Positions 1 through 64,000 of a stretch of DNA of 64,000 nucleotides are shown here, in pieces. Below the pieces are notes generated by a model, which was not told where the DNA came from, ran no database searches, and saw only the letters and a list, made by a program, of their open reading frames with translations. This DNA is from Comamonadaceae bacterium ALPHA2B. Lineage in GTDB: Bacteria; Pseudomonadota; Gammaproteobacteria; Burkholderiales; Burkholderiaceae_C. Every line of letters starts with the position of its first letter. Positions within the stretch are counted from its first letter, which is position 1. A program made the position numbers and the translations under genes. The stretch covers positions 1 to 64,000 of the forward strand of contig SCOE01000022.1 of the NCBI GenBank assembly GCA_005503065.1, given 5' to 3'.

Positions 1-708
1 GCCCTGGAGCGCGAACGCCGCCTGCGCGAGCAGCAGCAACAGCGCGAACGGGAGCAGGAGCAGCAGCGCCAGCAGGAACTCAAGCGCCAGCAGGCCGAGA
101 AGGCGGCGCAGGAGAAGAAGGAACGCGAGGCCCGCGAGCGCGAGCAGGAGCGCAAGGAGCAGCTCGAGGCCCAGCGCAAGCAGGAACAGCAGCAGAAGCT
201 GGCCGAGCAGCGCAAGCGCGAGGCGGCAGAGAAGGCGGCGCAGGACAAGGCCGCACAGGAAAAGGCGGTGCAACAGAAGGCAGCCCAGCAGAAGGCCGCC
301 GCAGCGGCGGCCGAGAAGGAGCGCCAGGCCAACATCGCACGCATGATGGGCCAGGCCGCCGGCTCCGCCAGCGGCACGGCCGACCAGAACAGCGGTCCGC
401 GCTCGGGCCGCGGCAACGGCAGCGGCGGTGTCTCGGCCGGCTACTTCGGCCGGGTGGCGGCGCTGATCAAGCGCAACGTGGTGTTCGACCCGACCTCGGT
501 CCCGGGCAACCCGGAGGTCATCGTGAAGATCGAGACCTCGCCCGACGGCACCATCGTCGGCACCCCGCGCATCGTCAAGTCCAGCGGCAACCCGGCCTGG
601 GACGACGCCGCGATCCGCGCCATCCAGCGCACGGAAGTCATGCCCCGCGACACCGACGGCCGCGTGCCCTCGCCCTTCCCCGAGATCTCGCTGCGGCCCA
701 AGTCCTGA
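1..708 (+). CDS. tolA: TolA, cell envelope integrity protein (5'-truncated)
   Basis: The reading frame is open from the first base, so the N-terminal membrane anchor lies outside the window. The first 115 or so visible residues are a charged Gln/Glu/Arg/Lys/Ala-rich helix typical of TolA domain II. After a Gly/Ser-rich linker comes a compact C-terminal domain (from about base 433) beginning SAGYFGRVAALIKRN and ending SPFPEISLRPKS, which fits the TolA/TonB-type C-terminal fold. TolA is an inner-membrane protein that spans the periplasm and couples TolQR energy to Pal and the outer membrane during division. The domain resembles TonB C-termini too, but the long coiled helix favours TolA. The next gene is convergent, so tolA appears to be the last gene of its operon in this direction. 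Confidence 0.85.
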   Translation, partial: ALERERRLREQQQQREREQEQQRQQELKRQQAEKAAQEKKEREAREREQERKEQLEAQRKQEQQQKLAEQRKREAAEKAAQDKAAQEKAVQQKAAQQKAAAAAAEKERQANIARMMGQAAGSASGTADQNSGPRSGRGNGSGGVSAGYFGRVAALIKRNVVFDPTSVPGNPEVIVKIETSPDGTIVGTPRIVKSSGNPAWDDAAIRAIQRTEVMPRDTDGRVPSPFPEISLRPKS

Positions 709-743
709 CGCGGCGGCAAGCCCGTACGGGAGCGGAGAACGAC

Positions 744-815
744 AAAAGTGCAATCGGGCTGCAGCGCCCGCCAGCCGGGCGTTGCGGCCGAATTCGTCAC
801 GAACGTGACGATCTC
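744..815 (+). repeat. Dispersed repeat R1, copy A
   Basis: About 72 bp in the gap between convergent tolA and pip. It starts AAAAGTGCAATCGG, continues through a GC-rich middle, and ends with a near-perfect palindrome TCGTCACGAACGTGACGA (794-811). Copies at 27323-27393 (same strand), 34013-34092 and 54582-54651 (opposite strand) share the start and end blocks, and a partial copy lies inside comEC at 5629-5690. Confidence 0.8.
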
Positions 816-827
816 CGCTGCGGCGTT

Positions 828-2817
<1,990 letters not shown>

Positions 2818-2837
2818 GGTGTGCTCCTCCCTCTCTC

Positions 2838-4355
2838 TCAGGCCGACTGGCTTTGCGACTGCGATTGCGACTGGCCGTTCTGGCTCTGCGACTGCGCGCC
2901 GAAGCGCCTGTCGGACTCGAGGATCCAGGTGTCCTTGGTGCCGCCGCCCTGCGACGAGTTGACCACCAGCGAACCTTCCTTGAGCGCCACGCGCGTGAGG
3001 CCGCCGGGCACCATCTGCACCTCCTTGGCCGACAGCACGAAGGGCCGCAGATCGATGTGGCGCGGCGCGACACCGGACTCGACGAAGGTCGGCGAGGTCG
3101 ACAGGCTCAGCGTGGGCTGGGCGATGTAGCCATCGGGCTTGGCGATCACGGCCTGGCGGAACTCCTCGATCTCGGCCTGCGTCGCGGCCGGGCCGATCAG
3201 CATGCCGTAGCCGCCGGCGCCGTGCACTTCCTTGACCACCAGGTCCTTGAGGTTGGCCAGCACGTAGCCCAGGTCGTCCTTGTTGCGGCACATCCAGGTC
3301 GGCACGTTCTTGAGGATCGGCTTCTCGCCGAGGTAGAACTCGACCATCTTGGGCACGTAGGGGTAGATCGACTTGTCGTCGGCCACGCCGGTGCCCACGC
3401 CGTTGCAGATGACCACGTTGCCCGCCTTGTAGGCGCGCATCAGGCCGGCGCAGCCCAGCGTGGAATTGGGGCGGAACACCTCGGGGTCGAGGAAGTCGTC
3501 GTCCACTCGGCGGTAGATCACGTCGACGCGGCGCGGGCCGCGGGTGGTGCGCATGTAGACGAAGTCGTCCTTGACGAACAGGTCCTGGCCCTCGACCAGC
3601 TCGACGCCCATTTGCTGCGCCAGGAAGGCGTGCTCGAAGTAGGCGCTGTTGTACATGCCGGGCGTGAGCACCACCACCGTGGGCTCGGCCGTCGCCGGCG
3701 GCGCGCTGGCGCGAAGCGTCTCGAGCAGCAGGTCGGGATAGTGCGCCACCGGCGCCACGCGGTTCTGCGCGAAGAGCTCGGGGAAGAGCCGCATCATCAT
3801 CTTGCGGTTCTCGAGCATGTAGCTCACGCCGCTGGGCACGCGCAGGTTGTCCTCGAGCACGTAGTACTCGCCCTTGCCCTCGGCGTCGGGGGCACGGACG
3901 ATGTCGATGCCCGAGATGTTGGAGTACACGTCGTTCGGCACGTTGACGCCGATCATCTCGGGCCGGAACTGCGCGTTGTTGTTGATCTGCTCCGAGGGGA
4001 TGATGCCCGCCTTGACGATCTCCTGGTCATGGTAGACGTCATGGATGAAGCGGTTGAGGGCGTTGACGCGCTGCGCCAGACCCTTCTGCATGCTCTCCCA
4101 CTCGTGCGCCGGGATGATGCGCGGCAGCAGGTCGAAGGGGATGAGGCGCTCGGTGCCCGAGCCGTCCTCGTCCTTGGCGCCGTACACCGCGAAGGTGATG
4201 CCGACGCGGCGGAAGATCATTTCCGCCTCCTCGCGCCGCGAGTTCATCACCTCGGGAGCCTGCTTCGCGAGCCACTGGTCGTAACGTTGGTAGTGCTGAC
4301 GGATCGCGGCCCCTGCATAGGGCAGCCGCTCATACATTTCGTCGAATTTGTGCAT
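2838..4355 (-). CDS. Circularly permuted type 2 ATP-grasp protein (stand-alone)
   Basis: 505 residues. The sequence matches the DUF404/DUF407 circularly permuted ATP-grasp family: NGVGTGVADDK and the following YPYVPKMVEFYLGE, then VVKEVHGAGGYGMLIGP, and near the end IDLRPFVL. ATP-grasp enzymes form acyl-phosphate intermediates and ligate them to amines or thiols; for this family a peptide or amide ligase role has been predicted from gene context but the substrate is not known. The C-terminal tail (about 490-505) is a degenerate Ser-Gln repeat unlike the folded part and is encoded by short imperfect tandem repeats. Downstream is the alpha-E gene in the same operon. Confident in family, not in reaction. 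Confidence 0.9.
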   Translation of the reverse strand: MHKFDEMYERLPYAGAAIRQHYQRYDQWLAKQAPEVMNSRREEAEMIFRRVGITFAVYGAKDEDGSGTERLIPFDLLPRIIPAHEWESMQKGLAQRVNALNRFIHDVYHDQEIVKAGIIPSEQINNNAQFRPEMIGVNVPNDVYSNISGIDIVRAPDAEGKGEYYVLEDNLRVPSGVSYMLENRKMMMRLFPELFAQNRVAPVAHYPDLLLETLRASAPPATAEPTVVVLTPGMYNSAYFEHAFLAQQMGVELVEGQDLFVKDDFVYMRTTRGPRRVDVIYRRVDDDFLDPEVFRPNSTLGCAGLMRAYKAGNVVICNGVGTGVADDKSIYPYVPKMVEFYLGEKPILKNVPTWMCRNKDDLGYVLANLKDLVVKEVHGAGGYGMLIGPAATQAEIEEFRQAVIAKPDGYIAQPTLSLSTSPTFVESGVAPRHIDLRPFVLSAKEVQMVPGGLTRVALKEGSLVVNSSQGGGTKDTWILESDRRFGAQSQSQNGQSQSQSQSQSA

Positions 4356-4427
4356 GGACGACCAATCTCCTTGAGCTATAGCTTAGCAAGTTCAGGACCA
4401 CCTTCACTGCGCCCGAGCTGACTTCGG

Positions 4428-6944
4428 TCACGGCAGCGGGGCCGGCCGATGCTGCCAGTAATGCGGCGCCACCTGGCGCTCGCAGGCCAGGATGGCAGGC
4501 GCCTGGCTGCGCCAGCGCAGGGCGCCGCAGCGGGGCGAGTCGACGATCTCCACGCCGCGCTCCCGGTAGCGGGCCACCACCTCCGGGGCCGGATGCCCGA
4601 AGCGGTTGCGCCAGCCGCTCTGAACGACCACCCGGCGCGGCATGACGGCGTCCAGGAAGCCGGCGCTGGACGAGGTCTTGCTCCCATGGTGCGGCGCCAG
4701 CAGCAGATCGGCGTGCAGCGCGTCCCCGGCGCGAGCGACCAGCGCGGCCTCCTGCGCCCGCTCGATGTCCCCGGCCAGCAGCGCCCACGCGCCCGCATGG
4801 CCGATGCGCAGCACGCAGGACAGGCCGTTGGGCTTGGTCGCGGTCGCGTAATCGGCCGGCAGCGGGTGCAGCACCTCGAAGCGCACGCCGTCCCAGTCCC
4901 AGTGCTGGCCGGCCTCGCAGCGCACCGAGGGCCGCAGCGCCTGCAGCGGGTGCCCGGCCTCGATCGAGCTCAGCAGCGCCGCCTGCGGCTGCATGGTCAG
5001 GACGGCCGCCGCGCCCCCCGTGTGGTCGCTGTCGCGGTGGCTCAGCACCACGGTATCGAGCGTGACGCCCTCGGCACGCAGCAGCGGCACCAGCACGCGG
5101 TGGCCGGCATCGCTCTCGAGGCTGTAGCGCGGGCCGGCGTCGTAGAGCAGGCTGTGCGTGGCGGTGCGCACGATGACGGCATTGCCCTGCCCCACGTCGG
5201 CGGCCAGCAGCTCGAACTCGCCTACCGGCGGCTGCCCCGCCGGCCACAGCAGCACCGGCGCGATGAGCGGCAGACCGAGCAGCCGCATCGGCAGCGGCAG
5301 GCGCATCGCGATCAACAAGCCGCCCGCGACGCCGGCGATGGCGGCCCACAGCGCCGGCGCGGGCGTCGACACCGTGGCGCCCGGCAGCGCTGCCAGCGCC
5401 TGCAGCCCCCAGCCCAGCCCCTGCACCGCCCAGGCTGCGGCCTGCCACAGCGGCGGACAGAGGATGCCCAGCATGGCCAGCGGTGTGACCACGAGCGTCA
5501 CCCAGGGGATCGCCACCGCATTGGCCAGCAGCCCGACCAGCGACAGCTGCTGGAAGAGCAGCAGCGACAGCGGCGCAAGCGCCAGCGTGACGACCAGCTG
5601 CTCGCGCAGCAGATGCCAGAGTTTCGAGCCAAATCGGGCTGCAGCGCCCGTCCCGCCTGCACGAGGCGCTCCGGAATCCGTAGCAAACAGCACCCCCACG
5701 GCAACGAAGCTGAGCCAGAAGCCGGCCTGCATGAGCGCCCACGGGTCGAGCGCCACCACGCCTGCGCAGACGGCCAGCCAGGCGAAGGGCCAGGGCCAGC
5801 GCCGGGCCGACAGGCGCAGCAGCGCGGCCAGCGCCAGCATCCACACCGTGCGCTGCGACGGCACGCCCCAGCCGCTGAAGAGCGCATACAGCGCCGCCAG
5901 GCCCACGCCGCCCACCAGCGCGGCATGCGGCGCCGGCCAGCGCAACAGCAGGCGCGGCCTGCGCCGCCAGAGCCAGCGCACCAGCGCCGCCGCCAGCCAG
6001 GCGAACATCGTCACGTGGAGGCCCGAGATGCTCATCAGGTGGGCCACGCCGGTGGCACGGAAGATGTCCCAGTCGGCGCGGTCGATGGCGGCCTGGTCGC
6101 CCGTGACCAGCGCCGCGATCACCCCGGCCAGGCGCCGGTCGGCCACCTGTGCGTCGATGCCCTCGCGCACCGCCTCGCGCGCCCGTTCCACCGGGTGGGC
6201 CCAGCCGTGGCCGAGCAGCTCGGGGGCCGCGTCGTGCCCGCCGATGCGCACGTAGCCCGTCGCCTGCAGGCCCTGTTCCCACAGCCACAGTTCGTAGTCG
6301 AAGCCATGCGGGTTGCGGTTGCCATGGGGCGCCTTGAGCCGCACCGTGAACGCCCAGCGCTGGCCGGCGTGGACCTGCGGCAGCTCCACCGTGCGCGCGC
6401 TGGCGCCTTCGTCGGCACCGCGTGACCAGGCCCCGGTGTCCGCCGCATACCAGCCCAACGACAGCCGGGGCGGTACCTGAGGCGGCGGGCCCGACGCGCC
6501 TGAGGCCCGGCGGACTTCATCCACGTCGAAGCGGAAGCGCACGCCGGTCTCGTTGCGCTGGGGCATCTGGGCCACCACGCCGACCACGCGAATGTCCTGG
6601 CCCTCGAGGGCCGGATCGAGCGCATCGGCGAGGTACGCGACGGCCCGGCCGCCCGTGGTGCCGAAGCCCAGCGCCAGCCCGGCGACGAGGCCCATCGCCG
6701 CCAGGCCGATGCGGCCGCGCCGCGGCAGCGGCATCGACGCCGCCAGCACGCCCGCCACGACCACCACGGCGTAGACCGGCCAGCCCCACAGCACCGGCTG
6801 CTGCAGTTGCAGCGCGGCGCCCAGCACACTGCCGGCCAGCAGCGCGAAGCCGCGCCCGGCCCCCCGCCGCCCTTCCACGGCTGACCCCTCGACCTCGTCG
6901 AACTGCGGCGCCGCTGGCGCGCCCTCCCCTTGCCCTCGTTCCAT
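4428..6944 (-). CDS. comEC: ComEC/Rec2, DNA uptake channel protein
   Basis: 838 residues from the chosen start, the usual size for proteobacterial ComEC, the inner-membrane channel that takes transforming single-stranded DNA into the cytoplasm. Order: N-terminal hydrophobic and DUF4131-like part, multi-helix competence domain (roughly 230-560; LMSISGLHVTMFAW is a typical stretch), then a C-terminal metallo-beta-lactamase domain with HRDSDH at 636-641 and a later LLAPHHGSK. The ATG opening MERGQGEG has a GGAAGG ribosome site 8 bases upstream; a longer start at 6995 has its purines directly against the ATG, so it was not chosen. Residues about 419-439 are encoded by a copy of repeat R1, apparently read in frame. 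Competence in this organism is inferred, not shown. Confidence 0.92.
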   Translation of the reverse strand: MERGQGEGAPAAPQFDEVEGSAVEGRRGAGRGFALLAGSVLGAALQLQQPVLWGWPVYAVVVVAGVLAASMPLPRRGRIGLAAMGLVAGLALGFGTTGGRAVAYLADALDPALEGQDIRVVGVVAQMPQRNETGVRFRFDVDEVRRASGASGPPPQVPPRLSLGWYAADTGAWSRGADEGASARTVELPQVHAGQRWAFTVRLKAPHGNRNPHGFDYELWLWEQGLQATGYVRIGGHDAAPELLGHGWAHPVERAREAVREGIDAQVADRRLAGVIAALVTGDQAAIDRADWDIFRATGVAHLMSISGLHVTMFAWLAAALVRWLWRRRPRLLLRWPAPHAALVGGVGLAALYALFSGWGVPSQRTVWMLALAALLRLSARRWPWPFAWLAVCAGVVALDPWALMQAGFWLSFVAVGVLFATDSGAPRAGGTGAAARFGSKLWHLLREQLVVTLALAPLSLLLFQQLSLVGLLANAVAIPWVTLVVTPLAMLGILCPPLWQAAAWAVQGLGWGLQALAALPGATVSTPAPALWAAIAGVAGGLLIAMRLPLPMRLLGLPLIAPVLLWPAGQPPVGEFELLAADVGQGNAVIVRTATHSLLYDAGPRYSLESDAGHRVLVPLLRAEGVTLDTVVLSHRDSDHTGGAAAVLTMQPQAALLSSIEAGHPLQALRPSVRCEAGQHWDWDGVRFEVLHPLPADYATATKPNGLSCVLRIGHAGAWALLAGDIERAQEAALVARAGDALHADLLLAPHHGSKTSSSAGFLDAVMPRRVVVQSGWRNRFGHPAPEVVARYRERGVEIVDSPRCGALRWRSQAPAILACERQVAPHYWQHRPAPLP
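5629..5690 (+). repeat. Dispersed repeat R1, partial copy E inside comEC
   Basis: On the plus strand this stretch reads AATCGGGCTGCAGCGCCCG followed by diverged matches to the rest of R1, ending near GTAGCAAACAG where intergenic copy C has GTAACAAACGT. It lies antisense within comEC and supplies codons for about 21 residues between two membrane segments. The match to copy A over the first 19 bases and to copy C over the centre is clear; the far end is degenerate. Confidence 0.65.
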
Positions 6945-7083
6945 CCCTTGAACCTTCCGCGCCAGGCACAGCACCATGACGCTGTCGTGGCGCATTCCTT
7001 GCTTGGCTTGTCGGCTAGTATGGCGCCGGTCGGTCGCGCCATCGCGCGGACCGTACCCATAACAAGCACCCGAGCCTCAACCC

Positions 7084-10000
7084 ATGTCGATCCACGCCGC
7101 CCTCCATCACGTCACTCACTACAAGTACGACCGGCCGGTGCAGCTCGGCCCGCAGGTGGTCCGCCTGCGTCCGGCACCCCACTGCCGCAGCAACGTCATC
7201 TCGTATTCGCTGCGCGTCGAGCCGGCGGAGCATTTCGTCAACTGGCAGCAGGATCCCTTCGCCAACTACCTGGCGCGCCTGGTCTTCCCGAAGAAGACGA
7301 CCGAGTTCAAGGTCACCGTCGACCTCGTGGTCGAGATGGCGGTCTACAACCCCTTCGACTTCTTCCTCGAGCCGCACGCGGAGAACTTCCCCTTCAAGTA
7401 TTCGAAGGAACAGGCCGAGGAACTCGCGCCCTACCTGGTGGCCGATCCCGCGACGCCCCTGGTGCAGGCCTACCTCGACAAGATCGACCGCACCGAGAAG
7501 CGCACCATCGACTTCCTCGTGCAGATCAACCAGCAGGTGCAGCAGGACGTCAAGTACCTGATCCGCATGGAGCCCGGCGTGCAGACGCCCGAGGAGACGC
7601 TGCAGAACGCCTCGGGCTCCTGCCGCGACTCGGGCTGGCTGCTGGTGCAGCTGCTGCGCCACATGGGCCTGGCCGCGCGCTTCGTCTCCGGGTACCTGAT
7701 CCAGCTCACGCCCGACGTGAAGGCGCTCGACGGCCCGAGCGGCACCACGGTCGACTTCACCGACCTGCATGCGTGGTGCGAGGTGTATCTGCCCGGCGCC
7801 GGGTGGATCGGCCTGGACGCCACCTCGGGCCTGCTGGCCGGCGAAGGCCACATCCCGCTGGCGTGCACGCCCACGCCGTCGAGCGCTGCGCCCATCGAAG
7901 GCCTGATGGACGAGGCCGAGGTCGAGTTCAGCCACGAGATGAACGTCACGCGCGTGTACGAATCGCCGCGCGTGACCAAGCCCTACACCGAGGACCAGTG
8001 GGCCGAGGTACTGGCCCTGGGCGAAGCCGTCGACGCGCGCCTGGCCGCCGGCGACGTGCGCCTCACCATGGGCGGCGAGCCCACCTACGTCGCCACCTCC
8101 GACCGCGACGCGGCCGAATGGAACACCGACGCGCTCGGTCCCACCAAGCGCGGCTACGCCACCGAGCTGGTCGACCGCCTGCGCGCCGAATATGGCCTGG
8201 GCGGCTTCCTGCACTTCGGCCAAGGCAAGTGGTATCCGGGCGAGCAGCTGCCGCGCTGGGCGCTGTCGATCTTCTGGCGCGCCGACGGCCAGCCCATCTG
8301 GCACAACCCCGCGCTCTTTGCCGACGAGCGCCAGCCCGCCCACTACACCAGCGAGGACGCGCGCCGATTCACCTACAAGCTGGCCGAGAAGCTCGGGCTG
8401 GCCGAGCGCTTCATCCAGCCGGGCTACGAGGACGTGTACTACTACCTCTGGCGCGAGCGCCGCCTGCCCGTGAACGTCGACCCCTTCGAGTCCAAGCTCG
8501 ACGACGAACTCGAGCGCGCGCGCCTGCGCCGCGTGTTCACGCAGAAGCTCGATGCGGTGATCGGCTACGTGCTGCCGCTGGAGCCTGCATCGGCCGGCGG
8601 CAATCCCGCGCTGGCCGGCGGCGGCTGGAAGACCGGCCCCTGGTTCCTGCGCGACGACCGCATGTACCTCATCCCCGGCGACTCGCCGATGGGCTACCGC
8701 CTGCCGCTCGACTCGCAGCCCTGGGCCAGCAAGGGCGACTATCCCTACCTGGTCGACCGCGACCCCAACGCGCCGAGCGTGCCGCTGCCCTCGCCCGCCG
8801 ACTTCCGAAGCCGCTACACGGGCATGACCGGCCTGGCCGCCGCCGACCGCGGGACCGTCTCCTATTCCTACGGCACGCCGCAGCAGGCGCCGAGCACCTA
8901 CCGCATGCAGTTCGGCGCCGGTGCGCAAGGCCAGGGCCAGGGCCAGGGCGAGGGCCCGGCATCGGACCGCGCGCACACGGCCGAGGGCGCGAACGTTCGC
9001 TTCCCGCTGCGCAACGAGTCGGCCCACTGGATCACCCGCACGGCGCTGTGCGTCGAGGCGCGCGACCCGCGCCGCGCCAATGGCCCGGCCGCCGAGAAGG
9101 TGGGCACGGCCTCGGGCATCCTGTACGTGTTCATGCCGCCGCTGGCCTGGCTGGAAGACTACCTGGACCTGCTCGCCGCCGTGGAGGCGACGGCCGAGGA
9201 GCTGGGCGTGAAGATCGTGCTCGAGGGCTACCCGCCGCCGCGCGATCCGCGCCTGAAGCTGTTGCAGGTCACGCCCGACCCGGGCGTGATCGAGGTCAAC
9301 ATCCACCCGGCCCACAGCTGGGGCGAGCTGGTGCAGCACACCGAGTTCCTCTACGAGGCGGCCTTCCAGACCCGCCTGTCGGCCGAGAAGTTCATGACCG
9401 ACGGCCGCCACACCGGCACCGGCGGCGGCAACCACTTCGTGCTCGGCGGCGCCACGCCCTCCGACAGCCCCTTCCTGCGCAAGCCCGAGCTGCTGGCCAG
9501 CCTGGTCCTGTACTGGCACAACCACCCGTCGCTGTCGTACCTGTTCTCGGGCATGTTCATCGGCCCGACCAGCCAGGCGCCGCGCGTGGACGAGGCGCGC
9601 AACGACCAGGTCTACGAGCTGGAGATCGCCCTCAAGGAGATCGCCAAGAACCGCCAGATCTACGGCCAGAGCATGCCGCCCTGGCTGGTCGACCGCACGC
9701 TGCGCAACATCCTCATCGACGTCACCGGCAACACGCACCGCAGCGAGTTCTGCATCGACAAGCTCTACTCGCCCGACGGCCCCACCGGCCGCCTGGGCCT
9801 GCTGGAGCTGCGCGCCTTCGAGATGCCGCCGCATGCACGCATGAGCATCGTGCAGCAGCTGCTGCTGCGTGCGCTGGTCGCGCGCTTCTGGGACGCGCCC
9901 TATGTGGCGCCCGCCACGCGCTGGGGCACCGAGCTGCACGACCGCTTCCTGCTGCCCACCTTCGTGAAGATGGACTTCGACGACGTCATCAGCGAGATGC

Positions 10001-10605
10001 GCCAGGCCGGCTTCGCCTTCGAGGCCGAGTGGTTCGCGCCGCACTTCGAGTTCCGCTTCCCGCTGGTGGGCGAGGTGCAGGCCATGGGCGTGGAGCTGTC
10101 GCTGCGCAACGCGCTCGAGCCCTGGCACGTGATGGGCGAGGAAGGCGCGCCCGGCGGCACCGTGCGCTATGTCGATTCCTCGCTCGAACGCATCGAGGTG
10201 CGCGTGACGGGCCTGAACCAGAGCCGCTACGTCGTCACCGTCAACGGCCAGGTGCTGCCGCTGCAGCCCACCGGCGTCGCGGGCGAGTACGTGGCCGGCG
10301 TGCGCTACAAGGCGTGGAACCCGCCCTCCTCGCTGCACCCGACCATCCAGCCGCATGCGCCGCTGACCATCGACCTGGTGGACACCTGGATGAAGCGCTC
10401 GATCGGCGGCTGCCAGTACCACGTCGCCCACCCGGGCGGGCGCAATTACACGACCTTCCCGGTCAACGCCTACGAGGCCGAGAGCCGGCGCCTCGCGCGC
10501 TTCTCGCGCATGGGCCACACGCCGGGCATGCTGCGCACGCCGCCGGCCAACATCGAGGTCACGGGCAGCCGCGAATTCCCGTTCACGCTGGACCTGCGCC
10601 GATGA
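7084..10605 (+). CDS. Large transglutaminase-like protein with DUF2126 domain
   Basis: 1173 residues. The N-terminal 80 or so residues are the bacterial transglutaminase N domain. The papain-like core has Cys180 (GSCRDSGWLL), His229 (DLHAWCEVY) and Asp245 (GLDATSG), a complete catalytic triad. From about residue 290 onward is the DUF2126 region, typical of these 1100-residue proteins, with no known activity. A Gly-Gln tract (GQGQGQGEG, about 615-624) looks like a flexible insertion. This family accompanies circularly permuted ATP-grasp and alpha-E proteins and is predicted to hydrolyse or transfer amide bonds. It reads divergently from comEC and precedes the fused ATP-grasp gene by 153 bp. 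Start ATG at MSIHAALHHVTHYKYD is the family start. Confidence 0.92.
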   Translation: MSIHAALHHVTHYKYDRPVQLGPQVVRLRPAPHCRSNVISYSLRVEPAEHFVNWQQDPFANYLARLVFPKKTTEFKVTVDLVVEMAVYNPFDFFLEPHAENFPFKYSKEQAEELAPYLVADPATPLVQAYLDKIDRTEKRTIDFLVQINQQVQQDVKYLIRMEPGVQTPEETLQNASGSCRDSGWLLVQLLRHMGLAARFVSGYLIQLTPDVKALDGPSGTTVDFTDLHAWCEVYLPGAGWIGLDATSGLLAGEGHIPLACTPTPSSAAPIEGLMDEAEVEFSHEMNVTRVYESPRVTKPYTEDQWAEVLALGEAVDARLAAGDVRLTMGGEPTYVATSDRDAAEWNTDALGPTKRGYATELVDRLRAEYGLGGFLHFGQGKWYPGEQLPRWALSIFWRADGQPIWHNPALFADERQPAHYTSEDARRFTYKLAEKLGLAERFIQPGYEDVYYYLWRERRLPVNVDPFESKLDDELERARLRRVFTQKLDAVIGYVLPLEPASAGGNPALAGGGWKTGPWFLRDDRMYLIPGDSPMGYRLPLDSQPWASKGDYPYLVDRDPNAPSVPLPSPADFRSRYTGMTGLAAADRGTVSYSYGTPQQAPSTYRMQFGAGAQGQGQGQGEGPASDRAHTAEGANVRFPLRNESAHWITRTALCVEARDPRRANGPAAEKVGTASGILYVFMPPLAWLEDYLDLLAAVEATAEELGVKIVLEGYPPPRDPRLKLLQVTPDPGVIEVNIHPAHSWGELVQHTEFLYEAAFQTRLSAEKFMTDGRHTGTGGGNHFVLGGATPSDSPFLRKPELLASLVLYWHNHPSLSYLFSGMFIGPTSQAPRVDEARNDQVYELEIALKEIAKNRQIYGQSMPPWLVDRTLRNILIDVTGNTHRSEFCIDKLYSPDGPTGRLGLLELRAFEMPPHARMSIVQQLLLRALVARFWDAPYVAPATRWGTELHDRFLLPTFVKMDFDDVISEMRQAGFAFEAEWFAPHFEFRFPLVGEVQAMGVELSLRNALEPWHVMGEEGAPGGTVRYVDSSLERIEVRVTGLNQSRYVVTVNGQVLPLQPTGVAGEYVAGVRYKAWNPPSSLHPTIQPHAPLTIDLVDTWMKRSIGGCQYHVAHPGGRNYTTFPVNAYEAESRRLARFSRMGHTPGMLRTPPANIEVTGSREFPFTLDLRR

Positions 10606-10620
10606 GGTGCCCGTGACCGT

Positions 10621-10636
10621 CCGCCTGGCCAGGCGG
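10621..10636. repeat. Short perfect palindrome downstream of the DUF2126 gene
   Basis: CCGCCTGGCCAGGCGG is self-complementary over all 16 bases and sits 16 bp after the stop codon, just before a terminator-like hairpin. It may form a small stem in the mRNA tail. Confidence 0.4.
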
Positions 10637-10647
10637 TTCCCTGATGG

Positions 10648-10676
10648 CGCGGCCCGGCGACGGGCCGCGTGCTTTT
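10648..10676 (+). terminator. Rho-independent terminator after the transglutaminase-DUF2126 gene
   Basis: A nine-base-pair stem CGCGGCCCG / CGGGCCGCG with loop GCGA is followed by TGCTTTT. The short T-run is modest but the stem is very GC-rich. It would separate the large transglutaminase from the fused ATP-grasp gene. Confidence 0.6.
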
Positions 10677-10758
10677 GTCACGCGCCGGCCCGGTCCGGCC
10701 GCCGCACGGCCCGGATTCAGGGGACGCTCCATGACCGGGGTGTGACAATGGCCGGGCT

Positions 10759-13491
10759 GTGGACCCGCTGAACGACTCTCTCTTCGACGCGCAGGTGCTG
10801 GAATCGCCGGCGGCCTTCGCGTCCGCGCTCGCCCCGCCGGCGCAGCCCGGCCATTTCGACGAACTGCGCGGCTCGGCCACGCCCGTGGCCGAAGCACCGG
10901 CCGCCCGACCGGCTGCGTCCCCGGCGCCACTGCACGACGCCCTGGAGCCCCCGCCGCCGGAGGCGGCCGCGGACTCCACCGAGCCCGCCGACCCCAAGCC
11001 GCCGCTCACGCCCGCCTGGAGCCAGTTCTTCGAGGCGCTCGGCCCCGCCGGCTTCGCCGACCTGCCGCGCCGCGCGGTGAGCCTGGAGCGCCAGATCCGC
11101 GACAACGGCGTGACCTACAACGTCTACGCCGACAGCAACGGGCCGCAGCGCCCCTGGTCGCTCGACCTGTTCCCGCTCATCGTGCCGCCGCAGAGCTGGG
11201 CGACGATCGAGTCGGGCGTGCTCCAGCGCACGCGCGTGCTCGACCGCGTGCTGGCCGACGTCTACGGCCCGCAGAAGCTGCTGTCCGAAGGCCTGCTGCC
11301 CGCCGCGCTGGTGCGCGGCCACCCGGGCTACCTGCGCGCCATGCACGGCGTGCAGCCGCCCGGCGACACCTGGCTGCGCATCGCCGCCTTCGACCTCGCC
11401 CGCGGCCCCGACGGCAACTGGTGGGTGGTGTCGCAGCGCACCCAGGCGCCCTCGGGCCTGGGCTACCTGCTGGAGAACCGGCTCGCCATCTCGCGCCAGT
11501 TCCCGCAGGCCTTCGAATCGCTGCAGGTGCAGCGCCTGGCCGCGACCTACAGCGCGATGATGGAAGGCCTGCAGACCATGTGCCCGGCCGGCGCGCCACC
11601 GCACATCGCGCTGCTCACGCCCGGCCCCTACAACGAGACCTACTTCGAGCACGCGTACCTGGCCCGCTACCTGGGCGTGACGCTGGTCGAGGGCAGCGAC
11701 CTCACGGTGCGCGACGAGCGCCTCTACCTGAAGACCCTGCAGGGCCTGCGGCCGGTGCACGGGCTGATCAAGCGGCTCGACGACCAGTACCTCGACCCGC
11801 TGGAACTGCGCCCGGACTCCACCCTCGGCGTCCCCGGGCTGCTGCAGGCCATCCGCGCCGGCAACGTGCTGGTGGCCAACACACCGGGCTCTGCCTTCCT
11901 CGAATCGCCGGCGATGCTGGGCTTCCTGCCCGCGCTGGCGCAGCACCTGATCGGCGAGAAGCTGAGCCTGCCGGCCCTGCCCACCTGGTGGTGCGGCGAG
12001 CGCGCCGCCATGGAATCGGTGCTGCCGCAGCTGGCCGACTGCGCCATCAAGCCGACCTACCCGGGTTCCGATGCGCACCCGGCCTTCGACGCGGTGCTGG
12101 GCACCCAGCTCGGCCGGCGCGAGCTGGACGAATGGGCCGGCCGCATCATGCGCCAGGGCGATGCCCATACGGTGCAGAGCTTCATGCCCCTGTCGCAGAT
12201 GCCGACCTGGGCGCAGGACCTCGGCCCCGGCCACATCGCGCCCAAGGCGGTGCTGCTGCGCGTGTTCGCGGTCAACGACGGCCCGCAGTCCTGGCGCGTG
12301 CTGCCCGGCGGCCTGGCGCGGCTGGCAGGGCCGGACGCGCAGATCGCCTCCATGCAACGCGGCGGCAGCAGCGCCGACGTGTGGGTGCAGACCGACGGCG
12401 AGGTGGACCGCACCACCCTGCTGACGCCGCACGCCACGCCGGCCTCGCTGGCACGCCACCGCGCCCCCGTCACGAGCCGCGCGGCCGAGAACATGTTCTG
12501 GCTGGGCCGCTATACCGAGCGGGCCGAGAACACGCTGCGCCTGGCCCGCCTGAGCCTGGACCTGCTCAGCGGCGAGGACCAGTCCTCCCGCTCGCTCGTC
12601 GGCTGGCTGCGCGACCTGTGCAAGCGCAACGCCCTGGTGCCGCGCGAGTTGCCCGACGTCCAACACGTGGCGGACGGGCCGCGCGCCGCGCAATCGCGCC
12701 GCGTGTTCGAACGCGCCCTGATCGCCGAGCTGGGCGACGCCCAGCGGGGCCGCAGCCTGGGCTTCAACCTGCGCTGCCTGCGCGACGCGGCGGCCGCCGT
12801 GCGCGAACGCCTGTCGCAGGAACACTGGAACCACATCGTGCGCGCCGAGACGGAGTTCCTGCGCCGCATGGCCGACCAGGCCGGCGAGCCGGGCGAAGGC
12901 CGCTACGCGATCGGCGCCACGCAGCGCTCGCTGGAGGCGGCCAGCGCCATGCTGTCGGCCATCACCGGCGCGCAGACCGACCGCATGACGCGCGACGACG
13001 CCTGGCGGCTGCTGTCCATCGGCCGCCACATCGAGCGCCTGGGCTTTTTGTCCAGCGCGCTGGCGGCCGGCTTCGAGCGCGGAACGGTGCACGAGGTTGC
13101 GGGCTTCGAGGCCATGGTCGCGCTCTTCGACAGCACCATCACCTTCCATGCGCGCTACCAGCAGCGCCGCGACGTCGCGACGCTGGTCGACCTGCTGGTG
13201 CTCGACGGCGACAACCCGCGCTCGCTGGCCTGGGTGGCGCAGACGCTGCGCGGGCGCATCGCGCGTCTGGCCGGCAGCGCGCCGGGCAAACTCACCGCGC
13301 TGTCGCACGAGCTGCCCGACCCCGCCGCCTGGACGCTCGAGCGCCTTTGCCAGTCCGGACCCGACGCGCGCTACGGCGCGCTGCTGGACGTGCTCGAGGA
13401 CTGCGAGAACGCGGCCTACCACGTGTCCGATGCCATCGGGGTGCGCTACTTCACCCTCACCTCCGACACCGTTCGCTCCGTGGGGGTGTAA
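10759..13491 (+). CDS. Fused circularly permuted ATP-grasp / alpha-E protein
   Basis: 910 residues with a GTG start; no in-frame ATG precedes the homologous region. Residues 1-75 are a Pro/Ala-rich linker-like head. About 80-560 is the circularly permuted ATP-grasp domain (LTPGPYNETYFEHAYLAR, then VLVANTPGSAFLESPAML, then CAIKPTYPG). About 573-905 is an alpha-E domain, opening SRAAENMFWLGRYTERAENTLR. The two-gene operon at 1861-4355 is the same pair unfused, so this is a covalent version of that partnership, which suggests the two proteins form a complex. In the ATP-grasp half the glycine loop NGVGTGVADDK is replaced by NTPGSAFLES, so nucleotide binding may be altered or lost. A transglutaminase gene follows. 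Confidence 0.9.
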   Translation: MDPLNDSLFDAQVLESPAAFASALAPPAQPGHFDELRGSATPVAEAPAARPAASPAPLHDALEPPPPEAAADSTEPADPKPPLTPAWSQFFEALGPAGFADLPRRAVSLERQIRDNGVTYNVYADSNGPQRPWSLDLFPLIVPPQSWATIESGVLQRTRVLDRVLADVYGPQKLLSEGLLPAALVRGHPGYLRAMHGVQPPGDTWLRIAAFDLARGPDGNWWVVSQRTQAPSGLGYLLENRLAISRQFPQAFESLQVQRLAATYSAMMEGLQTMCPAGAPPHIALLTPGPYNETYFEHAYLARYLGVTLVEGSDLTVRDERLYLKTLQGLRPVHGLIKRLDDQYLDPLELRPDSTLGVPGLLQAIRAGNVLVANTPGSAFLESPAMLGFLPALAQHLIGEKLSLPALPTWWCGERAAMESVLPQLADCAIKPTYPGSDAHPAFDAVLGTQLGRRELDEWAGRIMRQGDAHTVQSFMPLSQMPTWAQDLGPGHIAPKAVLLRVFAVNDGPQSWRVLPGGLARLAGPDAQIASMQRGGSSADVWVQTDGEVDRTTLLTPHATPASLARHRAPVTSRAAENMFWLGRYTERAENTLRLARLSLDLLSGEDQSSRSLVGWLRDLCKRNALVPRELPDVQHVADGPRAAQSRRVFERALIAELGDAQRGRSLGFNLRCLRDAAAAVRERLSQEHWNHIVRAETEFLRRMADQAGEPGEGRYAIGATQRSLEAASAMLSAITGAQTDRMTRDDAWRLLSIGRHIERLGFLSSALAAGFERGTVHEVAGFEAMVALFDSTITFHARYQQRRDVATLVDLLVLDGDNPRSLAWVAQTLRGRIARLAGSAPGKLTALSHELPDPAAWTLERLCQSGPDARYGALLDVLEDCENAAYHVSDAIGVRYFTLTSDTVRSVGV

Positions 13492-13662
13492 TGGCCCACC
13501 CCCAGTCTGCGCGCTTCGCGCTTCGCCAACCCCCTTCGAGGGGGCACATCCAGCGGCCCGGCAAAGCCGGTTCCGCGGATGTCCCCGGATGGCCTGCTCC
13601 GCGGCCGTCGGCACAGGGGGATACGACGCGCAACGGGCGCTAGGCCCCACTTTTCGTCTGTC
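13492..13662 (+). repeat. Intergenic repeat-like element with a CCCCCT/AGGGGG hairpin
   Basis: This 171-bp gap between the fused ATP-grasp gene and the transglutaminase gene is not coding-like. It contains CGCGCTTCGCGCTTCGCC and a hairpin CCCCCTTCGAGGGGG (13530-13544), then CCGGCAAAGCCGG. Elements of this composition are common between genes in Comamonadaceae from my general knowledge, but there is only one copy in this window. It would interrupt or modulate transcription into the downstream gene. Confidence 0.45.
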
Positions 13663-14628
13663 ATGCTGCTTCACGTCACCCACGAAACGCGCTACGACTA
13701 TTCGCCGGCCGTCGAGACGGCGCAGCACATGGCGCACCTCAAGCCGCTCACGCGGGCGAGCCAGCGCCTGGTGAACCACCGGCTGTCGATCGACCCCGAG
13801 CCGGTGCAGCGCAGCGAATCGAGCGATGTGTACGGCAACACGCGTGCCTTCTTCGCGCTGGAATCGACGCACGACCAGCTCGTGGTGACGGCCGAGAGCC
13901 TGGTCGAGACCAGCGCGCCCAGGCTCGCTGCCGAGGCCGCTCCCGATCTGCCCTGGGAAACCGTGCGCGAGCGCTTCCGCTACCGCAAGGGCGTGCACGA
14001 CGACCCGGCCTCGGAGTTCGTCTTTCCGTCGCGCTACGTGCCGCTGCACGACGACTTCCTCGCCTATGCGCGCCAGAGCTTCACGCCCGCCCGGCCGATC
14101 TTCGAGGCGGCGATGGACCTCACCCTGCGCATGTACCGCGACTTCGACTACGACAGCGGCAGCACCGAGATCAACACGCCGGCCGTGGAGGCCCTGGCCC
14201 AGCGCCGCGGCGTGTGCCAGGACTTCGCGCACATCATGATCGCGTGCTGCCGCGGCCTGGGCCTGCCCGCGCGCTACGTCAGCGGCTACCTGCTCACGCA
14301 GCCGCCGCCGGGCCAGCCGCGCCTGGTCGGCGCCGACGCCTCGCACGCCTGGGTCGAGGTCTACGTGCCCGGCCGACCCGCCGACGCCGAGGACGAGGAC
14401 GAGGGCACGGCAGCCTCCACCCGCGCGGGCGACTGGGCCGGCTTCGACCCCACCAACGGCCGCCAGCCCGGCGAAGACTATGTCGTGCTGGCCATCGGCC
14501 GCGACTACGCCGACGTCTCTCCCATGCGTGGCGTGCTGCACGGCGGGGCGCGCCACGTGCTCGACGTGGGCGTCACCGTCCGGCCTTACGATGAGCTCGC
14601 CGAAGCCGACCGGCCCGCTGCGGGCTGA
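13663..14628 (+). CDS. Transglutaminase-like family protein (short form)
   Basis: 321 residues. N-terminal transglutaminase N domain (MLLHVTHETRYDYS) followed by a papain-like core with Cys185 (RRGVCQDFAHI), His228 (ASHAWVEVYVPG) and Asp262 (GFDPTNGR). These are the full catalytic triad of the microbial transglutaminase-like cysteine protease family. The enzyme has no signal peptide and is probably cytoplasmic, together with the ATP-grasp/alpha-E fusion encoded upstream. A ligase paired with a protease-fold protein suggests building and trimming of an amide-linked product. Start is the ATG where family homology begins; the extension upstream translates repeat DNA. Confidence 0.9.
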   Translation: MLLHVTHETRYDYSPAVETAQHMAHLKPLTRASQRLVNHRLSIDPEPVQRSESSDVYGNTRAFFALESTHDQLVVTAESLVETSAPRLAAEAAPDLPWETVRERFRYRKGVHDDPASEFVFPSRYVPLHDDFLAYARQSFTPARPIFEAAMDLTLRMYRDFDYDSGSTEINTPAVEALAQRRGVCQDFAHIMIACCRGLGLPARYVSGYLLTQPPPGQPRLVGADASHAWVEVYVPGRPADAEDEDEGTAASTRAGDWAGFDPTNGRQPGEDYVVLAIGRDYADVSPMRGVLHGGARHVLDVGVTVRPYDELAEADRPAAG

Positions 14629-14634
14629 CTCGCC

Positions 14635-14669
14635 TTTGCTATCGAAAAGATAGCTTCTCGCGCAATACC
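14635..14669 (+). repeat. Dispersed repeat R2, copy 1
   Basis: TTTGCTATCGAAAAGATAGC then TTCTCGCGCAATACC. GCTATC and GATAGC form a six-base-pair hairpin around GAAAA. Related sequence occurs at 44560-44630 and, inside coaBC, at 63949-63968. It lies 6 bp after the transglutaminase stop codon. Confidence 0.6.
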
Positions 14670-14719
14670 GGCGGGCGCCGCCGGCCGATTTCATTCATAA
14701 CCCTGTCAGGAGAACTTCC

Positions 14720-15175
14720 ATGAGCGTCCAGGACAAGCTCGCCCAGCTCGGCATCGAACTGCCACCCGTCTCGGTCCCCGCGGCCGCCTACGTGCCCTTC
14801 GTGCGCACCGGCAACCTCGTCTTCCTCTCCGGCCACATCGCGCGCAAGGACGGCAAGCCGTGGGTGGGCCAGCTCGGCGTGAACATGGGCACCGACGAAG
14901 GCAAGACCGCCGCCCGCGCCATCGCCATCGACCTGCTCGGCACGTTGAAGGCGGCGGTGGGCGACCTCGACAAGATCAAGCGCATCGTCAAGGTGATGAG
15001 CCTCGTGAACTCCGCGCCCACCTTCACCGAGCAGCACCTGGTCACCAACGGCGCCAGCGAACTCTTCGCCGAGGTCTTCGGCGACAAGGGTGCGCACGCG
15101 CGCAGCGCCTTCGGCGTGGCGCAGATCCCGATGGGTGCCTGCGTCGAGATCGAACTGATCGCCGAAGTCGAATGA
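14720..15175 (+). CDS. RidA/YjgF/YER057c/UK114 family protein
   Basis: 151 residues, somewhat longer than the 125-130 of archetypal RidA. Conserved features are GNLVFLSGHIAR near the N-terminus and the C-terminal ARSAFGVAQIPMGACVEIE, where the Arg corresponds to the imine-binding Arg of RidA and the Glu to the catalytic-pocket Glu. RidA proteins hydrolyse reactive enamine/imine intermediates; distant relatives act on other catabolic intermediates. A clear AGGAGA ribosome site precedes the ATG. Its stop codon overlaps the start of the next gene (ATGA), so the two are translationally coupled and probably share a pathway. Confidence 0.9.
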   Translation: MSVQDKLAQLGIELPPVSVPAAAYVPFVRTGNLVFLSGHIARKDGKPWVGQLGVNMGTDEGKTAARAIAIDLLGTLKAAVGDLDKIKRIVKVMSLVNSAPTFTEQHLVTNGASELFAEVFGDKGAHARSAFGVAQIPMGACVEIELIAEVE

Positions 15176-15882
15176 GCCAGGAACGGGTGCGCGTCGCGCT
15201 CGTCACGGCGGGCGGCAGCGGCATGGGCGCGGCCGCGGCGCGCGCGCTGCACGGCGCGGGCTTCCAGGTCGCGGTGCTCTCCTCGTCGGGCAAGGGCGAG
15301 GCCCTGGCCGAGGAACTGGGCGGCGTCGGCATCACCGGCTCGAACCGCGAAGACGCCGATCTGCAGCGCCTGGTCGACGCCGCGATGGACCGCTGGGGCC
15401 GCATCGATGCGGTGGTCAACAGCGCCGGCCACGGCCCCAAGGGCGAGCTGCTCGCCATCAGCGATGCCGACTGGCATCTGGGCATGGAGTTCTACCTGAT
15501 GAACGTGGTGCGCATCGCGCGCCTGGTCACGCCGATCATGCAGGCGCAGAAGTCGGGGGCCATCGTCAACATCTCCACCTACGCGACCTTCGAGCCCGAG
15601 GCGGCGTTCCCCACGTCCGGCGTGTTCCGTGCGGGCCTGGCGTCCTTCGCCAAGCTGTACGCCGACCGCTACGCGGCCGACAACATCCGCATGAACAACG
15701 TGCTGCCGGGCTTCATCGACAGCCTGCCCGAGAAGGACGAGCGCCGCGCGCGCATCCCGATGGGCCGCTACGGCACCTCGGCCGAGGTGGGCGAGCTGAT
15801 CGCCTTCCTCGCCTCGGACAAGGCCGGCTACATCACGGGCCAGAACATCCGGATCGACGGGGGCATCACGCGTTCGGTGTGA
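15172..15882 (+). CDS. SDR-family protein with substituted catalytic Tyr and Lys
   Basis: 236 residues, Rossmann fold with the nucleotide loop TAGGSGMGAA near residue 12-21 and NSAGHG in the middle. In classical short-chain dehydrogenases the catalytic set is Ser, then Tyr-x-x-x-Lys about 14 residues later. Here Ser135 (NISTYA) is kept, but the aligned YxxxK positions read SGVFR, so Tyr becomes Ser149 and Lys becomes Arg153. The C-terminal NIRMNNVLPGFIDSLPEK and ITGQNIRIDGG are typical SDR. It may bind NAD(P) without classical oxidoreductase chemistry, or use another residue such as Tyr137. Coupled to the RidA gene by a 4-bp overlap. Confidence 0.85.
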   Translation: MSQERVRVALVTAGGSGMGAAAARALHGAGFQVAVLSSSGKGEALAEELGGVGITGSNREDADLQRLVDAAMDRWGRIDAVVNSAGHGPKGELLAISDADWHLGMEFYLMNVVRIARLVTPIMQAQKSGAIVNISTYATFEPEAAFPTSGVFRAGLASFAKLYADRYAADNIRMNNVLPGFIDSLPEKDERRARIPMGRYGTSAEVGELIAFLASDKAGYITGQNIRIDGGITRSV

Positions 15883-15894
15883 GCCCGGCAGCCC

Positions 15895-16821
15895 ATGGAA
15901 CTGCGCCAACTGCGCTACTTCGTGAAGGTGTGCGAGCTGCGCAGCATGGGGCGTGCCGCGCTGGAACTGGGCGTGGTCACCTCGGCACTGAGCCAGCAGA
16001 TCAGCCGGCTCGAGAGTGAGCTGAGCACCCGGCTGCTGCGGCGCAGCAGCACCGGCGTTGCCCCGACCGACGCCGGCCTGGCCTTCCTGCAGCAGGCCCA
16101 GCTCACCCTGCGCCATGCCGACGAGGCGATGCGTGCCGCCCAGCAGGCCCGCCTCTCCGGCCACGTGAGCGTTGGCCTGGCGCCCACCACGGCTGCCGTG
16201 CTCGGCATTCCCCTGATGCAGGCGATGCAGGCCCGCTATCCCGACGTGCGGCTGCACCTGGTGGAGTCGCTGTCCGGCAACCTCGCCGCCATGCTGCAGT
16301 CGCGCCAGCTCGATCTGGCCGTGCTGTTCAAGACCGACACCCCGCGCCGCTGGAGCATCGAGCCGCTGCTGGACGAAAGCCTCTTCGTGCTCGCCGCCAC
16401 GCCATTGCCCCAGCGCCCGACGACGGCCAAGGTCCGGCTCGCGCAGCTGGCCGAGCTGCCCCTGATCATGCCCAGCGCCGGCCACGGGTTGCGCGCCACG
16501 CTCACGGCGGCCTTCGAGCGCGTGCGGATCGTGCCGACGGTGGTGGCCGAGATCGACGGCCTCGCGCTGCTGATGGACGCGGTGCGCGCCGGCTTCGGCG
16601 CCACCATCCAGCCCGGCGCCGCCCTCTCGCGGCAGCCGAGGAACGAAGTGAGCAGCAGCCGCATCACGGACGCCCATGTCGGCCGCCGCAACCTGCTGGT
16701 GAGCCTGTCCGACGACGAGCTCTCGCCCGCCGCGCTGGCGGCCCGCGTGGTGCTGGCCGACACGGCGCGCACGCTCGTCATGGAAGGCCGCTGGGCCGGC
16801 GCCACCCTTCTCGAAAACTGA
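15895..16821 (+). CDS. LysR-family transcriptional regulator (TcuR-like position)
   Basis: 308 residues. N-terminal winged helix-turn-helix MELRQLRYFVKVCELRSMGRAA with ALSQQISRLESEL recognition helix, then a LysR effector domain (SVGLAPTTAAVLG onward). It begins 12 bp after the SDR stop and ends 78 bp before tcuA on the same strand. LysR regulators of tricarballylate genes (TcuR) sit beside tcuAB in other bacteria, so it probably senses tricarballylate or a related tricarboxylate. The effector is inferred from position only. In some families similar proteins regulate nitrogen or aromatic pathways. Confidence 0.85.
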   Translation: MELRQLRYFVKVCELRSMGRAALELGVVTSALSQQISRLESELSTRLLRRSSTGVAPTDAGLAFLQQAQLTLRHADEAMRAAQQARLSGHVSVGLAPTTAAVLGIPLMQAMQARYPDVRLHLVESLSGNLAAMLQSRQLDLAVLFKTDTPRRWSIEPLLDESLFVLAATPLPQRPTTAKVRLAQLAELPLIMPSAGHGLRATLTAAFERVRIVPTVVAEIDGLALLMDAVRAGFGATIQPGAALSRQPRNEVSSSRITDAHVGRRNLLVSLSDDELSPAALAARVVLADTARTLVMEGRWAGATLLEN

Positions 16822-16899
16822 AGACCCGTTGCCGGATCCGGCCTGTCGCCCCGGCGGCGGCCTGCCTACAGTCTCCCGCACCCCACAAGGAGACAGGAA

Positions 16900-18324
16900 G
16901 TGAGCGATCCACAGGCCGACGTGCTGGTCGTCGGCGGCGGCAACGCCGCCCTCTGCGCCGCCCTCATGGCGCGCGAAGCCGGCGCCAGCGTGCTGCTGCT
17001 CGAGGCCGCGCCCAAGGCATGGCGCGGCGGCAACTCCCAGCACACGCGCAACCTGCGCTGCATGCACGACGCGCCGCAGGACGTGCTGGTCGACGCCTAC
17101 CCCGAAGAGGAATACTGGCAGGACCTGCTCAAGGTCACCGGCGGCCTCACGGACGAGCACCTGGCGCGCCTGGTGATCCGGGCCTCGTCCAGCTGCCGAG
17201 ACTGGATGCGCCGCCACGGCGTGCACTTCCAGCCGCCGCTGTCCGGCGCGCTGCACGTGGCGCGCACCAACGCCTTCTTCATGGGCGGCGGCAAGGCGCT
17301 GGTCAACGCCTACTACCGCAGCGCCGAGCGCCTGGGCGTGCGCATCCGCTACGAGGTGCCGGTGGCCTCGGTCGAGCTCGACGGCGACCGCTTCGTGGCG
17401 GTGCACACCGAGGCCGGCGAGCGCATCGCCGCCAGGAGCTGCGTGCTCGCGGCCGGCGGCTTCGAGTCCAACCGCGAATGGCTGCGTGAAGCCTGGGGCC
17501 GCAACGAGCGCGGCGAATGGCCGGCCGACAACTTCCTCATCCGCGGCACCCGCTTCAACCAGGGCGTGCTGCTGCGGCAGATGATCGATGCAGGGGCCGA
17601 CGCCATCGGCGATCCGTCGCAAGGGCACATGGTGGCCATCGACGCCCGCGCGCCGCTGTACGACGGCGGCATCTGCACCCGCATCGACTGCGTGTCGCTG
17701 GGCGTGGTGGTCAACCGCGAGGCCCGGCGCTTCTACGACGAGGGCGAGGACTTCTGGCCCAAGCGCTACGCCATCTGGGGCCGGCTGGTCGCACAGCAGC
17801 CGGGCCAGCTGGCCTATTCCATCATCGACCAGAAGGCGGTCGGCCGCTTCATGCCGCCGGTCTTCCCCGGCACGGTGGCCGACACGCTGCCCGGACTGGC
17901 GCGCCAACTGGGCCTGGACGGGGCGACCTTCCAGCGCACCATCGACGACTACAACGCCGCCTGCCGCGTCGGCCACTTCGACCACACCGCGCTGGACGAC
18001 TGCCACACCGAAGGCGTCTCGCCGGCCAAGACGCACTGGGCGCGCCCCATCGATACCGCGCCCTTCCACGCCTACCCGCTGCGCCCGGGCATCACCTTCA
18101 CCTACCTGGGCCTGAAGGTGGGCGACACCGCCGCGGTGCGCTTCGGCGGCCGCCCCAGCCCCAACCTCTTCGTGGCAGGGGAAATGATGGCCGGCAACGT
18201 GCTCGGCAAGGGCTACACCGCCGGGGTGGGCATGAGCATCGGCACGGCCTTCGGCCGCATCGCCGGCACGCGCGCCGCAGCCGCCGCGCTGAAGAACCGG
18301 GAGGCAGCCCGTGCCCACGCTTGA
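16900..18324 (+). CDS. tcuA: FAD-dependent tricarballylate dehydrogenase TcuA
   Basis: 474 residues, GTG start with AAGGAGACAGGAA upstream. The N-terminus carries the FAD motif [19 protein letters not shown] and LLLEAAP; the rest matches the fumarate reductase/succinate dehydrogenase flavoprotein superfamily ([10 protein letters not shown], then [21 protein letters not shown] near the C-terminus). TcuA oxidises tricarballylate to cis-aconitate, which enters the citric acid cycle. The following tcuB overlaps it by 14 bp. Identification rests on this pairing and the typical N-terminal [11 protein letters not shown] sequence. Confidence 0.9.
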
Positions 18325-19495
18325 AGCGCTGACGCGCGACGCCGTCGCGCTGGCCGATGCGCCGCAGCGCGTGATCCCGATCCTGTCCGCCAGCGAGGCG
18401 GAGGTGGACCGGCAGATGCACATCTGCAACGCCTGCCGCTACTGCGAAGGCTTCTGCGCCGTGTTCCCGGCCATGACGCGCCGGCTGGAGTTCGGCCGGG
18501 CGGACATCCACTACCTGGCCAACCTGTGCCACAACTGCGGGGCCTGCCTGCACGCGTGCCAGTACGCCCCGCCGCACGAGTTCGCGGTGAACGTGCCCAA
18601 GGCCATGGCCGAGGTGCGCGGGCAGACCTATGCCGACTACGCCTGGCCGCCGGCGCTGGGCACGCTGTACCGGCGCAACGGACTGACGCTCTCGCTCGCG
18701 CTGGTGGCCGCCCTCACGCTTTTCCTCGTGCTGGGGGCCGCCACGACGGGCAGCCTCTGGGGCAACGCGGCGGGCGACAACTTCTACCGCATCTTCCCGC
18801 ACAACCTGCTGGTCGGCATGTTCGCGCCGGTGTTCCTTTTCGCGGTGCTGGCACTCGCCATGGGCGTGCGGCGCTTCTGGCGCGACGTCACGCCCGCCGC
18901 CGGCAGCGTGCCGGCGAACGCACCGGCCGCCGCCGAGGCCGCGGACGCGGTTCTGCGCCTGAAGTACCTCGACGGCGGCCAAGGCGAGGGCTGCCCCAAC
19001 GAAGACGATGCCTACACGCTGGCGCGCCGGCGCTTCCACCACTTCACCTTCTACGGCTTCATGCTGTGCTTCGCCGCCACCAGCGTGGCGACGCTGTACC
19101 ACTACGCCTTCGGCTGGCCGGCGCCCTATGCGCTGCCGAGCCTGCCCAAGCTGCTGGGCGTCATCGGCGGCGTGAGCCTCATGATCGGCACGGCGGGCCT
19201 GTGGCAGCTGAACCTGCGGCGCCACCCGCTGCACGGCGACGCCAGGCAGAAGCCGATGGACCGGGGCTTCATCGCGCTGCTGTTCCTCACCAGCGCCAGC
19301 GGGCTGGCGCTGTGGCTCGGTCGCGGCACACCGGCGCTCGCGCTGCTGCTGTGCGTGCACCTGGGCGCCGTGATGGCGCTGTTCGCCACGCTGCCCTACG
19401 GCAAGTTCGCCCATGGCGTGTTCCGCAGCGCGGCCCTGCTGCGGCACGCGGTCGAGAAGCGTCTGCCCAACCCGGTCGGCCTGGGCGCCGATTGA
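18311..19495 (+). CDS. tcuB: Tricarballylate utilization protein TcuB (4Fe-4S, membrane)
   Basis: 394 residues, GTG start overlapping tcuA. Two four-cysteine clusters C39-x2-C-x2-C-x3-C49 and C73-x2-C-x2-C-x3-C83 are [4Fe-4S] ligands. About five or six membrane helices follow, the first near residue 120. TcuB reoxidises FADH2 of TcuA and passes electrons to the quinone pool. The fused ferredoxin-plus-membrane architecture is diagnostic. It is followed after 42 bp by the periplasmic receptor gene, apparently in one operon. Confidence 0.9.
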
Positions 19496-19537
19496 CCGGC
19501 GCGCCGACGGATCACCCATTCCACTAGGAGACTCACG

Positions 19538-20512
19538 ATGAACAAGCGCCGATTCCTGCACGCCACCGCCCTCGCCTGCACGCTCTGCCTGGCCGGTGCC
19601 GGCCATGCACAGGACTTTCCTCCGAAGAAGCCCGTCACCCTGGTGGTCGGCTTCGCACCCGGCGGCGCGGCCGACGCCGCGGCGCGCCTGATCGCCAGGA
19701 AGCTCGGCGACGACCTGGGCCAGACGGTGATCGTCGACAACCGCGCCGGGGCCGGCGGCAACATCGCGCACCAGTACGTGGCCAACGGGCCGGCGGACGG
19801 ATCGATGCTGCTCTTCGGCTCGATCGGCCCGCTGACCATCGCGCCGCACGTCATGAAGGTGAACTACGACCCCTTCAAGGACCTCGCGCCCGTGTCGGGC
19901 GGCGTGAACTTCCCCAACGTCCTGGTCGTGCACAAGGGCGTGGGCGTGAAGACGCTGGCCGAGTTCGTCGCGCTGGCGAAGAAGAAGCCGGGCAGCATCG
20001 ACTTCGCCTCGACCGGTGCCGGCTCGGCGTCGCACCTGGCCGGCGAGCTCTTCAACCAGCGCGCGGGCATCGACATGGTCCACGTTCCCTACAAGGGCGG
20101 TGCGCCGGCGCTGCAGGACCTGCTGGGCCAGCGCATCGCCTCCTACTTCTCGGCGCCGCCGACGGCATTGCCGCAGATCGAGGCCGGCCACCTCGTTCCC
20201 CTGGCCACGACCGGCCTCACGCGGCCCGCCTACATGCCGAACATTCCGACCGTGGCGGAATCGGGCTACCCCGGCTTCGAGGCCCTGAACTGGTACGCCT
20301 TCGTGGCGCCGGGCAAGACGCCGGCGCCCCTGCTGGACCGCTGGAACCAGGCCATCGTGAAGGTGCTGGCCGATCCGGGCGTGAAGGAGGCGCTGAACAA
20401 GCACGGGCTGACGCCGCAGCCGACGACGCGCGCCGAACTGGCCGCCTTCATGAAGCAGGAGGACGCCAAGTGGAGCGCCATCGTGCGCGACCGCAAGATC
20501 ACGGCCAACTGA
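19538..20512 (+). CDS. Tripartite tricarboxylate transporter substrate-binding protein (Bug/TctC family)
   Basis: 324 residues with a Sec signal peptide (MNKRRFLHATALACTLCLAGAGHAQ). The mature part has the family signatures VTLVVGFAPGGAADAAAR, VIVDNRAGAGGNIA and MVHVPYKGGAPALQDLLGG-like text. These receptors bind carboxylates in the periplasm. It follows tcuAB, so tricarballylate or citrate is the likely ligand. The TctA and TctB membrane partners are not present nearby, so the receptor must use a permease encoded elsewhere or act as a sensor. In Salmonella the transporter at this position is the MFS protein TcuC; here the receptor stands in its place. AGGAG precedes the ATG. Confidence 0.9.
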   Translation: MNKRRFLHATALACTLCLAGAGHAQDFPPKKPVTLVVGFAPGGAADAAARLIARKLGDDLGQTVIVDNRAGAGGNIAHQYVANGPADGSMLLFGSIGPLTIAPHVMKVNYDPFKDLAPVSGGVNFPNVLVVHKGVGVKTLAEFVALAKKKPGSIDFASTGAGSASHLAGELFNQRAGIDMVHVPYKGGAPALQDLLGQRIASYFSAPPTALPQIEAGHLVPLATTGLTRPAYMPNIPTVAESGYPGFEALNWYAFVAPGKTPAPLLDRWNQAIVKVLADPGVKEALNKHGLTPQPTTRAELAAFMKQEDAKWSAIVRDRKITAN

Positions 20513-20531
20513 TCGCCGATCGCGCGCCGGA

Positions 20532-22139
20532 TCAACCCCGCAGGACCTCCGCCGCGCCCTTCTCCCCGATCACGATCGCCGCCGCGTTGGTGTTGGCCGA
20601 CGTCATGGTCGGCATCACCGATGCGTCGACCACCCGCAGGCCCTGCACGCCCTGCACCCGAAGCGCAGGGTCGACCACGGCGCGTGCGTCGCTGCCCATG
20701 CGGCAGGTGCCCACGGGATGGAAGACCGTGCCGCCCTTCTCGCGCGCGAAGCGCGCCAGTTCTTCGTCGCTGCGCAGCGCGTTGCCGGGCATGTACTCCA
20801 CCCCGGTGGTCAGCCCACGGAACGCGGGCTGGTCGTAGATCTCGCGCAGGATCTTCAGGCCCTCGACCAGCACGCGGATGTCGTGCGGCTCGGTGAGGTA
20901 GTTGGACACGATGCGCGGCGGCGCCAGCGGGTCGGCCGAGCGCAGCTCCACGGTGCCACGCGACTCGGGCCGGCACTGCGCGGCGGAGGCCGAGAAGCCC
21001 GAGAAGGCATGCAGCGCGTCGCCGGGCTTGTCGACCGACAGCGGCATGACGTTGAAGAGCACATCGGCCCGCGCGTCCTTGGCCACGGCGCTGCGCACCA
21101 TGCCGCCCACCTGCCCTGCACCCACGGTGAGCGGCCCGCGCTGCTGCAGCAGCCACTGCGCACCCATGCGCGCCAGGCCGATCGGGCTGCGCACCTGGTC
21201 GTTGAGCGACATCTTCTCGCGCAGCTTGACGATCACGCGTGCCTGGTAGTGGTCCTGCAGGTTGGCGCCGACCTCGGGCGCATCGACCTGCACGGGAATG
21301 CCATGGCGGCGCAGCAGCGCGGCCGGGCCGACGCCCGAGAGTTGCAGCAGTTGGGGGCTCTGCAACGCGCCTGCCGCCAGCAGCACCTCCGAATCGGCCA
21401 GCGCGTGCTGCGGCTGGCCGTGCTCGATCCACTCGACGCCGCGTGCCCGGCCCTGCTCGATGCGCACCCGGGTCACGTGCACGCCGGTGCGCACCGTGAG
21501 GTTGGGCCGCTGCATGACCGGGCGCAGGAACGCCGTGGCCGCATCGCAGCGCCAATGGCCGCGCAGCGTGAGCTGGTAGGTGCCCAGGCCTTCGTCCTGC
21601 GCACCGTTGAAGTCCTCGCTGGCCGGATAGCCGGCCTGCGTGCCGGCCGCCAGCCAGGCTTCGCAATAGGGATGGTCGTTGCGCAGGTCCGATACGCCGA
21701 GCTCGCCGGAGCCGCCGTGGTAGGCGTTCTCGCCGCCGGCGTAGCACTCCGACTTCTTGAACAGGGGCAGCAGGTCGCGGTAGCTCCAGCCGGTGGCGCC
21801 GGCCGCGGCCCAGTCGTCGAAGTCGGCGCGCTGCCCGCGGATGTAGATCAGGCCGTTGATCGCGCTCGATCCGCCCAGCACGCGCCCGCGCGGCCAGACG
21901 ATGCGGCGGTGCCCGGTCTCGGCCTGGGGCTCGACCTCGAACTGCCAGGAGAAACGCCGGTCGTAGATGGAACGGAAGTAGCCCACCGGCAGCCGCAGCC
22001 AGAAGTGCCGTTGGGCTCCGCCCGCCTCAAGCAGCAGCACGCGGCGCTTCGGGTCGGCGCTCAACCGGTTGGCGAGCACGCAGCCTGCGGAACCCGCGCC
22101 GACGATGATGACGTCGTAAGCCGCTTCGCCTGCGCTCAT
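20532..22139 (-). CDS. GMC-family FAD oxidoreductase (choline dehydrogenase-like)
   Basis: 535 residues. FAD motif DVIIVGAGSAGCVLANRLS and LLLEAGG at the N-terminus; GMC signature 1 GRVLGGSSAINGLIYIRGQ; C-terminal active-site His in FHPVGTCRMG and Asn in TSANTNAAAIVIGEKG. Such enzymes oxidise primary or secondary alcohols with FAD. It is the last gene of the operon that begins with the ABC importer, 58 bp after the receptor gene, so it likely oxidises the imported compound. The substrate cannot be told from the sequence; choline is not implied because no betaine genes are nearby. Confidence 0.9.
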   Translation of the reverse strand: MSAGEAAYDVIIVGAGSAGCVLANRLSADPKRRVLLLEAGGAQRHFWLRLPVGYFRSIYDRRFSWQFEVEPQAETGHRRIVWPRGRVLGGSSAINGLIYIRGQRADFDDWAAAGATGWSYRDLLPLFKKSECYAGGENAYHGGSGELGVSDLRNDHPYCEAWLAAGTQAGYPASEDFNGAQDEGLGTYQLTLRGHWRCDAATAFLRPVMQRPNLTVRTGVHVTRVRIEQGRARGVEWIEHGQPQHALADSEVLLAAGALQSPQLLQLSGVGPAALLRRHGIPVQVDAPEVGANLQDHYQARVIVKLREKMSLNDQVRSPIGLARMGAQWLLQQRGPLTVGAGQVGGMVRSAVAKDARADVLFNVMPLSVDKPGDALHAFSGFSASAAQCRPESRGTVELRSADPLAPPRIVSNYLTEPHDIRVLVEGLKILREIYDQPAFRGLTTGVEYMPGNALRSDEELARFAREKGGTVFHPVGTCRMGSDARAVVDPALRVQGVQGLRVVDASVMPTMTSANTNAAAIVIGEKGAAEVLRG

Positions 22140-22197
22140 CTCGCGTCCCGTGGGTCCGAGCGCGCGCCACGCGACCTCGCGTTGCGAGCCATGGCGC

Positions 22198-23202
22198 TCA
22201 CGCCTTGACCAGGCCCGTGAACAGCGACGGATCGAAGTACTGCTGCGCCTTCAGCGCATTCGGGATGTTGGCGCTCTGCACGAAGAAGTCCGTCACCTGC
22301 TGCAGCCACTGCGTCACCGTGCCGTCGGCGTACTTGGCGCGCCACTCGGCCGCGGAGTAGTACTTGGAGGCCTTGAACTGTTCCTTGAACTCGGCCAGGG
22401 GCACCTCCTTGTACTGCGTCTTCTGCAGCTGCTCGGCCGCCGCCTCGGGGTTGGCCACGATCTGCTCGTTGGCAGGCAGCCAGCCGGCGATGAGCTTGCC
22501 CAGGACGGCCTTGTTCTTCTCGTAGTAGTCGTTGCGCGCCGCCCAGCCGCCCACGATGGCCGCCTGCGGAAAGAAGGCCGAGGCATCGACGATCTTGCGG
22601 GCGCCGGGCAGCTTGCCGCGCACCACCGAGTCGAAGGGCGCCCACAGCGCCACCGCGGGCACCGCGCCGGAGATCAGCGAGGTCACGGCCTCGGACATGC
22701 GCTGGTTGACCAGCCGCACGTCCTTCGCCGGGTCCAGGCCCGCGGAGCGCAGTGCCCGGTCGAGGAACACATGCGCCGTGGTTCCGGTGGTGGTCGAGAT
22801 CTGCTTGCCCCTCAGGTCGGCGACGCTCTTCACGCCCGAGTCCTCGCGCACCCACAGCTGGGCGGTGGCGTACTCCACGTCGTTGATGAGAAAGACCTTG
22901 CCCTGCCCGCGGGCCGGAAAGTTGGACAGCACCGCACCCGTGGCCAGCACGTCCAGGCTCCCGCCGATCATGGCCTGCAAGAGTTCCAGCCCGGTGGTGA
23001 AGAGCACCGGCTCCAGCTCCAGCCCCTGCTTGGCGAAGCTGCCGCTCTGCAGGCCCAGCCACATCTGTCCATCCACCGCCGGCGTGTGCAGGTAGCCCAC
23101 CTTGACCTTGGTGCGCGACTGGGCGAAGGCGGGGAATCCGAGGCCCGACACGGCGGACGCCGCGACGGCGGTACGGATGAAATCTCGGCGCTGCAAGGCC
23201 AT
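22198..23202 (-). CDS. ABC transporter substrate-binding protein (SsuA/TauA/NMT1-like)
   Basis: 334 residues. The N-terminus has a twin-arginine export motif RRDFIR followed by a hydrophobic segment ending GFPAFAQS, so it may be exported by Tat. The mature protein opens VKVGYLHTPAVDGQMWLGLQSG, the usual start of aliphatic sulfonate/nitrate/taurine receptors. It is encoded downstream of its ATPase and permease (44 bp after the ATPase stop) and upstream of a GMC oxidoreductase. The importer probably brings in a small organic anion; which one is unknown. Confidence 0.88.
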   Translation of the reverse strand: MALQRRDFIRTAVAASAVSGLGFPAFAQSRTKVKVGYLHTPAVDGQMWLGLQSGSFAKQGLELEPVLFTTGLELLQAMIGGSLDVLATGAVLSNFPARGQGKVFLINDVEYATAQLWVREDSGVKSVADLRGKQISTTTGTTAHVFLDRALRSAGLDPAKDVRLVNQRMSEAVTSLISGAVPAVALWAPFDSVVRGKLPGARKIVDASAFFPQAAIVGGWAARNDYYEKNKAVLGKLIAGWLPANEQIVANPEAAAEQLQKTQYKEVPLAEFKEQFKASKYYSAAEWRAKYADGTVTQWLQQVTDFFVQSANIPNALKAQQYFDPSLFTGLVKA

Positions 23203-23246
23203 GGGTGTCTCCTGTTGGAAGCAGTGGAAAAAGGGAGGGTCGACGT

Positions 23247-24071
23247 TCAGTCCGACACGCGCACGCCCTGGCGCGCCTGCGCCGCGTACTCCTGCATCAC
23301 CAGCTCGCGAATCTGCGCGCGCAGCTCGACGAAGCGCGGGTCCTCGTGCACGTTCTCGGCACGCGGGTAGCTGAAGGGCACGTCGATCACGGTGCGGATG
23401 CGCGCCGGCCGCGCCGTCACCACCACGATGCGCGACGACAGGTAGATCGCCTCCTCGACCGAGTGGGTGATCAGCATCACCGTCTTGCCCTCCGTCTGCA
23501 GCACCTCGAGCAGCAGGTCCTGCATGGCGCTGCGGGTCTGCGCGTCGAGCGCGCCGAAGGGCTCGTCCATCAGCAGGAATTGCGGCCGCACCGCGTAGGC
23601 ACGGGCGATCGCCAGGCGCTGGCGCATGCCGCCCGACAGGTGCTTCGGAAAATGGTCGGCGAAGTCCGCGAGGCCCATGAGGCCCATGTAGCGCTCGACG
23701 GTCGCGGCATGCTCGGACTTGGGCACCTTGTTGCCCGCCAGCTTGAGCCCGAAGGCGATGTTCTGCCGCACCGTGAGCCAGGGGAAGACGCCGTACTCCT
23801 GGAAGATCACGCCGCGGTCCGGGCCGGGCCCCCTCACGGGCTGCCCGTCGAGCAGAACCTGCCCGCCGGTGGGCTGCACGAAGCCGCCCAGGGTGTTCAT
23901 CAGCGTGGTCTTGCCGCAGCCGGAAGGGCCGATGATCGACACGAACTCGCCCTGGCGGATGTCGAGCGACACGCCGTCGAGCACCCGCATCGGCCCCTGC
24001 GCGGTGGGGAACTCGACCGACACATCGTTGAAGGCGACGCGCACCGGTGCGCCGGTATCCATAGCGCTCAT
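23247..24071 (-). CDS. ABC transporter ATP-binding protein (SsuB/TauB-like)
   Basis: 274 residues. Walker A GPSGCGKTTLMN, ABC signature LSGGMRQRLAIARA, Walker B FLLMDEPFGALD and the H-loop ITHSVEEA are all intact. It powers the importer made with the adjacent permease and receptor. Its start overlaps the permease stop by 4 bp (ATGA), giving coupled translation. Confidence 0.92.
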   Translation of the reverse strand: MSAMDTGAPVRVAFNDVSVEFPTAQGPMRVLDGVSLDIRQGEFVSIIGPSGCGKTTLMNTLGGFVQPTGGQVLLDGQPVRGPGPDRGVIFQEYGVFPWLTVRQNIAFGLKLAGNKVPKSEHAATVERYMGLMGLADFADHFPKHLSGGMRQRLAIARAYAVRPQFLLMDEPFGALDAQTRSAMQDLLLEVLQTEGKTVMLITHSVEEAIYLSSRIVVVTARPARIRTVIDVPFSYPRAENVHEDPRFVELRAQIRELVMQEYAAQARQGVRVSD

Positions 24072-24835
24072 GCCAGTCGGTCCTGCCAGGCCACCAGGCG
24101 CCGGCTCACGGCACGCAGCACCAGGTCCATCGCCAGCGCGATGAAGCCGATGCAGATGATGCCCACGTAGATGATGTCGAGCTGGAAGAAGGCCGACGCG
24201 TTCTGGATCAATGCGCCCAGGCCCTGCTGTGCGGCGATGAGTTCCGAGGCCACCAGCGTCGCCCAGGCCACGCCGAGTGCGACGCGGATCGCCGTGAGGA
24301 TGTGCGGCACCGTGAGCGGCACGATCACCTTGGCGAAGATCTCGAAGTCGTTCGCGCCCAGCGTGCGGGCCACGCGCACGAAGATCGGGCTGATCTGCGC
24401 GATGCCCTCGTACATCACGATCACGCCGGCGAAGAAGGAGGCATAGAACAGGATCACCGTCTTGGCCGCCTCGCCGATGCCGAAATAGACGATCACGAGC
24501 GGGATCAGCGCGATCGGCGGCAGAGCGCGGAAGAAGTTGATGACGGGGTCGATGAAGCTGCGCAGTCCCCGGTACCAGCCGAGGCAGAAGCCCACCGGCA
24601 CCGCCAGCAGCGTGCCCAGCGCCACGCCGATGAAGACGCGCTGCGTGGACATCCAGATGTCCATCGGCAGGCGGTCACGCATCAACTCGATGAACTTGGC
24701 AGCCACCTGGTGCGGCGCGGGCACCAGCGCCGGGTTGACGAGCCCGCTGGCCCGCACGGCATACCACAGCAGCAGCAACAGCACCCAGGGGGCAAGGATC
24801 AGGGCGGCGCGAACGGGCACCGGGCGATGGCGCAT
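24068..24835 (-). CDS. ABC transporter permease (SsuC/TauC-like)
   Basis: 255 residues with about six membrane helices; the cytoplasmic EAA loop is GVAWATLVASELIAAQQGLG. The start MRHRPVPVRAALILAPWVLL has a GGAGA ribosome site, and upstream in-frame sequence is not membrane-like, so this ATG was chosen. It is the first gene of the importer operon and is divergent from the GntR regulator, with 111 bp between starts. Confidence 0.9.
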   Translation of the reverse strand: MRHRPVPVRAALILAPWVLLLLLWYAVRASGLVNPALVPAPHQVAAKFIELMRDRLPMDIWMSTQRVFIGVALGTLLAVPVGFCLGWYRGLRSFIDPVINFFRALPPIALIPLVIVYFGIGEAAKTVILFYASFFAGVIVMYEGIAQISPIFVRVARTLGANDFEIFAKVIVPLTVPHILTAIRVALGVAWATLVASELIAAQQGLGALIQNASAFFQLDIIYVGIICIGFIALAMDLVLRAVSRRLVAWQDRLA

Positions 24836-24910
24836 CGGATGGGTCTCCTGGCAGGCGGCGGCAGCGGCCTTGGCGGCGCCTCGCTCTGCTATATTGGCTC
24901 GAACTCGATT

Positions 24911-24928
24911 GGTCGTCCTATAGACCAT
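24911..24928. promoter_or_regulatory. Candidate GntR operator between the importer and regulator genes
   Basis: TGGTCGTCCTATAGACCA contains inverted TGGTC/GACCA arms separated by eight bases. It lies in the divergent intergenic region, 19 bp before the gntR start. GntR/HutC proteins bind such short palindromes. Arms are only five bases, so this is suggestive only. Confidence 0.4.
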
Positions 24929-24946
24929 ACCTTTGATTGTTCTGTG

Positions 24947-25702
24947 ATGGCAAGTGCGTCTAACCCTGAGGGCGCTGCAGGCACCCGTTTCTCGGACAGC
25001 CCGATCCCGCGCTATCTGCAGGTGGCCGACGTGCTGCGCCAGCGCATCGCGCGCGGCACCTGGCCGCAGGGCCACCGCCTGCCGTCGCTCGAGGCGCTGA
25101 TGGCCGAGTTCGGCGTGGCGCGCGTCACGCTGCGCCAGGCGATCGAGCTGCTGGCGCGAGACGGGCTCGTGTCGCCACAGCAGGGCCGCGGCACCTTCGT
25201 CACCGGGCGGCCCGCCAACGAGCGGTGGCTCAGCGTGGTCACCACGCTCGACGAGCTGGCGCGCGTGTACCGCGACACCGAGCCGCAGATCGTCACCATC
25301 GGCGAGTCGACCGACGCGCCTGCCCTGCGCCCCGACGAGGGCACGCCCGCCGAGCGCTACGTCTACATGCGCCGCGTGCACTCGCGCGACGGGCAGCCCT
25401 ACTGCGTGATCCACATCCACATCGACGAGCGCGTGTTCCGCAAGGCGCCGAGGCGCTTTCGCGAGGAGACCATCATCCCGGTGCTGATCTCGCTCAAGGG
25501 GCTGACCATCGCCCGCGCCCACCAGGTCCTGACCATCGGCACCGCCGACATGGAGGTGGCGCGCCTGATCGGCATCCCGGTCAACTCGCCGGTGGCGGAG
25601 GTGCGCCGCATCTTCCACGACGAGACCGGGCGCGTGATCTACGTGGCCGAGGTCACCTACCGCGGCGACGCCATCCACGTCGAAATGAACCTCAAGCCAT
25701 GA
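24947..25702 (+). CDS. GntR-family regulator with UTRA domain (HutC subfamily)
   Basis: 251 residues. N-terminal winged helix (PRYLQVADVLRQRIARGTW, LPSLEALMAEFGVARVTLRQAIELL, then GRGTFV) and a C-terminal UTRA ligand-binding domain ending VYVAEVTYRGDAIHVEM-like text. HutC-type repressors usually sense the substrate or an intermediate of the pathway they control. It is divergent from the ABC importer operon and overlaps the enolase-superfamily gene by 4 bp, so it probably controls both. The ATG at MASASNPEG was chosen since the sequence upstream is antisense to the permease. Confidence 0.88.
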   Translation: MASASNPEGAAGTRFSDSPIPRYLQVADVLRQRIARGTWPQGHRLPSLEALMAEFGVARVTLRQAIELLARDGLVSPQQGRGTFVTGRPANERWLSVVTTLDELARVYRDTEPQIVTIGESTDAPALRPDEGTPAERYVYMRRVHSRDGQPYCVIHIHIDERVFRKAPRRFREETIIPVLISLKGLTIARAHQVLTIGTADMEVARLIGIPVNSPVAEVRRIFHDETGRVIYVAEVTYRGDAIHVEMNLKP

Positions 25703-26853
25703 ACCCGCCTGCCCTGCCCGCCACGCCCCTGGCCATCGTGCGCATCGACGCGCACGTGTTCCGCTACCCGGTCAAGGTGCCGGTGCGCACCTCCTTCGGC
25801 ACCATGCACGACCGGCCGGCCCTCTTCGTTCGCGTGGAAGACAGTGACGGCGCGCTCGGCTGGGGCGAGGTGTGGTGCAACTTCCCCGCCTGCGGTGCCG
25901 AGCACCGCGCACGCCTCATCGACACCGTGCTCGCGCCCTTGCTCCTGGGCCAGCGCTTCGACGGCCCGGCGGCCGCGTGGGCGCAGCTCAGCCAGCGCAC
26001 GGCCGTGCTGGCCATCCAGTCGGGCGAACCCGGCCCCATCTCACAGGCCATCGCGGGCATCGACCTCGCGCTGTGGGACCTGGCCGCGCGCCGCGACGGC
26101 CAGCCGCTGTGGCGGCACCTGGGTGGCTCGCGCAGCCGCATCCCGGTGTACGCGAGCGGCATCAATCCCGATGCACCCGAGGAGACCGCGCTGCGCTGCA
26201 GGGCACAGGGCTACCGGGCCTTCAAGCTCAAGATCGGCTTCGGCGAAGCGCGCGACCTGGCCAACCTCGACGCCATGCGCAAAGCCCTCGGCGACGCCAC
26301 GCCGCTGATGGCCGATGCCAACCAGGGCTGGTCGCTGGACGAGGCCCGGCGCATGGCGCCGCGCCTGGCGCCCTACGGCCTGCGGTGGCTCGAGGAGCCG
26401 CTGCGCGCCGATCGCCCCTGGTCCGACTGGCAGGCCCTGCAGGCCGAGACCGCCATTCCCCTCGCCGCCGGCGAGAACATCACGGGCGACGCGGCCTTCG
26501 ACGCGGCACTGCACGCGCAGGTGCTGTCGGTGTTGCAGCCCGACGCAGCCAAGTGGGGCGGCATTTCGGCGAACTGGCCGGTGATCCATCGCGCGCGCGC
26601 CGCCGGGCTGCACTACTGCCCCCACTACCTGGGCGCCGGGGTCGGGCTGCTCGCCTCGGGCCACCTGCTCGCCGCTGCGGGCGGCGACGGCATGCTCGAA
26701 GTCGACGCCAACGAGAACCCGCTGCGCACCGCGCTGGCGCCCGCGCTCGCACACATCGACGGTACGGGCTGCATCGATCTGGGCGAGGCGCCCGGCATCG
26801 GCGTGCTCCCCGATCCGGCGCAGATCGCCGAGGCGGTGCGGAAGGCGGCCTGA
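25699..26853 (+). CDS. Enolase-superfamily enzyme (mandelate racemase/muconate lactonizing family)
   Basis: 384 residues. Metal ligands are Asp206 (MADANQGW), Glu232 (WLEEP) and Glu259 (AAGENI). The acid/base lysines are Lys178 in the KLK pair (176-178) and Lys285 (QPDAAKWGGIS). Two opposed lysines point to the muconate lactonizing/dipeptide epimerase side rather than the His-Asp dyad of mandelate racemase. The reaction begins with abstraction of a proton next to a carboxylate, so the substrate is a carboxylic acid, perhaps a sugar acid, amino-acid derivative or lactone. It starts inside the end of the GntR gene (4-bp overlap). Confidence 0.88.
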   Translation: MNPPALPATPLAIVRIDAHVFRYPVKVPVRTSFGTMHDRPALFVRVEDSDGALGWGEVWCNFPACGAEHRARLIDTVLAPLLLGQRFDGPAAAWAQLSQRTAVLAIQSGEPGPISQAIAGIDLALWDLAARRDGQPLWRHLGGSRSRIPVYASGINPDAPEETALRCRAQGYRAFKLKIGFGEARDLANLDAMRKALGDATPLMADANQGWSLDEARRMAPRLAPYGLRWLEEPLRADRPWSDWQALQAETAIPLAAGENITGDAAFDAALHAQVLSVLQPDAAKWGGISANWPVIHRARAAGLHYCPHYLGAGVGLLASGHLLAAAGGDGMLEVDANENPLRTALAPALAHIDGTGCIDLGEAPGIGVLPDPAQIAEAVRKAA

Positions 26854-26898
26854 AGGATGTGCCGCTCGACTGACGCCTGCTTTCCACGAACGCCCAGC

Positions 26899-27294
26899 AT
26901 GAACCCCAACATCGAAGCCATCATCCGCCACACCGCCGAAGCTTCCAACGCCGGCCGCATCCATTTCGGCGAGGTCGTCGCCGCGCTGGTGGGGGTCGGT
27001 GTCGAGTCCTATGCCGTCGACTACCGCGGGCGGCGCATCACCTACTACCTGCCCGACGGCACGACGCTGACGCTGGAGCAGCACGCGCCCGACGCCCCGA
27101 TCGCCGCCACCTTCGATGCCGAAGCCGTGCGCGCGGCCATCCGCGGCGCACAGCGCGGCGAGGTGATGTACCCGGCCTTCAAGCGGCTGACGCAGGCGGC
27201 CGGCTGCGTGGGCTACACGGTGTGGATCGCCGGTCGCCATGTGACGTACCAGGGCCGGCGCGGCGAGACGCACGTGGAGCGCTTTCCCGACTGA
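26899..27294 (+). CDS. DUF1398 family protein
   Basis: 131 residues. The sequence MNPNIEAIIRHTAEASNAGRIHFGEVVAALVGVGVESYAVDYRG matches the DUF1398 family (small soluble proteins sometimes called phage envelope protein-like, without evidence for that role). No signal peptide or membrane segment; late motif CVGYTVWIAGRHVTYQGRRGE. It lies 45 bp after the enolase-superfamily gene on the same strand. Function unknown. Confidence 0.75.
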   Translation: MNPNIEAIIRHTAEASNAGRIHFGEVVAALVGVGVESYAVDYRGRRITYYLPDGTTLTLEQHAPDAPIAATFDAEAVRAAIRGAQRGEVMYPAFKRLTQAAGCVGYTVWIAGRHVTYQGRRGETHVERFPD

Positions 27295-27322
27295 AGCCGA
27301 TGCCGGACAGCCCGAAAAACGG

Positions 27323-27393
27323 AAAGTGCAATCGGCCCACAGCGCACACAGGCCGGGCGCTGCGGCCGAATTCGTCACAAACGTGACGATCTC
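27323..27393 (+). repeat. Dispersed repeat R1, copy B
   Basis: AAAGTGCAATCGG start, CCGGGCGCTGCGGCCGAATT centre and TCGTCACAAACGTGACGATC end. It is in the gap between convergent DUF1398 and dehydrogenase genes, as copy A is between convergent genes. The end palindrome has one mismatch relative to copy A. Confidence 0.8.
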
Positions 27394-27551
27394 CCGGTGG
27401 CGGGCCGGCGCAGCCCCGTTGCGCGCCGCGAGCCTTGGTGAAGCGCATCCCTCGGGCTCGATGCGCCAGAACATGTCCCTGGTCCACGATGCAGTCCGGG
27501 CAAGCCGCCGGATTGCATAGGCCGCTCGGCGATGCGGCCCGGCGCGCCGGC

Positions 27552-28439
27552 TCAGCGCCGGGCGAGGACTTCGACCAGTTCCGGCACGTAGCGCTGCGCA
27601 CCGCCGGCCTGGACCGCGTGCGCGAAGGTGCCGAGCACCGCATCGGCGATGCCCTGCGCGGCGCCGATGTCGTGCGCCATCTCGGTGTAGTAGCCCAGGT
27701 CCTTCTGCGCGTTGCTCATGGCGAAGCGCAGCGTGTTCGGGTCGCGGTCGGTGATGAAGGGCTTCAGGCGCTCCAGGGCCACGCCGCCGCCGCCGCCCTT
27801 GGCCAGCACGTCGACGAAGACCCGGGGGTCGACGCCCGAGCGCTGTGCGCAGGCGGCGGCCTCGGCGATCAGCGCCACCGTGCCCAGCGACACGTAGTTG
27901 TGCAGCAGCTTCATGCTGTGGCCCGTGCCCACGGCGCCGGTGTGCGTGATGTTCTCGGCGAAGCAGGCCAGCAGCGGCCGGCACTCGTCGAACAGCGCCG
28001 CATCGCCGCCCACCAGCAGGTTGAGCCGGCCTTCGGCGGCCTCCTTGGGAGTGCGGGTCATGGGCGCATCGAGGAAGCGCACGCCGGCCGCCTGCACCGC
28101 CTCGGCCACGCGCAGCGTCGACGACGGGATGGCCGTCGAGCAGTCGATGACCACCGCACCGGGCTTGAGCGACTTCAGCAGCCCGCCCTCGCCCAGCAGC
28201 ACCGCCTCGACCTGGGGCGAGCCGGTCACGCAGAGGATGACGATGTCGGCCACGGCGCCCAGCTCGGCGGTGCTGGCGACGCTTTTCGCACCCGCGGCCT
28301 TGAGCGCATCGAGCGGCTGGTTGCCCGGGTGGTCGAGCACGGTGAGCGCATGGCCGTGCTTGACGATGTTGGTGGCGATGCCGTGGCCCATCAGGCCGAT
28401 GCCGACCATGCCGATGGAAGGTTTGTCCGTGCTGCTCAT
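27552..28439 (-). CDS. NAD(P)-dependent beta-hydroxyacid dehydrogenase (3-hydroxyisobutyrate dehydrogenase family)
   Basis: 295 residues, the normal family length. N-terminal Rossmann motif GMVGIGLMGHGIATN; conserved catalytic Lys177 in GTGHSMKLLHNY, with a neighbouring Asn. The usual substrate loop DAPVSGG is replaced by DAPMTRTPKEA, so the substrate probably differs from 3-hydroxyisobutyrate or tartronate semialdehyde. It reads in the same direction as the LysR gene upstream with 16 bp between them and may be one unit with it. Which hydroxy acid it oxidises is unknown. Confidence 0.88.
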   Translation of the reverse strand: MSSTDKPSIGMVGIGLMGHGIATNIVKHGHALTVLDHPGNQPLDALKAAGAKSVASTAELGAVADIVILCVTGSPQVEAVLLGEGGLLKSLKPGAVVIDCSTAIPSSTLRVAEAVQAAGVRFLDAPMTRTPKEAAEGRLNLLVGGDAALFDECRPLLACFAENITHTGAVGTGHSMKLLHNYVSLGTVALIAEAAACAQRSGVDPRVFVDVLAKGGGGGVALERLKPFITDRDPNTLRFAMSNAQKDLGYYTEMAHDIGAAQGIADAVLGTFAHAVQAGGAQRYVPELVEVLARR

Positions 28440-28455
28440 GCGTCTGGCTCCTGGT

Positions 28456-29463
28456 TCAGGTTCTGGATGTCGGGCGCGATTGTCGTGCTGCGGCACGCGG
28501 CGTGCTGGCGCCGGGGCGTCGCACGGCCGTGCGCGCGGGCGCTGCTGCCTCGGGAGACGGCAGCGCCGCCACCATCGCCTCGCACCGCTGGCGCAGCAGC
28601 GCGTGCAATTGCTGCACGGCCGCCGAATACTGGCCGCGGTGCGGACACACCAGGTGCAGCGGTGCGGCCTCGCCGCGCAGCCGGGGCAGCAGCTGCACGA
28701 GCCGCCCCGCCCGCACGTCCTCGCCCACATCGAGCCAGGACTTGTAGGCGATGCCCTCGCCGTCCAGCGCGAGACGGTGGATCAGCTCGCCGTCGTCGCT
28801 CTGGATCGGGCCGCGCACGTTCGCCACCAGGCGCTGCTCGCCATCGAAGAAGGTCCAGCGGTCGTGGATGCGGCTGCTCAGCGCGTAGGTGAGGCAGGCG
28901 TGGCCGGCCAGCTCGTCGACCGACGCCGGCCGGCCGCAGCGCTGCACGTAGCCGGGCGAGGCGACCAGCACCCGCCGGTTCCCGGTCGCCAGCGGCAGCG
29001 CGACGAAGCTCGCGTCGGGCGGCGGGCCGTAGCGCACCGCAATGTCGACCGGCTCCTTGAAGACATCGGTCACGCGGTCGGACATGAACAGGCGCAGCAC
29101 CAGCTTCGGGTGCTGCCGCCGGAAGGCCGCGAGCCAGGGCAGCAGCACGTTGCGGCCGAGGTCGGAGGGCGTGGCCACCTGCAGCACGCCGCGCAGTTCC
29201 GGGTCTTCGGCGCGCAGCTCGTCCTGCCCGGCGCGCAGGCTGCCCAGGGCGGCGCGGGCGTGCGGCAGGTAGCGCTCGCCCTCGGCCGTCAGGCGCAGGC
29301 TGCGCGTGGAACGCGCGAAAAGCCGGATGCCCAGCTCGCGCTCGAGCCGCTGGATGGCGGCGCTTGCCTGGCCGGGCAGCAGGCCGGCCTCGCGCGCCGC
29401 GTCGGAGAAGCTGCCCAACGCGGCGGCGCGGTCGAAGAGGGCCAGGTCGTCGAAGCGGACCAT
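28456..29463 (-). CDS. LysR-family transcriptional regulator
   Basis: 335 residues. N-terminal helix-turn-helix (LALFDRAAALGSFSDAAREAG and the recognition part QASAAIQRLERELG), followed by a typical effector domain (VLQVATPSDLGRNVLLPWLAAF). The last 35 residues are Pro/Ala/Arg-rich and likely disordered. The ATG with AGGAG five bases upstream was preferred over an in-frame GTG two codons earlier. It is divergent from the alcohol dehydrogenase-like gene and probably regulates it. Confidence 0.85.
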   Translation of the reverse strand: MVRFDDLALFDRAAALGSFSDAAREAGLLPGQASAAIQRLERELGIRLFARSTRSLRLTAEGERYLPHARAALGSLRAGQDELRAEDPELRGVLQVATPSDLGRNVLLPWLAAFRRQHPKLVLRLFMSDRVTDVFKEPVDIAVRYGPPPDASFVALPLATGNRRVLVASPGYVQRCGRPASVDELAGHACLTYALSSRIHDRWTFFDGEQRLVANVRGPIQSDDGELIHRLALDGEGIAYKSWLDVGEDVRAGRLVQLLPRLRGEAAPLHLVCPHRGQYSAAVQQLHALLRQRCEAMVAALPSPEAAAPARTAVRRPGASTPRAAARQSRPTSRT

Positions 29464-29493
29464 TTTCACTCCTGCAATGAAAGTGTTGTCCGA

Positions 29494-29510
29494 TTCTGCC
29501 TCTTCCAGAA
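29494..29510. promoter_or_regulatory. Candidate LysR box in the divergent regulator/dehydrogenase gap
   Basis: TTCTGCCTCTTCCAGAA has inverted arms TTCTG/CAGAA with seven bases between, meeting the T-N11-A LysR-box pattern. It lies 31 bp upstream of the regulator start and 60 bp upstream of the dehydrogenase start. Confidence 0.45.
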
Positions 29511-29570
29511 CAAGCGACGAAGCCGCACCATTCGCCCATACCGTCCCCGACTTCTTTCCTCGGAGTTCTC

Positions 29571-30578
29571 ATGAAAGCCATCGCCTACACCCAGCACGGC
29601 CTGCCGATCGACGACCCGGTCGCACTCGTCGACATCGACCTGCCCATGCCCCTGCCCGGCCCGCGCGACCTGCTGGTGCAGGTGCAGGCGGTGTCGGTGA
29701 ACCCGGTCGACACCAAGGTGCGCATGAACTCGCCGGTGACGGCCCCGCGCGTGCTGGGCTGGGACGCGGTGGGCACGGTGCATGCCGTCGGCGCCGACGT
29801 GACGCTGTTCAAGCCGGGCGACGAGGTGTTCTATGCCGGCGCCATCGACCGGCCGGGCAGCAACAGCGAATACCACCTGGTGGACGAGCGCATCGTCGGC
29901 CACAAGCCGCGCAGCCTGGGCGTCGCCGAGGCTGCCGCCCTGCCGCTCACGGCGATCACCGCATGGGAACTGCTCTTCGAGCGCCTTGGCGTGCCCGAAG
30001 GCGGCGGCGCCGGCCAGAGCCTGCTCGTCGTCGGTGCGGCCGGCGGCGTGGGCTCGGTGCTGGTGCAGCTGGCGCGCAAGCTCACGCAGCTCACCGTGAT
30101 CGGGACCGCCTCGCGCGCCGACACCGCGCACTGGGTCAAGTCCCTGGGCGCGCACCATGTCATCAACCACGGCCGGCCGCTCGCCGCCGAACTCGAGAGC
30201 GCGGGCTTGCCGAAGGTGTCGATGGTGGCCAGCCTCACCCACACCGACCAGCACTACCTGCAGCTCGTCGCCGCGCTGCAGCCGCAGGGCCGCCTCGCGC
30301 TCATCGACGACCCGGCCACGCTGGATGCCATGCCGCTGAAGTCCAAGAGCATCTCGCTGCACTGGGAGCTGATGTTCACCCGCTCGCTCTACCAGACGCC
30401 GGACATGCAGCGGCAGCACGAGCTGCTGGAGCGCGTGGCCGCACTGGTCGATGCCGGCACGCTGCGCAGCACCGCGAACGAGCACTTCGGCGCCATCAAC
30501 GCCGCCAACCTGCGCCGCGCCCACGCGCTGGTGCAGAGCAACCGCTCGCGCGGCAAGGCCGTGCTGGCCGGCTTCTGA
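29571..30578 (+). CDS. Zinc-type alcohol dehydrogenase-like protein (quinone oxidoreductase group)
   Basis: 335 residues of the medium-chain dehydrogenase superfamily. N-terminus MKAIAYTQHGLPIDDPVAL and the GroES-like part VSVNPVDTKVRM; NADPH loop VVGAAGGVGSVLVQLARKL in the second half. No cysteine/histidine zinc ligands of classical ADH are evident, so it is probably a zinc-independent NADPH quinone oxidoreductase or enoyl reductase despite the family name. It is followed after 25 bp by an NfsB-type reductase, and both may be controlled by the divergent LysR protein in response to an electrophile or nitro compound. Confidence 0.88.
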   Translation: MKAIAYTQHGLPIDDPVALVDIDLPMPLPGPRDLLVQVQAVSVNPVDTKVRMNSPVTAPRVLGWDAVGTVHAVGADVTLFKPGDEVFYAGAIDRPGSNSEYHLVDERIVGHKPRSLGVAEAAALPLTAITAWELLFERLGVPEGGGAGQSLLVVGAAGGVGSVLVQLARKLTQLTVIGTASRADTAHWVKSLGAHHVINHGRPLAAELESAGLPKVSMVASLTHTDQHYLQLVAALQPQGRLALIDDPATLDAMPLKSKSISLHWELMFTRSLYQTPDMQRQHELLERVAALVDAGTLRSTANEHFGAINAANLRRAHALVQSNRSRGKAVLAGF

Positions 30579-30603
30579 CCCTTGCCTTGCCATTCACATC
30601 GCC

Positions 30604-31257
30604 ATGAACTTCCTCGCCGCCACCCGCTACCGCTACACCGCCAAGGCCTACGACGCCACGCGGCGCATTCCCGACGCGCAGGTCGACGAATTGCTCGAAG
30701 GCCTGCGCCACAGCCCGTCATCGGTCAACTCGCAGCCCTGGCACTTCGTCGTGGCCAGCGACGCCGCCGGCAAGGCGCGCATCGCCAAGGCGACGGACGC
30801 CGGCTTCGCCTACAACACGCCGAAGGTGACCAACGCATCGCACGTGATCGTGTTCGCGGCGCGCACCGAACTCCCTGCCGCCCACACCACCGCCCTGCTC
30901 GACCAGGAAGAGGCCGACGGGCGCTTTCGCGTCGACGGCGCACGCGCCGGGCAGCACAGGAGCCGCCAGGGCTACATCGACCTGCACCGTTTCGACCAGA
31001 AGGACGTTCAGCACTGGATGGAGAAGCAGCTGTACCTGGCGCTGGGCACGCTGCTCGTGGGCGCCGCCTCGCTGGAGATCGACGCCACGCCGATGGAGGG
31101 CTTCGATGCGGGGGTGCTCGACGCCGAGCTGGGGCTGCGCGAACGCGGCTACACCGCCGTGGTGCTGTGCGCGCTGGGCTACCGCGCCGCCGACGACTTC
31201 AACGCCGCGCTGCCCAAGTCGCGCCTGCCGGCCTCGACCGTCATCACGCGGCTCTGA
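30604..31257 (+). CDS. NfsB-type NAD(P)H nitroreductase / dihydropteridine reductase
   Basis: 217 residues, the family size. FMN-binding residues are recognisable at the start (YRYTAKAYD, then SPSSVNSQPWHFVV) and the late GFDAGVLDAELGLRERGYTAVVL. Enzymes of this group reduce nitroaromatics, quinones and related compounds with two electrons and FMN. The ATG starts with MNFLAATRYRYTAK. Its 3' end overlaps the end of the convergent ptxS gene by 14 bp. Confidence 0.88.
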   Translation: MNFLAATRYRYTAKAYDATRRIPDAQVDELLEGLRHSPSSVNSQPWHFVVASDAAGKARIAKATDAGFAYNTPKVTNASHVIVFAARTELPAAHTTALLDQEEADGRFRVDGARAGQHRSRQGYIDLHRFDQKDVQHWMEKQLYLALGTLLVGAASLEIDATPMEGFDAGVLDAELGLRERGYTAVVLCALGYRAADDFNAALPKSRLPASTVITRL

Positions 31258-32281
31258 CGGGCGCGGCCGACGACCCGCGCAGCTGCAACTGCCCGGGCAG
31301 CAGCATTTCGCGCGCCGGGCCTTCCAGGCCGTGCAGCCGCTCGATCAGGCAGCCGGCCGCCGTGCGGCCGATCTCGTCGGTGGGCTGCGCCAGCGTGGAC
31401 AGGCCCGGCCCGATCAGCGAGGCCCATTCGGGATCGTCGAACCCCAGGAAGCCGAGTTCCTGGCCGAACTGCCAGCCGAGCCGGTTCATGGCCTGTGCCA
31501 CGCGCAGCGTGATCACCGCGTTGCCCGCGACCACCGCCGCGCGCCGGCCGCGGCCTGCGCGCCGGCGCAGCGCGCGCAGGGCCTGCACCAGGGCCTCGTC
31601 TTCGCCCTCGGCGCTCTCGAAGACCTCGCCGCGCAGGGCCGTCGGGTGTGCGGCCACGCAGGCGCCGAAGGCGGCCGCACGCTCGCGCCGCGTGCTCACG
31701 CCCTGCTGCGGTTCGGTCACGTAGAGCAACTCGCGCCAGCCGTTGTCCAGCAGGTGGGCGCAGATGCGGGTCATCGCGCCGGGGTTGTCGAGCGACACGA
31801 AGTCGGCCGTCATGCCCGCGTGCCGGCGGTCGACCAGCACCGCCGGCTTGCCGTGCGTGGCGACGGCATCGACCACCCCCGCGCCGCGGCCCAGCGTGTT
31901 GAGGATGAAGCCGTCGACCTGGTAGCCGGCCAGCGCGTCGATGGCCTCTCGCTCGCGGCCGGTCTCGTTGCCCATGTTGAAGAGCATGACGAGGTAGCCG
32001 GCGTCCTGGCAGGCCTTCTCGGCACCGCGCAGCACCGCCACCGAGTACGGGTTGGTGATGTCGGCCACGATGAGGCCGATCAGCCGCGAGCGGCCGCGGC
32101 TGAGGGCCTGCGCCATCGGGCTGGGCGTGTAGCCGAGCTGCGCGATCGCGGCCTCGACACGGGCGGCGATGTCGTCGGACAGGAGGCGCTCGCGGTGGTT
32201 GAAGAAGCGCGAGACGGTGGCTTTGGACACGCCGGCGGCGTGGGCGACGTCGGCGATGGTGGCTCGGCGGGGGGTGTTCAT
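31244..32281 (-). CDS. ptxS: PtxS-like LacI-family regulator of 2-ketogluconate genes
   Basis: 345 residues. LacI headpiece with helix-turn-helix at about 8-27 (TIADVAHAAGVSKATVSRFF), hinge helix SPMAQALSRGRS, and a periplasmic-binding-protein-like effector domain (GLIVADITNPYSVAVLRGAEKAC). The layout and sequence resemble Pseudomonas PtxS, which represses kgu and related genes and releases DNA on binding 2-ketogluconate. Support for that role here: the neighbouring kguEKD genes and an exact PtxS palindrome upstream of their operon (38978). It is separated from kguD by the repeat island. No second PtxS operator is visible in its own 60-bp upstream region. Confidence 0.85.
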   Translation of the reverse strand: MNTPRRATIADVAHAAGVSKATVSRFFNHRERLLSDDIAARVEAAIAQLGYTPSPMAQALSRGRSRLIGLIVADITNPYSVAVLRGAEKACQDAGYLVMLFNMGNETGREREAIDALAGYQVDGFILNTLGRGAGVVDAVATHGKPAVLVDRRHAGMTADFVSLDNPGAMTRICAHLLDNGWRELLYVTEPQQGVSTRRERAAAFGACVAAHPTALRGEVFESAEGEDEALVQALRALRRRAGRGRRAAVVAGNAVITLRVAQAMNRLGWQFGQELGFLGFDDPEWASLIGPGLSTLAQPTDEIGRTAAGCLIERLHGLEGPAREMLLPGQLQLRGSSAAPVRAA

Positions 32282-32376
32282 GGGGTCATGCCCTCCGGCC
32301 GGTCGGGTTCAGGTTTGACGAAGCTGGCGCTGCGCCGCTTCTGAGGCAGGGGCCGGGATTTCGCCCCGGCGGGCGA

Positions 32377-32410
32377 CCTACTTTTCTTTGCCTCGCCAAA
32401 GAAAAGTAGG
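32377..32410. repeat. Left-arm hairpin of the repeat island
   Basis: CCTACTTTTCTTTG and CAAAGAAAAGTAGG form a perfect 14-bp stem around CCTCGC. It is one of two near-identical hairpins, each inside an arm of the island. The stem lacks a following T-run, so it is not a typical intrinsic terminator, but it could stall RNA polymerase or protect an mRNA end. Confidence 0.75.
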
Positions 32411-32858
32411 CAAAAGAAAGGCGACCCCACTGTCTGCGTCCCTCCGCTTCGCTACGGGCAACCTGCGGTGCTCGCGGCTGGCGGGGTCCGCGCAAACTCG
32501 CTTCGCTCAAACATGCGCGGCCCTTGATCCGCCAGCCGCTGCGCTCCTCGGCGCACACAGAGGGGACCAGGGTCAACAAGGCTGCTGCGCAGCCTTGTCC
32601 TTCTTCAATGTTTTGGCGAGGGCCGAGCGAAGCGATGGCCCGATCGAAGTCCCTTCTGGATGCGCCTGTGACGTGGCGCTGGCGGGGTGGCCGCTGTGCC
32701 GCGTGCGGCAACAGCGGCTTCGTGATCTGACTCGCTGCAGCTGTTTGAGCGCAGCGCGTAGCGCGTAGCGAGTTCTGCAGCGCACCCCGACAGCGACGCG
32801 GCGCAGGTTGCCCGTAGCGAAGCGGAGGGTCGCAGCCAGCAGGGTCGCCTTTTCTTTG

Positions 32859-32892
32859 CCTACTTTCTTTTGGCGAAGCAAAAGAAAGTAGG
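32859..32892. repeat. Right-arm hairpin of the repeat island
   Basis: CCTACTTTCTTTTG and CAAAAGAAAGTAGG form a perfect 14-bp stem around GCGAAG. Relative to the left hairpin the A/T tract is shifted by one base on both sides of the stem. The compensating changes keep the stem perfect, which suggests selection for the secondary structure. Confidence 0.75.
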
Positions 32893-33019
32893 TCGCCCGC
32901 CGGGGCGAAATCCCGGCCCCTGCCTTCAACCAGGCGGCAAGGCCTAAAAAAACCTACCGCCCCCACCCTCTCCCAAAGGAAGAAGGCGCCATACCCGCGC
33001 AAGAAGCAACGACCCAGCC

Positions 33020-34000
33020 TCATGCCAACGACGTGTCGTACACCGCCACGGGCCGCTCCCCCGCCAGCCCCTGCAGCAGGTTCGTCACCGCCAGCTCGGC
33101 CATCGCATGCCGCGTCTCGTGCGTGGCCGAACCGATGTGCGGCAGCGGCGTCACACGCGGGTGCGTGCGCAGCGGCGAGTCGGCCGGCAGCGGCTCCTTT
33201 GCAAACACGTCCAGGCCCGCAGCGCGCAGGTGCCCGCTGTCGAGCGCAGCCAGCAGCGCCGCTTCGTTGACGGTCGCGCCGCGCCCGCCGTTGATGAACA
33301 CGGCGCCCGGCTTCATCTGGCCGAACAGCGCGGCATTCACCATGCCGCGCGTGCTGTCCGACAGCGGCAGCATCGCGACGACGAAATCCGACTGCGCGAG
33401 CAGCTCGGGCAGCGGCGTGTGGCGGGCCTTGCCCTGCAGCTCGGGCGCCTGCGCCGACAGGTCGACGGGGCGGCGTGCGTGGTACAGCACCGGCATGCCG
33501 AAGCCCAGCGCCGCGCGCCGCGCGATCGCCTGGCCGATGCGGCCGAAGCCCAGCAGCCCCAGCGTCTTGCCGTGCACGTCGACGCCGAAGTACTCCTCGC
33601 CGATGTTCTTCGTCCAACGGCCTTCGCGCACGAGCGTCGACAGCTCGACCACGCGGCGGCTCGTGGCCATGAGCAGCGCGAAGACGGTGTCGGCCACCGT
33701 CTCGTCGAGCACGCCCGGCGTGTGGGCCAGCACGATGCCGCGTCGATGCAGCTCGGCCAGCGCGTAGTTGTCGACACCGACCGACACGCTGGAGATCACT
33801 TCCAGCTTCGGCGCCCGGTCGAGCACGGCCGCATCGATGGGAAAGCTCGAACCGATGAGGCCCTGCGCCTCGGGCAGCGCCGCGTCGAAGGCGGCGCGGT
33901 CCTTCTTCGGATCGGCGATGGTGACCGGATGCGCAGCCTGCAGGCGCGCCAACTGGTCGGGCGGCAACTCACGGAAGACGAGGACGTTCTTGCGGCTCAT
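33020..34000 (-). CDS. kguD: 2-ketogluconate-6-phosphate reductase (D-isomer 2-hydroxyacid dehydrogenase family)
   Basis: 326 residues. NAD(P) loop LGLLGFGRIGQAIARR at about 148-163; catalytic Arg in NGGRGATVNEAALL, Glu in DVFAKEPLP and His in LPHIGSATHETR. In the kgu pathway this enzyme reduces 2-keto-6-phosphogluconate to 6-phosphogluconate, which feeds the Entner-Doudoroff route. Similar enzymes reduce glyoxylate or hydroxypyruvate, so assignment depends on the neighbouring kguK and kguE. A copy of repeat R1 occupies the gap between it and kguK. Confidence 0.82.
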   Translation of the reverse strand: MSRKNVLVFRELPPDQLARLQAAHPVTIADPKKDRAAFDAALPEAQGLIGSSFPIDAAVLDRAPKLEVISSVSVGVDNYALAELHRRGIVLAHTPGVLDETVADTVFALLMATSRRVVELSTLVREGRWTKNIGEEYFGVDVHGKTLGLLGFGRIGQAIARRAALGFGMPVLYHARRPVDLSAQAPELQGKARHTPLPELLAQSDFVVAMLPLSDSTRGMVNAALFGQMKPGAVFINGGRGATVNEAALLAALDSGHLRAAGLDVFAKEPLPADSPLRTHPRVTPLPHIGSATHETRHAMAELAVTNLLQGLAGERPVAVYDTSLA

Positions 34001-34012
34001 GGCGGCCTCAAC

Positions 34013-34092
34013 GAGAGATGATCACGTTTGTTACGAATTGCTCGGCAACGCAGACAGGACGGGCGCTGGCGGCCGATTGCACTTCGTGCTTT
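34013..34092 (-). repeat. Dispersed repeat R1, copy C
   Basis: Read on the minus strand: AAGTGCAATCGGCC, then GCGCCCGTCCTGTCTGCGTTG, ending AATTCGTAACAAACGTGATC. It fills most of the 117-bp gap between kguK and kguD inside the operon. The end palindrome is partly decayed. Its middle resembles the comEC copy more than copies A or B. Confidence 0.75.
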
Positions 34093-34117
34093 TCAGGCCA
34101 TTGTCGTCCCGCGCTGC

Positions 34118-35071
34118 TCACAGCCCCGCCGCGTCGAGCTCGGCCCGCGTGGGCAGCCCCTCCGTGTCACCCAGCACCTGCACGGCCCGCGCACCGATCC
34201 ACGCGCCGCGGCGCACGGCCTCGGGCACCGAGCGGCCTTCGAGCAAGGCACTGACCACGCCGGCGGCGAAGCCATCGCCCGCGCCCACGGTGTCGATCAC
34301 TTCCTTGACCGGAAAGCCCTCGACGCGGCCCGTGCCGGCCACGTCGCTGTCGTAGTACGCGCCGGCCGGCCCGAGCTTGACGACCACCAGCTTCGCACCG
34401 CGCTCGCGGTAGAAGCGCGCCACGCCCTCGGGCGTGGTCTCGCCGGTGAGGAAGGTGCCCTCCTCCATGCCCGGCAGCACCCAGTCGGCGCGCGCCGCCA
34501 GGTCGTTGATGCAGGTGCGCATGCGCTCGGGCGAGGCCCACAGCGTCGGCCGCAGGTTGGGGTCGAAGGAGATGGTGCGGCCCGCTTGGCGCGCGATCTC
34601 CAGGGTGCGGATCGCGGTGGGCAGCGTGGTGTCGGACACGGCGGCGAACACGCCCGTGGCGTGCAGGTGGCGCGCCGAGCGCAGCCAGCGCACGTCGATG
34701 TCCTCGGGCCGCATGTGGCTCGCGGCCGAGCCCTTGCGGTGGTATTCCACGGGCGGGTCGCTGCCGTCCGTGACCCGGCCCTTGAACTGGAAGCCGGTCT
34801 TCTGCGACGGGTCGCAGATCACGTGCGAGCAGTCGATGCCCTCGCCCTGCATGGCGGCCAGCAGCGCACGGCCCATCGAATCGGTGCCCAGGCGGCTGGC
34901 CCAGCCGACCTTCAGGCCCAGCCGCGCGAGGCCGATGGCGACGTTGGTCTCGGCGCCCGCGGTGCGCTTGTGGAACATCGTCGCGTGCTCGATCGGGCCG
35001 GGCTCGGCCGCGACCAGCAGCAGCATGGCTTCGCCGAAGGTGGCGACGTCGAAGGCGGTCGGCTCGGTCAT
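34118..35071 (-). CDS. kguK: 2-ketogluconate kinase (PfkB/ribokinase family)
   Basis: 317 residues. N-terminal DVATFGEAMLLLV, the gluconate-kinase-like stretch HKRTAGAETNVAIGLARLG (34-52), DPNLRPTLW at 170-178, and the C-terminal PfkB signature with catalytic Asp266 in GAGDG (263-267). KguK phosphorylates 2-ketogluconate. The sequence is also close to 2-keto-3-deoxygluconate kinases (KdgK); kguE and kguD on either side and the PtxS operator favour the 2-ketogluconate role. Its start overlaps kguE's stop by 4 bp. Confidence 0.85.
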   Translation of the reverse strand: MTEPTAFDVATFGEAMLLLVAAEPGPIEHATMFHKRTAGAETNVAIGLARLGLKVGWASRLGTDSMGRALLAAMQGEGIDCSHVICDPSQKTGFQFKGRVTDGSDPPVEYHRKGSAASHMRPEDIDVRWLRSARHLHATGVFAAVSDTTLPTAIRTLEIARQAGRTISFDPNLRPTLWASPERMRTCINDLAARADWVLPGMEEGTFLTGETTPEGVARFYRERGAKLVVVKLGPAGAYYDSDVAGTGRVEGFPVKEVIDTVGAGDGFAAGVVSALLEGRSVPEAVRRGAWIGARAVQVLGDTEGLPTRAELDAAGL

Positions 35072-35817
35072 TGCAGGCCCCGTGCGTGGCGGATGGCGTG
35101 GAGTTGCGCGCGGGTGACGGCCACGAGGTCATCGCCCGCGAGCGGGTATTCGATCGCATGCGGCACATCGGTCGGCAGCGCGCGCAGCACGGCGCGCCAG
35201 GGCGCCGCCGACTCGGCCAGCGGCACCGCCACCCACTTGTCGGGACGTCGCTGCACGCCCTTGCAGTGCACGTAGCGCACCTGCGGCGCGAAGACGCGCG
35301 CGGCCTCCAGCGGGCATTCGCCGAGCCAGTGCCAGTTGCCCATGTCGAAGGTCATGCCCAGATCGAGGCCCGCTTCGCGCTGTGCGGCGAAGAATCGCTG
35401 CAGCGCGCCGAGCGTGCCGGCGCTGTCGGCCTGGTCGTTCTCGATGACGAGTTCGACGCCCTGCCCCGCGAGGCGCTCGCGCAGCGCATCGAGGCCGTCG
35501 CGCGAACGCGCGACGTCGAAGCCACCGATGGCCATCTTCAGGCGAGGCGCCTGCAACAGCTGCGCACGGCGCAGGCCTTCGGCCAAGGCGTCCGTGTCGA
35601 GCGAGCCGTCGGTGCGGAAGAGACCCTCGGGGCTGGAGTACACGGCCGCGCGCCCGCGCAGCTCGGCCAGCTCGGCCGCGGGGTCGCGCAGCATCTCGCC
35701 GCGCACCTCGACGCCGTCGGCGCCGGCCTCGGCGGCCAGGTCGGTGCACCAGCGCTGGCCATGGCGGCCCACCTCGGCCGCGCCGAAGGAGGACAGGGAA
35801 ATCAGGAGCGGGAACAT
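35068..35817 (-). CDS. kguE: KguE-like sugar phosphate isomerase/epimerase (TIM barrel)
   Basis: 249 residues from the ATG beginning MFPLLISLSSFGAAEVGRHGQ; a GTG two codons upstream (35823) is an alternative and lies closer to the preceding stop. The fold is an AP-endonuclease-2-like TIM barrel; metal-ligand candidates are Glu in VELVIEND, Asp/His in TFDMGNWHWLGE and the VRYVHCKG His. KguE has no proven biochemical step but is always the partner of kguK and kguD in Pseudomonas. Named by position and resemblance to those proteins. Confidence 0.8.
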   Translation of the reverse strand: MFPLLISLSSFGAAEVGRHGQRWCTDLAAEAGADGVEVRGEMLRDPAAELAELRGRAAVYSSPEGLFRTDGSLDTDALAEGLRRAQLLQAPRLKMAIGGFDVARSRDGLDALRERLAGQGVELVIENDQADSAGTLGALQRFFAAQREAGLDLGMTFDMGNWHWLGECPLEAARVFAPQVRYVHCKGVQRRPDKWVAVPLAESAAPWRAVLRALPTDVPHAIEYPLAGDDLVAVTRAQLHAIRHARGLQ

Positions 35818-35827
35818 GGCCACCGGC

Positions 35828-36574
<747 letters not shown>

Positions 36575-36607
36575 GCGTTGGCCTTGGGATGGATCTTGTA
36601 AGTCGGG

Positions 36608-36723
36608 CAGCCGAACGCAGAGGACGCAGAGATCACGCAGAAGACGCAGAAAAATGCAAAGAAGAGCTTTTTTCTCTTCTTCTGCGCCTTCTGCGAAACC
36701 TTTGCGCCCTCTGCGTTCGGCTG
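36608..36723. repeat. 116-bp imperfect palindrome within the kgu operon
   Basis: The ends CAGCCGAACGCAGAGG and CCTCTGCGTTCGGCTG are exact inverted repeats. Inside are degenerate repeats of ACGCAGA on the left and TCTGCG on the right, with AAGAAGAGC/TTTTTTCTCTTCTT at the centre. It fills most of the 169-bp gap between the receptor and ATPase genes. GCAGA-rich palindromes like this are dispersed in many proteobacteria. As RNA it would form a long hairpin and could lower ATPase-gene expression relative to the receptor. Confidence 0.75.
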
Positions 36724-36743
36724 TCCGATTCCGACTCGTCGGC

Positions 36744-37532
36744 TTACTGGAACTTCGGGAAATCGCTCTTGAGCCACTTCTGGTAGAGCTTGTTCAGCTC
36801 GCCGTTGGCGGTGTTCTTGGCGATGAAGTCGTTCACGTTCTTGAGCAGTTCGTCCTGTCCCGGACGCATGGCGATGCCCATGGCCTGCTGCACGAGGGTG
36901 AACTTGTTCTCGAAGGTGTTGGCGGGCACGCGCTGGGCGATCTGGGCGGCCACGGTGACCGAGCAGCCGATGGCATCGACCTGGCCCGAGATCAGCGCCT
37001 GCATGGCCGAGGCGTCGTCGTCGAAGCGGCGGATCTCGGTGCCTTCGGGCGCGGCCTTGGTCACGGCCACGTCCTGGGTCGACGCACGGGCGACGCCCAC
37101 GCGCACGCCCTTGAGGTCGGCCGCGCTCTTGATGTTGGCGCTCTTCTTGCCGTAGAGCACGATGGTCGCCGCCGCGTAGGGCTGCGAGAACTGCACCTGC
37201 TTGGCGCGCTCGGGCGTCACGGCCAGCGAGGCGACCAGCAGGTCGACCTTGTTGGTCAGCAGGAAGGGGATGCGGTTGGGGCCCGTCACGGGGACGATGT
37301 TGGCCTTCACGCCCCACTCCTTGGCCAGCAGCTTGGCCACGTCGGCGTCGTAGCCGTCGGGCTGGTTCTGCGCGTTGGTCGTGCCGTAGGGCGGGAAGTC
37401 GACCAGCATGCCGATGGTGATCTCGCCCTTCTTCTTGATGTCGGCGACCGATTGGGCCGAGGCGAGCGGTGCGAAGGCGGTGGCGAAGGCGGCCAGGGCG
37501 AGGGCCAGGGTGGCGCGGCGGGAGGTGTTCAT
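36744..37532 (-). CDS. Periplasmic substrate-binding protein (polar amino acid ABC family) of the kgu operon
   Basis: 262 residues with a Sec signal peptide ([28 protein letters not shown]) and the SBP-bac-3 fold ([18 protein letters not shown], then [24 protein letters not shown]). Family members bind Arg, His, Gln or opines, using an Arg-Asp pair for the carboxylate and amine. In this operon the ligand is more likely 2-ketogluconate or another sugar acid. Start ATG is at the signal peptide; longer upstream frames read through the permease gene. Confidence 0.9.
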
Positions 37533-37587
37533 GCGGGTCTCCTTGGATTGAGGATGGGACAAAGAAGGAAAAACGGAAAGCGGGGAT

Positions 37588-38241
37588 TCAGCGCGCCAGC
37601 GCACGGGCGCGCCTGCGCTCCATGCGCGCGGCCAGCAGCGACAGCGGCCAGCAGATGACGAAGTAGATGGCAGCCACGGTCGTGAACACCGGCAGCGGCT
37701 GGAAGGTGGCGTTGTTGATGATCTGGCCCGCGCGCGTGACCTCGGTGAAGCCGATGATGGCCGCCAGCGAGGTGCCCTTGATGATCTGCACCAGGTAGCC
37801 CACGGTGGGCGGCAGCGCGATCTTGAAGGCCTGCGGCAGCACCACGTCGCGCATGCGGTCGACATAGCCGAGGTTGAGCGCCTCGGCGGCCTCCCACTGC
37901 CCGCGCGGAATGGCTTCGATGCAGCCGCGCCAGATCTCGGCCAGGAAGGCGGCGCTGTTGAGCACCAGCGCCACGCCGGCCGCCACCCAGGGGTTGATGT
38001 CCAGCCCCAGCACCGGCGCACCGAAGAAGATCAGGAAGAGCTGCAGCAGCAGCGGCGTGCCCTGGAAGATCTGGATGAAGGTGCGCGACACGCCACGCGC
38101 GACGGCGTTCTCGGACACGCGCATCAGCGCGATCACGAGGCCGAGGACGGCACCGCCGACGAAGGCGATGGCCGAGAGCGCCAGGGTCCACTTGGCGGCC
38201 TCGAGGATGAAGAGGAATTCGGGAAAGCCGAAGGTGCGCAT
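37588..38241 (-). CDS. ABC transporter permease (polar amino acid type), second
   Basis: 217 residues, five or six membrane helices, HisM/GlnP type. The conserved loop GQWEAAEALNLGYVDRMRDVVLPQAFKIALPPTVG is the EAA motif. It begins 18 bp after the first permease gene and pairs with it as a heterodimer. Both belong to the same transporter as the receptor and ATPase downstream. Confidence 0.92.
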   Translation of the reverse strand: MRTFGFPEFLFILEAAKWTLALSAIAFVGGAVLGLVIALMRVSENAVARGVSRTFIQIFQGTPLLLQLFLIFFGAPVLGLDINPWVAAGVALVLNSAAFLAEIWRGCIEAIPRGQWEAAEALNLGYVDRMRDVVLPQAFKIALPPTVGYLVQIIKGTSLAAIIGFTEVTRAGQIINNATFQPLPVFTTVAAIYFVICWPLSLLAARMERRRARALAR

Positions 38242-38259
38242 GGTGGTGTCCCTCGGTCC

Positions 38260-38931
38260 TTACCGGCGGTCCGGGTAATTCAGCAGGCGCTGGTAGATCA
38301 GCTTGAACAGGCCCGAGAAGGCCAGCGCCAGCGCGAGGTAAATGCCCGCCACCACGATGTAGATCTCGAAGCTGCGGAAGGTCTGCGACTGCAGGTTGGC
38401 GGCCACCGAGGTCAGGTCGTCGGCCGAGATGACCGACACCACGGCCGAGCTCAGCATCAGCAGGATGAACTGGCTGGTGAGCGCCGGATAGATGGCTTTG
38501 AGCGCCGGCTTGATGATGACGAAGCGGAAGATCTCATGGCCCTTGAGGTTGAGCGCGCGGCCCGCCTCGATCTGGCCTTTCGGGATGGACTCGATGCCGG
38601 CGCGGATGATCTCGGTGGCGTAGGCGCCCAGGTTCACCACCATGGCCGTGAGCGCGGCCGTGTACGGCGACCAGCGCAGGCCGATGGCCGGCAGCGCGAA
38701 GAAAAAGAAGAACAGCTGCACCAGGAAGGGCGTGTTGCGGATCACCTCGATGTACGCATTCACGATGAAGCGCAGCCAGCCCGGCCCCGAGGTCTTGCCC
38801 CAGGCGCAAAGCACCGCCACCGCGAGCCCGATGAGGGTGGCGGTGAGCGACAGCTGGATGGTGATCCACGTGCCCTTGAGCAGGAGTGGCCAGGCCGCGA
38901 ACACGGCGTCGAACTGGAACTGGTAGTTCAC
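38260..38931 (-). CDS. ABC transporter permease (polar amino acid type), first gene of the kgu operon
   Basis: 223 residues from a GTG start beginning VNYQFQFDAVFAAWPLL. A longer frame runs to 39030 but would place the start upstream of the PtxS operator and adds a non-family extension, so the GTG was chosen. EAA loop KGQIEAGRALNLKGHEIFRFVIIKPALKA. The start lies 46 bp downstream of the operator. No strong ribosome site is visible. Confidence 0.85.
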   Translation of the reverse strand: MNYQFQFDAVFAAWPLLLKGTWITIQLSLTATLIGLAVAVLCAWGKTSGPGWLRFIVNAYIEVIRNTPFLVQLFFFFFALPAIGLRWSPYTAALTAMVVNLGAYATEIIRAGIESIPKGQIEAGRALNLKGHEIFRFVIIKPALKAIYPALTSQFILLMLSSAVVSVISADDLTSVAANLQSQTFRSFEIYIVVAGIYLALALAFSGLFKLIYQRLLNYPDRR

Positions 38932-38977
38932 TGAAGCAAGCGCCGGGCGGCGCGTCTGTCTCCGATGGCGCGATTCT

Positions 38978-38993
38978 ATGAAACCGGTTTCAT
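38978..38993. promoter_or_regulatory. PtxS operator
   Basis: ATGAAACCGGTTTCAT is a perfect 16-bp palindrome containing TGAAACCGGTTTCA, the palindrome reported as the PtxS target in Pseudomonas. It lies in the divergent gap between the kgu operon and a CorA-like gene, 46 bp upstream of the first permease start, a normal position for a repressor site. It is the only occurrence I found in the window. It ties the ptxS gene 6.7 kb away to this operon. Confidence 0.88.
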
Positions 38994-39123
38994 GAACGTC
39001 GATCAGGGTTTTACCTAGGGGCGTGTCCAACGCACGCCCGCGGCTGCCACCGGTGCTTCGAACGGAGCAGCCTCGGTCCTACACTGCCGCGCACCGTCGC
39101 ACATCCACTCCAACAACACGGCC

Positions 39124-40806
39124 ATGGAAGACCTGCGCATCGCCCCCGATCCCACGGCGGCACCCCTCGCTCCCCCCACGGTCCGCCACCTGCGCCAGGC
39201 ACTGCTGTGGCCGGTGCGCCTGATGCGGCCCGAGTCCGACGCGGCCGACGCGCGGCTCACGCCCTGGCAGCGGCTGCGCGACATGGGCAGCGGCTCGCCG
39301 TGGCAGGAGGTGATCGACGAATACACCGGCGACGCCAGCCGCTTCCACGAGCGCCACTACAACGAGTTCGTGAGCTTCCTGCCCTACGTGCAGCGCTTCC
39401 TCTATGGCGAGGGGCGCTCGGCGGGCCGGACCGACCACGATGGCGATTCGCCCATGCGCGTCTTCCGCCGTCACGACATCGCGGCGCTGCGCGTGGTGGC
39501 GCGGGCGGGCGACGCGCCGCGCACGCTGCAGGTGGTGCACATCGACCTGTACTTCTTCTTCGACGTCGACGTGGCGATCCTCAACGTCGAGGTCGGCACC
39601 GACGACCTGAGCCTGCCGCAGGCGCAGGAACAGCTCTACCGCTTCGGCCGCGCCTACCCGGCAGGCTGGTCCGCCGACGGCTCGGCGCTGCACTGCATGC
39701 ACAGCGTCGAGTGGCTCGATGCGCAGGGGCAGGTGCTGGCGCGCTCCGATGCGCAGCAGCGCGAGGCCTTCCTGTCCCACGTGGCCGAGCACCGCGCGCC
39801 GCGCGTGGCCAGCCACTGGGCGCATGTGATGCAGCCGCTGGTGGCCGACCACTCGGGCGAACCCGGCGCCCTGCGCTACCGGCAGATCGAGTACTACCGC
39901 ATGCCCGTCATGGCCTACCTCGCGGTGGACGACCCGCGCCGCCTCGCGCGTGCGGATTTCGTGCGGCTGGGCCTGGTCACGGGCGCCGGCGAGGGCGAAG
40001 GCGCCCTGCCCTATGCCGAAGAGCATGTGAGCGACTTCGAGTCGCGCTATTGCTACGACCGCTTCTGGTCCGAGGGCGGTGCCGCGCCGCACACGCGCTA
40101 CCTGTGCAACGGGCATGCACTGATCGTCGTGGGCGACGCACAGTCCGACTTCTTCTGCTGCCGCGACCGCGGCGTGCTGGCGCAGTTCCGGCACCAGCAT
40201 TTCATGCTGTTCCTGATCGCGCACTTCCAGAAGGCCTCGCTCCTGATGTTCTCGGCCCAGCTGGTGGAAGCGCTGCAGCGCCTGCACATCCACGACGTGC
40301 AGAGCGTCAAGCGCTTCAAGCGCGCCATCCGCGCGAGCTTCGAGCGGTTCCTGCGCTTCACGCACCGCTACTGGTTCCACGAGATCTCGGAGCAGGCCCA
40401 TGTGCGTGCGCTCTCGCACCTGTGCGCGCGCCACCTGGGCACCGACGCCCTCTACGACGAGGTGAAGGAACGCATTGCCGACATGAACGGCTACCTCGAC
40501 GCGGACAGCCTGCGCCGCCAGGCCAACACCGTGGTACGTCTCACGGTGGTCACCCTTTTCGGCCTGATCGGCACCATCACCACCGGCTTCCTGGGCATGA
40601 ACCTGCTGGCCGAGGCCGATGCACCGCTGTGGCGCAAGCTGGCGTGGTTCGCGGTGGTGGGCCTCCTGACCAGCTGGCTCACTTTCTACACGCTGATCAA
40701 GTCGCAGCGGCTGTCGGACTTCATCGACGCCCTGTCCGACAGGCGCCTGACCTGGCGCGGCAAGTTTGCGGCGCTGGGCCGCGTGTGGCGGGCCGGCGCC
40801 GACTGA
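39124..40806 (+). CDS. CorA-like membrane protein with GMN motif
   Basis: 560 residues. The long N-terminal part (1-470) is soluble and of unknown fold. Two C-terminal membrane helices span about 470-493 and 512-532. The first helix ends with GMN at 491-493 in GTITTGFLGMNLL, the motif at the mouth of CorA magnesium channels. The periplasmic loop after GMN is short and lacks the acidic MPEL of classical CorA, and the protein is much longer than CorA (about 320). A divalent cation channel or a relative with another job is possible. It is divergent from the kgu operon; the PtxS site is 130 bp upstream. Confidence 0.7.
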   Translation: MEDLRIAPDPTAAPLAPPTVRHLRQALLWPVRLMRPESDAADARLTPWQRLRDMGSGSPWQEVIDEYTGDASRFHERHYNEFVSFLPYVQRFLYGEGRSAGRTDHDGDSPMRVFRRHDIAALRVVARAGDAPRTLQVVHIDLYFFFDVDVAILNVEVGTDDLSLPQAQEQLYRFGRAYPAGWSADGSALHCMHSVEWLDAQGQVLARSDAQQREAFLSHVAEHRAPRVASHWAHVMQPLVADHSGEPGALRYRQIEYYRMPVMAYLAVDDPRRLARADFVRLGLVTGAGEGEGALPYAEEHVSDFESRYCYDRFWSEGGAAPHTRYLCNGHALIVVGDAQSDFFCCRDRGVLAQFRHQHFMLFLIAHFQKASLLMFSAQLVEALQRLHIHDVQSVKRFKRAIRASFERFLRFTHRYWFHEISEQAHVRALSHLCARHLGTDALYDEVKERIADMNGYLDADSLRRQANTVVRLTVVTLFGLIGTITTGFLGMNLLAEADAPLWRKLAWFAVVGLLTSWLTFYTLIKSQRLSDFIDALSDRRLTWRGKFAALGRVWRAGAD

Positions 40807-40860
40807 GGCTGGGCGTTCGGGCCGCTGGCGAGCCGGCGTTCATCGCTTGCTCGCGCTCCT

Positions 40861-43800
40861 TCAGTTCACGGCATAGCCCGTCGTGCGCGGCAGCCTCGCC
40901 TCGAGCGTGCCGGGCGAGGCCTTCAGGCGCGCAGGCAGGGGCCGCATGGCCCAGGACCCCGCGAACGCGCCGCGCGCCGCCAGCAGTTGGGCGCAGGGCT
41001 GTGACGCGGCATCGTGGAACACGATCGTCGGCTGTGCATAGCCCGCCGGCGGCGCACGGCCCGCGTTGCGCGAGGAGGCCAGCACGTCCTCGGTGGGCGG
41101 CACCGTCGCGCCCAGCGCCCGCCACGGCTCGCGCAGGGCGCGCGCCGCCTCGCGCTGCTCCGGCCCGTAGGCCTGGATGTAGACCAGCTTGCCGCGGCAG
41201 GCGTCGGAAGACACCAGCACCGGAGGAGACGGCATGGCCAGCGCTGCGGGCGCGGGCGACTCGGCAGGCGGCCGTGCCGGCGTGCCTTCGACGGCCGGCG
41301 CCGGGTACGGCTGGCCCGCCGGCGCAGCGGCGCCCGCCGAGGGCGACGCGCCGCCCGCCGCATCGCCCGCCGTCGGCGCCTCGGCCACCACCTCCACGTC
41401 TCGGAAGCGGACCTCGAAGGGCGCGCGCAGCCGGCCCCAGATGGCGGCCACCATCGAACTCGCGCCCGAGGCGAAGCCGCTGCAGTTGGCCTGCGGCGGC
41501 GTGAGGCCGCTGTAGTCGCGTGCCCAGTAGCGCGGCGCGCACGCCGGCGCACGCTCGGCCTGCAGGCAGTCGATGCCGTTGCCCGGATCGAGCAGGCGCG
41601 CGCAGGCCGGGCTGCTGCTCACCCGGGCGGGCGGCGCATCGCCTGCCGCACGTGCGGCGTTGTCCAGCTCCTGCTGGCAGGCCGCCTTGGCGTCGTCGAC
41701 GATGCGCACCGACAGGCGGAAATTGGCCATGAAGTTCTCGCCGCCTTCACGGCACAGCAGATCGCCGGTGCGGAGCAGTTCGGCCGCCAGCGAGGCCGGC
41801 GCCTCGCCCGGCGGCGCATTCACGCGCAGGCGCGACCAGCGCTCGGTGAGGTCCTTGAAGGCCAGGCTCTCGGCGCGCAGCTTCTCGGCGTTCTGCGTGC
41901 GCCAGGTGTCGATGCCCTGCCAGGCCGCCACGCCCAGCGTGGCCGCGGTGCCCAGCCCGAGCGACGCCGTGACGGCGCCGGCGCGGAGCACGCGCGACTG
42001 CAGCCGGCTGACGGCAATCGCGGCGCTGGCCGCACTGGCGCCGGCCGCCGGGGCGCCGGCAGCGGGCGCCGCGGCCGCGGCCCGTGCGGCCTGCCCGTCG
42101 TCGAACTCGAACAGGCCGTGGATGTCGCCCGCCACGCGCGCAAGCATGTCGCCTTCCAGCCGGTGGCCGATCTCGGCACCCAGGCGGAAGTAGCTCTCCC
42201 ACTGCGCCTCGTCGAAGAACTGGTCGGTGGTCGGCTGCTGCGGGAAAAGCGGGTGCGCGGCCTTGAAGTTCACCAGGTCGACGGGCAGCTCGGCCGACAT
42301 GTTGGGCTTGACCAGCACGATGCGCCCGGAGCGCCCGCTGGCGTAGCGCACCTCCGCCAGCGCCAGGCAGGCCTGGCTGCTCTGCGAGGCCAGGTCGCCC
42401 AGCGATCCGAACGCGCCCTCGATGCCCGGCCCCGCGCCCACGCACGGCTTGAGGAAATCGATGTCGGCATGCAGGTCGATGCGGGCGCGGCGGATCAGGT
42501 TCTCGATGTCGCTGAAGCGGTAGTCGGGATCGGCACCGCAGTCGGCGATGACGATGAGCTCGCACTCCTGCTGCAGCAGCGCGTAGGCACCGGTGTTCTC
42601 GAAATGCCCGCCGTCGCTGAGGTACCAGTCCGGCGAGCTGCTGCCTGGAAAGGCGCCAAAGCATTCGAGCAGCATGAAGTGCGTCTTGCGCACCAGGCCG
42701 CCGGCGCCCCGGCCGGCGCCGCGCTGCGCAAGGCCGGCCTCGCGGCTGTTCCACCAGTAGCCCAGCCGCAGGCCCGCGAAGACCGAGAGCGCCGCCAGCC
42801 CCCGTCGCGTGAGCCGCCCCAGGCCGGGCGACACGGCGGCGCCCGAGATGGCGGCCCAGGCGCCCAGCGTCATCGCGCCGTCGCTGCGGGCCTGCGTCCA
42901 GGGCGTGCCCGCGGCCTGCATCCAGCCCTCCGGCGCCACGGTGAGCGGCAGGCTCTTGCGGTCGCGGTTGAACAGCCGTTGCCGCGGGTCGTGGGTCTGG
43001 TTGACGCAGACGTTGACGAGGTGCACCGGCCCGCCGCTGCGGTGCGGTGCGTACTGGCGCATCGCGATGTCGTCGCCGGGATCGACCTCGCCCACCGGGA
43101 CGTCCGGCGGGTCCTGGGCCGAGAGTTCGGCCAGCGGGTCGGCGCCCAGCCGCCGGGCGTTGGCGGCGCCCAGGTAGCCGCGCACGATGCGCGCCTTGTA
43201 GAACATGTGCAGCGACGAGAGGTTGAGAAAGGCGAAGTTGCGCCCCGTGAGCAAGGCGTAGGCCGCCACCACGCCGCCGAGGACCGCCAGCCAGACCCAG
43301 CCGCGCGCGAAATCCAGCCCGGCGGGCGTGAACACCGGCAGCAGCACGCCGGCGTAGAGCACGCCGATCCACCACGCCGCCAGCACGAAGGCCACGACCA
43401 GTCCGACGAGGCTGGCGAGCGCCATCGCCGCCTGGCGGCCGATGCCGGGCGCCTCCTGCTTGCCGCTGAGCAGCAGCGGCAGCACGCCGCGCAGGCCGGC
43501 AGCGCCGACGAGCAGCACGCCGCCCCAGGAGGCGCGCGTCTTCTGCGTGTGGGCCGCGAACCACCAGGCGGCCCAGTCCAGCAGTCCAAGCAGCGCGAGC
43601 ACCAGCGCCAGCATCAGCACGCTGGCCAGCCAGTCGGTGAGGCGGTTGCGCAGCACGCCGGCCTTGGCGCCATTGCGGTTGCACACCGCGACCCCCGCCA
43701 GCGCCAGCACCCAGCCGGCCGCGAAGGCTGCGAACGCCGGCGCCAGCCAGCGCGGCGCGCCGAAGTGCTGCTGCAGCCCGTCGCGGAACACCCAGGCCAG

Positions 43801-44481
43801 CGTGCCGCCGATGCCCCACATCGCGAGCTGCCTGAGCAGGAAAAGGCGCGAGGGCCGGTCGCGCACCGACCAATAGGCCTGCGCCAGCACGATCGACAGC
43901 ACCCACGGCACGAGCAGGCCGAGCCACAGCGTGGGCAGCCGGGTGGCCTGCACCACCAGCGGGTCGACAGCCTGCGCGCCGTCCAGGTCGACGGTGGCCG
44001 CCACCGCCTCCCACATCAGCAGGTTCACCGCGGCGAGCAGTGCGCCGGTGAGCATGGCGGCGATCGCCAGCTCGATGTGCGTGCCCAGCAGGTTGCGCAG
44101 GTAGAGGGCGACGGCGAAGAGCGTGTCGCGCATGCCGCCGGGAATGAGGTAGCGCCCGTTGGCGCGCAGCCACCAGCCCAGGCGCACCTTGTCGACTTCG
44201 GCGAAGGCGCCCTCGATGGCGCGTACGTCGTCACCGCTGGCAGCGCGGGTGCACAGGCGTCCAAGGGTGGCGCCGATGTAGCCACCACCGGAGACGGTGG
44301 ACATCAGGTCGAAACGGAGCAGTTGCCGGCGCTGCGCCAATGCCTTGAGCAGGCCCAGGCAGAAGGTCGCGCTGCGGATGCCGCCGCCGGACAGCGCCAG
44401 GCCCCAGGCCCGTTGTCCAGCGTCGGTGCCATGCAGCGCCTGGCGGCGCTGCCTGACCATCTGCGCGATCGTGTCGTCCAT
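40861..44481 (-). CDS. Membrane-embedded patatin-like phospholipase
   Basis: 1206 residues. Patatin signatures are present but far apart: oxyanion loop GGGIRS at 32-37, nucleophile Ser64 in STVSGGGYIG, and catalytic Asp623 in SDGGHFENTG. Between them, roughly residues 100-450, are about eight hydrophobic segments, so a membrane domain appears to be inserted in the lipase fold. After the patatin part there is a further hydrophobic stretch near 820-840 and a Pro/Ala-rich C-terminal region. The family hydrolyses acyl ester bonds in phospholipids. The GxSxG elbow here is TVSGG, with Thr for the first Gly. The lipase gene lies upstream in the same direction. Confidence 0.8.
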   Translation of the reverse strand: MDDTIAQMVRQRRQALHGTDAGQRAWGLALSGGGIRSATFCLGLLKALAQRRQLLRFDLMSTVSGGGYIGATLGRLCTRAASGDDVRAIEGAFAEVDKVRLGWWLRANGRYLIPGGMRDTLFAVALYLRNLLGTHIELAIAAMLTGALLAAVNLLMWEAVAATVDLDGAQAVDPLVVQATRLPTLWLGLLVPWVLSIVLAQAYWSVRDRPSRLFLLRQLAMWGIGGTLAWVFRDGLQQHFGAPRWLAPAFAAFAAGWVLALAGVAVCNRNGAKAGVLRNRLTDWLASVLMLALVLALLGLLDWAAWWFAAHTQKTRASWGGVLLVGAAGLRGVLPLLLSGKQEAPGIGRQAAMALASLVGLVVAFVLAAWWIGVLYAGVLLPVFTPAGLDFARGWVWLAVLGGVVAAYALLTGRNFAFLNLSSLHMFYKARIVRGYLGAANARRLGADPLAELSAQDPPDVPVGEVDPGDDIAMRQYAPHRSGGPVHLVNVCVNQTHDPRQRLFNRDRKSLPLTVAPEGWMQAAGTPWTQARSDGAMTLGAWAAISGAAVSPGLGRLTRRGLAALSVFAGLRLGYWWNSREAGLAQRGAGRGAGGLVRKTHFMLLECFGAFPGSSSPDWYLSDGGHFENTGAYALLQQECELIVIADCGADPDYRFSDIENLIRRARIDLHADIDFLKPCVGAGPGIEGAFGSLGDLASQSSQACLALAEVRYASGRSGRIVLVKPNMSAELPVDLVNFKAAHPLFPQQPTTDQFFDEAQWESYFRLGAEIGHRLEGDMLARVAGDIHGLFEFDDGQAARAAAAAPAAGAPAAGASAASAAIAVSRLQSRVLRAGAVTASLGLGTAATLGVAAWQGIDTWRTQNAEKLRAESLAFKDLTERWSRLRVNAPPGEAPASLAAELLRTGDLLCREGGENFMANFRLSVRIVDDAKAACQQELDNAARAAGDAPPARVSSSPACARLLDPGNGIDCLQAERAPACAPRYWARDYSGLTPPQANCSGFASGASSMVAAIWGRLRAPFEVRFRDVEVVAEAPTAGDAAGGASPSAGAAAPAGQPYPAPAVEGTPARPPAESPAPAALAMPSPPVLVSSDACRGKLVYIQAYGPEQREAARALREPWRALGATVPPTEDVLASSRNAGRAPPAGYAQPTIVFHDAASQPCAQLLAARGAFAGSWAMRPLPARLKASPGTLEARLPRTTGYAVN

Positions 44482-44559
44482 GTCGGCTCGTTCGAATCGT
44501 GAAATCCTTCACGCATCGACGGCCTGTGCCCATCCCGCAAATGGCCTATGACGGTGAGC

Positions 44560-44630
44560 AATTGCTACTGAATTGATAGCTGCTTGCGCCCGCCCCATGA
44601 GAGCTGTAGCCACTTTTTGCCTTGAAGCTT
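44560..44630 (+). repeat. Dispersed repeat R2, copy 2
   Basis: ATTGCTACTGAATTGATAGC then TGCTTGCGCC, AGAGCTGTAGCCAC and TTTTTGCCTTGAAGC. This is the longest R2 copy, in the 157-bp gap between lipase and patatin genes. GCTACTG...TGATAGC and the trailing block resemble dispersed repeats I know from Acidovorax and relatives. Low GC compared with surroundings. Confidence 0.65.
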
Positions 44631-44638
44631 GTGCCGCT

Positions 44639-46234
44639 TCAGCCCCAGGCGCTGACCTCCAGCCGCACCTTGCCGGTGATGCCTGGCCGGCTGAGCGCCG
44701 CGCCCTGGGTCGACAGCGGCACGACGAACTCGAGCTTGTCGTCCTTCACGCGCTGGTAGGTGGTGGGCAGCGAGGCGCGCCCGGCGGTGTCGGTCTGCCA
44801 GCCGTACTTCACGTTCCACTGTCCGCCCACCGCGCCGTCGGGCGGCGGCGCCATCTCGACCACCAGCGTGTCGCGAAAGAGCGAGCTGCCTTCGTAGTGG
44901 CCATCGAGCCAGAACTTCTTGTCCACCTGGTAGTCGGGCACGCGCACGCCGAGCGTCATGGCGTAGGCCAGCGTGGGCCGATCGCGGTTGACGCGCGCGC
45001 GGTTGGCCAGGAAGACCGTCGAGAGATAGATCGAGCGGCGCTCGGCGCTGGCCGGATCGGTGAGCTCCTTGTGCGTGCGGCAGGCGGGCGAATCTTCCTC
45101 GGCGATGCGCCTGCTGAGGTACCAGCGCTTGCCGCGCGGGGCGGCGAGCAGTTCCACCTGGTAGAGCGCGTCGACGTCGGCGTCCTGCGGAATATCGGGC
45201 GGCAGCGCGACCTGGTCGACGTCGAACCACAGGTCCACGCGCACGTCGCCGAAGAGGAAGCGCGTGAGGTTCTGGTAGGCCTCCTCGGAGTTGACGATGC
45301 CGAAGTAGCCGGAGTGCGAGCGGTAGGTGTAGGCGGTGGCCACGGGCGTGCGCCGGCCGTTCGCGTCGGTGCCGCACAGCGTGGCGTTGTCGATGCGCAC
45401 GAGCCCGTCGCTGCCGTGGCCGGCGAACATGCGCGCCACGCCTTGCGCGGCCTCGTAGTCGCCGCGGTTGCTGCCGACCATGCAGAAGAAGCGGCTCGCC
45501 GGCGGCCGGATGTCGGCAGGAAGAGCGTCCACGCGCCCATCCACCGCGCGGCTGCCCAGGAAGTCCGCCATCTTCTCGCGGTTGAAGGTGTTGATCTCGG
45601 CGACGGAGAGCCAGCTCGGCACGTTGATGCCGGCCGCGTCGATGCCGTTGTGCGGCGTCGCATAGGTGAAGACCTTGTCGACGCAGTCGCGCGCCGCATC
45701 GTCGCCGAGCGCGGGGTTCTGCAGGAAGGCGCGCACCACGAGGCCGCCCATCGAGTGGGCGACCAGGTAGCAGCGGAATGCCTCCTGGCGGTAGGCCGGG
45801 CCTTCGCGCTGCGCCACCAGGTCGCGCACGCGCAGGATGAGCCGGCTCAGGCCCTGCGCGTAGAAGCGGATGTCGCGCGCCTGGCCGTCGCCCAGCAGCC
45901 CCGAGCCGCTGTCGTAGTAGCGGTAGACGACGATCGATGCGGCGGGCATGCCGTCGGCATCGGCGCCGTCGTCGCGGGGCGGGGGCTTCCAGTCCTCGTC
46001 GAGGATGTCCAGGCCGTTCTGGTAGCAGTTCTGGTAGCCGAAGTCGGAGATCAGCCGCACCACCGGCGACTCGAACACGAACTTCTGCGCCGCCGCCTTC
46101 TTGTCGACCGTGGCACGGTACACGGTCGAGCCGGCGTTGAAGCCGCAGAAGGGGTCGGCCGCGGTCTCGTCGCGCTCCGAGCTCGTCATCGCGTAGCCGC
46201 GGACGTAGATGATGGGATGGCGGTTGTCGGGCAT
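44639..46234 (-). CDS. Alpha/beta-hydrolase lipase/esterase
   Basis: 531 residues. After a short N-terminal strand IIYVRGYAM, the nucleophile elbow is Ser161 in VAHSMGGLVV. Later YATPHNGIDAAG resembles triacylglycerol-lipase sequences; the last 150 residues form an additional beta-rich domain of unknown role (DVRVDLWFDVDQVALPPDI onward). No signal peptide is visible. The ATG beginning MPDNRHP, preceded by GGAG, was preferred over one 22 codons earlier. It is upstream of the patatin gene in the same direction, so two lipolytic proteins are made together. Confidence 0.82.
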   Translation of the reverse strand: MPDNRHPIIYVRGYAMTSSERDETAADPFCGFNAGSTVYRATVDKKAAAQKFVFESPVVRLISDFGYQNCYQNGLDILDEDWKPPPRDDGADADGMPAASIVVYRYYDSGSGLLGDGQARDIRFYAQGLSRLILRVRDLVAQREGPAYRQEAFRCYLVAHSMGGLVVRAFLQNPALGDDAARDCVDKVFTYATPHNGIDAAGINVPSWLSVAEINTFNREKMADFLGSRAVDGRVDALPADIRPPASRFFCMVGSNRGDYEAAQGVARMFAGHGSDGLVRIDNATLCGTDANGRRTPVATAYTYRSHSGYFGIVNSEEAYQNLTRFLFGDVRVDLWFDVDQVALPPDIPQDADVDALYQVELLAAPRGKRWYLSRRIAEEDSPACRTHKELTDPASAERRSIYLSTVFLANRARVNRDRPTLAYAMTLGVRVPDYQVDKKFWLDGHYEGSSLFRDTLVVEMAPPPDGAVGGQWNVKYGWQTDTAGRASLPTTYQRVKDDKLEFVVPLSTQGAALSRPGITGKVRLEVSAWG

Positions 46235-46439
46235 CGGGGTCTCCAGGCGTGGCCGGCGGGCACTATGGCGCGGTGCGCCCTGCCTGCACATCCGCCGCAT
46301 GGCCTAGCCGCAGCGTGGAGATGCGAGGCCCGCAACAATGCGAAACACGCCGATACCGCGTCGAAATGACGTGCCCCGCCGGCAGCGACGATGCTCGGCC
46401 GTCGCCATCGCACACCGCCGGCGCTCAACGTTGGACTTC

Positions 46440-47579
46440 ATGACCCCTGCCCCCACGCCCGCCGCTCCGGCCTCGAGCCGCACCCCCTTTCGCCGCCTGC
46501 GCAGCGGCTGGATGCTGGCCGCCGCGTGCGCCGCCGGCGGTTGCGCGACGGGGCAGGCCGACGACCTGGCCGCGCGCTACGAACAGTCGCCGCAGTACCG
46601 GGCCGACGACCGTCGCTTCCACAACCCGCCCAACCCCGACGCCAAGCCCACGCAGAGCGCCTGGCGCATCTGGTCCCGCTTCTTCTTCAGCAAGAAGACC
46701 GGCACGGTGCCGGTGGACGCGATTCCCGTGAAGGCCGTGACGCGTGCCCAGCTCGATGCGCTGCCCGACGACGCCAACCACGTGATCCGCCTGGGCCATT
46801 CCTCGCACCTGCTCAAGCTGCAGGGGCGCTACTGGCTGATCGACCCGGTGTTCGGCGAGCGGGTGTCGCCCTTCAGCTTCGTGGGGCCCAAGCGCTTCCA
46901 CCCCACGCCGCTGAAGCTGGAGGACCTGCCGCCGATCGAGGGGCTGGTGCTCTCGCACGACCACTACGACCACCTCGACGTGCCGACCATCGAGTACCTC
47001 CACGGCAAGGTGCAGCGCTACTTCGTGCCGCTGGGCGTGGGAGCGCGCCTGAAGGACATGGGCGTGGCCGCCGAGCGCATCGCCGAGTTCGACTGGTGGC
47101 AGTCGGCCGCCCATGCCGGCGTGCAGCTCACGGCCACGCCATCGCAGCATTTCTCGGGCCGCAGCCTCAACGACCGCGACCGCACGTTGTGGTCGTCATG
47201 GGTGCTCGAAAGCGGCGGCCAGCGCATCTTCTACAGCGGCGACTCGGGCTACTTCGGCGGCTTCCGGCAGATCGGCGAGCGCTTCGGCGGCATGGACCTC
47301 GCGCTGATGGAGAACGGCGCCTACGACGCCTACTGGCCCATGGTGCACATGACGCCCGAGGAGACCGTGCAGGCCTTCCGGGACGTGCGCGGCAAGGTCC
47401 TGTACGGCGTGCACAACAGCACCTTCGACCTCGCCTTCCACACCTGGCAGGACCCGCTGGACCGTCTGTCCGCCCTGGCGCAGAAGAACGACATCGCGCT
47501 CGCCACGCCGGTCATCGGCGAAGTGCTGACCATCGGCCAGCCGCGCAGCAACCAGCTGTGGTGGCGCGGCCTTCGCTGA
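46440..47579 (+). CDS. Metallo-beta-lactamase-fold hydrolase, probably a lipoprotein (NAPE-PLD/UlaG-like)
   Basis: 379 residues. The N-terminus has a hydrophobic segment WMLAAACAAGGCATG which may be a signal peptide with a weak lipobox Cys. The zinc motif is HDHYDH at 173-178, followed by more His/Asp ligands (SQHFSGRSLNDRDRTLW, YSGDSGY). The C-terminal motif HNSTFDLAFHTWQDPL is typical of the group that hydrolyses N-acylphosphatidylethanolamine or sugar lactones. Start ATG begins MTPAPTPAAP, 206 bp from the divergent lipase start. A lipid substrate is possible given its lipolytic neighbours. Confidence 0.82.
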   Translation: MTPAPTPAAPASSRTPFRRLRSGWMLAAACAAGGCATGQADDLAARYEQSPQYRADDRRFHNPPNPDAKPTQSAWRIWSRFFFSKKTGTVPVDAIPVKAVTRAQLDALPDDANHVIRLGHSSHLLKLQGRYWLIDPVFGERVSPFSFVGPKRFHPTPLKLEDLPPIEGLVLSHDHYDHLDVPTIEYLHGKVQRYFVPLGVGARLKDMGVAAERIAEFDWWQSAAHAGVQLTATPSQHFSGRSLNDRDRTLWSSWVLESGGQRIFYSGDSGYFGGFRQIGERFGGMDLALMENGAYDAYWPMVHMTPEETVQAFRDVRGKVLYGVHNSTFDLAFHTWQDPLDRLSALAQKNDIALATPVIGEVLTIGQPRSNQLWWRGLR

Positions 47580-47673
47580 CCCGGCGCACCGGCGTCCCTC
47601 CCGAGGGACGAGCGACCGCCGTCGTGGCCGCCCGGCGCGAGGACGCGGTGGGTCGCGGCGAGCCCGGCCCCGC

Positions 47674-48843
47674 TCAAGCCGCCACCACCCGGTCGCGCCC
47701 CTGGGCCTTGGCGCGGTAGAGCGCCGCGTCGGCACCGGCGAAGAGCGCGTCCACGCTGGCCTGCTCGGACACCGCCGCCACCCCGATGCTCACCGACACC
47801 GGGCCGATCGGCTGCAGCGGCGACCCGGGTTCGAAGGGCGCGGCCACCGCATGGCGCAGGCGGTCGGCATGGTCGAGCGCTGCCTGCGCATCGGCGCCGG
47901 GCAGCAGCAGCGCGAACTCCTCGCCGCCGTAGCGGCCGAGCACGCCCGCCTCACCACTCGCCTGCTGCATGCGCCGAACGGCCTCGCGCAGCACGGCATC
48001 GCCCTGCTGGTGCCCGAAGCGGTCGTTGATGCGCTTGAAGTGGTCCACGTCGATCATCAGCAGCGCCATGCTGCGCCCGCCGGCGCGCGGCAGCCGCTTC
48101 GCCTCCGCTTCGCAGGCATCGAGCAGCGCTCGCCGGTTGAGCACGCCGGTGAGCGGGTCGCGGCTGGCGAGGTATTCGAACTCGGTGTGCACGCGGTCGG
48201 TCGCCATGAGGATGGCCGCGATGCTCAGCAGCAGCACCGTCAGCGAGTACATGGTGATGTAGAGCGACTGGATCCAGGTGGCCTCCATCAGGTCGCTGCC
48301 GGCCAGGCCGAACACGGCCGACACGAAGCGCAGCCCCGCCACCAGCGCCTGCAGCAGCAGCAGGCCCGTCATCAACGCCATGCCGAACACGCGGCCGCGG
48401 TGGCGCACGTACAGCCCGGCATGGCTGAGGAACAGCAGCGTGACCAGGAGCGTGACCACCAGCAGCCGCGCTTCGTAATCGGGCCGCACCAGCGTGAACC
48501 AGGCCAGCACCAAGCCCATCGCCAGGTTCACCAGCGTCCAGCCGCCCGTGTGGCTGTGGCCGAGCAGGAATTGCTGGCTGCCGGCGTAGTAGAGGATGCA
48601 GGCCTGGAACAGCACCATGTTGGCGAGCACCACCGTCAGCAGGTCGGGCAGCACGCCCCGCCCGGAGAAGAGCATCGTGCTCGCGAAGGCCACGAGCGGC
48701 GCCCAGGCCCACTCGCGCAGGCCGCGGATGCTGGGCGGGTAGCTGCGCCGCATGAAGAACACGACGACGGCCATGACGATGCCCATGATCCCGGCCAGCA
48801 GGATGATGGAGCGCGGGTCGATGACGGTCGGCAGGCTGCCCAT
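47674..48843 (-). CDS. Membrane-bound diguanylate cyclase
   Basis: 389 residues. The N-terminal half (1-210) has about six or seven hydrophobic helices and no recognised ligand motif. The C-terminal half is a GGDEF domain, active-site GGEEF at 306-310 (LGRYGGEEFALLLP). No I-site RxxD four residues before it (position reads GVLG), so product inhibition may be absent. It makes cyclic di-GMP in response to a membrane signal. It is convergent with the metallo-beta-lactamase-fold gene. Confidence 0.92.
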   Translation of the reverse strand: MGSLPTVIDPRSIILLAGIMGIVMAVVVFFMRRSYPPSIRGLREWAWAPLVAFASTMLFSGRGVLPDLLTVVLANMVLFQACILYYAGSQQFLLGHSHTGGWTLVNLAMGLVLAWFTLVRPDYEARLLVVTLLVTLLFLSHAGLYVRHRGRVFGMALMTGLLLLQALVAGLRFVSAVFGLAGSDLMEATWIQSLYITMYSLTVLLLSIAAILMATDRVHTEFEYLASRDPLTGVLNRRALLDACEAEAKRLPRAGGRSMALLMIDVDHFKRINDRFGHQQGDAVLREAVRRMQQASGEAGVLGRYGGEEFALLLPGADAQAALDHADRLRHAVAAPFEPGSPLQPIGPVSVSIGVAAVSEQASVDALFAGADAALYRAKAQGRDRVVAA

Positions 48844-48952
48844 GGTGGCGGAATTCTGCCGTGCCCGGAAGGCCGTGCAGGATGGCGACTTTTCCCTTAT
48901 GCGCGTCGGATGCGGTGCGACGCGCGTGTCGCAGGGATGGATGCCAGACCGC

Positions 48953-49144
48953 TCACCGGCCCTGCTCGCGCCGCTCGCGCGCCCGCCGCGCCTGGCGGCT
49001 CTCGTTGGCCAGGGTCGCGGCGCGGTCGCGCTCGCGCCGCCTGTCCAGGCGCTTGCGCCGCAGCTTGCGGCCGATCCAGAAGCTGAACACGCCGCCCACG
49101 GCGCCGATCAGCAGCCCCAGCGCGCTGAAGTCGATGCCGCCCAT
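48953..49144 (-). CDS. Small membrane protein coupled to parC
   Basis: 63 residues: [35 protein letters not shown] and a long Arg/Glu-rich tail. It has one hydrophobic helix at about 8-25 followed by a very basic cytoplasmic region. Its ATG overlaps the parC stop (TGATG), so translation is coupled. Function unknown; the position next to topoisomerase IV suggests no mechanism by itself. Confidence 0.7.
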   Translation of the reverse strand: MGGIDFSALGLLIGAVGGVFSFWIGRKLRRKRLDRRRERDRAATLANESRQARRARERREQGR

Positions 49145-51525
49145 CACTCGACCCGCAGCACCGTGTCCGGCGCGAAGGTGAAGGCACCCGGCTTGCCCTT
49201 GCGCGCCCGCGTGCCGCGTGCGTTGTTCAGCGTGCGGATGTCGAGCTGCTCGTCGCGCCGCTTGCCGCGGAAGTCGCCTTCGATGCGAACGCTGCGCGTG
49301 TACGCCGCGGCACCGGCCAGCGTGGCCTTGGGCGCGAGGTCCATCAGCGTCAGGCCGCGGCCGCCCTTGGGCAGCACCTTGAGTTCGGCGATGTCGAAGG
49401 TGAGGATGTGGCGGTCGCTGGCGGCGCAGCACACGTGGGTGGCCGGTGCCGCCGGCGTGGCGCCGCCCGCGCCGCCGACCAGCGAAGGACGGTTCAGCAC
49501 CTCGCCCTCGCCCACGTCGATGAAGGCCTTGCCGCCCTTCTGGCGCGACATCATGTTCTCGATGGCCGCGATGAAGCCGTAGCCGCCGCTGTTGGACAGC
49601 AGCAGTTGCGCGCCCGGCGGGCCCGCGAAGAAGTGGGCCACCTGCGTGCCGGCCTCCAGCTCGATCATCGTCGTGACCGGCTGGCCATCGCCGCGCGCAC
49701 CCGGCAGGCTGGCCACCGGCACGGTGTAGACACGCACCACCTTGTCCTTGGCGGTGCCGAAGACCAGCAGCGTGTCGACCGTGCGGCACTCGAAGGCACC
49801 GTACAGGCCGTCGCCGGCCTTGAAGCTGTACTCGGGGCGGGCGTCGCCGTTGCGCTCGGTGGCCCAGCCCTTCTGTGCCCGGACCCAGCCCTTCTGCGAC
49901 ACGATCACCGTCACCGGCTCGTCGATCACCTTCACCTCGGCCACGGCGCGCTTCTCGGCCTGGATCAGGGTTCGGCGCGCGTCCTCGAAGGTCTTGGCAT
50001 CGGACTCGATCTCCTTGACCAGCAGGCGGCGCAGCGCCGCGGGGCTGCCCAGGATTTCCTCGAGCTTGGTGCGCTCGTCGCGCAGCTTGCCCAGCTCCTG
50101 CTCGATCTTGATGGCCTCCAGCCGCGCCAGCTGGCGCAGCCGGATCTCGAGGATGTCCTCGGCCTGGCGGTCGGTGAGCTTGAAGCGCGCGATCAGCGCC
50201 GCCTTCGGGTCCTCGGCGGCGCGGATGATGGCGATCACCTCGTCGATGTTCAGCAGCACCAGCTGCCGGCCTTCGAGGATGTGGATGCGGTCGTTGACCT
50301 TGTCCAGCCGGTGGCGCGAGCGCCGCTCGACGGTCGCGGTGCGGAAAGCGATCCACTCCTCCAGCATCTGGCGCAGCGACTTCTGCACCGGCTTGCCGTC
50401 CAGCCCCACCATCGTGAGGTTGATCGGCGAGGAGCTTTCCAGCGAGGTCTGCGACAGCAGCGTCGCGATGAATTCCTCCTGCGGGATGCGCGAGGTCTTC
50501 GGTTCGAACACCAGGCGCACCGGCGCATCCTTGCTCGACTCGTCGCGCACGCCATCCAGCACCGCCAGCAGCGCGGCCTTGACCTGCTGCTGCTCGGTGG
50601 TCAGCGCCTTCTTGCCGGCCTTGACCTTGGGGTTGGTGAGCTCCTCGATCTCCTCGAGCACCTTCTGGCTGCTCACGCCCGGCGGCAGCTCGTTGACCAC
50701 GATCTGCCACTGGCCGCGCGCCAGGTCTTCCACCTTCCAGCGTGCGCGCACCTTGAGCGAACCCCGGCCCGTGCGGTAGGCATCGGCGATGTCGGCCGCG
50801 GGGCTGATGATCTGCGCGCCACCCGGGTAGTCGGGGCCGGGAACGATCGCGAACAGTTCCTCGTCCGTGAGCTTGCCGTTGCTCTTGATGAGCGCCACGC
50901 AGGCGTCGGCGACCTCACGCAGGTTGTGGCTCGGGATCTCGGTCGCCATGCCCACCGCAATGCCGCTGGCGCCGTTGAGCAGCGCGAAGGGCAGGCGCGC
51001 CGGCAGCTGGCGCGGCTCGTCCTCGCGGCCGTCGTAGTTGGGCACGAAGTCGACCGTGCCCTCGTCGATCTCGGACAGCAGCAGCTGCGTGATGCGGGCC
51101 AGGCGCGCCTCGGTGTAGCGCATGGCCGCTGCGCCGTCGCCGTCGCGGCTGCCGAAGTTGCCCTGGCCGTCGACCAGCGGGTAGCGCTGGCTGAAGTCCT
51201 GCGCCATGCGCACCAGCGCGTCGTAGGCCGCGGTGTCGCCGTGCGGGTGGTATTTGCCCAGCACGTCACCGACCACGCGGGCGCTCTTGACCGGCGCAGC
51301 CGGCGTTGCGCCGTTGGCGCCGCCGAAGCCCAGGCCCATGCGCGACATCGAGTACAGGATGCGGCGCTGCACCGGCTTCTGCCCGTCGCACACGTCGGGC
51401 AGCGCACGGCCCTTGACCACCGAGAGTGCGTACTCGAGGTAGGCCGTCTGCGCGTAGTCGGCCAGCGTCAGCGCGTTCGGGTCTTCGGGTTCCTGGAGGT
51501 CCAGGGTGGGTTGAATGTCGTCCAT
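49144..51525 (-). CDS. parC: DNA topoisomerase IV subunit A
   Basis: 793 residues. N-terminal breakage-reunion domain with [21 protein letters not shown] (40-60) and the active-site Tyr137 in [28 protein letters not shown] at 90-104 corresponds to the quinolone-contacting helix, carrying Thr98 where E. coli ParC has Ser80. The C-terminal region is a beta-propeller-like domain with no GyrA box, as expected for ParC. It separates linked daughter chromosomes with ParE. It lies 36 bp downstream of a lytic transglycosylase gene, which lies downstream of parE. Confidence 0.95.
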
Positions 51526-51561
51526 CGTCGGTCGGTCACTGGAATGTCGAGAGGCCGCGCG

Positions 51562-52434
51562 TCAGTCGGCGCGCGGCCGGGTGCTGCCCAGCGAGGTCTC
51601 GGGCAGCGGGAGGGGATTGTCGGCGGGCACGTTGCCGCGGCCCACGGCGCCACCGGCCACGTTGGCCGAAGCCCCAGGGAGCTCCATGCGGATGCGGCCC
51701 GGCACCTTGCCGCCGCCGCGGCGCCCGCCGGTCGTCGCGCCGGGCTTGAGGTAGGCGTACAGCTGCAGCACGGTGCGCACGTAGTTCTGCGTCTCGCGGT
51801 AGTTGGGGATCTTGTTGCCGGCCCGCTGCACCGCGCCCTCGCCCGCGTTGTAGGCGGCCAGCGCCAGCTCCAGGCTGCCCTCGAACATCGCGATCAGGTC
51901 GCGCAGGTAGCGGCTGCCGGCCGCGATGTTGATGCGCGGGTCGTACAGCTTCGATTCGAGCGTGCGCTTGCGGTCGGCCTGCACGCCATAGCGCTGCGCC
52001 GTCGCAGGCATGAGCTGCATGAGCCCGATCGCGCCCTTGGGCGAGACGGCCTGGGCATCGAAGCCCGATTCAGTGGCCACCAGCGCCTGGAGCAGCTCGT
52101 AGTCGATGCCGTGGCGCTTCGACGCTTCCTGCAGCGCGGCCTTGGCCGGCCTGTAGGCCGAGGACTTCTCGAACAGCGCGAGCAGCGTCTGCGAGGCCGG
52201 CGGCAGTTGGCCGCCGCCCGGCAGCGCCCGGCCGAGCCCGAGTCCGTCGGCCGTGTCGAAGCTCTGGCCGCCCTTGAAGAAGACCTGGTAGCGCGCATCG
52301 AGCTTCTCGGAGGCGAAATGCGCGACGCCGCGCTCGTCGACGTAGCCGTAGATGTCGGACGCGCTTGCGCCCTGCTGCATGCATAGCAGCAGCAAAAAGG
52401 CAGCGAGCACACGCCAGAAAGCGAACGGTTTCAT
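51562..52434 (-). CDS. Lytic transglycosylase with DUF4124 N-terminal domain
   Basis: 290 residues. Signal peptide MKPFAFWRVLAAFLLLLCMQQGASA, then a short DUF4124 domain (DIYGYVDERGVAHFASEKLDARYQVFFKG), then an SLT domain with catalytic Glu122 in VATESGFDAQAVSPKGAIGLMQLMP and the AYNAGEGAV motif. The enzyme cleaves peptidoglycan glycan strands, forming anhydromuramyl ends. Placement between parE and parC is typical of Burkholderiales. The C-terminus is Gly/Pro-rich. Confidence 0.92.
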   Translation of the reverse strand: MKPFAFWRVLAAFLLLLCMQQGASASDIYGYVDERGVAHFASEKLDARYQVFFKGGQSFDTADGLGLGRALPGGGQLPPASQTLLALFEKSSAYRPAKAALQEASKRHGIDYELLQALVATESGFDAQAVSPKGAIGLMQLMPATAQRYGVQADRKRTLESKLYDPRINIAAGSRYLRDLIAMFEGSLELALAAYNAGEGAVQRAGNKIPNYRETQNYVRTVLQLYAYLKPGATTGGRRGGGKVPGRIRMELPGASANVAGGAVGRGNVPADNPLPLPETSLGSTRPRAD

Positions 52435-52519
52435 CGCGAAGGAAGGGCCCGGCGTCGCGCCGCCCGCAGCGGTGCAACGCCCTTGCCCTGGAGACCACGA
52501 GCCTCAGCGGCCCGCCGGC

Positions 52520-54496
<1,977 letters not shown>

Positions 54497-54581
54497 GGCG
54501 GCGGATTGTAGTCAGCCGGCCGCGCAAATACTGGATGCCCATCCAGCCATCCCGGCCGGCCCGACGCGTCAGGTCGAGGGG

Positions 54582-54651
54582 AATCGTCACGATCGTTACG
54601 AGTTTGGCGCCAGCGCCCGGCCGGTGTGGGCTGCGGTCCGATTGCACTTTG
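54582..54651 (-). repeat. Dispersed repeat R1, copy D
   Basis: On the minus strand: AAAGTGCAATCGGACCGCAG, then CCGGCCGGGCGCTGG and TCGTAACGATCGTGACGATT at the end. It lies between the divergent parE and MFS genes, so unlike A and B it is not between convergent genes. It sits 118 bp upstream of the MFS start. Confidence 0.75.
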
Positions 54652-54769
54652 CCCATCAGGCGCGAATCGCCGTTGTCCCCCGGGCGCAGCGCGGCAAAGG
54701 CAAAGCGCGGACAATCGCCCGGCCGCCGCTGCGGCAGCACCCAAGAACTCCAGAGACACCACCGCTTCC

Positions 54770-55981
54770 ATGTCCGCTCCCGCCCCACTGTCGATGCGCC
54801 AGGTCCTCCTGTGCGGCGCCCTGGTCGTCACCCTGTCGATGGGCATCCGCCACGGCTTCGGCCTGTGGCTGCAGCCGATCACGCAGGAACAGGGCTGGAC
54901 GCGCCAGACCTTCTCGCTCGCCATCGCGATCCAGAACCTGGCCTGGGGCGTGGCCGGCGTGTTCGCCGGCATGCTGGCGGACAAGCTCGGCGCCTTCCGC
55001 GTGCTGCTCATGGGCGCCGTCTGCTACGCGCTCGGGCTGGCCGGGATGGCACTGTCGCCGACCCCGACGCTCTTCGCGCTCACCGCCGGCGTGCTGATCG
55101 GGATGGCACAGGCGGGCACCACCTACGCCGTGGTCTACGGCGTGATCGGCCGGCAACTGCCCGCCGACCGCCGCTCCTGGGCCATGGGCATCACGGCGGC
55201 GGCCGGCTCCTTCGGCCAGTTCTTCATGGTGCCGGTGGAAGGCCAGCTGATCCTGCACCTGGGCTGGCACAACGCGCTGCTGGCGCTGGCCGTGCTGGTG
55301 CTGATGATCGTGCCGCTGGCCTTCGGCCTGCGCGAACCGCGGCAAGGCGCCAGTGCCGCGCGGCGCGAGCAGACCATCGCCCAGGCGGTGGCCGAGGCCT
55401 TCCGCTACCCCAGCTTCGTGCTGCTGATGGCCGGCTACTTCGTCTGCGGCTTCCAGGTGGTCTTCATCGGCGTGCACATGCCCAGCTACCTGAAGGACCA
55501 CGGCCTGTCGCCGCAGGTGGCGGGCTATGCGCTGGCGTTGATCGGCCTGTTCAACGTGGTCGGCACCTACATCGCCGGGTCGCTGGGGCAGCGGCTGGCC
55601 AAGCGCAAGATCCTGGCCTTCATCTACTTCGGCCGGGCGGTGGCGATCGCCGTCTTCCTGCTGGCGCCGCTGACGCCGTGGTCGGTCTACGTCTTCGCGG
55701 CGGTCATCGGGGCGCTGTGGCTGTCCACCGTGCCGCCCACCAACGCGATCATTGCGCAGATCTTCGGCGTGGCGCACCTGTCGATGCTCAGCGGCTTCGT
55801 GTTCCTCAGCCACCAGGTGGGCTCCTTCCTCGGCGTGTGGCTTGGCGGCTACCTGTACGACCGCACGGGCAGCTACGACATCGTCTGGTACATCGCGATC
55901 GCACTAGGCATCTTCGCGGCGGTGGTGAACCTGCCGGTGAAGGAAGGCGCCATCCCGCGCGGGGCGGCGCAGCCGGCATGA
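54770..55981 (+). CDS. MFS transporter
   Basis: 403 residues, twelve predicted membrane helices. The loop MLADKLGAFRVLLMGAV between helices 2 and 3 is the major facilitator motif. The sequence resembles monocarboxylate/oxalate-formate transporters of the MCT/OFA type (SYLKDHGLSPQVAGYALALIGLFNVVG). Substrate unknown. It is coupled to two further genes by 4-bp overlaps. ATG begins MSAPAPLSMRQVLL. Confidence 0.88.
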   Translation: MSAPAPLSMRQVLLCGALVVTLSMGIRHGFGLWLQPITQEQGWTRQTFSLAIAIQNLAWGVAGVFAGMLADKLGAFRVLLMGAVCYALGLAGMALSPTPTLFALTAGVLIGMAQAGTTYAVVYGVIGRQLPADRRSWAMGITAAAGSFGQFFMVPVEGQLILHLGWHNALLALAVLVLMIVPLAFGLREPRQGASAARREQTIAQAVAEAFRYPSFVLLMAGYFVCGFQVVFIGVHMPSYLKDHGLSPQVAGYALALIGLFNVVGTYIAGSLGQRLAKRKILAFIYFGRAVAIAVFLLAPLTPWSVYVFAAVIGALWLSTVPPTNAIIAQIFGVAHLSMLSGFVFLSHQVGSFLGVWLGGYLYDRTGSYDIVWYIAIALGIFAAVVNLPVKEGAIPRGAAQPA

Positions 55982-56157
55982 AGACACCGGCCATGAGTGC
56001 CGAGCCCTCCCCACCGCCGACAGGTGCGCATACCAGGCGGACCGCCTGGCTGGCTGTCGTGCTGGCGGCCGCGGTGCTGGGCGGCGTCTTCGTCCTGTAT
56101 CGCCAGCCGGAGTTCCTGCGGGTGCTCGGCGACATGATCTGGGCCTGCTTCGGATGA
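55978..56157 (+). CDS. Small single-helix membrane protein
   Basis: 59 residues. A short hydrophilic N-terminus, then RTAWLAVVLAAAVLGGVFVLY (about 22-42) and a C-terminal YRQPEFLRVLGDMIWACFG. It overlaps the MFS stop and the methyltransferase start by 4 bp each. This kind of short helix protein with a conserved ending is common in Burkholderiales. Function unknown. Confidence 0.7.
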   Translation: MKTPAMSAEPSPPPTGAHTRRTAWLAVVLAAAVLGGVFVLYRQPEFLRVLGDMIWACFG

Positions 56158-56762
56158 CGGCACCTGCCGACGTGCGCCCGCCGCAGCCCCTGCATCCACC
56201 TTCGCCGTGGCTGCTGCGGTGGGAGCATCTGCTCGCGCCGGGCAGCCGGGTGCTCGATGTCGCGTGCGGGCCGGGCCGGCACATGTACTGGCTGCATTCG
56301 CGAGGCCACCAGGTCACGGGCGTCGACCGCGACGAGGCCGCGCTGGCCAGTCTTGCCCCATTGGCTGCGGCCGGCGCGGAAGTCGTTCGGGCTGACATCG
56401 AAGACGGCCCCTGGCCATTCCCCGGCCGCAGCTTCGACGCGGTGCTGGTCACCCATTACCTCTGGCGCCCTCGCCTGGCAGACATCGCCGGGGCCGTGGC
56501 CCCCGGCGGCGTGCTGCTCTACGAAACCTTCGCCCAGGGCAACGAAAGCGTCGGGCGGCCGTCCCGTCCCGAGTTCCTGTTGGCGCCGGGCGAACTGCTG
56601 GCGTTCTCGAACCGCGCCGGCCTGCGCGTGGTGGCTTACGAGGATGGTTTTCTGGACGAGCCCGGTCCACGCTTCGTCCAGCGCATTGCCGCCGTACGCC
56701 CGGCCCCCCATGCCCCGGAGCCTGCGCGATACCCCCTAGGGCCGTCCGCCGCGCCTCAGTAG
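56154..56762 (+). CDS. Class I SAM-dependent methyltransferase
   Basis: 202 residues. SAM-binding motif I VLDVACGPGRHMYWLHSRG at about 34-52, acidic end of strand 2 in VTGVDRDE, and motif with ADIEDGPWPFPGRSFDAVLVTHYL. The TehB-like size and sequence point to a small-molecule methyltransferase; substrate unknown. Start overlaps the upstream small gene. Confidence 0.85.
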   Translation: MTAPADVRPPQPLHPPSPWLLRWEHLLAPGSRVLDVACGPGRHMYWLHSRGHQVTGVDRDEAALASLAPLAAAGAEVVRADIEDGPWPFPGRSFDAVLVTHYLWRPRLADIAGAVAPGGVLLYETFAQGNESVGRPSRPEFLLAPGELLAFSNRAGLRVVAYEDGFLDEPGPRFVQRIAAVRPAPHAPEPARYPLGPSAAPQ

Positions 56763-56765
56763 AAT
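56760..56765 (+). promoter_or_regulatory. Possible -10 element for dapA
   Basis: TAGAAT matches the sigma-70 -10 consensus at five of six positions and is 34 bp upstream of the dapA start. No good -35 element is visible, so dapA may also be read from the upstream operon. Confidence 0.3.
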
Positions 56766-56798
56766 GCCGGTTTACCTTCCACCGACAAAGAGACCTCC

Positions 56799-57689
56799 TT
56801 GGAGCAACTGACTGGCAGCATCGTCGCGCTCGTCACGCCGATGCACGAAGACGGCAGCGTCGACTACCCCGCGCTGCGGCGGCTCATCGACTGGCACATC
56901 GCCGAGGGCACGGACTGCCTGGGCGTCGTCGGCACCACGGGCGAATCGCCGACCGTGGACGTCGAGGAGCATTGCGAGATCATCCGTGTCTCGGTCGAAC
57001 AGGCGGCGGGCCGCGTGCCCGTGATGGCCGGCTGCGGCGCCAACTCGACCAAGGAGGCCATCGAGCTGGCTCGCTACGCCAAGGGCGTGGGCGCCGACTC
57101 GCAGCTGCAGGTCGTGCCCTACTACAACAAGCCGACGCAGGAAGGCCAGTACCGCCACTTCAAGGCCATCGCCGAAGCCACCGGCGACCTGCCGATGGTG
57201 CTGTACAACGTGCCGGGCCGCACGGTCGCCGACATGGCGCACGACACGGTGCTGCGCCTGGCCCAGGTACCCGGCATCGTCGGCATCAAGGAAGCCACGG
57301 GCAACATCGAACGCGCGCAGTGGCTCATCAAGGAAGCCCCCAAGGGCTTCGCCATCTATTCGGGCGACGATCCCACGGCCGTGGCGCTCATGCTCTGCGG
57401 CGGCCAGGGCAACATCAGCGTCACCGCCAACGTGGCGCCGCGACAGATGCACGAGCTGTGCGTGGCGGCCATCGCCGGCGACGCGCGCAAGGCCATGCAG
57501 ATCCAGTTCTCGCTGATGCCGCTGCATCGCCAGCTCTTCGTCGAGCCCAACCCGATCCCGGTCAAGTGGGCCCTGCAGCGCATGGGCCGCATGGGCGGCG
57601 CGCTGCGCCTGCCGCTGACCGAGTTGGCCGAAGGCAATCGCCCCGTCGTGGAGGCCGCGCTGCGCGCCTGCGGGCTGATCGGCGATTGA
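56799..57689 (+). CDS. dapA: 4-hydroxy-tetrahydrodipicolinate synthase
   Basis: 296 residues, TTG start (no ATG suits the family start [19 protein letters not shown]). Catalytic Lys164 in [12 protein letters not shown] forms the Schiff base with pyruvate; Tyr136 (YNVPGRT), Thr46/47 (GTTGESPT) and Arg141 complete the active site. It condenses pyruvate with aspartate semialdehyde in lysine and meso-diaminopimelate synthesis. Upstream is the methyltransferase; bamC (once named dapX) follows by 108 bp. Confidence 0.95.
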
Positions 57690-57797
57690 ATTCCCTCGCG
57701 TCCGGGCGGCAACCTTTGGCCGCCGGCGCACTCTGAACCTGCGGGTGCGCCCACTCCCCCGACCGACCGACTCCATTTCCGCTGAAGGAAGACTACG

Positions 57798-58880
57798 TTG
57801 AAAACCTGTACGCGACTCGTTCTGCTGGCCGTGGTGGCCAGCTTGGCCGCCTGCTCTGTCCTGGAAAGCGACAAGATCGAATACAAGAGCGCGGGCAAGG
57901 CCCCGACGCTGGAAGTGCCGCCGGACCTGACCCAGCTCTCGCGCGAGAACCGCTACGCCAACCCGGGCGGCGCCGTGTCGGCCAATGCCTTCGAGGCCGG
58001 CCGCGCCAATGCGCCCGCCATCCCCACGGCCGTGGCAAGCCTGGGCGACGTGCGGCTGGAGCGCGCCGGCCAGGAGCGATGGATCGTCGTGAACCGCACG
58101 CCCGAGCAGCTCTGGGATCCGGTGCGCGATTTCTGGCTGGAAAACGGCTTCCTGCTGACCATGGAGCAACGCAATCTCGGCATCATGGAAACGGACTGGG
58201 CCGAGAACAGGGCCAAGATTCCTCAAGACGTGATCCGCAGCACGCTGGGCAAGTTGCTCGAGAGCGCCTATTCCACGGGTGAGCTCGACCGCTTCCGCAC
58301 GCGCATGGAACGCACGCCCAACGGCACCGAGATCTACATCAGCCATCGCGGCATGGCCGAGGTCTACACGGGCCAGCGCAAGGACCTGACCAATTGGCAA
58401 CCGCGCCCTGCGGACCCGGAGCTGGAGACCGAATTCCTGCGCCGCCTGATGGTCAAGCTGGGTGTCAGCCAGGAGCAATCCAAAATCGCGGCGGCCTCGG
58501 CGCCGCCCTCGGCCCGCGCGGCCACGGTGGCCACCGTCGGCGGCCAGCCGGTGGTGCAGATCAGCGAAGGCTTCGACCGGGCGTGGCGCCGCGTCGGCCT
58601 TGCGCTGGACCGCACGGGCTTCACCGTCGAGGACCGCGACCGCAGCGCAGGCGTCTACTTCGTGCGCTACGTGACGCCCGATCCGGAACGCAAGGAACCG
58701 GGCCTGTTCGGCAAGCTCTTCAGCCGCTCCAGCGATGCCGCCAAGCCCGCGAAGTACCGCGTCCTGGTCAAGAGCCAGGGCGAATCGACGACGGTGTCCG
58801 TGCTCAACGAATCGGGTGCGCCTGAAACCTCGGCCAACGCGCAGCGCATCGTCAAAGTCATCGCCGACGATCTGAAGTGA
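57798..58880 (+). CDS. bamC: Outer-membrane protein assembly factor BamC
   Basis: 360 residues, TTG start. The signal peptide has a lipobox LAAC with Cys19 as lipid attachment site. Following text SVLESDKIEYKSAGKAPTLEVPPDL is a conserved BamC N-terminus. Two helix-grip domains follow, the second ending at about 355. BamC is a lipoprotein of the outer-membrane beta-barrel assembly complex. dapA-bamC order is conserved across proteobacteria. Confidence 0.92.
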   Translation: MKTCTRLVLLAVVASLAACSVLESDKIEYKSAGKAPTLEVPPDLTQLSRENRYANPGGAVSANAFEAGRANAPAIPTAVASLGDVRLERAGQERWIVVNRTPEQLWDPVRDFWLENGFLLTMEQRNLGIMETDWAENRAKIPQDVIRSTLGKLLESAYSTGELDRFRTRMERTPNGTEIYISHRGMAEVYTGQRKDLTNWQPRPADPELETEFLRRLMVKLGVSQEQSKIAAASAPPSARAATVATVGGQPVVQISEGFDRAWRRVGLALDRTGFTVEDRDRSAGVYFVRYVTPDPERKEPGLFGKLFSRSSDAAKPAKYRVLVKSQGESTTVSVLNESGAPETSANAQRIVKVIADDLK

Positions 58881-58931
58881 TGCCCTTGCGCCAGTCGAGC
58901 GCCCCGCGCGCTCTGCTGCGGCGATCGTCCC

Positions 58932-58964
58932 GCAATGCCGGCGCCCGCCGGCATTGCCGCTTTT
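58932..58964 (+). terminator. Intrinsic terminator after bamC
   Basis: GCAATGCCGGCG and CGCCGGCATTGC form a perfect 12-bp stem with a CC loop, followed by CGCTTTT. It ends bamC transcription 13 bp ahead of the next gene's ATG and could also hide that gene's ribosome site when folded. Confidence 0.7.
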
Positions 58965-58977
58965 AGGAGCCACTCGC

Positions 58978-59754
58978 ATGCTTCGCTTTCGCAGCCTGGG
59001 CAGCGGCAGCACCGGCAATGCGACGCTGGTGGAGGTCCACAGCGCCGGCCGGGTGTCGCGGCTGCTGGTCGATTGCGGCTTCGGGATCCGGCAGCTCGAC
59101 GCGCGCCTGACGCGCGCCGGCGTGGCGGCCTCGGACATCGACGCCGTCTTCATCACGCACGAGCACAGCGACCACATCGGCTGCGCGCACGCGTTCTCGC
59201 GCAAGCACGGGGCGGCCGTCTGGATGAGCGAGGGCACCTGGCTGGCCACGGGCGCACCCGACTACGCGGGCCGCCTGCATTTCGCCCGCGACGGCCAGGA
59301 CATCGTGGTGGGCGACCTGATGCTCACGCCCTTCACCGTGCCGCACGACGCGCGCGAGCCGCTGCAGCTGCGCTGCACCGACGGCGTCCGCACGCTCGGC
59401 GTGCTGACCGACCTGGGGCACGCCAGCGCGCACGTGATGGCGCGGCTGCAGGGGCTGCAGGCCCTGGTGCTGGAGTCGAACCACGACCCCGACCTGCTGG
59501 CGCAATCGTCCTACCCGCCCTTCCTCAAGCGCCGCGTCGGCGGCAACTACGGGCACCTGTCCAACCAGGCGGCGGCGGAGATCGCACGCGCCGTGCACCA
59601 TGCGGGCCTGCGGCACGTGCTGGCGGCGCACCTGAGCGAGCAGAACAATCGGCCCGAGCTGGTGCGGGCCCTGCTCGCCGAGGCGCTGGGCACGCAGCCC
59701 GATGACGTGCTGACCGCCAACGCGGCCGAAGGCAGCTGCTGGCTCGACGCCTGA
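58978..59754 (+). CDS. MBL-fold hydrolase (YycJ/WalJ-like)
   Basis: 258 residues. MLRFRSLGSGSTGNATLVEV is the typical start of the WalJ/YycJ family. Zinc motif HEHSDH at 61-66 (THEHSDHIG). The C-terminal half has LESNHDPDLL and YGHLSNQAAA. WalJ is a nuclease-like exonuclease partner in Gram-positives; in Betaproteobacteria the role is unclear. AGGAG precedes the ATG. Confidence 0.88.
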   Translation: MLRFRSLGSGSTGNATLVEVHSAGRVSRLLVDCGFGIRQLDARLTRAGVAASDIDAVFITHEHSDHIGCAHAFSRKHGAAVWMSEGTWLATGAPDYAGRLHFARDGQDIVVGDLMLTPFTVPHDAREPLQLRCTDGVRTLGVLTDLGHASAHVMARLQGLQALVLESNHDPDLLAQSSYPPFLKRRVGGNYGHLSNQAAAEIARAVHHAGLRHVLAAHLSEQNNRPELVRALLAEALGTQPDDVLTANAAEGSCWLDA

Positions 59755-59763
59755 GGCCAGGCC

Positions 59764-60252
59764 CTAGAGCCCCGACACCGAGGCCGGGAAGGCTGGCCGG
59801 CCCTGCTGAAAGCGTTCGTCGAGCGCCTGGCGCAGCCCCACGCGCGCCTCGGCCTCGAGCCCGCACACGCCCCGGCAGTGCTCCGGGTCGATGCGGTGCA
59901 GGAACCAGCCCGGCGTCCAGATGGCGCTGGGCACCTCGCGGCCGCCTTCGCCCGACACCGCCCGGGCCTGGACGATGTGGTCCCACATGCGCCGCCACTG
60001 GACGAAGCGCGCATGCTGACGCTCCACGCCGTCGAATCGCCGCGCCAGCAGGCGCAGGCTGCGCCCCGAGGCCGCCCAGGCCTGCAACGCATCGACCACC
60101 TCGCGTTCGCCCAGCGGCCAATCCAGGAAGTCGGCGTCGCTCAGCACCATCTCCTTCCAGCCCTGCTGCGCGGCGGCGGCAAAGGCCGCACGCAGATGGG
60201 CGACGAAGGCATGGCGCCCGTCGAAGGCGCCTTCGGGAAGTTCACCGGCCAT
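59764..60252 (-). CDS. Hypothetical protein coupled to the RoxA-like oxygenase
   Basis: 162 residues, soluble, no motif that I recognise. Conserved-looking pieces are LSDADFLDWPLGEREVVDALQ and RMWDHIVQARAV. It starts inside the end of the cupin gene (11-bp overlap), so the pair is probably translated together. An upstream in-frame start is possible but would overlap more. It is convergent with the WalJ-like gene. Confidence 0.7.
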   Translation of the reverse strand: MAGELPEGAFDGRHAFVAHLRAAFAAAAQQGWKEMVLSDADFLDWPLGEREVVDALQAWAASGRSLRLLARRFDGVERQHARFVQWRRMWDHIVQARAVSGEGGREVPSAIWTPGWFLHRIDPEHCRGVCGLEAEARVGLRQALDERFQQGRPAFPASVSGL

Positions 60253-61378
60253 GCAGCCACCCCGCTTCACGCCAGTCCTGCAGCAAATCGAGGGCCTGGG
60301 CGCTGGCATGCCGCAGGTCCCGAGACGTCAGCACGCGCTCGTCGCTGAGTCGGCGCATCAGCGCCGCATCGCGGCCGCCGGCGCGAAAGCTCTCGCCGTT
60401 GATGAACACGTGGCGGGCGTCGTAGAGCATGCGCGTGCGGCGGTCCAGCCGCACGCCCTGCATCAGGTCCTCCGCCTCCGACGGGTCGAACCACACATTG
60501 GACTTGGGCTCGGTCAGCGACTCGCCCAGGGCGCGGTCGATGGCCTCGTCACCGGCCACCGCGCGGCGCACCGCTTCGCGTGCGAAAGCCTGCAAGGCTG
60601 CCGGAATGGCGCCCGGTCGGTCCACGGCCGGCTGTGACGCGTCGCCATAGCGCCGGCCCGAATCCCCTTCGGCCAGTTCGTCGTTGGCGGCATCGGCGAT
60701 GCGCACCAGCAGGTCGGCACCCAGTTCGGCGTCGGTGGCCGCACGCAGGCCGATCGAGTAGGTCATGCAGTCGCCGCCGACGGCCACGCCGTCGTGCGCA
60801 TAGCGCGGCGGCAGGTACAGCATGTCGCCGGGCTCGAGCACGAAGCGCTGCTCGGGCTCGAAATGCGCCAGGATCTTCAGCGGCAGGTCCGGCTTCAGGG
60901 CCAGGTCGCGCTGGCGTCCGATGGCCCACTCGCGCCGGCCGCTCACCTGCAGCAGGAACACGTCATAGCTGTCGAAATGCGGCCCGACACCGCCGCCGTC
61001 GCTGGCGTAGCTGATCATGAGGTCGTCCAGCCGGGCGTCGGGCATGAAGCGGAAGGCCTGCAGCAGCGCATGCGCGGCCTCGTCGTGCAGGTCGACCCCT
61101 TGCACCAGCAGCGTCCAGGCGCGCCGGGCCAGCGGCGGCAGGGCGCGGCGCGCCAGCGGGCCATGGCGCAGGCGCCATCCGCGGCGCGCATCGTGCTCGA
61201 CCAGGCGCGACTCGACGCCCTCTTCGCCCGCGAGCTCGAAGAGCCGCTGGCGCGCCACCGGCGGCACGATGCCCGGCATGGCCTGACGCACCAGCAGCGG
61301 CTTCTTCTGCCAGTGCCGGCGCATGAATCGGTCGGGCGTGAGGCCGCCCAGCAGGGGCAGCGGTCGGGAGATGTCCAT
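60242..61378 (-). CDS. Cupin 2-oxoglutarate oxygenase (RoxA/YcfD-like, ribosomal protein L16 hydroxylase)
   Basis: 378 residues. Iron-binding triad His134-x-Asp136 (GPHFDSYDVFLLQVSG) and His195 (PRYAHDG), the same order as in E. coli YcfD. The N-terminal part holds HWQKKPLLVRQA and a dimerisation region. YcfD/RoxA hydroxylates Arg81 of ribosomal protein L16. The start ATG is in a palindrome shared with the divergent slyD-like gene, 16 bp away. Confidence 0.88.
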   Translation of the reverse strand: MDISRPLPLLGGLTPDRFMRRHWQKKPLLVRQAMPGIVPPVARQRLFELAGEEGVESRLVEHDARRGWRLRHGPLARRALPPLARRAWTLLVQGVDLHDEAAHALLQAFRFMPDARLDDLMISYASDGGGVGPHFDSYDVFLLQVSGRREWAIGRQRDLALKPDLPLKILAHFEPEQRFVLEPGDMLYLPPRYAHDGVAVGGDCMTYSIGLRAATDAELGADLLVRIADAANDELAEGDSGRRYGDASQPAVDRPGAIPAALQAFAREAVRRAVAGDEAIDRALGESLTEPKSNVWFDPSEAEDLMQGVRLDRRTRMLYDARHVFINGESFRAGGRDAALMRRLSDERVLTSRDLRHASAQALDLLQDWREAGWLHGR

Positions 61379-61392
61379 GGGAGAATTCTCCC
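61379..61392. promoter_or_regulatory. Symmetric Shine-Dalgarno palindrome between two divergent starts
   Basis: GGGAGAATTCTCCC is a perfect palindrome that lies exactly between the two ATG codons (61378 on the minus strand, 61395 on the plus strand). GGGAG functions as a ribosome site for both genes, one on each strand. The promoters must lie inside the opposite coding regions, so each mRNA would begin with an antisense copy of its neighbour's start. Confidence 0.7.
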
Positions 61393-61394
61393 CC

Positions 61395-61919
61395 ATGGAA
61401 ATCACCCCCCAATGCGTGGTCGGCCTGACCTGGACGCTCAAGGACACCCTGGGCGACACGCTCGATGTGCTGGACGAACCGGTGGAGTTCCTCGTCGGCG
61501 GCGACGATCTGTTCGACACCGTGGAGGCCGCCCTGCAGGGCCACGAGGTCGGCGACGTCGTGTCGCTGCACCTGGAGCCCGAGCAGGCCTTCGGCGATTT
61601 CGACGACCAGTTGCTCTTCCTCGAGCCGCGCTCGCTCTTCCCGGCCGAGGTCGAGGAAGGCATGACCTTCGACGGCGCCGCCCTGCCGCAGGGCGTGAGC
61701 GAGAACATCCCCAAGAACGCGCTCTACACGGTCGCCGAGATCTACCCGGACCACCTCGTGCTCGACGGCAACCACCCGCTGGCCGGCATCGCGCTGCGCC
61801 TGTCGGTCACCGTGCGCTCGGTGCGCGAGGCGACGGAGGACGAGATCGGCAAGGGCACGGCGGGCACGGGCTTCTTCCGCTTCGAGCCGATGGCGCCCGG
61901 CAACGACCGCCTGCACTGA
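61395..61919 (+). CDS. FKBP-type peptidyl-prolyl isomerase (SlyD-like)
   Basis: 174 residues. MEITPQCVVGLTWTLKDTLGDTLDV is the N-terminal strand of the FKBP fold, with the inserted flap (IF) chaperone domain in the middle (LEPEQAFGDFDDQLLFLEP). It lacks the C-terminal His/Cys-rich metal-binding tail of E. coli SlyD, as is common outside enterobacteria. It speeds cis-trans isomerisation of prolyl bonds. A bidirectional terminator follows. Confidence 0.9.
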   Translation: MEITPQCVVGLTWTLKDTLGDTLDVLDEPVEFLVGGDDLFDTVEAALQGHEVGDVVSLHLEPEQAFGDFDDQLLFLEPRSLFPAEVEEGMTFDGAALPQGVSENIPKNALYTVAEIYPDHLVLDGNHPLAGIALRLSVTVRSVREATEDEIGKGTAGTGFFRFEPMAPGNDRLH

Positions 61920-61940
61920 GGCGGTCCCTGCGAGCGGAAA

Positions 61941-61965
61941 AAAAGCCGGGTCGTACCCGGCTTTT
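61941..61965. terminator. Bidirectional intrinsic terminator
   Basis: AAAAGCCGGGT, loop CGT, ACCCGGCTTTTT. Stem of 11 bp including A/T ends gives U-runs for both strands. It lies between convergent slyD-like and glycine-zipper genes. Confidence 0.9.
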
Positions 61966-61977
61966 TGCATGGAGCGC

Positions 61978-62487
61978 TCAATAGCGCGAGATCTGCCCGT
62001 TGTCGATGCGCACACGGTCGCCGATGCGCAGGTCGCCCGGGCTGGGCACGTCGAAGGCGCGGTAGGCACCGTTGTCGGTCTGCACCGAGACACGGTAGCT
62101 CTGGTACACGCGCGGTGCGTTGTTCTGCGCCTCGATCGTGTTGCCCAGCAGGGCGCCGCCGATCACACCCAGGGCCGTGGCCGCTGCACGTCCGTTGCCG
62201 CGGCCGAACTGGTTGCCCACCACCCCGCCGATGACGCCGCCGGCCACCGCGCCGCCGCCCGAGGTGCCGTAGCCCGGCGTCTGCGACTGGATGACCTCGA
62301 TGTTGGCCACATGGCCCAACTCGACATACGGATTGGCACCGTAGCCGGCCGGGTAGACCGGCTGCGCCGGTTGGTAGGGATAGCTCGACTGCTGGTAGTA
62401 CACCGGCGCGGGCGCCACGCAGGCAGTGAGCAGGGAAACCGCCACGGCGGCGGCGGTGATGGACAGGATGCGGGTCAGGCGTTGCAT
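61978..62487 (-). CDS. Glycine-zipper outer-membrane lipoprotein (SlyB/Pcp-like)
   Basis: 169 residues. Lipobox SLLTAC, Cys23. A Tyr/Pro-rich linker is followed by a glycine zipper (GGGAVAGGVIGGVVGNQFGRGNGRA) and a C-terminal SH3-like part (VSVQTDNGAYRAFDVPSPGDLRIGDRVRID). Such proteins stabilise the outer membrane and respond to stress. The ATG beginning MQRLTRILS has the lipoprotein signal; a longer upstream frame does not. Confidence 0.88.
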   Translation of the reverse strand: MQRLTRILSITAAAVAVSLLTACVAPAPVYYQQSSYPYQPAQPVYPAGYGANPYVELGHVANIEVIQSQTPGYGTSGGGAVAGGVIGGVVGNQFGRGNGRAAATALGVIGGALLGNTIEAQNNAPRVYQSYRVSVQTDNGAYRAFDVPSPGDLRIGDRVRIDNGQISRY

Positions 62488-62652
62488 GTGAAGGCTCCTC
62501 GAGGCGAGCGGTGCGCTCGCCGGCTGCTGTTGCCTCTTCAACGCCCGTGCACGCCGGGCGATGACAGCTCCAACATTCTGAGATCTTCGATACGCCCGTA
62601 CCTGACCGGGTTCAGACCTTTACCCGGCCCTCACAGTTGCAACCAGGCGCTT

Positions 62653-63099
62653 TCAGCGCGTGCCGGTGGAGCCGTAGCCGCCCTCGCCCCGCTCGGTGGG
62701 CGCGAAGGCGTCGACGAGGTTGAACTGCGCCTGAACGACGGGCACGACCACCAGTTGGGCCAGGCGCTCCATGGGCTGGATGACGAAGACGGACTGGCTG
62801 CGGTTCCAGGCGCTGATCTTGAGCTCGCCCTGGTAGTCGCTGTCGATCAGGCCCACCAGGTTGCCCAGCACGATGCCGTGCTTGTGGCCCAGCCCCGAGC
62901 GCGGCAGGATCAGCGCCGCGAATCCGGGATCGGCCAGGTGGATCGCCAGGCCGGTGCCGACCAGTTCGCAGGCGCCGGGCGCCAGGGTCAGCGGCTCGGC
63001 CAGGCAGGCACGCAGGTCCAGGCCGGCGCTGCCGGGGGTGGCGTAGCGCGGCAGCTCGTCCTTCATGCGGGCATCGAGCACGCGCACGTCGATCTTCAT
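62653..63099 (-). CDS. dut: dUTP diphosphatase
   Basis: 148 residues. All motifs are present: [10 protein letters not shown] (motif 1), [15 protein letters not shown] and [10 protein letters not shown] (2 and 3), and the C-terminal [10 protein letters not shown] (5). It converts dUTP to dUMP. The membrane-protein gene upstream overlaps it by 4 bp; coaBC precedes that. The coaBC-dut order is conserved in proteobacteria. Confidence 0.95.
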
Positions 63100-63551
63100 G
63101 GCTTCTTCTTTCCTTGTCGGTTCTGCGCGGCCTGCTGCCGCGCCATGTCTTCGAGGGCGGCCTTCAGGCCGGCCGTGCCGCCCGGGGGCAGCAGCCAGCG
63201 CCGCAACTGGAACCCGGCCCAGAGCCCGGCGACCAACACACCGAGCGCTGCAACGGTGGCGCCGCTGCTGAGCAGCACCAACAGCAGGCCGGCCCAGCCG
63301 ATGGCCAGCGAACGCGCGAGGCCCCGCATGGCGCCCTCGTTGCCGGCCGGCCGGACGGCCGTCGAACCGGCAGTCGCTGCCGGCAAGGCGGGGGCGCGCG
63401 CCGGCGGCGCCGGGACGCTCTCGCCCATGCCGACATCCATCTGGTGCTCGTGCGACTGCGGCGCGCTCACCTGCCGCAGCGAGCGGGCCGTGAGCTGCTC
63501 CACGTAGCGGGCGAAATCGCCGCCGGGCGGGGTGTTCCAGTCGGGGTTCAT
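63096..63551 (-). CDS. Membrane protein of unknown function between coaBC and dut
   Basis: 151 residues. N-terminal soluble part ([20 protein letters not shown]), Ala/Pro-rich linker, then two hydrophobic segments (about 79-97 and 98-116, [19 protein letters not shown] and [14 protein letters not shown]) and a basic C-terminus. It overlaps both coaBC and dut by 4 bp. No recognised domain. Confidence 0.75.
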
Positions 63552-64000
63552 GGCGCGGACCGGTTCCTGGGCAGCCGGGACGCGATCTCGGCCACCAGCT
63601 CGCGCGCCAATTGCAGCTTGGGCGCCCGGGGCAGTTCACGCACGCCTTTGGCATCCACCAGCAGCAGGCTGTTGTCGTCCTGCCCGAAGGTCAGCGGGCC
63701 GATGTTGCCCACCAGCAGCGGGATGCCCTTGCGCTCGCGCTTGGCCTTGGCGTGCTCGACGAGGTTTTCGCTCTCGGCCGCGAAGCCGACGCAGAACAGC
63801 GCACCCTGGCGGGCCCGCTCGCTGCGCGCCACCTGCGCCAGGATGTCGGGGTTCTCGGCGAAGTGAAGCACGGGCGGCTGACCGCTGCCGTCCTTCTTGA
63901 TCTTCTGGGTCGCCTGCTCGGCAGGACGCCAGTCCGCCACGGCGGCGGTTGCTATGAAAACAGTAGCAGACTGCACAGCATCCACGGACGCTTCAAGCAT
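63548..64000 (-). CDS. coaBC: Phosphopantothenoylcysteine synthetase/decarboxylase CoaBC (5'-truncated)
   Basis: The last 150 residues of the CoaB domain; the N-terminal decarboxylase is outside the window. [10 protein letters not shown] is the conserved AAVADW(R)P motif and [17 protein letters not shown] the C-terminal nucleotide-binding part. CoaBC adds cysteine to phosphopantothenate and decarboxylates the product in coenzyme A synthesis. Residues 11-17 of the visible part are encoded by a piece of repeat R2 (63949-63968), in an unusually AT-rich stretch. Confidence 0.92.
63949..63968 (+). repeat. Dispersed repeat R2, copy 3 (inside coaBC)
   Basis: TTGCTATGAAAACAGTAGCA resembles the TTGCTAT...GATAGC core of copies 1 and 2. 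It falls in the conserved CoaB region just before AAVADW, where the local sequence is AT-rich compared with the rest of the gene. Confidence 0.45.

Follow-up and report, generated by a model that had tools for sequence, protein, structure and literature searches.

Parts of a 2013 survey (PMC3733652) describe REP sequences that lie in frame inside open reading frames (ORFs) of several bacteria, many of them in replication and repair genes, and mention the palindromic elements of Rickettsia. In passages of PMC8049555, RAYTs are described as genes that occur in single copy, are inherited vertically and spread REPINs. For betaproteobacteria, including Comamonadaceae, sections of PMC3110155 report the Beta-proteobacterial repeat element (BRE), a dispersed element of ~90 bp that is sometimes found in coding sequence and has four copies in Rhodoferax ferrireducens T118.

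We analyzed a repeat, here called E1, of which one copy lies inside comEC in the window, the whole 64,000-nucleotide stretch of DNA under study, which comes from a Xenophilus-like bacterium. As in the GTAG and CGTC families of REP/RAYT systems, to the extent that these are set out in the relevant passages of PMC3733652, E1 is a short dispersed repeat that is mostly extragenic and has some copies in frame in conserved proteins, DNA-repair genes included, and in part of the genomes a Y1 transposase gene has an adjoining repeat copy. Unlike REPs, E1 is ~65 bp long, has a consensus without a GTAG or CGTC tag and shows weak conserved pairing. Such a tag at the end of a 20–40 bp palindrome was absent from the E1 consensus of the window genome and from the consensi of the other genomes. 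The consensus of the window genome folds at -21.1 kcal/mol, but RNAalifold found only two conserved pairs in an alignment of 36 copies. Polaromonas, Rhodoferax, Delftia, Acidovorax and Variovorax are absent from the main text of PMC3733652.

With the Rickettsia palindromic elements, E1 shares its in-frame position in unrelated housekeeping proteins (for E1, in 16 of 20 Rhodoferax stretches), a likeness of description. The Rickettsia elements are longer than E1, and their host belongs to another class of bacteria. A literature search for a named Comamonadaceae repeat of the E1 kind returned only BRE, from which E1 is set apart by description: R. ferrireducens G105 has at least 150 E1 matches, as against the four BRE copies given for T118 in part of PMC3110155, and the two differ in length (~65 versus ~90 bp).

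The repeat copy in comEC

The gene that contains the repeat was assigned to comEC by its Pfam domains (DUF4131, residues 72–250; Competence, 296–565; Lactamase_B, 600–780) and by its closest solved relatives, which are ComEC entries such as 9vcb. The bounds of the comEC copy were set with a profile of sampled regions. The relevant features of the window are as follows.

4428–6995, minus strand: comEC, encoding an 855-aa DNA-uptake channel protein
5622–5686, plus strand in repeat orientation, antisense to comEC: E1 copy of 65 bp inside comEC
14636–14697, minus strand: second E1 copy, in the gap from a TGA stop to the following ATG and so, by eye, intergenic
44562–44626, minus strand: third, weaker E1 copy, apparently intergenic, by eye
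745–812, plus strand: copy of the presumed R1 family, with AATCGGGCTGCAGCGCCCG in common with the comEC copy
27323–27390, plus strand: presumed-R1 copy
34018–34084, minus strand: presumed-R1 copy
54583–54650, minus strand: presumed-R1 copy

The comEC copy is in frame and free of stops, and it is translated as residues 437–458 (FATDSGAPRAGGTGAAARFGSK), numbered from the ATG at 6995. In the sense of comEC, the E1 consensus from the profile of sampled regions is approximately TTGCTATcGAtTtgATAGCTGCTcGCGCAgGCgGGaCGGGCGCTGCAGcCCGATTTGGCTtGAA; the outer bounds of the repeat are ~64 bp apart, with a consensus TTCAAG...ATAGCAA. When the window genome was searched with positions 5615–5700, 40 scored matches were obtained from 282 first-look candidates. 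The best non-self match has an E-value of 1.5e-16 (87% over 67 bases), and all 39 non-self copies lie at E 2.5e-7, the weakest value, or better, which excludes chance likeness. That a GC-rich loop resembles a repeat by chance or composition alone therefore has a vanishingly small probability; nothing speaks for it, and it is also at odds with the third-base GC content of the E1 codons, which is 45% as against 92% across the remaining gene.

An initial annotation of this DNA had described a repeat match antisense in comEC and read in frame, which the 40 own-genome matches bear out. Its placement at 5629–5690 and approximately residues 419–439 was right as to a repeat within comEC, but the bounds are now 5622–5686 and residues 437–458; the former residue numbers fit a comEC start about 17 codons further in than the ATG at 6995. 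The annotation called the repeat R1 without defining the name. We took R1 to be the longest dispersed family of the window, which is a sister family of E1 with a core in common and has four copies in the window and eight in 356 kb of sampled sequence. The comEC copy scores 51.4 bits with the E1 profile and 10.8 bits with the presumed-R1 profile, and its membership in presumed R1 is ruled out by these values. The name is thus correct if R1 meant E1, and mistaken if it meant the longest dispersed family.

A scan of the window against Rfam gave no match over the gathering threshold; the sole weak match, isrG, was rejected at 14.3 bits against 100. The window also contains an inverted repeat of 124 bp and 91% complementarity (32344–32467 and 32802–32925, 334 bp apart).

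Distribution of E1 and its candidate transposase

E1 was searched for with a model built on 36 dispersed copies from seven genomes, none of them a comEC copy. At least 20 matches were found in 15 of 36 genomes of the window's family in a first set, under stricter filters, and in 14 of 33 further family genomes, with high counts being lower bounds (no more than 90 candidates per genome were scored in the first set and no more than 150 in the further set). There was no match to the model in any of 24 order-level outgroup genomes. The family corresponds to group f1 of the genome collection; it is called Comamonadaceae here and may include near neighbours. E1 is abundant in only part of this family.

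The presence of E1 in comEC follows the abundance of the repeat. The comparison covered 57 family genomes whose comEC loop could be read (missing, split or unfetched loops were left out, as was G107, whose matches are identical to those of G008). In these, comEC carries E1 at the DNA level, with at least 8 bits, in 19 of 26 E1-rich and 1 of 31 E1-poor genomes (Fisher p 1.7e-8, related genomes being counted apart). A comEC tree built without the loop, and without 14 near-duplicate or badly parsed loci, requires 24 changes of E1 state and contains eight independent pairs that differ in E1 richness; approximately six of these are concordant for comEC E1 and none is opposite (median p 0.031). The initial annotation had expected a true insertion to be restricted to species with the repeat, and both comparisons, 19/26 versus 1/31 and about six versus none of eight pairs, strongly agree with it. 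The comEC of seven of the 26 E1-rich genomes scores below 8 bits for E1. Of the six E1-rich members of the window's genus, five retain the comEC copy; the sixth, G008, is one of those seven and has 30 matches and an eroding copy.

Of 51 genomes searched, 43 have a Y1 transposase domain (23 of 24 E1-rich, 20 of 27 E1-poor), mostly as one match, and the RAYT loci examined have genes for ~230–240 aa. All four sequences tested match the NCBIfam model REP_Tyr_transpos (REP-associated tyrosine transposase), three of them over the cut-off; the window genome's own scores 71.9 against a cut-off of 80. An E1 copy of at least 10 bits follows the RAYT stop at a distance of 2 bp in the window genome (G000), 2–3 bp in G002, G010, G049 and G100, and 13 bp in G033. 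Six of 21 E1-rich loci have such a neighbouring copy and none of 19 E1-poor ones does (p 0.021 by Fisher's test, again with related genomes counted apart); the other 15 E1-rich loci have no E1 of at least 10 bits after the gene. In 125 kb around RAYT genes, 8 of 11 E1 matches are no more than 700 bp from the domain (p 0.0025). We infer that the RAYT probably moves E1. As the cause of E1 abundance, the presence of a RAYT is weakly supported: it differs little between E1-rich and E1-poor genomes (p 0.053), and most E1-poor genomes have the transposase as well.

The sequence TGATRTGTCCC occurs ~40–60 bp after the RAYT gene (L325, L336 and others) at 13 of 21 E1-rich and 2 of 19 E1-poor loci, and bare TGTCCC is present within 200 bp of the gene at 21 of 21 and 13 of 19, respectively. 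TGATRTGTCCC may be the transposase's own terminal repeat.

The ComEC loop and the origin of its copy

In the predicted model of the window ComEC, a helix (residues 424–439) is followed by a coil (440–450) and a second helix (451–481), the block 441–450 having a mean pLDDT of 54. E1 spans the low-confidence coil and the ends of both adjoining helices, in agreement with the loop between membrane segments in which it had been placed. The segment from WLSF to the next helix has 41 residues in the window, 32 in 18 of 21 rows of other families, 36–44 in E1-less congeners and up to 94 in some relatives. Because the E1-less congeners have loops of similar length, E1 gives no net lengthening relative to the nearest relatives. 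The solved ComEC 9vcb aligns through the loop, which is four residues longer there than in the window ComEC. The initial annotation's description of the repeat as inserted is therefore apt in comparison with most rows of other families but not with the congeners, and its suggestion that the repeat adds a linker is supported neither by the congeners nor by 9vcb.

The motif FATDxG is present in 73 of 118 distinct family loops and in 0 of 21 outgroup rows. Of 37 ComECs that were picked by hand and lack E1 at the DNA level, 28 keep its T, 34 its D and 32 its G, and E1-less relatives often retain the motif with GC-rich codons. The presence of the same residues without the repeat, regarded in the annotation as an argument against an insertion, is thus found within the family, but the outgroup rows lack the motif. 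Judged from the sequences, FATDxG with GC-rich codons may be read as an E1-derived loop that was recoded once the E1 family had been lost.

At the canonical position of 42 E1-bearing loops, the codons are nearly uniform (TTT in 41/42, GCT in 41/42, GAT in 42/42 and GGA in 38/40, with the third base of Thr free), a uniformity that is inflated and partly built in by the choice of these loops for E1 likeness. Most flanking invariant codons of the same loops have a third-base GC fraction of 0.70–1.00, the exception being one flanking Phe (TTT in 37/42). Both codon sets, the 42 loops with E1 and the 37 without, were picked by hand and leave out loops with E1 further in and the early branches of the family.

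All 20 comEC E1 matches of at least 8 bits have one orientation and, by eye, one frame, at a site common to many genera. The arm pair GCTAC/GGAGC is found in 40 of 110 distinct comEC loops with an arm pattern and in 10 of 283 dispersed copies; the rarity of this comEC-typical pair among dispersed copies favours a single origin. It is improbable that the local family has instead inserted afresh in each lineage, with the loop as a hot spot. Recurrent insertion of this kind would fit the likeness of the copies in the window genome and G029 to their own families, the entry of another repeat, E2, into the same loop at two positions, and the start of E1 further into the loop at eight loci (L018, L022, L073, L074, L113, L114, L117 and L125, by profile or eye). 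It sits poorly with the single orientation and frame of the 20 matches, since several frames are open, and with the sharing of FATDxG by E1-less relatives.

E2 is a second GC-rich repeat (GGGCCGCCCCAAGG...CCCCCTTGGGGGGC), in frame in the comEC loop after E1 in L056, L075, L096 and L099, before E1 in L111 and L114, and without a called E1 in L100. It has 12 matches in sampled regions of nine genomes and may be BRE. Several relatives have a further stretch resembling E1, but oppositely oriented, within or close to the comEC region for the N terminus: L057:1593-1637, L092:1594-1629, L098:1583-1629, L022:1624-1666 and L103:1361-1407.

We consider it moderately likely that E1 is a REP-like mobile repeat, tolerated in the ComEC loop after a single old entry and probably renewed there. 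The ~65-bp repeat, probably moved by the RAYT that most family genomes carry, would have entered the inter-helix loop once, in a stop-free frame, in the ancestor of a large part of the family. It would be harmless there because the loop admits wide variation in both sequence and length. Lineages that keep the E1 family would mostly have retained a recognizable comEC copy, and those that lost the family would have kept a similar loop, often with FATDxG, in recoded DNA. In the window lineage, the comEC copy now appears to resemble the genome's own repeats, and it would probably have been renewed by conversion or re-insertion. Points that weigh against this account are the 24 changes of E1 state on the comEC tree, the seven E1-rich genomes below 8 bits in comEC, the lack of a GTAG or CGTC tag with only two conserved pairs, and the 15 E1-rich RAYT loci at which no E1 of 10 bits follows the gene.

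Renewal was assessed in seven genomes by comparison with each genome's own repeats. With profiles of dispersed copies, limited to copies outside the hits by which regions of G000, G100, G101 and G105 had been chosen, the own genome ranks first for the comEC copy in six of seven. When four genes are taken together, a copy fits the profile of its own genome best in 12 of 21 cases, where three are expected (comEC 6/7, other genes 6/14). A stricter comparison with raw copies puts the own genome ahead of every other for comEC in only two of seven, the window genome and G029, and first for mutS in five of seven; for the window genome's comEC copy, its own repeats were best in 200 of 200 equal-size subsamples. 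The tests disagree, and renewal of the comEC copy from the genome's own repeats is possible on these comparisons, with the best support in the window genome.

Strict vertical descent, in which one ancient insertion decayed plainly without conversion and own-family likeness reflects common ancestry, is a rival that we regard as rather unlikely. The shared site, frame and orientation and the comEC-typical arm pair are what it predicts, and in the raw-copy comparison the copy is more similar to an ortholog than to its own genome's repeats in 4/7 genomes for comEC and 6/7 for mutS. In five close ComECs, moreover, the synonymous difference in E1 (0.16–0.38) is not below that of the remaining gene (0.15–0.22; every p at least 0.12), and this lack of slowing gives no sign of maintenance within these five. 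Plain decay is harder to reconcile with the AT-ending TTT, GCT, GAT and GGA codons, which should not last so long without renewal or constraint (in a set picked by E1 likeness), and with the best fit of the comEC copy to the own profile in six of seven genomes.

E1 copies in other proteins

By a stricter codon test, 25 of 275 copies in seven genomes are in frame inside ORFs; as expected of REPs, E1 has many dispersed copies, mostly outside coding sequence. In the window genome, the same test leaves 2 of 48 copies as candidates for an in-frame position; a naive count of 7/48 in this GC-rich genome was discarded, as these read as antisense ORFs. Twenty query stretches from Rhodoferax, representing 19 proteins (PurL twice), were taken from a looser list (10/10 of G100 and 10/12 of G105), and for 16 of them the match to a family profile runs unbroken across E1. 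Twelve exceed the curated cut-off across E1: GluQRS, AcnA, HpnE, HpnC, PurK, an HlyD-family adaptor, MutS, PurL at two sites, DapF, GcvP and GcvT. Four match below it: PolA, with a query cut by the stretch end, and relatives of RlmI, phospholipid synthase and MoeA. TrmB, TsaC, TrmJ and a molybdopterin oxidoreductase gave no family match across E1. Several frames and both strands of the repeat are read, and its copies are predicted from sequence to be read as protein inside enzymes of related species. The initial annotation held that repeats that become part of a protein are rare outside Rickettsia; this view is not supported, since E1 lies in many proteins of relatives and parts of PMC3733652 list in-frame REPs in several bacteria.

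Three enzymes were compared across genomes. The A2 profile contains no comEC copy but includes the acnA copy of G100 and the mutS and purL copies of G105, whose own scores are thereby inflated. Relative to the solved cytosolic aconitase 3sn2, the AcnA of G100 has an 18-residue insert at E1; E1 of at least 10 bits occupies this one site in 8 of 16 E1-rich and 0 of 5 E1-poor genomes read (acnA was unparsed in 2 of 23 rows), and the window genome's acnA has no E1 there. In PurL, E1 is strong in 5 of 18 rows read (G105, G100, G049, G054 and G101; 7 of 25 rows were misread as other ORFs), with segments of 44–55 residues as against 34–36 in 11 of the other 13 rows. MutS shows E1 likeness of at least 10 bits in 14 of 20 E1-rich and 0 of 5 E1-poor genomes read, the window's MutS not being among the 14 (1 of 26 rows was misread as another ORF), and its segment has one length, 62 residues, in 24 of 26 rows, for which a simple insertion does not account. 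CTA codons in the E1-like DNA of mutS are kept across many genera (loci L266–L291).

The MutS pattern bears on two further proposals. E1 could be a selected DNA-level signal, such as an uptake or chromosome-organizing site, towards which coding sequence drifts; this would explain both the constant length of MutS and the restriction of its E1 likeness to E1-rich genomes. We consider this very unlikely, given the outer bounds of E1 ~64 bp apart, its association with longer PurL and AcnA, and the unslowed change in comEC. Alternatively, RAYT-linked repeats might rewrite stretches of conserved proteins in place, so that the local sequence of ComEC, MutS and aconitase would be set by the current repeat consensus through templated replacement and concerted evolution, and not by gene descent, in MutS without a change of length; this proposal is speculative and, in our estimate, unlikely.

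The comEC copy of E1 is neither a fresh linker nor a rarity. E1 is a new family of an already known kind, the in-frame REP-like repeat, and its copy in comEC is real, in frame, old and situated in a tolerant loop. The fixed-length MutS copies that partly follow the repeats of their host may be a new feature. In-frame mobile repeats were already known from Rickettsia and some REP-bearing bacteria; here they occur in mostly environmental betaproteobacteria, in which the repeat is predicted to be read as protein in enzymes of competence, DNA repair, purine synthesis and the TCA cycle. The old common sites in comEC, mutS and acnA, together with the purL site, which only a few of the genomes read have filled (strongly in 5/18), make it possible to ask how repeats enter proteins, what proteins can tolerate and whether repeat families are able to overwrite coding sequence.
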